Below, one piece after another: positions 1 through 35,267 of a stretch of DNA of 35,267 nucleotides. Within the stretch, counting starts at the first letter, position 1, and every line of letters starts with the position of its first letter. This stretch comes from a virus. Location of the stretch: IMG/VR virus record IMGVR_UViG_3300023094_000027, positions 1-35,267 of that record; one strand, 5' to 3'. The notes under the pieces are model-generated. The model was not told the DNA's origin, made no database searches, and was given only the letters and a program-made list of their open reading frames with translations. A program made the position numbers and the translations under genes.

Positions 1-182
1 GTACCTGATTCTTTGCCCCAGCTATACTTCACAGGAAGGTGTGTGTGATCAGCTTCGAGGTCTGGCTTATCGCCTATCACGAATACTCTGCCATCCCACT
101 CTTTTATGTTCCTGAGAGATTCAATAGAAAGCTCTAACTCCCGAGTGCGCGACATCCTATATGAGTATACGACAGGGTACAT
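1..182 (-). CDS. Stealth-like sugar transferase, N-terminal part (cut by window edge)
   Basis: The first 60 codons of a leftward gene that runs off the window. The N-terminus begins MYPVVYSYR, followed by a run like the ELxxSIxSL and VFVIGDKP segments seen at the start of phage-encoded sugar transferases with a GT-A fold related to the Stealth family. The ATG at 182 is chosen because it lies one base after the TGA of the preceding gene (TGATATG), so translation is probably coupled; an ATG at 215 is also in frame. The matching C-terminal half is at 34845-35267 at the other end of the window. Joining the ends directly puts the two halves out of frame, so one base, or one plus a multiple of three, is probably missing between them. 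The family assignment is from recalled motif pattern, not a search. Confidence 0.6.
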   Translation of the reverse strand, partial: MYPVVYSYRMSRTRELELSIESLRNIKEWDGRVFVIGDKPDLEADHTHLPVKYSWGKESG

Positions 183-183
183 A

Positions 184-324
184 TCAGAATGAGTCCAACC
201 CAGCAACGACCCCATTTACCACTCTAAATGGCAACTTTGCTTTGTATTCGACTGCTAATAATAGAGAGTACTTTAATTCTTCTTGGTCTTTTGAATTTAT
301 GTAGGGGTAAATTATATCGTACAT
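184..324 (-). CDS. 46-aa protein resembling the N-terminus of the following transferase
   Basis: A short leftward gene whose product starts MYDIIYPYINSKDQEELKYSL. This aligns well with the start of the next gene (MYPVVYSYR, then E-L-x-x-S-I-x-S-L), with the same Y-x-I/V-I/V-Y-x-Y opening and the same following helix. It stops after 46 residues and is followed one base later by the start of that gene. It could be a truncated duplicate of the transferase or a surviving piece of a related one. It begins just after the stop of the preceding small gene. Its function is unknown. Confidence 0.5.
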   Translation of the reverse strand: MYDIIYPYINSKDQEELKYSLLLAVEYKAKLPFRVVNGVVAGLDSF

Positions 325-326
325 AA

Positions 327-485
327 TTATTTCTTCTTGGCCTGTGCCTTGAACCCCATATCAACTTTTGCTTCCGATTTAATGTACTCGATTGTAACAT
401 CCGCTAACTGTTTAACCGATTTTTCGTCAGCCATCTCTTTAATAGTTTCTAGTTTAGCGACTATGATTTTTTGCTTGTCATTCAT
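327..485 (-). CDS. Small basic helical protein (52 aa)
   Basis: Unrecognised. The product is lysine-rich, almost certainly all helical, and ends in AQAKKK. Its ATG overlaps the stop of the upstream mini membrane protein (TGAATG region at 482-485), as expected in the tightly packed leftward operon. No membrane segment or cysteines are seen. Confidence 0.5.
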   Translation of the reverse strand: MNDKQKIIVAKLETIKEMADEKSVKQLADVTIEYIKSEAKVDMGFKAQAKKK

Positions 486-598
486 CGCTCTCTACCATCC
501 GAATAACCGAAAGCGTAGCCTATTCCTAGAACTACTATAGCGACCATAATTGCTATGCCACCTTTTATTATTGCGTCTAGTGTTTCGTAGTAGATCAT
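482..598 (-). CDS. Mini membrane protein (38 aa)
   Basis: Unrecognised. Residues about 10-31 (IIKGGIAIMVAIVVLGIGYA) form one hydrophobic membrane span, followed by a short polar tail ending GRER. Its start overlaps the stop of the upstream gene (ATGA), and its own stop overlaps the next start, so it is translationally coupled on both sides. Confidence 0.5.
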   Translation of the reverse strand: MIYYETLDAIIKGGIAIMVAIVVLGIGYAFGYSDGRER

Positions 599-690
599 TT
601 CGATTTTCTCTTAGATAAGTAGCTTAACCTTATTTCAATAGTTATAAGCTGTAGTAATATACCGGCTATTATAATATTATCAATTGTCAT
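595..690 (-). CDS. Mini membrane protein (31 aa)
   Basis: Unrecognised. Residues about 3-19 are hydrophobic (IDNIIIAGILLQLITIEI) and the C-terminus is basic (SKRKSK), fitting a single-span membrane peptide. A GGTGG stretch lies about 5 bases upstream of the ATG. It is the first gene after the hairpin at 706-736 and overlaps the next start by 4 bases. Confidence 0.4.
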   Translation of the reverse strand: MTIDNIIIAGILLQLITIEIRLSYLSKRKSK

Positions 691-705
691 TATATCCACC
701 CCAAG

Positions 706-736
706 AACAGCCCGACTCACGACAAATCGGGCTGTT
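706..736 (-). other. Perfect 10-bp inverted repeat (hairpin) between genes
   Basis: AACAGCCCGA at 706-715 pairs perfectly with TCGGGCTGTT at 727-736 around an 11-base loop. It lies between the gene ending at 771 and the one starting at 690. Neither strand has a T-run after the stem, so it is not a standard intrinsic terminator. It may be an mRNA-stabilising hairpin, a processing site or a weak attenuator. Confidence 0.55.
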
Positions 737-770
737 GCTAAAGTTGATAGATTGCCGTGATATCATGCTT

Positions 771-1040
771 TCAGTGTACCACTTTTTTAGGATAAAACCA
801 AGACTTTTGATAGTAAACTAACTGAACTGAACGACCATAATCACCTATCAATGATGAGCAAGACAGTATTTTGCCTAGCTTTATAAGCTCTATCACATCG
901 TTATACTTCTTATATTGATACCTTGTTGTCGGTCGAATAACAAAAAACTGTAGAGGAGTTTCTACAGCTATTTTATCTGGTCGTATATGAAAGGTGGTGC
1001 GAGTTTGTTCTATGTAGATAAGCTCGGTATTGTCCACCAT
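771..1040 (-). CDS. Hypothetical protein (89 aa)
   Basis: Unrecognised soluble protein rich in beta-strand-forming and aromatic residues, with a basic C-terminus (YPKKVVH). No clear Shine-Dalgarno sequence precedes the ATG; a TATATA box ends only 11 bases upstream, so a leaderless or nearly leaderless transcript is possible. It is separated from its neighbours by a 44-base gap on one side and a hairpin on the other, unlike the overlapping genes around it. Confidence 0.55.
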   Translation of the reverse strand: MVDNTELIYIEQTRTTFHIRPDKIAVETPLQFFVIRPTTRYQYKKYNDVIELIKLGKILSCSSLIGDYGRSVQLVYYQKSWFYPKKVVH

Positions 1041-1084
1041 GTAAGCATATTTATATAGACTCAGATCGTTAAAAGCAAATCAAT

Positions 1085-1333
1085 TTATAACAGTCGTGAT
1101 AGCTCTTGTTCGTTAACCCCTTGGAGCCTCACGCTTGCTGTGGTATCTGGGTTGTAGATATATGGTAGATCAATGTCTGAAACTTCTTTGGCTTCACGCT
1201 GCCAGTCTTTAGAGATTGCCGTCCGTCTGACGTTCACGTTATAGCCGTTCTTCTTAGCGAACTGCTTTAATAATTTGAAGTCGTGCTTGTATACACATGG
1301 AACGCATCTGTCAGTGTAAATTATTAATGTCAT
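1085..1333 (-). CDS. Thioredoxin/glutaredoxin-like protein
   Basis: An 82-aa protein with an early beta strand (TLIIYTDRC) and a CVPC redox motif at about residues 11-14, then a helix (KLLKQFAKK), a second strand (VNVRRT) and a DLPYIY segment that fits the cis-proline position of thioredoxin folds. It probably acts as a small cytoplasmic thiol-disulfide oxidoreductase, for example as electron donor or host redox modulator. The ATG at 1333 is preferred over the GTG at 1339: a strong AAGGAGTGG lies just upstream and the ATG overlaps the stop of the preceding gene. Phage glutaredoxins of this size are common. Confidence 0.7.
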   Translation of the reverse strand: MTLIIYTDRCVPCVYKHDFKLLKQFAKKNGYNVNVRRTAISKDWQREAKEVSDIDLPYIYNPDTTASVRLQGVNEQELSRLL

Positions 1334-1593
1334 TCCCACTCCTTAATTAAGATCACAACTCCTACAGCGCCTAGCCAATTCAATAGGAACTGCTGCCAGT
1401 CACTTGATATTAGTAGAGCGAAGGGTACTGATACCCATACACTGAGGCACACTGGGCACTCCAGAAGGTCTTGTAGCCATGAGTTAGGCCAAACCCTGCG
1501 TAGGCTTGCGAAGATCATACCAGGGCCATCGTATGCGCTTACTAAGGTTGATACGGCATAGGTTGCTAGGCTTGCTACTATAAATTCAATCAC
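1330..1593 (-). CDS. DUF1360-like membrane protein
   Basis: An 87-aa protein with a hydrophobic N-terminus (FIVASLATYAVSTLVSA), a DGPGMIFASLRR segment, an LLECPVCLSVWVSVPFALL segment (CPxC inside a membrane span), and a third hydrophobic stretch near the C-terminus. The order DGP, then R-R, then CPxCLxVW is the signature I recall for DUF1360, a family frequent in phages and Gram-positive bacteria, of unknown role. It overlaps its neighbours by 4 bases on each side and sits directly upstream of the thioredoxin-like gene, which also carries a CxxC. Confidence 0.65.
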   Translation of the reverse strand: MIEFIVASLATYAVSTLVSAYDGPGMIFASLRRVWPNSWLQDLLECPVCLSVWVSVPFALLISSDWQQFLLNWLGAVGVVILIKEWE

Positions 1594-1787
1594 TGTCTAT
1601 CCTCCCCTTGGTCTTTGGTTGATTCTCTACGCATAAGCTTGGACGTCTTAATTAGCACATCAACGTCATATTTAGGTAACAGGTACAGGCATCCATTTGG
1701 CATATCTACTCGCCACCTATTTTGTTTGATGTTTCTCTCTAGGAGAAAATAAAAGACTGCATGTTCAGCTTTTCTTATGAGGCTCAT
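1590..1787 (-). CDS. Hypothetical protein (65 aa)
   Basis: Unrecognised. Basic in the first half and acidic/polar at the end (STKDQGEDRQ), with no membrane span or motif. Its stop overlaps the start of the DUF1360-like gene by 4 bases. Confidence 0.5.
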   Translation of the reverse strand: MSLIRKAEHAVFYFLLERNIKQNRWRVDMPNGCLYLLPKYDVDVLIKTSKLMRRESTKDQGEDRQ

Positions 1788-1818
1788 AAGTAAGCCTCTT
1801 TAAGTGGTGGGGTTTTGG

Positions 1819-2127
1819 TCATGCAAAGTGCCTCCAAATGTACTTATGCAGCAGAATCTTTCGTAAAGCTTTAATCCAACCAGTCAGGTAATAGCGTGTT
1901 CTAAAGTGTGCTATCTCCGTGTGAATATCGAAGTATATATGCCATTCGTTGTCTGTACGGTCAGGATAGTTTGGGGTCTTGTCTTTGACTTCCACATCAT
2001 ACATAGGTTTATATGGCAGCGGCTCTTCTAAACCGACGGCTATACGATTGTCATTATCATCGTAGTAGAGCGCTCCATCATGCTCACTTGAATAACTTAC
2101 TCGTGCAATCTTTTGTGTTTCGCTCAT
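1819..2127 (-). CDS. Hypothetical protein (102 aa)
   Basis: Unrecognised. The first two thirds are acidic and strand-rich with many tyrosines; the last 30 residues are basic and aromatic (HFRTRYYLTGWIKALRKI). Its ATG overlaps the stop of the upstream gene (2124). A 31-base gap separates it from the next gene. Confidence 0.55.
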   Translation of the reverse strand: MSETQKIARVSYSSEHDGALYYDDNDNRIAVGLEEPLPYKPMYDVEVKDKTPNYPDRTDNEWHIYFDIHTEIAHFRTRYYLTGWIKALRKILLHKYIWRHFA

Positions 2128-2582
2128 GTGACAATCCCCTCTTCCTTAAGTTTTTGGGTTAGTGCTTGTACTGCTGCTGTTGGGGTGTCACCACTGCTGA
2201 AGTACATTTCTGAATCTTTGCCGATTTCTCCATACCAAGCTTTCCATCCACCTGAAGCGGTAGCCTTGAGGTTTACACCAAACACTTTGCCACCGTAGTC
2301 ATCAATGACTTTGTAAGGCAAACTTGTTAAAAGCCCCTCTAATGTGTCTGATTGCTCAGGAGGTTCTTGGTTCTTTATGGCTTTCAAAACACGGTCAACG
2401 TCTTCTTGCCGGGTTTCGTTCGACTCGGGGCGGTAAGTGATTGCAAACTCGTGTAGTATTTGCCGTAGTTCGTCGGTGAGTATCCTACTCTGCTTACTGT
2501 GTGTAGGAGCAGGCTTTGGCCTAGAATCTATGGTAGGTTTTGCGGTTTCTCTTTTCCATTCTTCGGCACATGTGCAGCTCAT
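2124..2582 (-). CDS. Hypothetical protein with phage ABA-sandwich-like C-terminus (152 aa)
   Basis: The N-terminal half is polar and proline-rich with a CTC pair at residues 3-5. The C-terminal half has strands (KVFGVNLKA, GWKAWYGEI) followed by SGDTPTAAVQALTQKL. The GDTPxxA-x-x-L helix is also seen at the end of the rightward gene at 7619-8038, and resembles the end of phage ABA-sandwich domains, where a helix follows a G-x-T-P turn. The function is unknown. Confidence 0.6.
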   Translation of the reverse strand: MSCTCAEEWKRETAKPTIDSRPKPAPTHSKQSRILTDELRQILHEFAITYRPESNETRQEDVDRVLKAIKNQEPPEQSDTLEGLLTSLPYKVIDDYGGKVFGVNLKATASGGWKAWYGEIGKDSEMYFSSGDTPTAAVQALTQKLKEEGIVT

Positions 2583-2900
2583 TTATTCCCCTTCCGTATT
2601 ATTGCTAGCTTGGAGCTGCTCAAATATCTTTAGGCCATCGTCAATATTAACTGAGCCTGTAGAGACAGCACCTTCTTTGAGTAGAGCGGCGAGTTTTGTT
2701 GCTCCATCGACCCTAGCAGCCAGTAGCTCTTCCTTATGTCGTTTTAGGATTGCAGCCTTTGCTTCCGCCATTTCTTGATGACATTCGTCCGTCTCTTCTC
2801 TGTTCACGCATCTATCTAATACCCCTAGTGCATTACCATATTTATTGAGTTGTTCATTTAGCCATTCTTCACTAAACGTATTAGAGGGGTTAGCACTCAT
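2583..2900 (-). CDS. Hypothetical helical protein (105 aa)
   Basis: Unrecognised. Predicted mostly helical, with alternating acidic and basic residues in the middle (QEMAEAKAAILKRHKEELLA), probably a coiled coil, and a short C-terminal helix. It starts at an ATGA overlap with the preceding small gene and ends one base before the next ATG. Confidence 0.5.
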   Translation of the reverse strand: MSANPSNTFSEEWLNEQLNKYGNALGVLDRCVNREETDECHQEMAEAKAAILKRHKEELLAARVDGATKLAALLKEGAVSTGSVNIDDGLKIFEQLQASNNTEGE

Positions 2901-3073
2901 GCTGTTCGTTCCGCTTCTTGCTGAAGATTAATAAACACTTCATGAGGTATCACCAGGGTAACTGTGTCATCAGCAAAGCTCTTTTTATATTGCCCAGACT
3001 CAACCAGCTCCTTATAAGCATCTCTTTTACCGAAGTTGTAGCCTCTATCGAACTCTCTTTCTTCTTTGCTCAT
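2897..3073 (-). CDS. Small hypothetical protein (58 aa)
   Basis: Begins MSKEEREFDRGYNFGKRDAY and ends with a strand (TVTLVIPHEVFINLQQEAE). The RGYNFGKRDAYKEL segment resembles short phage proteins made of one charged helix. It overlaps both neighbours by 4 bases (ATGA), which supports it as a real coding sequence although it is short. Function unknown. Confidence 0.55.
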   Translation of the reverse strand: MSKEEREFDRGYNFGKRDAYKELVESGQYKKSFADDTVTLVIPHEVFINLQQEAERTA

Positions 3074-3426
3074 TCCGTCTTTTCTCCTATACCTGTTAAG
3101 TCTGGGTTTTCGTAGATGTTTCCTACGACTTCATTAGTTGTCTCGTTGTAATCGTCCATTTGTGCAAGGTAGCCACAGTCAATAAATATGGGGTCGTGAC
3201 CAATAACAACTTTGCTCTCATGCCTACCGTTCTCAGCCCGCCATTTATGAATGACAATATCTCCCTCATAAATCTCAACACCGTTCTTGTCTTTTAGGCC
3301 GGTGTATTGCATAATGTCGAACTTTTCTGCTTCCCTAATAAAATTATGTAGGTTAAGAAGACTATAAGTGGTATTGAAAAACATTTGTGTTTCTTTATCC
3401 CAAGCCCTGAATTTAATCTCGCGCAT
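3070..3426 (-). CDS. YopX family protein
   Basis: A 118-aa protein with the hallmarks of the YopX family common in phages: opening MREIKFRAWDKETQMF, the central FDIMQYTGLKDKNGVEIYEG run with DIV after it, and the late VVGNIYENPDL. YopX proteins form small beta-barrel-like oligomers; their role in the phage cycle is not established. A strong GGAGGAGAC stands directly before the ATG. The start overlaps the previous gene by 14 bases and the stop overlaps the next start by 4. Confidence 0.9.
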   Translation of the reverse strand: MREIKFRAWDKETQMFFNTTYSLLNLHNFIREAEKFDIMQYTGLKDKNGVEIYEGDIVIHKWRAENGRHESKVVIGHDPIFIDCGYLAQMDDYNETTNEVVGNIYENPDLTGIGEKTE

Positions 3427-3763
3427 TGTCTCCTCCTACCTTATTAGATGTGATTATGGTGCGGCACTGCTCTACTGCGTCATCAAAAGCTTGGTCACAC
3501 GTACACTGATACTGAAAACCTGCTGTGCATATGTCACATGGCTCGTATTTCATATACTCACGTTCTGGCAACTTACTAAGCAACATATCGGAGTGTTCGT
3601 TAATTGCTTTGGTGAGTAGTTGCATGATTTTATCGCTGAGTTTTTCTGCTTCAGTACTGTCGATATACGTCATGCCGTCTGATACTTCTCTAGCATCAAT
3701 CTCGTAGCAGTTAAGCAGGAAGAAAAGATCTTGTTTTAGTTCCTTTGTAGATTCTTTGTTCAT
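3413..3763 (-). CDS. Hypothetical protein with four-cysteine cluster (116 aa)
   Basis: Unrecognised. Mostly helical at the N-terminus, with a CDICTAGFQYQCTCDQAF segment at about residues 76-93. The C-x2-C-x7-C-x-C spacing suggests zinc binding. A helical tail follows. It overlaps its neighbours in the leftward operon. Confidence 0.55.
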   Translation of the reverse strand: MNKESTKELKQDLFFLLNCYEIDAREVSDGMTYIDSTEAEKLSDKIMQLLTKAINEHSDMLLSKLPEREYMKYEPCDICTAGFQYQCTCDQAFDDAVEQCRTIITSNKVGGDNARD

Positions 3764-4173
3764 GATGCGCTCCCAGAAGTAGGTGTGTCACCAGGAATTT
3801 TATCAACTCTTTCTAACAACTGCTCTTCAAATGTTTTGGCACAGTGGCTATTTGGTTTATCTATATCCTCAGACTCTACATATTCAGAGTGAGGGTTGAA
3901 AGTGGTAACTGTTTCTACTGCTACTGGATATGGAACTTCCTCTTTGCTAGGCCAGACATTTACAGTAATACCCTTATCTAGGATGCGTCGGTAAATCTCG
4001 TTCTCGGCCTGCAATCGTTCTGAAATACTAAAACTTCTGTCTAGGTCTTCTTGTAGCTGCTCTACAGCTTGCGCCCACTCCACAAAATTTTTACCACTTG
4101 CGTCCTTTTTGTGGAAAGTAGCTGATTCTTTTAAATACTCTAGTAGCTCTTGTATGTTATCTGTTATGGTCAT
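3760..4173 (-). CDS. Hypothetical protein (137 aa)
   Basis: Unrecognised. Residues 1-65 are helical and charged (likely coiled coil around EQLQEDLDRSFSISERLQAE), followed by a less ordered, acidic C-terminal half. Its start overlaps the stop of the 46-aa gene upstream. Confidence 0.5.
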   Translation of the reverse strand: MTITDNIQELLEYLKESATFHKKDASGKNFVEWAQAVEQLQEDLDRSFSISERLQAENEIYRRILDKGITVNVWPSKEEVPYPVAVETVTTFNPHSEYVESEDIDKPNSHCAKTFEEQLLERVDKIPGDTPTSGSAS

Positions 4174-4310
4174 GATTTAGCCTCCAAATAATCAATAAGT
4201 TCGTTGAAACCATTTACTAAATCTCTCAAAATATCATCGTCTCGGCGACTGAATATAGACCCTTCGTTAGTCTCAAATTCTATTTCTATTTTGTCTGGTA
4301 GATTGCTCAT
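4170..4310 (-). CDS. Small acidic protein (46 aa)
   Basis: Begins MSNLPDKIEIEFETNEG and ends in a helix (DLVNGFNELIDYLEAK). Unrecognised. ATGA overlaps with both neighbours and a GGAG-type site inside the previous gene support it. Confidence 0.5.
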   Translation of the reverse strand: MSNLPDKIEIEFETNEGSIFSRRDDDILRDLVNGFNELIDYLEAKS

Positions 4311-4453
4311 TCGTTTGCATCTCCCATCTGCTCAAGCTGAAAGGTAACAGCTCCTAGGTTAGCTAGTAATTTCGGGTCAGGGTCTGGACTGTCACGTTCT
4401 ACTCTTGCTGCTGCGTAGGCTTTGTATGATTCTAGTATTGCTCGTTCACTCAT
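4307..4453 (-). CDS. Small hypothetical protein (48 aa)
   Basis: Begins MSERAILESYKAYAAARVER, with a DPDPK turn and a second helix ending QLEQMGDANE. Unrecognised, probably a helix-turn-helix-shaped all-alpha peptide. It overlaps both neighbours by 4 bases. Confidence 0.5.
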   Translation of the reverse strand: MSERAILESYKAYAAARVERDSPDPDPKLLANLGAVTFQLEQMGDANE

Positions 4454-4542
4454 AGTTTATCTCCAGGGTTATCCCAAAACTTGCCCTTTTTCTTTTCCGG
4501 GGTATCTGGTTTTGGTAGGTTTAATTCAGGTACAAGCGGCAT
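4450..4542 (-). CDS. Mini protein (30 aa)
   Basis: A proline- and lysine-rich 30-residue product (PKPDTPEKKKGKFWDNPG). Supported by its position: the start overlaps the preceding stop (TAATG) and its stop overlaps the next start (ATGA). Function unknown. Confidence 0.4.
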   Translation of the reverse strand: MPLVPELNLPKPDTPEKKKGKFWDNPGDKL

Positions 4543-4697
4543 TATTGCCTCTCGATCGTTATAGGTTTAGAAGACGAGCTATTGAAAACTCTTGTTTCTG
4601 TTTCAGGTAATAAGCTCCCTGCTAGTGCAAAAGCGATCATTACTATACCGCTGTAGATTATTATATCGCTCACTATTCGTCTTACAATTGTTATCAT
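4542..4697 (-). CDS. Membrane or secreted mini protein, first gene of leftward operon (51 aa)
   Basis: Starts with a basic N-terminus (ITIVRR) then a hydrophobic run (IIIYSGIVMIAFALAGSLL) that could be a signal peptide or a single span, and ends polar. A GAAAGGG site lies 6 bases before the ATG. It is the first gene after the promoter at 4725-4753 and is coupled to the next gene by a TAATG overlap. Confidence 0.6.
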   Translation of the reverse strand: MITIVRRIVSDIIIYSGIVMIAFALAGSLLPETETRVFNSSSSKPITIERQ

Positions 4698-4724
4698 CGG
4701 TAGCCCTTTCGTTTAGCTATCCCC

Positions 4725-4753
4725 ATTGTACTACGCAAACTAAGCAATGTCAA
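4725..4753 (-). promoter_or_regulatory. Leftward promoter with operator-like element
   Basis: On the minus strand: TTGACA (4748-4753), a 17-bp spacer, then TACAAT (4725-4730). The spacer contains GCTTAGTTTGC starting 2 bp after the -35, the complement of the element found in three rightward promoters. It should drive the whole leftward accessory operon; the element is well placed for a repressor to block RNA polymerase. Confidence 0.85.
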
Positions 4754-4799
4754 GTATGGTTTACTGCCGCCCACAGTAATTAACCTTGTGTGTTTTCTT

Positions 4800-5360
4800 T
4801 GAGACTATTCGTAGTGTATGAAATATAAAACAGGTTGGTTCAAATTCAAATCCTTTGAAGTAACTATATAGGTGCTTCTAGCCTGGACGGTGGGTAGACA
4901 AGTTGATGATAACACAATAATAATTTTGACAATAGACCGCCTCCCCTAAGTGCTAGGAGTAGGATTGAACCTTTTACGGATTAAGGCAGTGAACTTGCTT
5001 GAGTGCATTACAGAGAACAGGAGATACAGAACTGTGTCGTGTGCCTTTGGCTAGCAGTGTCTAGTAAGATTTAAATGAAATACCTCTACGTAGAAAATAC
5101 TAGTTTCCTGTTCTCAGCAATAGACCTGGTTGACGTAATAGCGGCTGTATATCAGAGCCAGGTATTATACACTCAAGATTCCCCTTCAAGTGTTGCCTAC
5201 AGTTTTGATTATGAGCGGACGGAGAAGCTGCCGTAATCGCAGTCAGTTTATAACATTGCCTGCTTAAGCAATACGGGTTAACTCAGCTCCTCAGACCGCC
5301 CACAAGAGTTATCTCATGGGTAGGTATGGTAGCCAACTTTTCACAATTAAAAGACCATAC
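4800..5360 (-). ncRNA. Candidate long structured non-coding RNA (leftward)
   Basis: About 560 bases with no plausible protein gene but many inverted repeats: GAGAACAGGA (5013-5022) with TCCTGTTCTC (5106-5115), extendable with wobble pairs; ACCTGG (5124-5129) with CCAGGT (5158-5163); nested CCCA/TGGG and GAG/CTC near 5299-5321; and GTATGG (5324-5329) with CCATAC (5355-5360) enclosing CTTTT/AAAAG. A TTGATG-17-TATAAT promoter lies just upstream on the minus strand. Large structured phage RNAs such as ROOL and GOLLD have this size and setting, but I cannot confirm membership. The 3' end is not clearly marked, and the strand is inferred from the promoter alone. Confidence 0.45.
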
Positions 5361-5365
5361 TACTA

Positions 5366-5394
5366 TTATAACTCGATGAACTGAAAACATCAAT
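5366..5394 (-). promoter_or_regulatory. Leftward promoter for candidate long RNA
   Basis: On the minus strand: TTGATG (5389-5394), 17-bp spacer, perfect TATAAT (5366-5371). It lacks the operator-like element found in the five regulated promoters, so it may be constitutive. The predicted start near 5358 lies at the outer edge of the GTATGG/CCATAC stem. Confidence 0.6.
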
Positions 5395-5406
5395 TTGTAA
5401 AAGTAT

Positions 5407-5434
5407 TTGCAACAGTGATTGTGTCTGATATAAT
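5407..5434 (+). promoter_or_regulatory. Rightward promoter of a very short transcription unit
   Basis: TTGCAA (5407-5412), 16-bp spacer, perfect TATAAT (5429-5434). It is back to back with the leftward promoter at 5366-5394. An intrinsic terminator begins only about 15-20 bases after the expected start site, so the product would be an RNA of roughly 40 bases unless the terminator is read through. Confidence 0.5.
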
Positions 5435-5440
5435 GTAAAC

Positions 5441-5513
5441 AGCATGACGAACACGGGCAGGTGAAAATCCTGCCTTTTTGTTACCCTCTAGTAGTTCATC
5501 TAGCATGACGAAC
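5441..5513 (+). repeat. 12-bp direct repeat flanking the short terminator
   Basis: AGCATGACGAAC occurs at 5441-5452, at the expected transcription start, and again at 5502-5513, after the terminator. Two identical 12-mers 61 bases apart in a non-coding region suggest protein-binding sites or a duplication around the hairpin. Confidence 0.6.
5455..5479 (+). terminator. Intrinsic terminator (rightward)
   Basis: GGCAGG (5456-5461) pairs with CCTGCC (5469-5474) around a 7-base loop and is followed directly by TTTTT (5475-5479). Only the plus strand has the T-run, so it stops rightward transcription from the promoter at 5407-5434. Confidence 0.75.
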
Positions 5514-5560
5514 TCATAGATTACCTGTAGTATACCTCTAAATAAGCACATTGGCAAATT

Positions 5561-5583
5561 AAAAAGAAGCTCCGAAGAGCCTC
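5561..5583 (-). terminator. UUCG-tetraloop intrinsic terminator (leftward)
   Basis: On the minus strand a 7-bp stem (5577-5583 with 5566-5572, one G-U pair) closes a C(UUCG)G tetraloop and is followed immediately by TTTTT (5561-5565). This is a textbook Rho-independent terminator and sets the 3' end of the small RNA. Confidence 0.85.
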
Positions 5584-5643
5584 CCTTAATAGGAACTTGC
5601 CGAAAGGAACTACCACAATAAGAGATAATTTCACAAGTTCCTG
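5561..5643 (-). ncRNA. Candidate small RNA (about 83 nt) with anti-Shine-Dalgarno loop
   Basis: On the minus strand a TGGACT-16-TACAAT promoter (5649-5676) is followed by about 83 bases ending in a strong UUCG terminator. Within it, 5634-5642 and 5591-5599 form a perfect 9-bp stem (AGGAACTTG/CAAGTTCCT). Its 34-base loop contains, next to the stem, the complement of CGAAAGGAAC (5601-5610). That sequence recurs as ribosome-binding leader after the operator-type promoters: a perfect 10-base match at 5767-5776, 9 bases at 12496-12504, 8 bases at 8952-8959, and a wobble match at 10874-10885. This suggests a trans-acting regulator of translation. No protein gene fits here. Confidence 0.55.
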
Positions 5644-5648
5644 TCCCT

Positions 5649-5676
5649 ATTGTAACAGATTATGATATAAAGTCCA
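5649..5676 (-). promoter_or_regulatory. Leftward promoter of the small RNA
   Basis: On the minus strand: TGGACT (5671-5676), 16-bp spacer, TACAAT (5649-5654). The -35 matches four of six consensus bases. The terminator 65-85 bases downstream makes a defined short transcript. No operator-like element is present. Confidence 0.5.
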
Positions 5677-5721
5677 CCCCTAGAGTGTTCGTAAAGTGTT
5701 TATCGGAATTGAGATTAAGCA

Positions 5722-5750
5722 TTGACTTATGCTTAGTTTGCATGTAGTAT
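5722..5750 (+). promoter_or_regulatory. Rightward promoter with operator-like element (main rightward promoter)
   Basis: TTGACT (5722-5727), 17-bp spacer, TAGTAT (5745-5750). GCTTAGTTTGC sits 3 bp after the -35, in the same orientation relative to transcription as in the leftward promoter at 4725-4753. It precedes the structured leader and the rightward gene block that begins at 6184. Confidence 0.8.
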
Positions 5751-5756
5751 GTAAAT

Positions 5757-6160
5757 AGGTTCGAAACGAAAGGAACCACAGTAACTTATCAAGCGATATG
5801 AAGACAGGATCAGGACACGGAACCCTATAAGTCAACTTGATGAGATGCGAAATTAACAGCTAAGCTACATACAGCTATTCTAGAGCGTCACCTACCATGA
5901 AGCGACCATGAGACACACTAGTAGATCAACGTACAGGATAGCCGCGTGTAGCTTAGCATTAACAATTGAGTATCCAAATACTAGTAACAACAAATGAGGT
6001 CGCCTGAGTGATTACAGAGTGACGGTAGCCAATCACTACATAGGTTGAAAACCCTTTTGTTACTAGTACCATACATAGTAGTACAGGTAAAAAGGTTAGC
6101 CGTAAAAAAGCCTTCGGGTCAGGGTCGCGCTCCTGTACCGCCCTTGCTACTATGTATGGC
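5757..6160 (+). ncRNA. Long, highly structured leader or non-coding RNA (rightward)
   Basis: About 400 bases between the promoter at 5722-5750 and the first gene, with no credible gene but three adjacent large stem-loops. A: GCTAAGCTACA (5859-5869) with TGTAGCTTAGC (5947-5957), flanked by TTAA pairs and enclosing a second stem. B: TACTAGTAACAA (5979-5990) with TTGTTACTAGTA (6057-6068), enclosing AGTGATT/AATCACT (6007-6013, 6031-6037). C: a 13-bp stem (6069-6081 with 6147-6159) continued by TACAGG/CCTGTA (6082-6087, 6132-6137). All long stems are perfect. A CGAAAGGAAC site at 5767-5776 has no start codon after it. It may be a regulatory leader, a processed ncRNA or a packaging/replication signal. 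Confidence 0.6.
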
Positions 6161-6183
6161 TACTCAATACAAAAGGAAACACA

Positions 6184-6354
6184 ATGCCTGACTACGAAAA
6201 AGAACCGCGCTACAAATTAGTGAAGCCAATCTTAAACATACTGTTTATTTTATGGCTGGTGTTTGTTCTAGTGATACTTGGCTATCATTTATTGGTACCG
6301 AGTTGTGATGAAGTGGCATTGGATATTAAGAGTAGAGTACATTGTAGGGAGTAA
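6184..6354 (+). CDS. Mini membrane protein, first gene of rightward block (56 aa)
   Basis: A polar, charged N-terminus (PDYEKEPRYK), one long hydrophobic span at about residues 17-38 (ILNILFILWLVFVLVILGYH), then a short tail with two cysteines. An AAAAGGAAA site lies 5-12 bases before the ATG, just after stem C of the leader. Function unknown. Confidence 0.6.
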   Translation: MPDYEKEPRYKLVKPILNILFILWLVFVLVILGYHLLVPSCDEVALDIKSRVHCRE

Positions 6355-6356
6355 AT

Positions 6357-6443
6357 ATGGAATGCCAAACAAACAACTGTAATGAAGAAGCTCGTGACTT
6401 GGGGTATTGCCGTGGATGCGAGTTAGAATTGGAGGATAGATGA
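6357..6443 (+). CDS. Four-cysteine mini protein (28 aa)
   Basis: A 28-residue product with cysteines arranged C-x4-C-x9-C-x2-C (MECQTNNC, then YCRGCELE), which looks like a tiny zinc finger. It starts 2 bases after the previous stop and overlaps the next start (ATGA), which supports it despite its length. Confidence 0.5.
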   Translation: MECQTNNCNEEARDLGYCRGCELELEDR

Positions 6444-6847
6444 AGTCTAATCTAAGCAAAGTAGAATTTGGGCAACAATTTTTCGAGATACGGCATGAGC
6501 TTAGAACTAAACCACCTGAATCATGTACCAGTTGCGGACGCTGGTGTAAATGTGAGCGTAATGAATGGTATTACACAATCAAGCCAGTATATGTTTACTC
6601 AATAAATGCTATCTGGGATGGTAGTGAAACATTTGATGTATGCCCTGTCGATTTTTCTAAGCCAGAGAATAAGAACGAATCGTGGCGCACTCGATACTCG
6701 GTTGAGTACTCAGAAATTGGCGATAAGGTTTTTAACTCTCGCCGAGAAGCGCGTAAAGCATTCAATAAAAGATTCGATGCTAAAACTAGAGTGATATTCA
6801 AAAAAAGCGAATTAATGAACAAGGCTAAGTCATTACCCTTTATCTAA
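6440..6847 (+). CDS. Hypothetical protein with cysteine cluster (135 aa)
   Basis: Unrecognised. A CTSCGRWCKCE segment at about residues 30-40 suggests a metal site. The rest is mixed alpha/beta with a basic helical C-terminus (SRREARKAFNKRF). The start overlaps the stop of the mini protein before it, with GGAGG 5 bases upstream. Confidence 0.55.
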   Translation: MKSNLSKVEFGQQFFEIRHELRTKPPESCTSCGRWCKCERNEWYYTIKPVYVYSINAIWDGSETFDVCPVDFSKPENKNESWRTRYSVEYSEIGDKVFNSRREARKAFNKRFDAKTRVIFKKSELMNKAKSLPFI

Positions 6848-6886
6848 TAGGTGAAGAGCCTCGGATGGGCGGATTCGAGGGGTGCA

Positions 6887-7582
6887 ATGACTGCTAGCAG
6901 CGATACCCAACCAAGTCGTTCACCTCTGCGCGTACTCGTAGCCTGTGAATACTCCGGCAAAGTCCGTGAAGCCTTCCGCAAGCTCGGTCATGACGCCTGG
7001 AGCTGTGACTTACTGCCCAGTGACGATAATAGCCCGTTTCATATACAGGGTGATGTACTGGAAATACTAGGCAATGGCTGGGATATGATGATTGCGCACC
7101 CGCCATGCACCTACCTGACTAATTCCGGGGTGACATGGCTATATCGAGATGGTGACAGATGGAAAGACTTGATTGAGGGCGCTGTGTTCTTCAGAACTCT
7201 ATTACACGCAAACATTCCAAAGATAGCAGTAGAAAACCCGATAATGCACAAGTACGCCAAACAGATTATAGGCGGCACACAGACACAGGTTGTCCAGCCG
7301 TACATGTTCGGGCACCCTGAACGTAAAGCGACTACCTTGTGGCTTAAAGGCTTACCGAACCTAGAGCCAACCAATAACGTGCTTGAAGAAATGAAGCTAC
7401 TGCACCCAAGAGATGCACAACGCTTGCATTATCTACCACCAAGTAAAGACCGCTGGAAACTCAGAAGCGAAACATATCAGGGTATTGCTGATGCTATGGC
7501 CTCGCAATGGGGTTCCACTGAGTTAGCACAACGTTTAATAGTACCGCTGCAAGCTGAATCAGATATGCTCAGGCACGTTTAG
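6887..7582 (+). CDS. Cytosine-5 methyltransferase-like phage protein
   Basis: A 231-aa protein with the layout of a reduced C5 DNA methyltransferase: a nucleotide-binding-like strand and turn (VLVACEYSGKVREAF, residues 16-30), CDLLPSD (40-46), a motif-IV-like PPC (72-74 in AHPPCTYL) and a motif-VI-like ENP (116-118). Usual C5 enzymes are longer and have PCQ and ENV, and a clear target-recognition domain is not visible. Such proteins are widespread in phages, and it is unclear whether they methylate DNA. The ATG at 6887 (GAGGGG 5 bases upstream) is preferred to an in-frame GTG at 6851. Role might be protection against host restriction or nucleotide modification. Confidence 0.7.
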   Translation: MTASSDTQPSRSPLRVLVACEYSGKVREAFRKLGHDAWSCDLLPSDDNSPFHIQGDVLEILGNGWDMMIAHPPCTYLTNSGVTWLYRDGDRWKDLIEGAVFFRTLLHANIPKIAVENPIMHKYAKQIIGGTQTQVVQPYMFGHPERKATTLWLKGLPNLEPTNNVLEEMKLLHPRDAQRLHYLPPSKDRWKLRSETYQGIADAMASQWGSTELAQRLIVPLQAESDMLRHV

Positions 7583-7618
7583 GGCCAGGAGGAGCAAGAA
7601 TAATAAAGGAGAATACAC

Positions 7619-8038
7619 ATGAACGTAGCAAACTTAGAACTTTGCAAAGAATTGTACGATCTTACAGGTTGGGAATCTGACCATACGTGGGCAGCTAACG
7701 GCAGCGGTTTAAAGTTTATTGTTCGAAGTAATGACGGCGAATTAGGGCATGATATTTATCGGCTTACGTACGCCTATGACCTTGGTTATTTGATGCGGAA
7801 TTTACCTACAAGTTCAATAATAAAAAAGCACAACCGTACTGGATTTTCTAAGGCTACTGGCGATTATGGTGCGTACATATGGAAATATAAACAAGAGAAA
7901 TTTAGAGTAGATGGCGACACCCCAGAAGACGCAGCTTGTAGGCTGGCAATCCAGTTAGCACAGAAGCGTGACGACCATTACAAGCAGCCTCAGGGTCATA
8001 GCGAGCATTCTCCAGATGAGGCTCAGGGAGAACTATAG
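7619..8038 (+). CDS. Hypothetical protein (139 aa)
   Basis: Unrecognised. The N-terminal two thirds are mixed strands and helices with many tyrosines; near residues 100-120 a strand (KFRVDGDTPEDAACRLAIQL) carries the GDTPxxA motif also seen in the leftward gene at 2124-2582, a pattern typical of phage ABA-sandwich-like domains. The C-terminal 25 residues are polar and probably disordered. AAAGGAG lies 9 bases before the ATG. Confidence 0.6.
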   Translation: MNVANLELCKELYDLTGWESDHTWAANGSGLKFIVRSNDGELGHDIYRLTYAYDLGYLMRNLPTSSIIKKHNRTGFSKATGDYGAYIWKYKQEKFRVDGDTPEDAACRLAIQLAQKRDDHYKQPQGHSEHSPDEAQGEL

Positions 8039-8040
8039 CT

Positions 8041-8181
8041 ATGAGTAAGATAGACGAAGTTGTTGATTCAATCACAAAAGCAGTCACGGCGGAAGAATAC
8101 GGACAGGTAGATAGATTGCAAAAAGTATTAGAGCAATTGGTCAAGGTTAAAGTTGCTGAAATTGAAGGCAAGAAGACTTAA
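8041..8181 (+). CDS. Small helical protein (46 aa)
   Basis: Begins MSKIDEVVDSITKAV and continues as one amphipathic helix (QVDRLQKVLEQLVKVKVAEI), probably a dimerising coiled coil. It starts 2 bases after the previous stop. Unrecognised. Confidence 0.5.
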   Translation: MSKIDEVVDSITKAVTAEEYGQVDRLQKVLEQLVKVKVAEIEGKKT

Positions 8182-8212
8182 GGTAACACTAAATACAAGC
8201 TAGGAGAAGACA

Positions 8213-8488
8213 ATGGGATGGTTTAGCGATTTATTCAAAACAGGACGCAGAGGTTTACTCCCTTTTGAAGCTGAAGGTGGTGGCCTACTAAACAAAGGTG
8301 TCCACTATAAAGGTATGATTGAGGCCGAAGAACTAGAACAAGCACACGGGATGTCGAGGATACGCATAATCAAGATCTCAGGCGCACCCGACTCAGCAAA
8401 GCAAATGCTACCTGAATGGATTGATACAGATAGAATTAAATGGATTGATGCCATACCTACTAGTACAGGTGATAGGGATATGGAATGA
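8213..8488 (+). CDS. Hypothetical protein (91 aa)
   Basis: Unrecognised. Begins MGWFSDLFKTGRR, an amphipathic start that may touch the membrane, then a glycine-rich turn and alpha/beta region (RIRIIKISGAP). A TAGGAGAAG site precedes the ATG. Its stop overlaps the next start. Confidence 0.55.
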   Translation: MGWFSDLFKTGRRGLLPFEAEGGGLLNKGVHYKGMIEAEELEQAHGMSRIRIIKISGAPDSAKQMLPEWIDTDRIKWIDAIPTSTGDRDME

Positions 8489-8628
8489 ACAAATACAGCG
8501 TTTATTTAGTAAGCAATGCAACTGATGAAATCGTAGTTGAAGCAGATACAGAAGATGAAGCCGCAGAGATTGCCTTAAATGAAACCGACATTGAAGACCC
8601 AACAGTCGAGTCGGTGCAGGAGATTTAA
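8485..8628 (+). CDS. Small acidic protein (47 aa)
   Basis: Begins MNKYSVYLVSNATDEIVVEA and continues with a strongly acidic helix (DTEDEAAEIALNE). The strand, strand, helix, strand order resembles small phage proteins of the DpnD/PcfM type, though this is only a shape match. It overlaps the previous gene by 4 bases. Confidence 0.55.
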   Translation: MNKYSVYLVSNATDEIVVEADTEDEAAEIALNETDIEDPTVESVQEI

Positions 8629-8630
8629 TC

Positions 8631-8768
8631 ATGATTCAAACCACAATAACCCACCTATCCCAAAGACTACGCTGTTTGAGAGAAGGTCATTTGTATGTTG
8701 TTAATGCTGTTATGAGTTTGAAGTTTTGCGCCAGGTGTCCTAAGTGTGAACCAGATGACGAATTTTAA
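8631..8768 (+). CDS. Small protein with C-terminal zinc-knuckle-like motif (45 aa)
   Basis: A basic N-terminal half and a CARCPKCEPDDEF ending, giving C-x2-C-x2-C. It starts 2 bases after the previous stop. Unrecognised; the cysteines suggest metal binding. Confidence 0.45.
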   Translation: MIQTTITHLSQRLRCLREGHLYVVNAVMSLKFCARCPKCEPDDEF

Positions 8769-8788
8769 AATAACTAAGGAGAAATAAC

Positions 8789-8905
8789 ATGTCAGAATTT
8801 ATACCCGAAGCAAATGTTAGAGCTTACATATCAGTGATAAGACGGATCAAGATGAAGTACATTAGTATGTATGGCCCTCGTGCTAGTGAGTGGTTTGGTA
8901 TTTAA
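8789..8905 (+). CDS. Mini protein (38 aa)
   Basis: A basic, tyrosine-rich peptide (AYISVIRRIKMKYISMYG). AAGGAGAAA lies 5 bases before the ATG, which is the main reason to believe it is translated. It ends just before the next regulated promoter. Confidence 0.4.
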   Translation: MSEFIPEANVRAYISVIRRIKMKYISMYGPRASEWFGI

Positions 8906-8908
8906 CTG

Positions 8909-8938
8909 TTGACAAATGCAAACTAAGCGTAGTATACT
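8909..8938 (+). promoter_or_regulatory. Internal rightward promoter with operator-like element
   Basis: TTGACA (8909-8914), 18-bp spacer, TATACT (8933-8938). GCAAACTAAGC begins 3 bp after the -35. A CGAAAGGAG ribosome binding site follows (8952-8960). It should drive the recombination genes from 8966 on, including ERF. Confidence 0.85.
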
Positions 8939-8965
8939 ATTGGTAGCTTAACGAAAGGAGCTGCT

Positions 8966-9082
8966 ATGCAAATACAAGTTAACTACGTTCCTAGTGTCGC
9001 ATTAGGTGTATACAGGTACGCTAAATTAAGAATGAACGGTTCTGTATTAGTTTACGGTGTGCAGTTTGAGGAGGTTTTATGA
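8966..9082 (+). CDS. Mini protein (38 aa)
   Basis: A strand-rich 38-residue product (MQIQVNYVPSVALGVYRYAK). It has a strong GAAAGGAG site 6 bases upstream and is the first gene after the promoter at 8909-8938. Its stop overlaps the next start. Function unknown. Confidence 0.5.
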   Translation: MQIQVNYVPSVALGVYRYAKLRMNGSVLVYGVQFEEVL

Positions 9083-9255
9083 TTAAGACTGAAGCAGAAT
9101 ACAGGCTAGAGACAGCTACAAGGAATCTCGAAAGAGCCGTGAAAGAATTAAGTATTGAACTAGACAGCCTTGATCCGTATGCAGCGTTTTCTGCTCAACT
9201 AAAACTTGCCTCTATTGAGGGCATACTAATGTTTATGAAGAGGGATTACAAATGA
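9079..9255 (+). CDS. Small helical protein (58 aa)
   Basis: Nearly all helix, with heptad-like leucines (YRLETATRNLERAVKELSIE). A GAGGAGG site lies in the end of the previous gene. Start and stop both overlap neighbours. Unrecognised. Confidence 0.5.
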   Translation: MIKTEAEYRLETATRNLERAVKELSIELDSLDPYAAFSAQLKLASIEGILMFMKRDYK

Positions 9256-9389
9256 CTATACAAGTAACTATTGAGCCATCAACATATGTTCTAGGTACTA
9301 CAGACGGTGAAAGTTATCACATCAACCCCGTAAGAGATGCGTGTTACTGTAGCGCTTGCACAACAGGTAAGTTTGGGGATAAACACTAA
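9252..9389 (+). CDS. Small protein with CxxC (45 aa)
   Basis: A beta-rich start (MTIQVTIEPSTYVLG) and a CYCSACTTGKFG segment near the C-terminus, possibly a metal site. It overlaps the preceding gene by 4 bases and its stop shares a base with the ERF start. Unrecognised. Confidence 0.5.
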   Translation: MTIQVTIEPSTYVLGTTDGESYHINPVRDACYCSACTTGKFGDKH

Positions 9390-9991
9390 TGAATGAAAAA
9401 CTAATAGCAATCCAGCAACAACTCAAAGCGCCCAAGAGTCAATTTAATTCTTTTGCTAACTACAAGTATAGGAATGCCGAAGACATTTTAAATGCTCTTA
9501 AGCCACTCTTAAAAGAACATGGCTTGAGTCTGCTACTAACAGATGATGTAGTTAACATAGGGGATCATAACTATGTCAAGTCTACAGCTATCCTTTCAGA
9601 AATAAATACAGAAGCAGTCGCTACTACATCAGCCTTTGCTAGAGAAGAGGTTAGTCTTAAGGGCCAGATCGCTGCACAGATAACAGGTGGGGCTAGTTCA
9701 TACGCTCGTAAGTACGCTCTAAACGGCATGTTCTTAATCGACGATAGCCAAGACCCCGATAGCCAAGACAATAGTCCTAAGCCAACCCCTAAACCAAAGG
9801 CAAGCAAATTAGCTGATGCAGACGAAATATCAGTCATGCTTACTAAGGCTAAGGAAGTATCAGGATTGTCTACTAAAGATGAAGTCGTAAAATGGTTCAA
9901 TGATACGTTACAGTGTTTGCCTAACGAAGTACCTAAGTCTGACGTAGCGGAAATACTAGACGAAATCGAAGCGAAAAGGATAAGTGGATGA
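9389..9991 (+). CDS. erf: ERF family single-strand DNA annealing protein
   Basis: A 200-aa recombinase of the ERF type, which anneals complementary single strands during phage recombination, end repair and circularisation. Family hallmarks seen: the N-terminal FNSFANYKYRNAEDILNALK (residues about 17-39), the central alternating strands, and the GGASSYARKYALNGMFLIDD block (about 110-130). The C-terminal 65 residues begin with a PKPTPKPKASK linker and end in a small helical region, as in other ERF proteins. No matching exonuclease is seen next to it. It overlaps the next gene by 4 bases. Confidence 0.9.
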   Translation: MNEKLIAIQQQLKAPKSQFNSFANYKYRNAEDILNALKPLLKEHGLSLLLTDDVVNIGDHNYVKSTAILSEINTEAVATTSAFAREEVSLKGQIAAQITGGASSYARKYALNGMFLIDDSQDPDSQDNSPKPTPKPKASKLADADEISVMLTKAKEVSGLSTKDEVVKWFNDTLQCLPNEVPKSDVAEILDEIEAKRISG

Positions 9992-10422
9992 TAGCTAAAG
10001 CTACCATTAAATCTACTGGTGAGGTGTTTGAGTTACAAGTAAACGATCTATCTACGCTCATGCTGGCGTATACAGTAGCGCAAGACTACGAAAAAGCATC
10101 AAAGGTTCTAAAAGCGCAGCTTAAAGGTGAGCTAGAAAAGTACCTTAATGATAACGGTCGTAGCGAAGAGCTGAACGGTAAAATGTTCAAACGTATTAGT
10201 ATACAGCGTATGAACTATGACAAGGCAGTTTTACGCGAAGTGCTAGACGAAGACACGTACGATCTATTCATGAAGCCTGAAAAGACCAAGATAGATAAGT
10301 ACATAGCAGAGAATTTAGAAACTCTTGGTGATACCTCTACGAAGCTCAGACAAGCAATGGTTGAGGAAGGTGTTAGATATAGCCAAGTGAAGCTAGAGAA
10401 GCTTGTACGAGATGAAGTATAA
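9988..10422 (+). CDS. Hypothetical recombination-associated protein (144 aa)
   Basis: Not recognised. Alpha/beta at the start (ATIKSTGEVFELQVNDLSTL) and then charged helices (KASKVLKAQLKGELEKYL). Its position between ERF and a NinB-like gene, with start and stop both overlapping them, suggests a role in replication or recombination, for example as an accessory to the annealing protein. No nuclease motif is visible. Confidence 0.55.
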   Translation: MIAKATIKSTGEVFELQVNDLSTLMLAYTVAQDYEKASKVLKAQLKGELEKYLNDNGRSEELNGKMFKRISIQRMNYDKAVLREVLDEDTYDLFMKPEKTKIDKYIAENLETLGDTSTKLRQAMVEEGVRYSQVKLEKLVRDEV

Positions 10423-10828
10423 CTTAGCCAACCAAGAAGAGATGGATAAAGCCGCCGACTACCTAGCAAAGTTGGCGGCTAGTCATTCTACAGTCAATAT
10501 CACTAAGGTAAACCCAAAGCGCTCGCTTAATCAAAACGCATACTTGCATTTGACGTTCGGTATTTTTGGTCTTGAAACAGGATGGTCAATTGCTGAGTCT
10601 AAAATAATATATAAACGCTATGCTTGTCCTAGACTTTACCTGTATGAAAAAGGTGGTATACCTTTCGTGAAGAGTAGTGCTGACCTAGATACCAAGGAAA
10701 TGACAGACTCTATAGACATGTGGCGCAAGTATGCTAGTGAACAAGGGGTGCATATACCACTGCCGGGAGAAGATGAAGCATTGACTGCATGGGGTAATAG
10801 AATAGAGCAAGAGGGTAAGTATTTGTGA
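10412..10828 (+). CDS. NinB/Orf-like recombination protein (tentative)
   Basis: A 138-aa protein whose first 45 residues contain helix, strand and then KRSLNQNAYLHLTFG. The R-(S/T)-x-x-Q-N-x-x-(L/Y) pattern followed by a helix is typical of NinB-type (lambda Orf) and related phage proteins that bind single-strand DNA. The rest (YACPRLYLYEKGG) is not diagnostic. The ATG at 10412 is preferred to a TTG at 10403; it overlaps the stop of the preceding gene. The neighbourhood (ERF upstream) supports a recombination role. Confidence 0.45.
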   Translation: MKYNLANQEEMDKAADYLAKLAASHSTVNITKVNPKRSLNQNAYLHLTFGIFGLETGWSIAESKIIYKRYACPRLYLYEKGGIPFVKSSADLDTKEMTDSIDMWRKYASEQGVHIPLPGEDEALTAWGNRIEQEGKYL

Positions 10829-10857
10829 TTGACTTATGCAAACTAAGCGAGTATAAT
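10829..10857 (+). promoter_or_regulatory. Internal rightward promoter with operator-like element
   Basis: TTGACT (10829-10834), 17-bp spacer, perfect TATAAT (10852-10857). GCAAACTAAGC begins 3 bp after the -35. A CGAAGGGAACTA leader with a ribosome binding site follows at 10874-10885. It starts directly after the stop of the NinB-like gene. Confidence 0.9.
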
Positions 10858-10886
10858 CAGAGGTGTAATATAACGAAGGGAACTAA

Positions 10887-10985
10887 ATGTTAATTAATGC
10901 TTATTGGATAACAATATGGTTGCTGATGATTTGCTTCACGGTGATTGTGTGTGTTGCGGCGGCTACTAATAGAGGGGGCAAGTAA
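10887..10985 (+). CDS. Mini membrane protein (32 aa)
   Basis: Almost entirely hydrophobic (ITIWLLMICFTVIVCVAAAT) with a short basic tail, so a single-span membrane peptide. It is the first gene after the promoter at 10829-10857, has GAAGGGA 6 bases upstream and ends in a TAATG overlap with the next gene. Confidence 0.5.
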   Translation: MLINAYWITIWLLMICFTVIVCVAAATNRGGK

Positions 10986-11332
10986 TGGCAGGTACAGTCG
11001 CTGGTGGCAAAGCTGCTGCAGTAACTAATAAGAAGAAATACGGCCCTGATTTTTATGCAAAGATTGGTGCAAAGGGTGGCGAACGAGGACGAACTGGCGG
11101 GTTTTATGCGAACCGTGAGCTAGCCTCTAAGGCGGGTGCAACTGGGGGCAGAAGGAGCACTAGAAAAGGTATAAAAACAGGTGAAGGTAAAAAAAGCATG
11201 GAGTTAAAAGAAAGAGCCGAGGCGCAGCGTAGAGGCGAACAAGCCGCACAGGAGATAGACAAACTAGGGCTATTCCCTGGCAAGGATAGGGGTGGTCAAA
11301 TATCTAAACGGAGGAAGCGTGATGAATATTAG
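10985..11332 (+). CDS. Basic glycine-rich KGG-type protein (115 aa)
   Basis: A very basic protein with repeated short GG motifs: AGGKAAAVTNKKKYG, GAKGGERGRTGGFYANRE, SKAGATGGRRS. This arrangement resembles KGG-repeat stress proteins and a family of small phage proteins with the same opening. The remainder is a charged helix with an RKRDEY end. It may bind nucleic acid, but the role is unknown. Its start overlaps the preceding stop. Confidence 0.6.
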   Translation: MAGTVAGGKAAAVTNKKKYGPDFYAKIGAKGGERGRTGGFYANRELASKAGATGGRRSTRKGIKTGEGKKSMELKERAEAQRRGEQAAQEIDKLGLFPGKDRGGQISKRRKRDEY

Positions 11333-11621
11333 TGATAAACAGAAGCTAGTACTAGACGTAATCTACGAATACCCTGAAGCCGCCGACGATGACGCACTAC
11401 TCCTAGCTATGGTATGGGAGCGTGAGGGTTGGGATCGAGCAATGAGTGTTCACTATAACTTAAAGCGTGTAACGCGCCCTGAGACGATCACACGTAGGCG
11501 CAGAGAGCTTTTTAATATGGGATTGATAGAATACAGCAAGACAGCCAGCAAACGCCGTATGACGGCTTATAACGCCGAGAGAGAATTTCATAGCTCACTA
11601 AATGTCGTTAAAGGATTATAA
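11322..11621 (+). CDS. Winged-helix-like small protein (99 aa)
   Basis: A helical protein with a pattern of helices followed by RRRRELFNMGLIEYSKTASK, which looks like the recognition helix and wing of a winged-helix domain. The ATG at 11322 has GGAGGAAG 5 bases upstream and is preferred to the GTG at 11292, which lies inside the previous gene. It could be a DNA-binding regulator or a replication-initiation accessory; no direct family match is recalled. Confidence 0.55.
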   Translation: MNISDKQKLVLDVIYEYPEAADDDALLLAMVWEREGWDRAMSVHYNLKRVTRPETITRRRRELFNMGLIEYSKTASKRRMTAYNAEREFHSSLNVVKGL

Positions 11622-11990
11622 ATGGATAAGAAGCATGAAGATAACTTAAAATATGCTATCCAAAGAGCTATAGATAGTGGATTCAGCCCGTTCGGTGATG
11701 GGAGGATAAGAATAGCAGATACAGTTATTGTTATGCTTGATCACATGGCTAACATGGGTGATGTACGAGTAGAACAGCCTTGGAGAGTTATATTATTTGA
11801 TAAGGAATTTGCCAAAGCTTTATGGGGTGACAGAGACTTAGGTGAATGGAATGGCCCTGAGAGTTCTGAACCATTTGAGACAAAGTTCAAATACAAAGTA
11901 AAAAACTCTCATGATTGGCAATACCACCTCCAACAAATGGTAATAGCCGAAGACCCAATAAAATACCTAGGAGAAAATATTAATGGATAA
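11622..11990 (+). CDS. Hypothetical protein (122 aa)
   Basis: Unrecognised. Mixed helices with many aromatic residues (FDKEFAKALWGDRDLGEW). It starts directly after the previous stop (TAAATG) and overlaps the next gene by 8 bases. Confidence 0.55.
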   Translation: MDKKHEDNLKYAIQRAIDSGFSPFGDGRIRIADTVIVMLDHMANMGDVRVEQPWRVILFDKEFAKALWGDRDLGEWNGPESSEPFETKFKYKVKNSHDWQYHLQQMVIAEDPIKYLGENING

Positions 11991-12159
11991 GAAAACATCG
12001 AACAAACTAAACGCTGCAAAGGGTGGCCGTGCTTACTCTAAGCTCACCATCGAGGATAAGCGGTATATCAAGAGTAGTAAGATGGGCGTAACCGAACTAG
12101 CTACAAAGTTCAATGTGTCTCGATCAGCTATCTACAATGTCAAAAATCAAAACGTGTAA
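11983..12159 (+). CDS. Stand-alone helix-turn-helix protein (58 aa)
   Basis: Residues about 18-54 run KLTIEDKRYIKSS, then VTELATKFNVSRSAIYNVKN, a clear helix-turn-helix. This closely matches the C-terminal HTH of the HNH protein at 32022-32468 (KLTEEDVK, then PEIATQYGVSRSAISGIKN). It overlaps the HNH gene that follows, so the two may act together, or they may derive from one fused homing-endonuclease-type protein. It is a candidate for the regulator that binds the promoter element, but nothing shows that directly. Confidence 0.65.
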   Translation: MDKKTSNKLNAAKGGRAYSKLTIEDKRYIKSSKMGVTELATKFNVSRSAIYNVKNQNV

Positions 12160-12469
12160 GATATGCGGTAGCCCTTGGCATTACCAAACCTTCTGCCCTC
12201 TTAAACGTAAGAATCCTATCCCTAAGAAAGGTAAACAGGCTTTACTTTGGGTTGATGTGAGTACAGCCTGGATAGAGAAACACGGCTCTAACCATCTATG
12301 TTATATTTGCGGCGTCCTACTAGATGAAACTACCCTAACTCTAGACCACGTAATACCTAAATCTAATGCCAAGAACTACAGTAATAGGCATGATGATAAC
12401 AATCTAAAGCCCTGTTGCTGGTCATGTAATTCAGAAAAAGGTAGTAAACATATTGACAGTGCAAACTAA
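12137..12469 (+). CDS. HNH endonuclease
   Basis: A 110-aa protein with a zinc-type cysteine pair at the N-terminus (CKICGSPW), a second (CYICG) and the HNH core LTLDHVIPKS, then NNLKPCCWSCNSEKGSK. The D-H pair and the later N and C-x2-C fit the HNH fold, so it should cut DNA with a metal cofactor. Small HNH proteins in this position are seen in phages either as homing nucleases or as helpers of packaging or recombination; the N-terminal CxxC resembles NinG-like proteins. The ATG at 12137 lies inside the end of the HTH gene. Confidence 0.8.
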   Translation: MSKIKTCKICGSPWHYQTFCPLKRKNPIPKKGKQALLWVDVSTAWIEKHGSNHLCYICGVLLDETTLTLDHVIPKSNAKNYSNRHDDNNLKPCCWSCNSEKGSKHIDSAN

Positions 12470-12481
12470 GCATGCTATACT
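12453..12481 (+). promoter_or_regulatory. Internal rightward promoter with operator-like element
   Basis: TTGACA (12453-12458), 17-bp spacer, TATACT (12476-12481). GCAAACTAAGC begins 2 bp after the -35. It overlaps the end of the HNH gene and is followed by CGAAAGGAA (12496-12504), 7 bases before the start of the frameshifted transglycosylase gene. Confidence 0.85.
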
Positions 12482-12511
12482 GTAGCTAGTAATCACGAAA
12501 GGAATACTACA

Positions 12512-12682
12512 ATGTCAAGTAAGCAAACAAAAACAGAAGCTCCTAAAAAGAGCAAGAACTTATCAAAAGTAATGGCTATAATCGGTTGGGCAATCATTAC
12601 CCTAGCCGTAACGTTTGGCGCTGGCATGTATACACAACATACCTTGGCTCAGCCAATACAAGTTGTACAGCCGGGAAAATAG
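12512..12682 (+). CDS. Frame-0 product: signal/anchor peptide (56 aa)
   Basis: A lysine-rich start (SSKQTKTEAPKKSKNLSK), one hydrophobic span (about residues 20-42, VMAIIGWAIITLAVTFGAGM) and a possible signal peptidase site at TLA-Q near residue 47. It stops at TAG 12680-12682, directly after the heptamer GGGAAAA (12673-12679) read as G GGA AAA. Normal translation yields only this short membrane or secreted peptide. The -1 product is listed separately. Confidence 0.7.
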   Translation: MSSKQTKTEAPKKSKNLSKVMAIIGWAIITLAVTFGAGMYTQHTLAQPIQVVQPGK

Positions 12683-13053
12683 AAAGCCTGAAGACTGACC
12701 AGGCTATGCCGGTGAATACGATATCCTCAACAGAGGTGACCAAAAACATTACCCCTGTTAATATAGTGCCGGTTGATTGTACATTAACGAACAAGTACGA
12801 CTGGCCGAAAGACATAGCCTATGCAACATGCATGGCCGAATCTAAGGGCAATATAAACGCTGTAGGCGATGTAAACACAAAATATGTATCATGTGGCCTT
12901 ATGCAAATTAGAACGCTTCCTGGCCGCCCTACATGCGAAGAATTGAAGAACCCAGAGTTCAATATGGAATACGCCTATAGGCTATACAAAGCACACGGCT
13001 TTCAACCTTGGTCGGCGTTCAAAAATAAAAGCTATCTAGAATATATGAGATAA
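12512..13053 (+). CDS. Secreted or anchored lytic transglycosylase made by -1 frameshifting (180 aa)
   Basis: Frame 0 gives the signal/anchor peptide; a -1 slip at GGGAAAA (12673-12679) continues at ATA (12679-12681) for 124 more residues. A perfect 6-bp stem (AGCCTG 12685-12690 with CAGGCT 12700-12705, 9-base loop) begins 5 bases after the heptamer, the classic stimulator arrangement. The downstream part is a small lysozyme-like transglycosylase: WPKDIAYATCMAESKGNINA holds the catalytic-type E-S, followed by SCGLMQIR and the FQPWSAF end, the E-S, G-L-M/F-Q-I, W-S-x-(F/Y) signature of such domains. It should cleave peptidoglycan outside the membrane. Alternatives are internal initiation at ATG 12706 (no signal peptide, poor ribosome site) or a one-base sequencing error. 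Confidence 0.7.
12673..12705 (+). promoter_or_regulatory. Programmed -1 frameshift signal (slippery site and stem-loop)
   Basis: Heptamer GGGAAAA at 12673-12679 in the X XXY YYZ register of the frame-0 gene, the frame-0 TAG right after it, a 5-base spacer, then a perfect 6-bp stem with a 9-base loop (12685-12705). The -1 frame is open from here to 13053. Confidence 0.75.
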
Positions 13054-13066
13054 TGAGAGGGTGACA

Positions 13067-13276
13067 ATGACATTTGATTTAGTAGTTTTAACTATAGCCA
13101 AAGAGTTTTTCTTAGGGTTGGTTCTACCAGCTCTAGCATTCCTGATAGTTATCAGGTTACTCATATGGCTAATTGAGGATATACATGAAAGAATGGAAAT
13201 TTACTATGCACTACGAGGGGCTAACAAGCCCGAGCGAGAATCTTCTGAACCGATGCAGCAAGCAACGCAAGTCTAA
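13067..13276 (+). CDS. Membrane protein next to the transglycosylase (69 aa)
   Basis: One long hydrophobic segment at about residues 10-37 (FFLGLVLPALAFLIVIRLLI), then a charged amphipathic C-terminal half. A GAGAGGGTG site precedes the ATG at 13067, preferred to the GTG at 13061. It is the last rightward gene and could be a holin-like partner of the transglycosylase, but this rests on position only. Its stop overlaps the end of the converging leftward gene by 4 bases. Confidence 0.55.
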   Translation: MTFDLVVLTIAKEFFLGLVLPALAFLIVIRLLIWLIEDIHERMEIYYALRGANKPERESSEPMQQATQV

Positions 13277-13434
13277 AAAGTAACGACGATCATATCGGCT
13301 TCAGGCACTTGTTGTTTTACTTGCTTGACGATGTTTGCTATACCTACTATCCCTATCCAGCCAGCTTCACCAAGTCTCTCGAATTGGTCTGCTGATACTG
13401 TCACCCACGTAGGGCCATCAGGGTTTTTCTCCAT
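13273..13434 (-). CDS. Small hypothetical protein, last leftward gene (53 aa)
   Basis: Begins MEKNPDGPTWVTVSADQFER and continues with a glycine-rich hydrophobic stretch (GWIGIVGIANIV) and a strand. Unrecognised. The start overlaps the previous stop (TGATG), and the stop overlaps the converging rightward gene. Confidence 0.5.
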   Translation of the reverse strand: MEKNPDGPTWVTVSADQFERLGEAGWIGIVGIANIVKQVKQQVPEADMIVVTF

Positions 13435-13574
13435 CACGCAACCAGATCTTCTGGTTCTTCACGCTCTACAAGTCTGAGTTGTGGTCGTTCTGTTACTTTA
13501 GGAAATACAAAGTGATGCTCTTCAAAGACTAACTGTTCCCCTTGGTGAGCTTCAGGTAGGGGTAACTGTTCCAT
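13434..13574 (-). CDS. Small acidic protein downstream of holin (46 aa)
   Basis: An acidic, proline-containing peptide (MEQLPLPEAHQGEQLVFEEH), probably disordered. No clear ribosome binding site is visible. It sits 46 bases after the holin gene and is coupled to the next gene by a TGATG overlap. Confidence 0.4.
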   Translation of the reverse strand: MEQLPLPEAHQGEQLVFEEHHFVFPKVTERPQLRLVEREEPEDLVA

Positions 13575-13620
13575 GTTTTAATGATGCGCTTCAGTTGTAT
13601 CTAAGTCAACATGATATATA

Positions 13621-13809
13621 TCACTGTTTGTTTTTTGGCGCGAAGTATACCGTCAAGAAACCTATCAATGCAACTAATGTACCGTCGATGATTACAGATA
13701 ACGCACCATTAACTTCATCACTTACTGTTACACCTTGTTTAGCTAAGAACCCTACAAGTAGTGCCGCTAGTGCACCTGCTATTGCTTTACTGACTGTTTT
13801 AAGATCCAT
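13621..13809 (-). CDS. Holin
   Basis: A 62-aa protein with two hydrophobic spans (about residues 7-24, VSKAIAGALAALLVGFLAK; and 38-56, VIIDGTLVALIGFLTVYFA) and a short basic end, the shape of a class II holin with both ends on the same side. It lies directly downstream of the amidase gene in the leftward late block, the usual lysis arrangement. It should permeabilise the inner membrane to let the endolysin out. Confidence 0.75.
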   Translation of the reverse strand: MDLKTVSKAIAGALAALLVGFLAKQGVTVSDEVNGALSVIIDGTLVALIGFLTVYFAPKNKQ

Positions 13810-13817
13810 AATAACTC

Positions 13818-14510
13818 CTATTTTACTGTATAATTACCTGGTTTAAGCACAATCGAATCATTAGGTTGTGCTACCCCTATAGCCGCCCACTCAGGGCTAC
13901 CCCAGATGCTACGCGCGAGTTGCTCGACAGTCATTCCTGCTGAACCGTTAATCTCTCCCGTGCTTGCATCACGGCGGAGGCCGATGTTGTACATCAGCGC
14001 CACCGTAGTCGCATCTACTATTGCTTGACTTGAATTTGGCATAGTATCTCCTATAAAATTATTAGCTTCTTGATCTATACGGGTCAGACTTAACGTACCA
14101 GGACACGCGGTATTCCAGTACTTACTATGAGGGACTAGTGGTAAGTTACCATAAGTCTTTCGTATGTTTGCAACAAGCTCACCTATAGTTTTATAATCCC
14201 CATCAGTTCCGTAAGGTGAACACTCAATCTTTATACCGAAAGGGTTTCCGTTTTGGGTAGTTAGGGCGCAGTTTTTTTCTGGTACCATCAGTGTAACTCG
14301 TCCTGCTGAAGCTACATAATTGACACTACCACCTTTTTTATTCTTCGTGTAACTGACTACTCCATCATGGGTAGGCTTCTTGGATGGATCATCCCACCAA
14401 TGTATTTGAATTTCTTGGAATATATATGGTTTCTTGTAATAGGCTAGACACTCTGCTGGAGTGAACCATGAGGTTCTATGTAACTGGGGCACGTTGTCTA
14501 GTTTATACAT
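13818..14510 (-). CDS. Endolysin: N-acetylmuramoyl-L-alanine amidase
   Basis: A 230-aa protein. The N-terminal 150 residues are an Amidase_2/PGRP-type zinc amidase: IQIHWWDDP gives the first zinc ligand (His37), and LVPHSKYWNTACPG gives the second His (128) and the Cys (136). NPFGIKIECSPYG corresponds to the central strand with an acidic residue. It cuts the bond between muramic acid and the stem peptide. Residues 155-230 form a separate C-terminal module (MYNIGLRRDASTGEINGSAG, then WGSPEW), perhaps a wall-binding domain. Next to the holin, it is the main lysis enzyme. No signal peptide is seen, so it depends on the holin. Confidence 0.88.
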   Translation of the reverse strand: MYKLDNVPQLHRTSWFTPAECLAYYKKPYIFQEIQIHWWDDPSKKPTHDGVVSYTKNKKGGSVNYVASAGRVTLMVPEKNCALTTQNGNPFGIKIECSPYGTDGDYKTIGELVANIRKTYGNLPLVPHSKYWNTACPGTLSLTRIDQEANNFIGDTMPNSSQAIVDATTVALMYNIGLRRDASTGEINGSAGMTVEQLARSIWGSPEWAAIGVAQPNDSIVLKPGNYTVK

Positions 14511-14522
14511 GTTATTAGTATA

Positions 14523-14900
14523 TCACTTACTGAGAATACCATTTGCTAGAAGTACGATGATAGCGAGAATAGTTCCAACAGCTGCTATGGCTGCGTAAAT
14601 GCCACCCTTGGTAAGCTGAGAGCCTTTTGCTGCACCGTCAGATGTATTCAAGCGGTCTGATAAAACTTGCACAATTTTCTCTAGTGCATCCATCTGTTCT
14701 TTAGTGGCAACACCCTGACGTAGTTCGTTGAGTAAATCAAACCGCTTCTCAGCTGAAACTTCTGTCTTACGGTTCTCTTCCTTAACCGCAATAAGCGCGG
14801 CATTTAAAGCCTTATCTTTCTCTGCCAACAGAGACTCGAAATATTCCTTTAAAGTATCCACCGACCAAGAACTAGGGCGTAGTCCGTTCTCCTCGCTCAT
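14523..14900 (-). CDS. Coiled-coil protein with C-terminal membrane anchor (125 aa)
   Basis: A long charged helix region (about residues 12-85, heptad-like, e.g. ESLLAEKDKALNAALIAVKE) followed by one hydrophobic span near the C-terminus (about 98-121). This is the shape of phage lysis-cassette proteins such as XhlA-like or Rz-like spanins and antiholins. It lies between the tail genes and the endolysin, so a lysis or membrane role is likely; no exact family match can be named. Confidence 0.6.
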   Translation of the reverse strand: MSEENGLRPSSWSVDTLKEYFESLLAEKDKALNAALIAVKEENRKTEVSAEKRFDLLNELRQGVATKEQMDALEKIVQVLSDRLNTSDGAAKGSQLTKGGIYAAIAAVGTILAIIVLLANGILSK

Positions 14901-14902
14901 TG

Positions 14903-15211
14903 CTAACTCTGTAGTCTAGCATAAAGTAAGTAGGTAAACACAGATGCTAGGACGGAGGCTATAGTAGCAGTCACAATAGTAGGTATGATTTTTCTCTCTT
15001 GGAGCTTTTCAATCGCTAATTGATTAGATTTGTTTGCAGCATCAACTTGCTTAATGGCTAAGTCCAGTTCTCTAAAACGTAGTTCAAAGACTTCATGAGA
15101 CACAAATGTTGCGCTAAAGGTCTGAGTAGTAGCGTTCAGGTCAGACAGTCGAGATGAAAGCCCGTCTATCTTTTCTGCAAGCACCTCGTTAGTAATGTTC
15201 ATATCTGCCAT
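14903..15211 (-). CDS. Coiled-coil protein with C-terminal membrane anchor (102 aa)
   Basis: Built like its downstream neighbour: heptad-type helix (residues about 8-72, including DLAIKQVDAANKSNQLAIEK) and a C-terminal membrane span (about 76-98). The stop is 2 bases before the next start. The pair probably formed by duplication or by parallel recruitment, and may form a hetero-complex at the membrane during lysis. Confidence 0.6.
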   Translation of the reverse strand: MADMNITNEVLAEKIDGLSSRLSDLNATTQTFSATFVSHEVFELRFRELDLAIKQVDAANKSNQLAIEKLQERKIIPTIVTATIASVLASVFTYLLYARLQS

Positions 15212-15272
15212 TATGTACTAATCTATCGAAGCTATTAGTTAAAATTGTTACTTATCATACACATATTTTAGC

Positions 15273-15301
15273 ATTATAGTGTGATAACTGTCACTGTTCA
15301 C
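15273..15301 (-). promoter_or_regulatory. Possible leftward promoter before the lysis genes
   Basis: On the minus strand a perfect TATAAT (15273-15278) with a weak GTGAAC-like -35 17 bp upstream. A near-palindrome GTGATAACTGTCAC overlaps the spacer. It would transcribe the two coiled-coil proteins, amidase and holin separately from the tail genes. The -35 is poor, so confidence is low. Confidence 0.35.
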
Positions 15302-15750
15302 GGTTTCTCTATATCTTGACATTCTTCATTTCCAACGAATCGCTGCCCTAGTGTAACGCCATCATCCATATAACAAAGCTCAATCTCTCTACCGTTCCTA
15401 CCATTTTTACCAGTAGCTCCAGGCACAGGCGTATTTGTAATAATTGGTTGCTGGATTATGGTGTTGGTAGATGCAGAGTCCTTACCATCCTTGCCATTTT
15501 TACCATCTTTCCCATCAACGCCGTTGAAATAGTCAACTCCTAGTACTGGGGTGACACCGTCTAACCCATCGTGTGGCCTTTCAAACTCCTGCTGTTTTAG
15601 TTCCTCTACTTGAGTAGCTAAAGAGTTTAGCTGAGAATCCAATTTTAACTGGTACCTCACGTAAAAGCCAAATGAAATTATAAATAACGAACAGGCGATA
15701 ATTGTTGCGTAGAGGGTACGACGTAGCCGTTTCTCCTCTTCGTCACCCAT
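15298..15750 (-). CDS. Membrane-anchored collagen-like protein (150 aa)
   Basis: A basic N-terminus (EEEKRLRRT), one membrane span (about residues 13-31), a short coiled coil (SQLNSLATQVEELKQQ), then collagen-type G-x-y triplets (GKDGKNGKDGKD and GATGKNGRNG) around a Thr/Ile/Pro linker, and a C-terminal part with two cysteines. The layout (anchor, trimerising coil, collagen stalk, tip) points to an extended surface fibre. Such a protein could be displayed on the infected cell or be a fibre that keeps its membrane helix inside the virion. Lies between the fibres and the lysis genes. Confidence 0.6.
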   Translation of the reverse strand: MGDEEEKRLRRTLYATIIACSLFIISFGFYVRYQLKLDSQLNSLATQVEELKQQEFERPHDGLDGVTPVLGVDYFNGVDGKDGKNGKDGKDSASTNTIIQQPIITNTPVPGATGKNGRNGREIELCYMDDGVTLGQRFVGNEECQDIEKP

Positions 15751-15751
15751 G

Positions 15752-16135
15752 CTAATCTCTCGTTCTGAGTCTTATCTGGTAGTTAGCAGCAGAGCCGCCA
15801 GCGACAGTAACATTAATCTTCAAGTTCGTGGCATTAAACGAATCGAAGGTTGCTGCAAGCTCTTCTACCCATGCTACACCACTCCACTCCCATATTGATA
15901 TAAGCTTGTTGGTAGCGCCGTCCAAGTAGCTAACCCCAGCTACACCATCGACACTCTCCCATACTACAGACTGTCTTGTACCATCAGTCCAACCTCGACA
16001 GATGTGTTTGTCACCACCTGACTCACCACCGAACAAGTACACATCAAATTCAGCTTCAATAGGCTGTGCAGCAGTGCTAATAGTTTTTATTCCTGTGCTA
16101 CCGTATGAAACTGTGCTTACTTTTGTGAAACCCAT
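15752..16135 (-). CDS. Small tail/fibre-associated beta protein (127 aa)
   Basis: Strand-rich (GFTKVSTVSYGSTGIKTIST, later NLKINVTVAGG), ending SAANYQIRLRTRD. Composition resembles phage fibre tip or decoration proteins. The ATG at 16135 with GGAGGA 4-9 bases upstream is used rather than the ORF start at 16168. It follows the tail-fibre gene. Specific function unknown. Confidence 0.6.
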   Translation of the reverse strand: MGFTKVSTVSYGSTGIKTISTAAQPIEAEFDVYLFGGESGGDKHICRGWTDGTRQSVVWESVDGVAGVSYLDGATNKLISIWEWSGVAWVEELAATFDSFNATNLKINVTVAGGSAANYQIRLRTRD

Positions 16136-16149
16136 TATTCCTCCTTTAA

Positions 16150-16917
16150 TTAAGCTGCTTCGTACCATCCAGATAGCTCAAGCACATCACCTGAAGCCCA
16201 AGTAAAGGGTACGTTGGCATTAGAGTTAACAATTTCGTTAGCAGACCATACTGTGTACGTTCCGCCGGAATAGCTTATACGAGCATATACGGTTGTGGTT
16301 GAAAGGTATGTAGCCATACCTGGATAACCTGAAGAAGCGCTTGTGTCATAAGCTACTATGTTACCAAAGCATGACTGTACCCCATAACCACTTTTTGCAG
16401 TAACAGGTAAACCAAAATTCCATAGACCATTACCGCCAGCTGTACCACTACCCCAAGTCAAGACAACTCGATAGTATATATGTTTACCCATCTGACGATA
16501 GGTGCCTGTAATCGTACCACTACCGATTGTATTAGCTGTACCAGAGTTCCCCCATGTAGGTGTATAAGATACAGAAGCCTTGGTGTTAAAAGGAACCCCA
16601 CCTATGTTGACTATCCCTGAACCTTTCGGAACTAAATTTATATCAATATTTGTGTCACCACCTGTAGATGATAATGTTGGCCCGTTACCTGTTGCGGCGT
16701 TTGCAACAGTAAACTCATTTACAGCAGAAGAAGTGGCTGTTACTTTGAATAGCTCGTTCCCATTCAAGTCATTAAAACCTGAGGTAGGGATAGCAGCTCC
16801 AAGCAATAGGTTAGTTCTTGTGATTTTTTTCGTTATAGCACCAGAGTTATCAACAATCGCCAAAGGGTCTGTAGACCCTGGGGTTGTTAATGCTGGTAGT
16901 TCGGTAATCTTAGGCAT
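16150..16917 (-). CDS. Tail fibre / receptor-binding protein
   Basis: A 255-aa protein opening MPKITELPALTTPGSTDPLA, the short N-terminal tail-attachment repeat often seen in fibre and tail-spike proteins, then a repetitive Ser/Thr/Gly/Asn-rich shaft (GNGPTLSSTGGDTNIDINL) and a C-terminal globular beta domain rich in Tyr, Trp and Gly (GKHIYYRVVLTWGSGTAGG). It is directly after the tail-hub gene. It most likely binds the host surface. Confidence 0.75.
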   Translation of the reverse strand: MPKITELPALTTPGSTDPLAIVDNSGAITKKITRTNLLLGAAIPTSGFNDLNGNELFKVTATSSAVNEFTVANAATGNGPTLSSTGGDTNIDINLVPKGSGIVNIGGVPFNTKASVSYTPTWGNSGTANTIGSGTITGTYRQMGKHIYYRVVLTWGSGTAGGNGLWNFGLPVTAKSGYGVQSCFGNIVAYDTSASSGYPGMATYLSTTTVYARISYSGGTYTVWSANEIVNSNANVPFTWASGDVLELSGWYEAA

Positions 16918-16940
16918 TTATTAATCCTTATCTATTATTA

Positions 16941-16949
16941 ATTATACAT
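16941..16949 (-). promoter_or_regulatory. Possible internal late promoter (TATAAT box)
   Basis: TATAATTAATAATAG on the minus strand directly after the stop of the hub gene and before the fibre gene, preceded by TG. The box matches the pattern of other gene junctions in the late block (27611-27616, 20067-20072) but no -35 is visible. Confidence 0.25.
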
Positions 16950-16951
16950 TA

Positions 16952-19678
16952 CTAGCTAGGCGCATCGGGAGTCTCTAAGTTCTCCTGAATTTTGAGTTGC
17001 CGCTTCAAATCCTCAAGACGCTTATTGATTGAAGGGGTAATGCTATCGAGTTGGATGGTGAGCACATCGGGGGTGTAAGTTTTTGCGACTACCTGTAATT
17101 TAAGCGCATCTACATAGTTACCAAAGTTCCTGAAGCCAATCATATCACCGACATTAATACTCTCAATGTCATATTGCTTTGAGAGAATATTGATGGTGCT
17201 GCGGTATTGAATCTTATTCTTAGAATCTATAACGCCGTTCGAGAGTATGTCTGCACTACTATCTAATATGACTCGACCATCAGAGTTTTGTTCAAGCCTA
17301 CGCCTAGTCCTTGTAGCTGGTGTTTCAGTATAGTTATTGAATAAAGCTACTCCTGGTGTAACTTCACCGCCTGTAAATATAACTCGGTTTGTTGAGTCTC
17401 CTATTGATGCTCGAAGATCAAGAGTCTTTATATGCTTACCCAAGAAGAATGTATGCGTTGCTTCACTCGATCGCTCACGATAGTAGACTGTATTATCCCC
17501 AAGACCTACATAGTAATACCAGTTACTAGGCATAAGCTCAACAACCTTTTGTAATACATCCGCGTAGGTATTGTTGTTGAACGTATAACTCACGACCGTG
17601 CTTGTGGTAGAGATAGAAGTGGGTGTTCGCATAGTGTAGAAGTCGTAAGCTAACCCGTCTGCTGTAGCATCCTCTGTAAACTTATCCATAGCTTCTCTTG
17701 CTATATCTGAGGGATCGTACGAGTTGAACACTACTTTTGTATCGCCATCGTCGTTTGTAATCGGGTATTGATCCAAATCCCACCCGTAAGAACTAAGCTC
17801 GACTATAGTACTCTCAGTGTCACCGTATCTTGTGCTGAAGTCCGATATGAAACCAGTGAATATCCTGAGGCCATTAGGCGCACCTACAGTCGCTAAGATA
17901 GTCTCACCATCTTCAGTTAGTATCTCTTCCCCAGCCTCAGTAAGTAGAGGTTCTACAGAACCATAAAATACATATACATCAACTCGGTTATTATGATTTA
18001 CTGACGAGCCAGGGCCAACTTGATTACGACTATCTACACTAGCTAAGATAGGGAAACCATCCTCTGTTGTTATAGTAGTACCCGCTTCAGTTTGCAATGG
18101 CCCTGTATCTACACCGAGTGAGTCAGAGTTTCGTGCTAGTTCTAATACCATTGTAGAGCCTGTGCTGTTTATCTCTTGTGAAAATGTTGGTTCAGTAATC
18201 ACATCCTTCCAGACTTCGATATAAGTTCCATCTTCGTCGTAAACTTTGTATAAGATTGTTTTCTCTTCTAGCGCATCTGTGTCGCGACGTATGAATCCGT
18301 TAGCTTGGCCGCCAATTAATATAGTACCTTTGGCTTCTCGATACCCATGCAATTTCCTTGATACTGACCCGCCCAAAACAATCGTGCCTTTGGCTTCTCT
18401 TGAAAACACATTAGGACTTATTACTATATACCCCGTTTTAGTTTCAGTATCGTTAGTTACCCCATTGCTTGAGTATAACTCTACTGTGTAGGTACCTGTT
18501 GAGGTGTAATTATGAGTGGGGTTTTGGCTAGTGGAGGTACCACCATCCCCGAAGTCCCATAGCCAATCATCAGGCGATCCGGTAGATGTATCTGTGAATG
18601 AGACATTCGTGGGAGTCGTACCCGTTCTCGGAGAACCTACAAAATTAGCACTAACTGTCGGTAGCTCTTCTCCGTATATCTCTAATGCTAAATCTGATGC
18701 TAGGTCACTTGTATTGTTAGGGTTTATAACATAGCTGCTTGCACCGCCAAACGTAGCCTCGGAAAAACTACCAGTGTAGTTACTTATAGGGGTAGCGCTG
18801 ACCGCATAAAATGTGTTGCCAGCACTACTAAAATTTGATGTTAACACAACGTAAAAATTTTGGCCCTCTAGCACTGTTACAGGGGAGAAACTCACAGTGA
18901 ACTCATTGGCAATCGAATAATCAGTTCCAGTTATAGAAGCGGCTGAGGCAGCAGTACCAGACCTAACTAGAGTGTCTGAATTATCCCGTATTTCGTAAAG
19001 TATATCAGTGTTTGGGTTATTATTTTTGCTTACCCTAAATTTGAACCCATCAATAGCATAATTACCGACCGCTAAGTTGATCTTTTGTTTTACTCTTGCT
19101 GCACTATGTAAAAATGTTATACCTATACCTACAGGGAAGCCAATGTCCCCAAACATAAATTTAACAGTGGCTTGATCCGTGAAAGAATCTGATATCCAAC
19201 TAGACCCGTTATAGTATTTAGCAATGAAATTCCCAAAGCTAGAGTCGTATGGGTAAGTAACATATATCCCCCCATTAGACAAACTGTTTTCGCTGTAGTA
19301 AATAAGGTAGTAATTTGAACTATTAAATGTGCCTGAATCAGCTTGTATAACCACCCAATAATTAGTACCTGAGTTTAAAGAGACTGGAGAACCGAAGTCA
19401 ATAGTATTCCAGATTAAATTACCAGTTGGTGAAGCAGTAGTACTTGCGATTGTGGAACCAGGTAAATCGTTGATCTGAGTCTTTATTGACACACGGATTG
19501 GCCCTGGCGATCCATTTGTATTAGTCTGTAAATATAGGTATCTGCTAGACGTCGTTTTGCGTGGCATAAAACGGAATGCGCTCTGATTGGTTGTATTAAT
19601 TATCTTAGCCCAGGTCTGGTTTAAAGACGTGGCGGGCTTAAAGATATAATAGTTCGATAGCTTTGGGATTAGAGCCAT
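16952..19678 (-). CDS. Tail hub / Tal-like protein with adhesion domains (908 aa)
   Basis: A mosaic protein. Residues about 20-335 are two related beta-sandwich domains like choice-of-anchor/carbohydrate-binding modules (each with FRF/FKF strands and a YWVVIQADSG or FYVVLTSNFS strand). Residues about 340-425 are a PKD domain (FTDTSTGSPDDWLWDFGDGG, then NPTHNYTSTGTYTVELY). Next come two REAKGTI-x-x-GG repeats and two TEAG-x5-TEDG-x3-ILA repeats. Residues about 490-880 look like a tail hub/Tal domain (SYGWDLDQYPI, VIFTGGEVTPG), ending in a charged helix. It lies after the distal tail gene, as expected for a baseplate hub. The usual order places such adhesion modules at the C-terminus; here they are N-terminal. 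Confidence 0.75.
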   Translation of the reverse strand: MALIPKLSNYYIFKPATSLNQTWAKIINTTNQSAFRFMPRKTTSSRYLYLQTNTNGSPGPIRVSIKTQINDLPGSTIASTTASPTGNLIWNTIDFGSPVSLNSGTNYWVVIQADSGTFNSSNYYLIYYSENSLSNGGIYVTYPYDSSFGNFIAKYYNGSSWISDSFTDQATVKFMFGDIGFPVGIGITFLHSAARVKQKINLAVGNYAIDGFKFRVSKNNNPNTDILYEIRDNSDTLVRSGTAASAASITGTDYSIANEFTVSFSPVTVLEGQNFYVVLTSNFSSAGNTFYAVSATPISNYTGSFSEATFGGASSYVINPNNTSDLASDLALEIYGEELPTVSANFVGSPRTGTTPTNVSFTDTSTGSPDDWLWDFGDGGTSTSQNPTHNYTSTGTYTVELYSSNGVTNDTETKTGYIVISPNVFSREAKGTIVLGGSVSRKLHGYREAKGTILIGGQANGFIRRDTDALEEKTILYKVYDEDGTYIEVWKDVITEPTFSQEINSTGSTMVLELARNSDSLGVDTGPLQTEAGTTITTEDGFPILASVDSRNQVGPGSSVNHNNRVDVYVFYGSVEPLLTEAGEEILTEDGETILATVGAPNGLRIFTGFISDFSTRYGDTESTIVELSSYGWDLDQYPITNDDGDTKVVFNSYDPSDIAREAMDKFTEDATADGLAYDFYTMRTPTSISTTSTVVSYTFNNNTYADVLQKVVELMPSNWYYYVGLGDNTVYYRERSSEATHTFFLGKHIKTLDLRASIGDSTNRVIFTGGEVTPGVALFNNYTETPATRTRRRLEQNSDGRVILDSSADILSNGVIDSKNKIQYRSTINILSKQYDIESINVGDMIGFRNFGNYVDALKLQVVAKTYTPDVLTIQLDSITPSINKRLEDLKRQLKIQENLETPDAPS

Positions 19679-19681
19679 CTA

Positions 19682-20047
19682 CTAGCTCCCCGCTATAGTT
19701 ACCTGTACAGCACCTATCGCAAACGTAATCTCATCACCACTCACCGTAACAGCGCTACTATTCAAAGGCCCAAAACCCCTCAGAGTTCCACCACTTGCAG
19801 CACTCCTAATGCCATAGTAAGGAATCGTCCCCGCAGGTAGGCCAGCAAATGTTAGTGCAATTGTGTTAGATATAGCACCGCCTGTCACTGAGCCAAAAGT
19901 AATAGCTTGCCTGGCATAGCTACCGCCCGTTACTTCTGTACCGCTGTCTGCTGCTGTCGGATTGCTGGTATAAAGCGCGAGATATGGAGTACCACCGCTG
20001 AATAAAGCTGCTATGCTGGTTATCATTGCATTGGATGGGGCCATCAT
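19682..20047 (-). CDS. Minor tail protein (121 aa)
   Basis: A small beta-rich protein with the stretch YLALYTSNPTAADSGTEVTGG, then SYARQAITF and FGPLNSSAVTVSGDEITFA. The L-x-L-(Y/H)-T-x-(N/D)-P, then E-V-x-G-G-x-Y-A-R-Q order is common in minor tail proteins of actinobacterial and Gram-positive phages. Located between the distal tail and hub genes. It probably decorates the baseplate. Confidence 0.7.
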   Translation of the reverse strand: MMAPSNAMITSIAALFSGGTPYLALYTSNPTAADSGTEVTGGSYARQAITFGSVTGGAISNTIALTFAGLPAGTIPYYGIRSAASGGTLRGFGPLNSSAVTVSGDEITFAIGAVQVTIAGS

Positions 20048-20066
20048 AAGTAAATCCTTTTCTTTA

Positions 20067-20072
20067 ATTATA
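20067..20072 (-). promoter_or_regulatory. Possible internal late promoter (TATAAT box)
   Basis: TATAATTAAAG on the minus strand at the end of the distal tail gene; its stop codon lies inside the box. Preceded by TTG and followed 12-20 bases later by AAAGGA and the minor tail gene. Weak evidence on its own. Confidence 0.2.
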
Positions 20073-20844
20073 CAAGACGAGGGTGGTAGGTAGCCACCAA
20101 GTCTGCTGATCGTGTAGTGAAAGTATCACTATAGCCTAATTGCTGTGATCCTGGAGGGAATACCGGGAATATGCCCTCAAAGTCTACGTCTATGCCATTT
20201 ATAGTAGCTGTATAGTTTAATGAATCAATTTGCAAAATGTCACCGTTCACAAAGTTCGCCGTTATGGTAATACCTTGGCTAGTCCTAGCGTTCACTAGGC
20301 TGATACTGCCGCCGGTGCCACCTGTAACTGTATTAATGACTACAGTTATGACTGGTTCCGCTTTATAGCTCCCTGATACTAGGAAGGTTGCACTGTTTGA
20401 TGAAGTGGTTATCCCTGTAATAGATGTGAGGGTAAGTTCAGCAGTTGATGTACCTATAGGATCGCTTGCTAGGAATACTAAATGTGCATAGGCGTGGTTC
20501 CCGTTCCACTCAATATTAAACTCATTTAGAGTAGCGGTGTAGTCTACCTCAAGCCCTGCCTCCAGTACTGCTAGATCACCGTTCTGGTCTTGTAGTAAAG
20601 CTTTGAGTTGTGTAACTGTTGCTTCAGTTTCTTGACGAGTGCCAGAACATATGTCAGCCCACACATCAACCGGCTTATCCGTGTATTCGCTCGATGTGAT
20701 GATAGACAAAGACCTTCGAGCTAATTTATAAATCTTGATGTCACGGTTTGGTAGCTTGGTGAAGTCATGGTTGTAGAGGTCAACCCCTGGGACTAGGTCA
20801 ATCCGGTTTCCTTGGAAGCTTACTTGGTATATTTCATCTAACAT
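20068..20844 (-). CDS. Distal tail protein (Dit-like)
   Basis: A 258-aa protein directly after the tape measure. The N-terminal half has the Dit-type pattern (LDLYNHDFTKLPNRDIKIYK-like strand and helix order, LDEIYQVSFQG at the start), with a middle region YTATLNEFNIEWNGNHAYAHL and a C-terminal galectin-like beta half (VIN-T-GG-x-I-SLVNARTSQGITITANF). It should form the hexameric ring that joins tail tube to hub. Assignment rests on position and fold pattern. Confidence 0.75.
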   Translation of the reverse strand: MLDEIYQVSFQGNRIDLVPGVDLYNHDFTKLPNRDIKIYKLARRSLSIITSSEYTDKPVDVWADICSGTRQETEATVTQLKALLQDQNGDLAVLEAGLEVDYTATLNEFNIEWNGNHAYAHLVFLASDPIGTSTAELTLTSITGITTSSNSATFLVSGSYKAEPVITVVINTVTGGTGGSISLVNARTSQGITITANFVNGDILQIDSLNYTATINGIDVDFEGIFPVFPPGSQQLGYSDTFTTRSADLVATYHPRLV

Positions 20845-20852
20845 ATAAATCC

Positions 20853-22601
20853 TTACGCGTAAGCTTGTTTAGGTACTAATCCGTTGCTGACAGTTTCCTG
20901 GTTGAGTGTGAGTCTTCGTATGATTGCGTCTTCTCTTGCTTGGCTGTCTACTACTATCGTACCTATGTTGTTTTCTATGTGTGAACCACCGGAACGCTCC
21001 GTGCTGTCTACAAGTGCATCATTAGGGGTAATCATACCGCTGCTCTTTGGGCTAAAGAACTCTGGGCCTTCTTCACCTACGATGTAACCTTTGCCAGCAC
21101 TGACAGGGCCACCTTTTGCTCTAAAACCGAATGAATTTTTAAGCTGCTGTACCATGCTTAGCCCCCCACTCGCACTTCCACCAGTATTACCGATAGGAAC
21201 TTTCTTTTTCTCTGCGTCCGACCATGCTTCACTCAGCTTATTAACTGTCTTTATAACCGCTTCTATCTCTGCTATAACGAGAGCTGTACCGAGAATAAAC
21301 ATTGACAAGTATATAGGGGTGGTCAGGGCTAGCATAGCAAGTCGCAAAGTCCCAAGAACTCCCGTAGTAGTCGCAGCTGTTGCACTTACTAAGGCGAATG
21401 AAGCTACAATAGCTTGGACCGCTGCACCTATCGCAAGCGAAACTTTCAGAGCTACAAAAGCAGCAGTTAAGGTATAAATTATCCACGTATGATCCGCTAG
21501 GTAATTTAGAACTGGCGTTGCTACTGCCAGTAAAGCATTAAGTGCGTCAATCGCTAGGCCAAACGCCCACACTAAACCCGTACCAACAGTTGGCCCTATA
21601 GCTTTCGCAAGACCAAGTGCAGCAGGTAAAAAGTCGTCTCTTAACGTAGTTATTAAAACTTGTATTTTCGGGAGTAAATAATTGCCTATTTGCACGGCAA
21701 TTTGCCCTATATTTTGTATCATCATCACCCCGAAAGAAGTTAACTGCGGTATAAATAATCTGAGTTCAGCAGACACAACCTTGAGTGCGGCTGGTAATTT
21801 ATCCATTAAACCAACTATAAGATCACCTAAACCGCCTTTTATAAACTTGCTGGTATCTGCATCAACCCCAAGTATCGCGTCACCGATTGATCGAAATGCG
21901 CTCTCTATCCTAATTCCTAACCCTCGAATAGTTGTAGCCTGACCCTGAAGCGCATCAACTGGTATACCTTTATCGAGAGTTTTGAATAGGTCACTTGCGC
22001 TTATATTCGTGTTACGGAGGCTCTTATCTAACTTGAATCCGTATTGCGTAAGCTGATCGAACTCAATACCGCTTAAACGACCTGTGGACACCACACGGCC
22101 TACTACAGCATTAAGATCTTGCCAATTTCCTAAACCCAAACCTACAGACCTAGATAAGATCTGGACGTTAGCACTTAGGTCTTTTGTTTCTACACCGTTT
22201 AACTTGAGCATCTGTGCTGATTGGAATAGATCACGACGGTTGAATAGCACACCCATGTCTGAACGTGCATATTTAATAAGATCTGAGAGTACCGCGTTAA
22301 CAGCATCACCGTTCTTCTCGTAAGCCTTCAGACCTACCGTAGCTTGCTCAACAGCACCGACTTGCTCCCAAGATGCAGTAGTTGCCTTAACTGCGCCAGC
22401 AGCAAGCGCTGTGAGGCCTACAATAGCGGCACCAATACCAACCTTTGCGGCCCTAGACCATGCTTGACTAGTACGCTCGGCCGACCCCTCTGACTTATCG
22501 GCTACACCTTCAGCGATTGCTTCTGCTTCACGCGCATCGCCTCTCATCTTTGAGGTGTCTATCCTAGCGTCGTAGCGTATCGAGCCTTCGTTACTATCCA
22601 T
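20853..22601 (-). CDS. Tail tape measure protein (582 aa)
   Basis: A long helical protein after the chaperone genes. The first 50 residues are a charged coiled coil (SKMRGDAREAEAIAEGVAD), then a hydrophobic TM-like stretch (AAIVGLTALAAGAVKA), a central helical region with two large hydrophobic zones (about 335-460), and a C-terminal FRAKGGPVSAGKGYIVGEEG motif with an MITPNDA end, typical of tape measures. At 0.15 nm per residue it predicts a tail of about 85-90 nm. It sets tail length and is probably injected with the DNA. Confidence 0.9.
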   Translation of the reverse strand: MDSNEGSIRYDARIDTSKMRGDAREAEAIAEGVADKSEGSAERTSQAWSRAAKVGIGAAIVGLTALAAGAVKATTASWEQVGAVEQATVGLKAYEKNGDAVNAVLSDLIKYARSDMGVLFNRRDLFQSAQMLKLNGVETKDLSANVQILSRSVGLGLGNWQDLNAVVGRVVSTGRLSGIEFDQLTQYGFKLDKSLRNTNISASDLFKTLDKGIPVDALQGQATTIRGLGIRIESAFRSIGDAILGVDADTSKFIKGGLGDLIVGLMDKLPAALKVVSAELRLFIPQLTSFGVMMIQNIGQIAVQIGNYLLPKIQVLITTLRDDFLPAALGLAKAIGPTVGTGLVWAFGLAIDALNALLAVATPVLNYLADHTWIIYTLTAAFVALKVSLAIGAAVQAIVASFALVSATAATTTGVLGTLRLAMLALTTPIYLSMFILGTALVIAEIEAVIKTVNKLSEAWSDAEKKKVPIGNTGGSASGGLSMVQQLKNSFGFRAKGGPVSAGKGYIVGEEGPEFFSPKSSGMITPNDALVDSTERSGGSHIENNIGTIVVDSQAREDAIIRRLTLNQETVSNGLVPKQAYA

Positions 22602-22602
22602 G

Positions 22603-22971
22603 CTATAGTTCTGCTTTCATTTGTTTAACCAAATTCTTTGTTAAGTCTTTGAATGATTTACTAGGCTTCTTACTATTGGCCGCTAGTGATCCTATGAACG
22701 CGGCATGAGCCATATCGTATGTGTTCTGTGCGTCTATCTTTCGCGCCCCCATAATGAGATTTACCATCGTATCAGCCGTAATACTGTTATGTATTAATAC
22801 TGCTTCTACAGCAGCCCATCCGAAATGTTTGCCAAACTCTGCTATTAGTAAAGTCTCTTCATCTACGTTAGTTGCGCTTCCTTCACGTAAAGCTTTAGCT
22901 CTAACAGCTTTGGCATGATCTTCGGGGCTAACCTTGAGATAGGTTTTCTTTTTCGGTTGCGTCTGTTGCAT
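22603..22971 (-). CDS. Tail assembly chaperone, second part (T-like)
   Basis: A 122-aa helical protein overlapping the end of the first chaperone by 44 bases in the +1 (or -2) frame. The segment LIAEFGKHFGWAAVEAVL and ADTMVNLIMGARKIDA match the second-part pattern of G/GT-type chaperones. Possible expression: frameshifting near the A-rich tract ACC GAA AAA GAA AAC in the overlap, or independent start at ATG 22971 (an in-frame TTG is at 22974). Together with the first part it keeps the tape measure soluble during tail assembly. Confidence 0.65.
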   Translation of the reverse strand: MQQTQPKKKTYLKVSPEDHAKAVRAKALREGSATNVDEETLLIAEFGKHFGWAAVEAVLIHNSITADTMVNLIMGARKIDAQNTYDMAHAAFIGSLAANSKKPSKSFKDLTKNLVKQMKAEL

Positions 22972-23314
22972 CAAGTTTAGCCTCTGCTTGCTTAGTGATG
23001 TCTTCTAGTATTACTTTAACCATGCCAAACGGTGTATCATCTAACCATGCTTTTACTTGTGAGTTATCTTCTGTTTCATCCTGGAAAAAACCTAGATATA
23101 CCGTATACATTTTCTTTTCAAGCTCATCAAGCTTATCAAGGTCAGCATCCGAAGCAGTACCGGATTCAATCCGTTTTTCAAGGTGCTTCATACGCCTATC
23201 AATCTGGCTTAGAGCTAGCTCATCCCTAGCACCCGGTAGTCTTATCCGCCAGTTTTTGCCGTTGAATAAGACTACCTTTTCTGCTCTGTACTTGTCCGCA
23301 CCGATATCTATCAT
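22928..23314 (-). CDS. Tail assembly chaperone, first part (G-like)
   Basis: A 128-aa protein between major tail and tape measure genes, the usual place for G-type chaperones. The N-terminal half is beta-rich (KVVLFNGKNWRIRLPGARDE), the C-terminal half helical (DLDKLDELEKKMYTVY). It overlaps the second part by 44 bases in a different frame. Confidence 0.7.
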   Translation of the reverse strand: MIDIGADKYRAEKVVLFNGKNWRIRLPGARDELALSQIDRRMKHLEKRIESGTASDADLDKLDELEKKMYTVYLGFFQDETEDNSQVKAWLDDTPFGMVKVILEDITKQAEAKLDATDATEKENLSQG

Positions 23315-23334
23315 AGAAACTCCTTAATAGCTCT

Positions 23335-23343
23335 ATTGTATCA
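23335..23343 (-). promoter_or_regulatory. Possible extended -10 promoter before the chaperone block
   Basis: TGATACAAT on the minus strand (extended -10: TG, one base, TACAAT) between the end of the major tail gene (23352) and the chaperone start (23314). An AAGGAG site follows. No strong -35. Confidence 0.3.
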
Positions 23344-23351
23344 GAGATTGG

Positions 23352-23900
23352 TTAGCTACTTACAGGTACTGTCTCTTCAGTAGCAGCATCGTAGATACTC
23401 TCTTCAGTAAGATCGCCAGTACCGAGTCGAGCAACATTGCCGTCTTCGTCAGGGTTCGCCATGATCGTTACTTCTACTGTAAGATCATCTGTCGCGCTGT
23501 AGGTAGGGTTGAAATTCAGTTGTACGAATCCGTTATAGAAGTAAACATCGTTATTGTCGTTTGCGTCGCATGTGTAGTGGATATTTACTGGGCCGCCGAC
23601 TACTGTGGCGCACGTCTGGGTGCTAAATACAATGTTACCTGTCACTTGTGGCGCTTGTGGCGCGTTATATTTATCTGGGAATATGTTCTTAAGATAGTCC
23701 ATGTTTGGTAAGAACATTGTAAACGTTGCTTGCGCTGTGTCGAAGGTTCCACTTGGTCGGCTAAATGTACCTGCCAAAGTTTCGCGTTCTCTCACGCCTT
23801 CAGTCAATTCAACAGCAATCTCGCTCAGATAGTCTGCTGGAACATATACACCATTCAGTGCTATCTCAGCTGGGCCACCTAATGAAGTGTTTGGGTTCAT
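23352..23900 (-). CDS. Major tail tube protein
   Basis: A 182-aa beta-rich protein upstream of the chaperones. The start NTSLGGPAEIALNGVYVPADY, the RETLAGTFSRPSGTFDTAQ segment and the later FNPTYSATDDLTVEVTIMANPDEDG fit the tube-protein fold with a C-terminal acidic tail. It should polymerise as hexamer rings to form the tail tube. Confidence 0.8.
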   Translation of the reverse strand: MNPNTSLGGPAEIALNGVYVPADYLSEIAVELTEGVRERETLAGTFSRPSGTFDTAQATFTMFLPNMDYLKNIFPDKYNAPQAPQVTGNIVFSTQTCATVVGGPVNIHYTCDANDNNDVYFYNGFVQLNFNPTYSATDDLTVEVTIMANPDEDGNVARLGTGDLTEESIYDAATEETVPVSS

Positions 23901-23909
23901 ATTATCTCC

Positions 23910-24311
23910 TTATTGTTTCTGGTAAATTACTTGTGCTCCGAGTCTATAAACAACTCTGTCGTTCTCGTCTAACCCGAGATTTTCAATGTTATCTATAGTC
24001 ACGAAACGCACTTTTTCATATTCTATTGTAGAGTACGGTGGCACTTCTGGTAGAGTACACACCTCTCCGTAGCTGTCTGCCAAGAAGGTTCTGATATCTT
24101 CTAGAGCTTGCATCCCTGTAACGTCGGTAGTACCTCTACTGTAAAGATCGAAACTCTGTGTTGCTGTAGACCTTCCATAGGCTTGCTCACCACCTCTTGA
24201 GAATATAGCGATCCCTTTTTTACCTAGTGGCAACTTCTCAAAGAATAGGCTGGTATCAATCGTGCCAAACCCATTGTCTGCTAAGTACTTTAGGATGTGC
24301 AAAGTTACCAC
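23910..24311 (-). CDS. Tail terminator / minor capsid-type connector (133 aa)
   Basis: Position four in the connector series between capsid and tail tube. Helix at the start (VTLHILKYLADNGFG), strands in the middle (GIAIFSRGG) and helix MQALEDIRTFLADSYG; the order fits tail terminators (lambda U / SPP1 gp17 type) that cap the tail tube. It overlaps the preceding gene by one base. Confidence 0.65.
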   Translation of the reverse strand: MVTLHILKYLADNGFGTIDTSLFFEKLPLGKKGIAIFSRGGEQAYGRSTATQSFDLYSRGTTDVTGMQALEDIRTFLADSYGEVCTLPEVPPYSTIEYEKVRFVTIDNIENLGLDENDRVVYRLGAQVIYQKQ

Positions 24312-24643
24312 TATAGACCTTTCAAGTATCTGTTCTTATAGTTCCGTGCTACTTGATCGCCAGCACGTTCTAGGTAGCGTAGTGAACTCGGTGTCTTCTT
24401 GTTCTCATAGTGTCTCCTGCGAGCATACGGTACACGTTTGCCACCGAAGATAACCACGTAATGTGCAAGACCTTCTCTAGCAATCCTACCGCTGTTTACG
24501 AGTGCTCTACTGGCTTTAGGGGCTAGTATTTGTGCACCTCGTAAGATATCAGTTGTGGATGCTAACACGGCTGCATCAAGCTTTCGTTCGGTTTCAGGAA
24601 CCCACTTACTTTGCAGGGTAGTAGTGAAAGTTACGCGCTTCAT
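24311..24643 (-). CDS. HK97 gp10-like tail completion protein (110 aa)
   Basis: A basic helical protein with APKASRALVNSGRI, then YARRRHYENKKTPSSLRYLE near the C-terminus. The A-P-x-x-(T/S)-x-x-L-x-x-S and YA-x-x-x-(E/H)-x pattern with the following basic helix is typical of HK97-gp10-like proteins. It belongs to the connector group and overlaps both neighbours by 1-4 bases. Confidence 0.75.
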   Translation of the reverse strand: MKRVTFTTTLQSKWVPETERKLDAAVLASTTDILRGAQILAPKASRALVNSGRIAREGLAHYVVIFGGKRVPYARRRHYENKKTPSSLRYLERAGDQVARNYKNRYLKGL

Positions 24644-24999
24644 GCTATAGCCTCTCGCTTCAGCACTACTCGGTAAAAATCTAGCTCACCTGATTCAAAG
24701 TCGTAGCCTTCCACCTGAGAGATAATACGATACTCTGTAGCGTTGTGATTATCTTTCGATGATCGTATGCCATGGCCTACCATATTACCTCCCACAACGT
24801 CTAAGAATGGTTCGTTTGCTCGGATGTGTATAGAGCTTTCGCTATCGAAGTTCTCCATGTTGTCTACCTGGATCATAGAGTCTCGCAACTTTACGATTCC
24901 TGTAGTGGTGAACTCTTCCACTATCGTATTCCCCTCAACCGTACTTCCTAATTGCAAGAAGGTGTAAGGAGTTGATACGAAGTGGTCAAAGACACTCAC
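24640..24999 (-). CDS. Head closure / head-tail adaptor protein (119 aa)
   Basis: A beta-rich protein with HIRANEPFLDVVGGNMVGHG and YRIISQVEGYDFESGELDFY segments, fitting the barrel of head-closure proteins (SPP1 gp16 type). GTG at 24999 is chosen as start: it overlaps the preceding stop (TAGTG), with GGGAGAG 7 bases upstream. A GTG at 25038 in the same frame would give 13 more residues and a 40-base overlap. Confidence 0.65.
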   Translation of the reverse strand: MSVFDHFVSTPYTFLQLGSTVEGNTIVEEFTTTGIVKLRDSMIQVDNMENFDSESSIHIRANEPFLDVVGGNMVGHGIRSSKDNHNATEYRIISQVEGYDFESGELDFYRVVLKREAIA

Positions 25000-25595
25000 T
25001 AGCAGACTCTCCCATGTTGGATGTTGCCTATTGTACACATGCTGTACTTAGAGATTGTTGCATTGTTGTCACTCACAAATGACTCCATCAAGCTTTCAGG
25101 CATCGTTATAGATGAGTGGTTGTAGCTAATGGTGAAGTCTTCAATCTTTTTAGAGTTAACTTCCCTATCAAGATTGTTTTGTTTCGTAACAAGATCGAAC
25201 AGTCTCGCAAGTAACAGTTGTAAATCGCTAGGCATCGTATCGAATCCCCAGTCTGCATCAACTACTACTTCGTCGCTATCGCACAGTTTAGAATCGAAGA
25301 CGATTGAGTTAAACCACTTACCATTACGTCTATCCCACTGCCTAGCGGAGTATGTGTCGGCATCTACGATTGATCCGTTCACAGTAACCTCGTTTATGTT
25401 AGTAAAGATGTCAGTAAAAACAGTTGAATAACCTTCTCGCCCGTCGAAATAACGTACGTTTGCATCGTCGCAAAGTCTCATACAGAGTAAATCATCTAGT
25501 GATTCTCGGCTTATTTTAAGGTACAAGTCGAAGTTTGCGTCCTCGGAAGACGTTAGGGATCGCCCTAGTAGTGCAGATATAGTGTCTTTTTCCAT
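24999..25595 (-). CDS. Head-tail connector, gp6/gp15-like (198 aa)
   Basis: A mostly helical N-terminus (EDANFDLYLKISRESLDDLL), strands with VFTDIFTNINEVTVNG, and an LQLLLARLFDLVTKQNN helix. This is the layout of adaptor proteins that bind the portal from below (HK97 gp6-like). First gene after the capsid protein. Confidence 0.75.
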   Translation of the reverse strand: MEKDTISALLGRSLTSSEDANFDLYLKISRESLDDLLCMRLCDDANVRYFDGREGYSTVFTDIFTNINEVTVNGSIVDADTYSARQWDRRNGKWFNSIVFDSKLCDSDEVVVDADWGFDTMPSDLQLLLARLFDLVTKQNNLDREVNSKKIEDFTISYNHSSITMPESLMESFVSDNNATISKYSMCTIGNIQHGRVC

Positions 25596-25619
25596 TAGAT
25601 TGATCCCTCTCTAGCCCTA

Positions 25620-27548
25620 TTAAGACGTTGCTGCTGGGATAGCCATTGCAGCTTTACGCTGTGATAGACCACCACCTGCCCAGATTTCCTGGAGGTACTC
25701 TTGCTTGTTGGTCTTCAGAATGAAGTTCTGGAAGCCTTCGATAGTAGTATCGCCAACAACCTTGTAGCCTGATAGTACAACAACTACAGCGTCATAGTCA
25801 GGTGAGTTTGTATCGTTAAACCAGTCTGGTTCAATGATCGTATTCACACCGAGGATGTCAGTAGCCTTGGTACCGATAGGGAATAGGTAGTCGCCATTAG
25901 TGTCTTTTGCAAAGCGTGCGCGAGTAGCATAGCCCTTCTTAGCGATAAGAACAACTTCACCTGGAGTGCGAATTTCGTCTACAGCAAGTGCAACAACTTC
26001 GGCAGCTGCTTCATCACCTGTTACGTCAACTACACCAGCAAAGAAGTTTTCAGCTTCTGCATCAGCTAGGATCGGGAAGAAACCGCGTGGGTCACCTTCG
26101 AGAATCTTATAGTCATCTGACCCGCTTCGACCGTCACCGAGCACGATAGCACGCTCGACTTCACGTACGATACGTTGCGGCAATTCAGCTAGAACGTAAG
26201 TTACGAGAGCACCGGTAGAACGCTGTTCTTTGATGTCTTCTTTGTTAAGTGTGATGTATTTGTATACGAACTGAGGTCGCAAGATACGGCTAGCAAATGT
26301 AAGCACTTGCTCTGCTTTCTCTTCAGCTTCAGAACGTCGGTAACCACGAGCACGGCCGTTGTTGTCGTTTACATCATCTTCAGTGTCCCATGCAGCGTTC
26401 CATACGTCAGCACCAACCTTAGAGACTCGGTTCCAAATCTCGCCACCGTCTTCAAAGGCGTTTTGAATAGCCTCGATAAGTGGTGTAGGTAGGAAAATCT
26501 GAGGGTTAGTTACACCAGCTTTAATTTCCAAGTGGCTTTTCCATGCAGCATGTACTGAATCTGAGCTATTACCACCCATTTCGCCAGGGTTAGCCTGGAG
26601 AATCTCAGCAAATTTATTCATAGCCTCATCGGTTTTCAGGTAATCTTTTAGTTTAGGGTGTACTACTGCGTCTGGTTTAGCTTGAGCTTTAGGCTCTAAA
26701 ACCTGTTCAGCAGCGATTGTTTCTTGTTCTGTCATTGTCTTATCCTTTGCTTCGGTTGATTTATCTTCTACTTGTTGTGTAATCTCAACATCAGCTTTCG
26801 CCTCAGCAACTACAACTTCTTCTTCGACTTTTGCTTCCGTCGGTTCATCTGCGGGGGCTGTCGGTTCAACAGGTGTTTCCACAGGTTCTTCGGGTTCATC
26901 AGCAACATTAGTCACCTCTGCTTTCATGCTCATTACAGGCTGCATAACAGCAGATTTCATGCTAGATTTCATATCACCAATCTTCGCTAGTGCGTTTGCT
27001 AGAGAGGTCTTAGGCTCAATAGCTTCGTCAGCAAATCCTAGATCAACTGCATCTTGTGCTGTCATCCATGTCTCAGCTTTTAATAGTTCTTTGATCTTCT
27101 CTTCAGACTGTCCAGTACGCGCTACATAAATAGGGAGCATACTTTCGCCAGTCTTCTTGAGCATTTCAACAACCTGTTCCATATCGTCGGCGTTTCCGGC
27201 GGCAAATGTCCAGGGGTTGTGAACCATCATCATAGAGCCTGGGAGCATTACGATCTTGTCACCAGCCATAGCAATGAGTGACGCGATTGAAGCGGCCATG
27301 CCGTCAACCTTTACAGTTACTTCGCCATCATGTTCGTTGAGCATGTTATACATAGATACACCAGCTGATACATCACCACCAGGGCTATTTATCCTTACTG
27401 TGAGAGCGCCAGGGTACTGTGATAACTCGTCTCGGAACATTTTGGGGGTAACTTCATCATCCCACCAGCTTTCACTAGCGATAACACCCTCTAGGATCAA
27501 TTCGTTTCCAGCTTCCGCTTTTGCGAACTTCCAAAATGTCTTACTCAT
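25620..27548 (-). CDS. Capsid maturation protease fused to major capsid protein (642 aa)
   Basis: Residues 1-190 are a ClpP-type (S14) protease: VRINSPGGDVSAG, the catalytic Ser87 in DGMAASIAS and His110 in MMMVHNPW. An acidic, low-complexity linker follows (about 200-290, many Glu, Val, Pro), a likely scaffolding delta-domain. From about residue 295 comes the HK97-fold capsid protein (PLIEAIQNAFEDGGEIWNR, AIVLGDGRSGSDDYKILEGD, then the domain ending QEIWAGGGLSQRKAAMA). Most phages make the two proteins separately; here a single product must be cut after assembly. An internal start cannot be excluded (an ATG lies in the linker near residue 270). Confidence 0.88.
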   Translation of the reverse strand: MSKTFWKFAKAEAGNELILEGVIASESWWDDEVTPKMFRDELSQYPGALTVRINSPGGDVSAGVSMYNMLNEHDGEVTVKVDGMAASIASLIAMAGDKIVMLPGSMMMVHNPWTFAAGNADDMEQVVEMLKKTGESMLPIYVARTGQSEEKIKELLKAETWMTAQDAVDLGFADEAIEPKTSLANALAKIGDMKSSMKSAVMQPVMSMKAEVTNVADEPEEPVETPVEPTAPADEPTEAKVEEEVVVAEAKADVEITQQVEDKSTEAKDKTMTEQETIAAEQVLEPKAQAKPDAVVHPKLKDYLKTDEAMNKFAEILQANPGEMGGNSSDSVHAAWKSHLEIKAGVTNPQIFLPTPLIEAIQNAFEDGGEIWNRVSKVGADVWNAAWDTEDDVNDNNGRARGYRRSEAEEKAEQVLTFASRILRPQFVYKYITLNKEDIKEQRSTGALVTYVLAELPQRIVREVERAIVLGDGRSGSDDYKILEGDPRGFFPILADAEAENFFAGVVDVTGDEAAAEVVALAVDEIRTPGEVVLIAKKGYATRARFAKDTNGDYLFPIGTKATDILGVNTIIEPDWFNDTNSPDYDAVVVVLSGYKVVGDTTIEGFQNFILKTNKQEYLQEIWAGGGLSQRKAAMAIPAATS

Positions 27549-27610
27549 TATTAACTTACCTTTCTCGAAGCTCCACGCCTATCACAAGCATCTCGGTTCT
27601 TCTACTATTA

Positions 27611-27619
27611 ATTATAACA
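27611..27619 (-). promoter_or_regulatory. Possible extended -10 promoter before protease-capsid gene
   Basis: TGTTATAATTAATAG on the minus strand (TG, one base, perfect TATAAT 27611-27616) just after the stop of the gene at 27626. It would boost capsid production. No -35 is visible, as usual for extended -10 sites. Confidence 0.4.
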
Positions 27620-27625
27620 AAGTAG

Positions 27626-28036
27626 CTATACGTTAGCGCCAGTAGCATCAACCCAAAAGTTTCCGTCGAACCATATAGGCTTACCTAGTGTAGTGTCAAA
27701 ATACATACTACCTATATCACCAACACCAGGCCTATCGTTAGTATCGCCGTTAGGTATAACCAGATACCCACCTGTTTCTGATGGTCTTAGAATAGCGTAC
27801 CCACTAATATCAACGCCCTGCGAGGTAATTGAAAGTCGGTTGTAGTTGGTGTTGTGTTGTAGCTGCAATACGTCCTCTACTGTAACTATAAACATAGGTA
27901 CACTATCGTATATAGTTTGGCCTTCACCTGGCTCACCTTGAGGGCCACGCCTACCAACATGCTGCAATACAACATTACGAGTTGTATGTCTAACTGAAAA
28001 GGTATTGTCTGAGTGTTTAAGCTTTATTGTAGCCAT
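27626..28036 (-). CDS. Small protein with collagen-like segment (136 aa)
   Basis: Beta-rich N-terminus (ATIKLKHSDNTFSVRHTT), then GRRGPQGEPGEG, a short collagen-like stretch, then a globular region (GYAILRPSETGGYLVIPNGD, FDTTLGKPIWFDGNFWVDAT). The ending with GKP-x-W-(F/Y)-D-G-x-x-W resembles tips of fibre and head-decoration proteins. Lies between portal and capsid genes, so it may be a capsid or neck fibre. Confidence 0.6.
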   Translation of the reverse strand: MATIKLKHSDNTFSVRHTTRNVVLQHVGRRGPQGEPGEGQTIYDSVPMFIVTVEDVLQLQHNTNYNRLSITSQGVDISGYAILRPSETGGYLVIPNGDTNDRPGVGDIGSMYFDTTLGKPIWFDGNFWVDATGANV

Positions 28037-28363
28037 CTAACTACTCTCCGGTGGGTTGTCGTTAGTATCGCATATCTCAAATATAGGTAGACCGCAATCG
28101 CTACAGCCACTATTATCGGGGTACTTTTCTATTGTCCCATCTTCATATTCTATTGTGAGCATATAGTTGTAAGTGCCTGGCTGGAACTCTGTATCTTCAG
28201 CCGTCAAAGTAAGGTCAGCTTCAAGCCCGTTAAAGGTAGCTGTCTTCTCAAAAACTACTGTGTCTTCAAGGCTTATAATAATGGTAGCGGTATCTGCGCC
28301 CTCTTCGTCATTCGTGACTGTAAGCGGTAGTGTAGCACCCCATCGTACGCTTAATTTATTCAT
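28037..28363 (-). CDS. Ig-like beta protein next to capsid genes (108 aa)
   Basis: Almost all beta strand (SVRWGATLPLTVTNDEEGAD, TYNYMLTIEYEDGTIEKYPD), ending with a cysteine cluster SGCSDCGLPIFEIC. This looks like an immunoglobulin-like or BppU-N-like sandwich. The ATG at 28363 (AAGGAGACAGGC upstream) is used rather than 28390. It could be a decoration protein. It overlaps the gene before it. Confidence 0.6.
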   Translation of the reverse strand: MNKLSVRWGATLPLTVTNDEEGADTATIIISLEDTVVFEKTATFNGLEADLTLTAEDTEFQPGTYNYMLTIEYEDGTIEKYPDNSGCSDCGLPIFEICDTNDNPPESS

Positions 28364-28535
28364 GCCTGTCTCCTTGTTTATCTTTAACATAATCTGAAAT
28401 CATTACAACTTTAATAGAGTTCTCTTTCTTGCATTTTCTATCACTACATGTTACTACTACATTTGATGATGCTTTAGCTTTCATTTTCAGAAACCTATCA
28501 CAGCCTGTGCAGCGTACTTTTAAATCGTATGTCAT
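28356..28535 (-). CDS. Small zinc-ribbon protein, Com-like (59 aa)
   Basis: Two cysteine pairs (VRCTGC at residues 7-12 and TCSDRKC at 29-35) separated by a short beta hairpin form a rubredoxin-like zinc ribbon, as in Mu Com and similar phage mini proteins next to portal or head genes. Its start overlaps the stop of the portal gene (ATGA), and the next ATG lies within its end. Confidence 0.65.
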   Translation of the reverse strand: MTYDLKVRCTGCDRFLKMKAKASSNVVVTCSDRKCKKENSIKVVMISDYVKDKQGDRHE

Positions 28536-30613
28536 GTAACTATCCTAAACACTAATACGCCGGTGCCGTTAGGGTGGTAGTCGTTAGCTTCATTAGTTTG
28601 CCAGTCATTGATGTACACAATTTGTTCTCCTTTGTCATCGTTGGTAATTACACTCTCACCAAATCCCCACAATGGCTGGTCTATCGCCGTCCAAATACCT
28701 TCTTGTGATCGACATAACGGGCACGGATTGCCGCCGAAATGATCAATAGTCTTCTCAAAATCTACGTTGACTTCAGCGCTCAAAGATTTCATACCTTCAA
28801 GTTTACCTATATTTAGACTGTTGTTAAGCTCAGTTCGGCCTAGTCTCTTTATGCGCCACTCGTCTGTATCTAAAATACCTCGTAGTTTTGCTTCAGTATC
28901 TCGCCTAGAAAGACCATCAGTCTCTGCATCTAGCAATACTTTACGGATTGATTCAGCAGTATCTTGGCCGTAACTCTCAGCTACACGCCTCAAATACATC
29001 TGGTAAGCTCCGTCTGCTTCGCTTGTGAAGGTGAACCCTTGCAACTCTTCCAAGTCTAGACCAGCAACAGCAGCGCCAGCCGCGTATTCAGACTCACCAT
29101 TTGCTATCAATATACCTGTTATAGTAGCCATCATTTCATTTATAAACACATCTATCTCGTCTTCAGTAGGTTCTTCTTGAGCCACTGGTGATTCTTCTAG
29201 TTCTGCAACTGCTCTGTCTATCTGCTCTTGCATCAAGTTACATGCAGCAGCTTCGAGCTTTTCTTCGTCAGATAATTTAGCTTTTGGGTTTGTGCTTTTC
29301 GCTGCCGCCTTGTTCAAAGGAGTTACACCGTCTACTTCATCAGGGTTAGGTGACTTCTTGACCTCACCCCCTTCATCAATATCCGGAATATCATCAACTA
29401 CCTCTACAACTTCGGCAAGTTCTAAATCTTCTAGATTGCCGGTATCAAAATACAGCTTCACTGAAGTAATAGAATAACCCTTATCAAGCCATGCCTGTGC
29501 TCGCAGGTCTCTAACTTGCTTAGTTTCTTCTTGTGTAAGTTCTTCGTCAGCTACAGCTGGAAAGTCAATAGCATAAGTAATAGCATAGCCAAGACCACCG
29601 GTAATACGGTTAAGCTCGTGTGTGATCTGTGTATAAATACGGAGTGCTAATGGGTCTACAGTGAAACGTAAGAAGTTCTGTTGGTCTACTCTAGCAGTGG
29701 CGTAGTTGTTATTCTCACCTACACCACGGATAGAAGCTGGTACGCCGAAAGTTGAGTCAATACGCTTGTTAGCTTGCTCAAATAGGTTCTTAAAGTCAAT
29801 CTCTTTGTTGGGAGTCTGGAATGGTACCCACTGTATTTGAGCATCAACGGGCTTCCCTGTTTGGTCTATTGGGCGATGCGTGTATGTAATGTTGTTGTTC
29901 TTGCGAGAGCCTCTGTGCTTGTCCTGCATCTTGTCTACTATGTCGTTGAACTCTGTAGGAGTTGCAGCCGTTACAATGAACTGCCCAGCTGGTACTGCGC
30001 CATTTTCAAAAAATCCCTTTTGGAAGTCAGCAATGTATTCGTCTAGCGTAGCCCACCGCGCACTAGCAATACCAGGCGCGTAACCTAAATAAAGACCTGA
30101 CGGATCAACACCACCAGGCAGTGAAAGTACGTTGTCTTCTGAGAACTCTTGAGAGCCAATGTTATAATATGTTTTTTTGTCTCGGATTGTGATTGCAGGA
30201 TTCTCTAGAAACGTGAACCCACAGATATTGCTTGCGGTAATCTCTCCACCAGGTTTAGCCTCATTGCCTTCTCTATGCCACGCTAGTAGGTATGTCATGC
30301 GGTGTGTCAGGTTCATAACTGCGAGCTTCTCACGGAACGCAACAGAACTATCTAGCTGGTTCGGGTGGTAGAGTGCATCAAGTGCCAGCTTAGAATTAGT
30401 GAGTTTCTTGCCTGTCTTATCAATAGCAAATGGCGCAATCTTCATGAACTCATTAGAGATAGCTTTGATACTTGGGTACACAGAGGCGTACCTGTCAGTG
30501 TCGTAACAGTCTAAAATATAGGGGTTTCTAGTTCGGAAGCTTTCGGCTCCAACAAAATTCGTTTGGCTTTTTGGCGCAGTAGCCTTGTGTAAAAAATCTC
30601 TGATGAGTGACAT
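28532..30613 (-). CDS. Portal protein fused to MuF-like head morphogenesis domain (693 aa)
   Basis: Residues 1-400 are an HK97-type portal: KAISNEFMKIAPFAIDK near the start, then LYHPNQLDSSVAFREKLA, DSTFGVPASIRGVGENN, and NFLRFTVDPLALRIYTQITHELN, the portal core. About 400-480 is an acidic linker. From about 530 to the end is a MuF/SPP1 gp7-type domain (RRDTEAKLRGILDTDEWRIK, RLGRTELNNSLNIGKLEGMK), ending HPNGTGVLVFRIVT, the H-P-N-x-x-x-x-L-V tail of that family. It should form the dodecameric portal ring with its minor head domain carried in the same chain. Confidence 0.88.
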   Translation of the reverse strand: MSLIRDFLHKATAPKSQTNFVGAESFRTRNPYILDCYDTDRYASVYPSIKAISNEFMKIAPFAIDKTGKKLTNSKLALDALYHPNQLDSSVAFREKLAVMNLTHRMTYLLAWHREGNEAKPGGEITASNICGFTFLENPAITIRDKKTYYNIGSQEFSEDNVLSLPGGVDPSGLYLGYAPGIASARWATLDEYIADFQKGFFENGAVPAGQFIVTAATPTEFNDIVDKMQDKHRGSRKNNNITYTHRPIDQTGKPVDAQIQWVPFQTPNKEIDFKNLFEQANKRIDSTFGVPASIRGVGENNNYATARVDQQNFLRFTVDPLALRIYTQITHELNRITGGLGYAITYAIDFPAVADEELTQEETKQVRDLRAQAWLDKGYSITSVKLYFDTGNLEDLELAEVVEVVDDIPDIDEGGEVKKSPNPDEVDGVTPLNKAAAKSTNPKAKLSDEEKLEAAACNLMQEQIDRAVAELEESPVAQEEPTEDEIDVFINEMMATITGILIANGESEYAAGAAVAGLDLEELQGFTFTSEADGAYQMYLRRVAESYGQDTAESIRKVLLDAETDGLSRRDTEAKLRGILDTDEWRIKRLGRTELNNSLNIGKLEGMKSLSAEVNVDFEKTIDHFGGNPCPLCRSQEGIWTAIDQPLWGFGESVITNDDKGEQIVYINDWQTNEANDYHPNGTGVLVFRIVT

Positions 30614-30640
30614 TATTGCTGGTGTCCTTTAATACTTCTA

Positions 30641-30649
30641 AGTATAACA
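30641..30649 (-). promoter_or_regulatory. Possible extended -10 promoter before portal gene
   Basis: TGTTATACT on the minus strand (TG, one base, TATACT 30641-30646), 1-10 bases after the terminase stop and 28 bases before the portal start. Same layout as the site before the capsid gene. Confidence 0.35.
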
Positions 30650-30651
30650 AA

Positions 30652-32046
30652 CTAGCGTACACCACCGTAAACAACTTGTCTAGTGTTTGCAACCCGCTCA
30701 TATATCGTAGCTAACACATCAACACCATCATCATGCTCGTTCTTAGCCCCTGCAACGTAGCCTAAAACCTCACTAGCAAACTCAGGGTATTTACTTGTCC
30801 AGTTAGGCGGCATATACACATTGTTCTGAACCCATGCTGAAGAAGTAAGTATGCGAGCTTCCTTGTTGGATGTCTGTGCTGTCCATACTATTTGTGTTTT
30901 AATATTCCCAAGTAACTGTAACTCTCTCTCGATATTCCTAGCGTACGATTTACCACCATTATTAGACTCAAACTCTGCAACCGTAGTATCACCTGCATTG
31001 ATCATCTTAGCTATCTTAGGCTCAGTGATCTCAGCTTTCTCAGGTGAGTAATAAATATCGGTTATGTAAACCTTGCCATCTTTCTCGCGCCAGTTGATCG
31101 AACACACGTTATCTTTCCCCTGGTCTGCTACGTCGGTATTGTTCTTCTTGATAGGAGTATCTGGTAGTTCGTCCCACTCAGAGAAACCAGTGTACAAACG
31201 CCCCTCAATATCCATAGGCTTCTGTAAGTAGTTGGCTTTGAATACTTCAGGCCGTAATGTGCGACGTGCCTCATCCAGCTTTTCACGGCTCATTATACTC
31301 GGTTCAAGTATTTTTCCCTCATCATCTATTGCCGGGAAGTCAATAGATATGACATCATCGCCGTAAAAGTCCATGATCCGTCCAGATAAATCAGCTTTAG
31401 CCCACCGCTGCATAACGAATATGAACTTGTAGTTATCTCCGTCTGCACGACTAAACAATGTGTTTCTATACCAATCAAAGTTAGCCTCATGTACCTTTGC
31501 GTTCATTGCATCAATCGAGTTCTTGATAATATCATCAATAATGAAGTAGTCTGCGCGAGAGCCAGTAAGAGCTGACGTAGGGCTAGTGGAGCGATAAGAA
31601 GGTTCGGCGCTGCCTTCTAATTCCCATTTGCTCTTTGTAGCAAACCCTTGCTTGATCTTTGTCTCGGGGAATATATCGGGGTATGGTACGCCGTTTTTGC
31701 CGTAGTTGGTACCTAGTATGGTGTCTCTGACCTGTGTAGAAAACATGCTGGATAGATCGCCGGTATTGGCTGCACCAATGACTCGGTTCCGTGGGTTCTT
31801 CCCCATTAACCACATCGCTAGGTTCTTGGCTGTGAAGCTTTTGTAGTGTCCTGGAGGTAAGGATAATACTAGGTAATGTTTATCGTTATTTTCAATGAAG
31901 TCTTGCAATGTTTCAGCTACATCTCTAAGCAACTTACGTTCATCAGTGAAAAGCTCAGGGTATAAGAGCTTTTCAAATTCCCAAAATTCACGCCTTGCTA
32001 GTTCTTTTTTAGCTTCTCTCTTTACTTCTTCGGGGATAATTGACAT
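30652..32046 (-). CDS. terL: Terminase large subunit
   Basis: A 464-aa DNA-packaging motor. Walker A-like LPPGHYKS at residues 63-70, Walker B-like YFIIDDII at 166-174 (DD in place of the usual DE), an ANTGDLSSMF switch region near 93-102, and in the nuclease half a DVADQGKDNVCSI segment and HDDGVDVLA (438-446) that supply acidic metal ligands. It cuts concatemers and pumps DNA into the head. The start at ATG 32046 is preferred; a GTG at 32055 would add MAH. It overlaps the HNH gene between the terminase subunits by 25 bases. Confidence 0.92.
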   Translation of the reverse strand: MSIIPEEVKREAKKELARREFWEFEKLLYPELFTDERKLLRDVAETLQDFIENNDKHYLVLSLPPGHYKSFTAKNLAMWLMGKNPRNRVIGAANTGDLSSMFSTQVRDTILGTNYGKNGVPYPDIFPETKIKQGFATKSKWELEGSAEPSYRSTSPTSALTGSRADYFIIDDIIKNSIDAMNAKVHEANFDWYRNTLFSRADGDNYKFIFVMQRWAKADLSGRIMDFYGDDVISIDFPAIDDEGKILEPSIMSREKLDEARRTLRPEVFKANYLQKPMDIEGRLYTGFSEWDELPDTPIKKNNTDVADQGKDNVCSINWREKDGKVYITDIYYSPEKAEITEPKIAKMINAGDTTVAEFESNNGGKSYARNIERELQLLGNIKTQIVWTAQTSNKEARILTSSAWVQNNVYMPPNWTSKYPEFASEVLGYVAGAKNEHDDGVDVLATIYERVANTRQVVYGGVR

Positions 32047-32468
32047 GTGAGCCACCGCCAGTTTTTATGATTTTTTATACCACTGATTGCAGACCTGCTT
32101 ACACCATACTGTGTAGCTATCTCAGGTTGTGTTCTTGCATCGTGGTATGTACTTTTAACATCTTCTTCAGTTAGCTTAGCCATACCATGTCTTTCACCAA
32201 TTAAGTGCTCTCCATCTAAAACTTGGTCGCGTTTATTATCTTGGTAGTTCCCCCAATACAAATGCCTGTAGTTGAAACAGTTTCTATTATGACAAACTAA
32301 TGGCTTATGCAGACACAAAGGCTTATTACGAGGAGCTGGCCCAAACCTTTTTTCTAGTGCAGTTTTATGAACAGCAACTGACTTAGCATTTAAGTAAACT
32401 TGACCGTACCCTTTATGATTGGTGTTATACTCCCACAAAATACACTCATCTGTTTCCAGTAACAGCAT
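32022..32468 (-). CDS. HNH homing-type endonuclease with C-terminal HTH, between terminase genes
   Basis: A 148-aa protein. The nuclease core contains SVAVHKTALEKRFGP and VCHNRNCFNYRHLYWGNYQDN, the H-N-H layout found in phage free-standing homing nucleases. The C-terminal 45 residues (KLTEEDVKSTYHDA, PEIATQYGVSRSAISGIKN) form a helix-turn-helix for site binding. Homing nucleases often insert next to terminase genes, and some HNH proteins also assist the terminase in packaging, so both roles are possible. It overlaps the start of the large subunit. Confidence 0.85.
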   Translation of the reverse strand: MLLLETDECILWEYNTNHKGYGQVYLNAKSVAVHKTALEKRFGPAPRNKPLCLHKPLVCHNRNCFNYRHLYWGNYQDNKRDQVLDGEHLIGERHGMAKLTEEDVKSTYHDARTQPEIATQYGVSRSAISGIKNHKNWRWLTCQLSPKK

Positions 32469-32497
32469 ATCCTGGAACTTATGGGTTGCAAATCCCT

Positions 32498-32887
32498 TTA
32501 CTTTCCGGCTAATTTTCTAAGCTCCTCTGTAGACAGTGCATTATATGGATTAACAGACTCGCCTTTAGTAGTTACATCAATAGCCTGTGCAGCCCTACCA
32601 TAAACTTGCTCTGTCATCTCTTTGACCACATTCCAACTACCATCTATGATTGCTTGGGCTAGCTTATTCTCGAACATGGGGGCTGATTTATCTTTAGAAA
32701 CTTTAAGTAAGTCTTCCTCTGATAGCTTCATCATCTGTTCTAGTTTAAAGCGTGGCGTGTCCTCTTTCTTCCATGCGCCGTTGTGCCTATTCTCTGGATG
32801 AGCATTGAATCCAGCAGGAGGAGTGCCACCTGTAATACGACCTTTTTCGTCTCTAGTTAATCCCGTTTGCTTTGTATCGGATTCCAT
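32498..32887 (-). CDS. terS: Terminase small subunit (putative)
   Basis: A 129-aa protein upstream of the nuclease and large subunit. The N-terminus is basic and glycine/proline-rich (DEKGRITGGTPPAGFNAHPE), followed by helices (FKLEQMMKLSEEDLLKVSKD) and a second helical part (KLAQAIIDGSWNVVKEMTEQ). The G-x-T-x-x-G-x-N-x-x-x-E opening and helical core fit small-subunit proteins of the DUF5681-like kind. It should bind the packaging site. Assignment is mainly from position. Confidence 0.65.
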   Translation of the reverse strand: MESDTKQTGLTRDEKGRITGGTPPAGFNAHPENRHNGAWKKEDTPRFKLEQMMKLSEEDLLKVSKDKSAPMFENKLAQAIIDGSWNVVKEMTEQVYGRAAQAIDVTTKGESVNPYNALSTEELRKLAGK

Positions 32888-32911
32888 GATCTTATTTTAC
32901 CACTGTCTAGG

Positions 32912-33913
32912 TTATAGAGCCAGGTAGCTACCTGGGAACTTCTCACCTATCCAATATTTTCCGTCTGTCGGAGGTTCACCGTCTGCAAACTCATACGTAA
33001 AATCAGTACCGTCATTCTCAAACTCGTGCCATTCTAATAGTGAAAGCGGCAACTTCACAAACGCGCATGTCTCGTCTCTTAAACCATAACTAAGTAATAC
33101 CTCATCAGGGCTTGTCCATACTGCGCCGCTAATGAACTCTACACTTTCCTGTATGTTAGGTCGCCATCCTGTTATGAAGTCGAAAAGTTGGCTATCGTGA
33201 GTTACAAAACCGTTCTTATCAAGAAGTTGAGCGATTGAAACATACCACCTGTGAGTTACACCCTCTATTGGTATACATCTGTGGGCAAACCGTATATACC
33301 CATCCTTGTAAGGAAGTAGCTGTGAGCCACCATGTGTTTTACCTAGGTATTTATCCCCTGATAGATGATCATCTTTGAGTACTTCACTAGATGAATAAAT
33401 GAAGTCAAACTTGTCTGTTTTCTCAGTAGCAGGTGACCAGTTCTTTTCCATATGTCCTGCGACGCTATAGCCCCAGTCTTTCAGGAGTTTGTAGGTTCCT
33501 TTTTCGTAGTCTATGAGTATTTCGATTTGATACACCCTGCACTCTCCTGGGAAGTCGTACTCGTTAATTGCTACACCGATACCATGCAACCCATCTTCTC
33601 TAAAGAATATGCGACAATCTTCTATCTCTTTTTCAACTAAGTATCGTGGTGAGCCTTCTTCTGGTACTATCCGTTTTACGTCGTGGGTTTTAAGAGTTTC
33701 TTCGTCTAGTACTCCGAGCATTAAGCGTGATGGTGGGTGAGTATAAGGATGTGTATTAGTGTATCTTACAATCGTTTTTTCTTCATGCATGCGTGTGCTA
33801 ACCCATATCTTTCCATCTTTGTCTCGTGCGATGCTAGGGTTATGGTGCCAATTGTTCTCGTCTAAATCCCAGACGGTGACAGGCAATTTGAATTTGTGTA
33901 TTAAAGCTTTCAT
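32912..33913 (-). CDS. Beta-propeller glycan-active protein (GH130/GH43-like), copy B (333 aa)
   Basis: Repeating propeller pattern: NPSIARDKDGKIWVSTR (about 25-41), IEDCRIFFREDG (96-107), an EKNWSP box (near 155), HGGSQLLPYKDGYIRFAHR, and EFISGAV-W-TSPDEVLLSYGLRD near the end. These blocks recur in five-bladed propellers of GH130 phosphorylases and related families. They also align with the neighbouring gene at 33910-34848, so the two are paralogs. It may act on, or bind, a host or phage surface glycan; no catalytic residue can be proven. Confidence 0.6.
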   Translation of the reverse strand: MKALIHKFKLPVTVWDLDENNWHHNPSIARDKDGKIWVSTRMHEEKTIVRYTNTHPYTHPPSRLMLGVLDEETLKTHDVKRIVPEEGSPRYLVEKEIEDCRIFFREDGLHGIGVAINEYDFPGECRVYQIEILIDYEKGTYKLLKDWGYSVAGHMEKNWSPATEKTDKFDFIYSSSEVLKDDHLSGDKYLGKTHGGSQLLPYKDGYIRFAHRCIPIEGVTHRWYVSIAQLLDKNGFVTHDSQLFDFITGWRPNIQESVEFISGAVWTSPDEVLLSYGLRDETCAFVKLPLSLLEWHEFENDGTDFTYEFADGEPPTDGKYWIGEKFPGSYLAL

Positions 33914-34848
33914 GCTGCTAACCTACCTCTCCTTATAACCAACCTATTGTAGTCAAATGGTTCAAAATATATATGATTAAGATTTACCTTATAAAACAAA
34001 CCTTTATAGTCTGCTGGTGTCTTGTGAAGTATACGGTCTATCCCTAGCGTAATGCCTAGTGTATCTTCATCAAGTAAAACTGCACCTGATATAAACTGGA
34101 CTTCTTGGTGAGCCTCATCACCGAACACAAACCACTTCGACTGGTCAGTAGGTTTTAGATCATCGTCAAACTTTATAAATATGTTTCCGTACCTGACACC
34201 ATTAATAAGTCTTGCGCGTTGATGAAATATGCCAATATATCCATCCTTTATTTTTATAAGCGGTGTACCATTATGTACCGTCTCAATAATATCAGGCTTA
34301 GTATCGACTGCTTTAACCCAGCCGTCTTTTGTAATTGTGCCAATAGAATGAAGATACGTGTGTGGTTTACCATCAATAGGCGACCAGTTCTTCTCTGTCT
34401 TACCAAGAGGATTGCCAAACTTATTTACAATCTCGTAGGAGCTATTCTCATAATCAACAATAGCTTCAGCTTGTTCTTGGTTTACTCTTCCGTTAGGCAT
34501 AGATAGATGGTTCCCAATAGCCCAAAGCTTCTTGCCGTCTGACCACAGACGTACATCTTCTAACCTGTTTGAGTTGACATCGTCTGGGGGTGGGGGGATG
34601 ATAACACGCAGGTCTACCACATTATCATCTACAAGTTTTCCTACAGCCAGTGTGCTACGCCAGTGACCCCATATAGTACTTTCGACTGTATAACCTCTTA
34701 GACTGACATACAGCTCTCCCTTGTGCCTAGTAATAGATGGATTCCAGTAAAACTCGTCTATTGCTTTTCTTGGTGGGGTGATAACCACACCTATCTCTGG
34801 ACGTTTCTCTACTGTTATAACTGGACTTACTCGGTTTGTTCGCATCAT
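33910..34848 (-). CDS. Beta-propeller glycan-active protein (GH130/GH43-like), copy A (312 aa)
   Basis: Shares with copy B, in order: a WNPSITRHKGELYVSLRG block, LEDVRLWSDGKKLWAIG, AIVDYENSSYEIV, EKNWSP, HNGTPLIKIKDGYIGIFHQR, FISGAVLLDEDTLGITLGID. This is a propeller of the GH130/DUF377-like type. Its stop overlaps the start of copy B, and its start overlaps the end of the transferase gene, making a three-gene glycan module just upstream of the terminase genes. Confidence 0.6.
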   Translation of the reverse strand: MMRTNRVSPVITVEKRPEIGVVITPPRKAIDEFYWNPSITRHKGELYVSLRGYTVESTIWGHWRSTLAVGKLVDDNVVDLRVIIPPPPDDVNSNRLEDVRLWSDGKKLWAIGNHLSMPNGRVNQEQAEAIVDYENSSYEIVNKFGNPLGKTEKNWSPIDGKPHTYLHSIGTITKDGWVKAVDTKPDIIETVHNGTPLIKIKDGYIGIFHQRARLINGVRYGNIFIKFDDDLKPTDQSKWFVFGDEAHQEVQFISGAVLLDEDTLGITLGIDRILHKTPADYKGLFYKVNLNHIYFEPFDYNRLVIRRGRLAA

Positions 34849-35267
34849 TTTAAATATTCCTTTACTTTTTCGTATGTAAATGTTCTATCTTCTGACGAGT
34901 ATATAACAGTTTGGTCTGTAATAGGTTGGTTCTTGGGGTCTTGGATTAGTGAAGACTGGTTTTCGTATACGTTTCCTATGATAGAACGTATAAGAAGTGC
35001 ATTGTTATTCCTAACAATTTCAGCTGCAAACTTTAGTTGCTCTGCTTTTATAAGGAAGGGTATGTGAACTTCGTATGAGATGGTTGGCATAGCATTATTT
35101 GCGAGGTACCTTTTTGTACGCCATAGTTGTCTGCTATATTTATCCATGTGTTTTCTCAAACCAATATGCTCAGTCAACGTACCCCTATTGTGATACTCTA
35201 AGCTCCAAGGTTTAAGGATATATATGTCATCAGCCATCGCTATGAACTCACCGAGAAAGTCTGCTGC
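34845..35267 (-). CDS. Stealth-like sugar transferase, C-terminal part (cut by window edge)
   Basis: The frame is open to the window end: residues before ATG 35237 read AADFLGEFIA, then MADDIYILKP, the acidic metal-site motif of GT-A transferases (x-x-D-D-x-(Y/F)-(I/F)-L). It continues with YHNRGTL, SYEVHIPFLIK and RSIIGNVYEN, which I recall as hallmarks of this phage transferase group (similar to the H-x-P and later boxes of Stealth proteins). The matching N-terminal half is at 1-182. Starting the gene at 35237 would remove the part before the metal motif, so the protein really begins at the other end of the window. Confidence 0.65.
   Translation of the reverse strand, partial: AADFLGEFIAMADDIYILKPWSLEYHNRGTLTEHIGLRKHMDKYSRQLWRTKRYLANNAMPTISYEVHIPFLIKAEQLKFAAEIVRNNNALLIRSIIGNVYENQSSLIQDPKNQPITDQTVIYSSEDRTFTYEKVKEYLK

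Follow-up and report, generated by a model that had tools for sequence, protein, structure and literature searches.

SAR endolysins, such as Lyz of phage P1, combine an N-terminal membrane anchor with an exported catalytic domain and are translated from one continuous frame. Among dsDNA phages, the known cases of programmed frameshifting are chiefly those of the tail-assembly chaperones (PMC5009743, PMC10885494), with lambda gpG/gpGT and the other chaperone shifts being of the -1 type (PMC5009743) and lambda making two products with a common N-terminus in a fixed ratio. The transposase of insertion sequence IS1222 is frameshifted at a Z_ZZN tetramer, A_AAG (PMC5009743). The gene described here lies in a viral record of 35,267 bases (IMGVR_UViG_3300023094_000027; hereafter the window, meaning the whole stretch analysed) and has likenesses to each of these systems. 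Like a SAR endolysin it appears to specify a phage muralytic enzyme with an N-terminal anchor, here predicted from sequence, but in split frames rather than one; like lambda gpG/gpGT it would yield two products sharing an N-terminus from a -1 shift in a dsDNA phage; and like IS1222 it uses a lysine-codon tetramer as the minimal slip site, although the IS1222 product is a transposase fusion and neither a membrane protein nor a wall enzyme. In contrast to the tail chaperones, the predicted product is an exported cell-wall enzyme from the early region, not adjoining the tape measure gene, and most of its relatives use A_AAA and a pseudoknot. In the literature searched, which covered papers outside subscription, no report joined frameshifting with a phage transglycosylase, wall enzyme or anchored endolysin.

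The favoured reading, given a probability of about 0.93, is that a programmed -1 ribosomal frameshift cassette would add an exported, tethered transglycosylase to a fraction of anchor peptides. The features of the window gene are as follows.

12497-12503, + strand: ribosome-binding-like sequence GAAAGGA upstream of ATG 12512, read directly
12512-12682, + strand: 0-frame ORF of 56 aa, closed by TAG; the peptide has a single transmembrane segment behind a cationic N-terminus
12569-12625, + strand: predicted transmembrane segment, residues 20-38, from hydropathy
12673-12679, + strand: slippery heptamer G_GGA_AAA, its A_AAA part conserved in 18/18 split genes
12680-12682, + strand: 0-frame stop TAG immediately 3′ of the heptamer, read directly
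12685-12705, + strand: stem-loop AGCCTG/CAGGCT, 6 bp with a 9-nt loop, 5 nt past the heptamer
12685-12690 and 12700-12705, + strand: stem arms of the hairpin, AGCCTG and CAGGCT respectively
12679-13053, + strand: -1 frame coding part, 124 codons, comprising a linker and an SLT_3 transglycosylase domain
12778-13050, + strand: SLT domain, with Cys codons at 12778 and 12829 and a putative catalytic Glu codon at 12838-12840

The local elements named in the original prediction can be read in the sequence. The 56-codon 0 frame does end at TAG 12680, closing with ...CCG GGA AAA TAG, the heptamer GGGAAAA stands in the register proposed for it (G_GGA_AAA), the 6-bp stem follows 5 bases further on, and the lysozyme-like domain attributed to the 124 -1 codons, which stop at 13051-13053, is borne out by an SLT_3 match above the Pfam cut-off. 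The lambda slip site is G_GGA_AAG, one base apart from that of the window. The heptamer alone is not rare, with two copies of GGGAAAA on the two strands of the window against 3.5 expected, and it is the position that is the notable feature. As putative stimulator the window has a hairpin of modest size, 6 bp; the 31-nt fold comes to -8.6 kcal/mol (z = -3.1; 2/200 shuffles equally good). Codon usage speaks for frame 0 as far as about 12660 and beyond that point for the -1 frame. Taken by itself the window gene could still reflect a one-base error, and conservation is the decisive test of its split.

Homologues were gathered with one SLT alignment followed by two refined alignments, and relatives of the window SLT gene surfaced only through such alignment-based searches. 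Exact-peptide searches of viral contigs with the window SLT domain, HNH and amidase proteins returned no relatives, and no homologue of the split gene was present in the closest terminase relatives (G001-G006). The split was found in 16 further distinct IMG/VR genes (contigs L118, L119 = L120, L121, L122, L132, L133, L135, L136, L139, L141, L147, L150 = L151 = L154, L152, L153, L168 and L172) and in the TM7 phage DolZOral124_53_65 (MG269973), giving 18 with the window. In the 16 contigs an upstream ORF of 54-98 aa with one transmembrane segment overlaps an SLT open frame that has no adequate start and is always -1 relative to it, no +1 arrangement being seen in this SLT clade. The TM7 phage (L207:5648-6294) likewise has the membrane ORF in frame 0 and the SLT domain in the -1 frame, and in its record the annotation of gene CQ476_31, an 86-aa 'lysozyme-like domain protein', covers only the 0-frame part, most of the SLT-coding part being left unannotated. 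The proposal of -1 frameshifting is thus supported by 17 further distinct genes, all with a -1 offset and a slip motif and nearly all with a predicted RNA structure beyond the motif.

Related genomes had also been named as the place where a continuous frame would count against frameshifting. As a rule no such frame is found, 17 relatives keeping the split, and the continuous genes are those of L123 and L163, in which membrane anchor and SLT domain are encoded in one frame and which sit among the split genes in the SLT domain tree with modest support. Since L123 and L163 carry the same layout in one frame, the predicted anchor-SLT fusion is evidently the functional product. Outside the clade one-frame anchor-SLT proteins are usual (L155, L157, L164, L165, L174). 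A more distant SLT homologue in L162 (1687-2195) has a -1 split of its own, in which a strong hairpin stands about 7 nt beyond the slip site T_TTT_TTA, and groups with the single-frame anchor-SLT proteins in the domain tree; its frameshift probably represents a second, independent origin.

The encoded protein is consistent with a membrane-anchored wall enzyme. The window 0-frame peptide has a hydropathy of 2.03 over residues 20-38 with a net charge of +5 ahead, and nearly all members share one transmembrane segment (hydropathy 1.8-2.9) and a cationic N-terminus. In the relatives the cationic N-terminus leads into a single transmembrane helix followed by polar residues, so the enzyme probably stays attached to the membrane and is not released. 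A signal peptide on a secreted enzyme had been proposed, of which the membrane segment stands, with the N-terminus being a probable signal anchor rather than a cleaved signal peptide. The domain scores 38.2 bits against SLT_3 (PF18896), above the curated cut-off of 27, and 19.4 bits against SLT (PF01464), just below the cut-off of 21.3. All 12 aligned members retain one Glu, in an ES motif, and two Cys, the cysteines suggesting an exported domain. No sequence match to any solved structure was found, and the AlphaFold2 model of the domain is of middling confidence (mean pLDDT 70). Its structural matches are led by MltE, at Z 7.2 the highest score and about 27% identical over 75 residues, followed by lysozymes (Foldseek E > 0.1 throughout); they are consistent with the SLT profile and by themselves are not proof. 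MltE/EmtA-type lytic transglycosylases have a lysozyme-like fold and share with the window domain the Glu in an ES motif; MltE itself is a lipoprotein encoded in a single frame.

Within the overlap of the two frames an in-frame NNA_AAA is present in 18/18 split genes, while this dicodon accounts for 45/5501 codons (0.8%) in the genes of the window. The overlap is often just 13-34 nt, and in L152 and L153 (13 nt) and in L118, L136 and L172 (22 nt) it is short enough to place the proposed shift at NNA_AAA. Full heptamers are found in the window (GGGAAAA), in L122 and L133 (AAAAAAA) and in L147 and L153 (TTTAAAA), the remaining split genes having the A_AAA tetramer only, and the longest run at any slip motif of the relatives is seven bases. 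The Z_ZZN tetramer is a minimal slip site (PMC5009743), which the A_AAA tetramers fit, with A_AAA lacking the full heptamer being a weak slip site alone. Conservation of heptamer and stem had been put forward as a check on frameshifting; the perfect heptamer varies between relatives, whereas A_AAA and a downstream pseudoknot or hairpin are kept.

An H-type pseudoknot can form after A_AAA in 11 genes (L118, L119, L121, L132, L135, L136, L139, L147, L152, L153, L168), with a spacer of 4-7 nt (mostly 6), stems 1 and 2 each of 5-7 bp and a loop 3 of 10-14 nt. That of L118 and L136 pairs CAGTAG/CTACTG with CCGTC/GACGG, and that of L139 pairs GAGAAG/CTTCTC with ACTGT/ACAGT. Among 2892 AAAA positions on both strands, pseudoknots of such score occur at the 11 slip sites and 3 others (Fisher p ~4e-24), a count inflated by shared ancestry as the genes are related. 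Eight of the 11 sets of arms are distinct and most differ in sequence, with compensatory changes at 11/11 core pairs, in which the type of pair varies and pairing is kept; 0/20000 re-dealt arm sets paired equally well, a figure to which the same inflation by common descent applies. A hairpin-only reading of the relatives was dropped, several of the hairpins lying 14-16 nt from A_AAA; in these cases the far hairpin turned out to be stem 2 of a pseudoknot, stem 1 of which begins 6 nt from the motif. No pseudoknot was found in the window, L122, L133, L141 or L172, all of which have hairpins instead, and L150 has an imperfect pseudoknot only, identified by eye. The hairpin of the TM7 phage is 10 bp, 13 nt past the last A_AAA, and its exact slip site is less clear. 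The loop of the window hairpin, GACTGACC, is common to L141 and L172, and on this resemblance the hairpin looks homologous to the inner stem of those two.

Three alternatives to programmed frameshifting were weighed. The one that survives best, itself improbable, is that two genes are present, in which the peptide terminates and the SLT protein is made by reinitiation as a cytoplasmic endolysin. Termination-reinitiation is common in phages, and the -1 frame of the window has an ATG at 12706, 26 nt past the stop and lacking a good ribosome-binding site. This ATG could make a small reinitiation contribution in the window. Reinitiation is not the common mechanism, because five genes (L121, L132, L136, L139, L168) have no ATG, GTG or TTG ahead of the domain in the -1 frame. 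It accounts for neither A_AAA in 18/18 genes nor pseudoknots at a fixed spacing, the in-frame relatives carry the anchor, and the invariant cysteines point to an exported domain.

Less probable still, at a very small chance, is the loss of one base from the G3A4 run by assembly or sequencing error, the gene being really continuous. Homopolymer runs are error-prone, and the genes of L123 and L163 as well as an unrelated SLT gene of G002 are continuous, but 17 other distinct genes, drawn from many metagenomes and from one published complete phage genome, have a -1 split as well, at slip motifs with runs of seven bases at most and with pseudoknots conserved downstream. A single-base error could not turn up again and again in unconnected metagenomes, and for the family this explanation is ruled out. 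Least credible is transcriptional slippage, by which a base added or dropped in the A run would let a subset of mRNAs encode the fusion, as suggested by the A7 runs of L122 and L133, for most members have AAAA only, which is too short for slippage by bacterial RNA polymerase, and such slippage has no need of pseudoknots.

Under programmed -1 frameshifting, most ribosomes would terminate at TAG 12680, having made a 56-aa peptide that spans the membrane once. In a minority, aided by the stem-loop that starts 5 nt past G_GGA_AAA, tRNA-Lys, and here also tRNA-Gly, would slip back by one base on this heptamer and re-pair, with translation going on in the -1 frame. The fusion of about 180 aa would comprise a cytoplasmic cationic N-terminus, a transmembrane anchor and, joined to it by a flexible linker, an exported SLT-type peptidoglycan transglycosylase domain, so that a tethered wall-cutting enzyme would be made at a set ratio to its own anchor and in the smaller amount. 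We infer the slippage event, its efficiency, the membrane topology and the enzymatic activity. The purpose may be to restrain a toxic enzyme, or the anchor peptides may act as partners or inhibitors, and the enzyme itself may act in lysis, in remodelling the wall locally or in keeping out other phages.

An HNH gene (12113-12469) precedes the split gene, which closes the early cluster of the + strand and converges on late genes including a small membrane protein and an amidase (13621-14510, - strand). The separate late amidase argues that the putative frameshifted transglycosylase is not the sole lysis enzyme. In L119, L135 and L139, too, the split gene has a zinc-finger/HNH-type gene directly before it, an order that recalls the lambda nin region ahead of the lysis genes. 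The close terminase relative G002 encodes a single-frame signal-peptide-plus-SLT protein (PF01464; L005:10514-11026, - strand) at a comparable position, the end of the early region, and this protein gave no alignment with the window SLT domain. A tail assembly chaperone G/GT was rejected as an identity for the split gene, which lies in the + strand early cluster and not just upstream of the tape measure gene, the tape-measure-like gene (20853-22601) being on the opposite strand. The window has a probable tail-chaperone pair adjoining the tape measure gene (22928-23314 and 22603-22974, both - strand), whose reading frames overlap with an offset of +1 (or -2), the second ORF having an ATG at 22971, and the G002 pair (1279-1653 and 1622-1981) has the same offset; frameshifting of the +1/-2 kind or independent initiation of the second ORF could account for it.

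The window's terminase has counterparts of 68-69% identity in the records of L120 and L139. Since most other carriers do not have a terminase of this type, the split-gene cassette is, as judged from sequence comparison, one that moves between phage lineages. In the L139 record the terminase large subunit frame (G016:C1:3781-5172), located by genome search, has one in-frame TAA. Host prediction for the window through one bacterial genome scan gave distant terminases only. The host on record for DolZOral124_53_65 is candidate division TM7, and by analogy with this relative Saccharibacteria may be the host of the window phage.

These findings place probable, conserved frameshifting, with classical H-type pseudoknots, in a gene quite different from the tail chaperones, that of a predicted exported cell-wall enzyme. 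At least one carrier infects the ultra-small Saccharibacteria, whose phages have hardly been studied, and gene callers split or miss such genes, as the TM7 phage exemplifies. The 18 compact bacterial-type shift signals are a resource for ribosome work. They also raise the question of why a phage should keep a wall-cutting enzyme on an anchor in constant proportion to the anchor peptide alone. One tentative answer, more doubtful than not, is that in Saccharibacteria phages a frameshift cassette evolved more than once to dose an early tethered enzyme, with the anchor-only product acting as a functional partner or inhibitor that times or places wall cutting. If true, this would amount to two-product control of lysis or exclusion from one gene.
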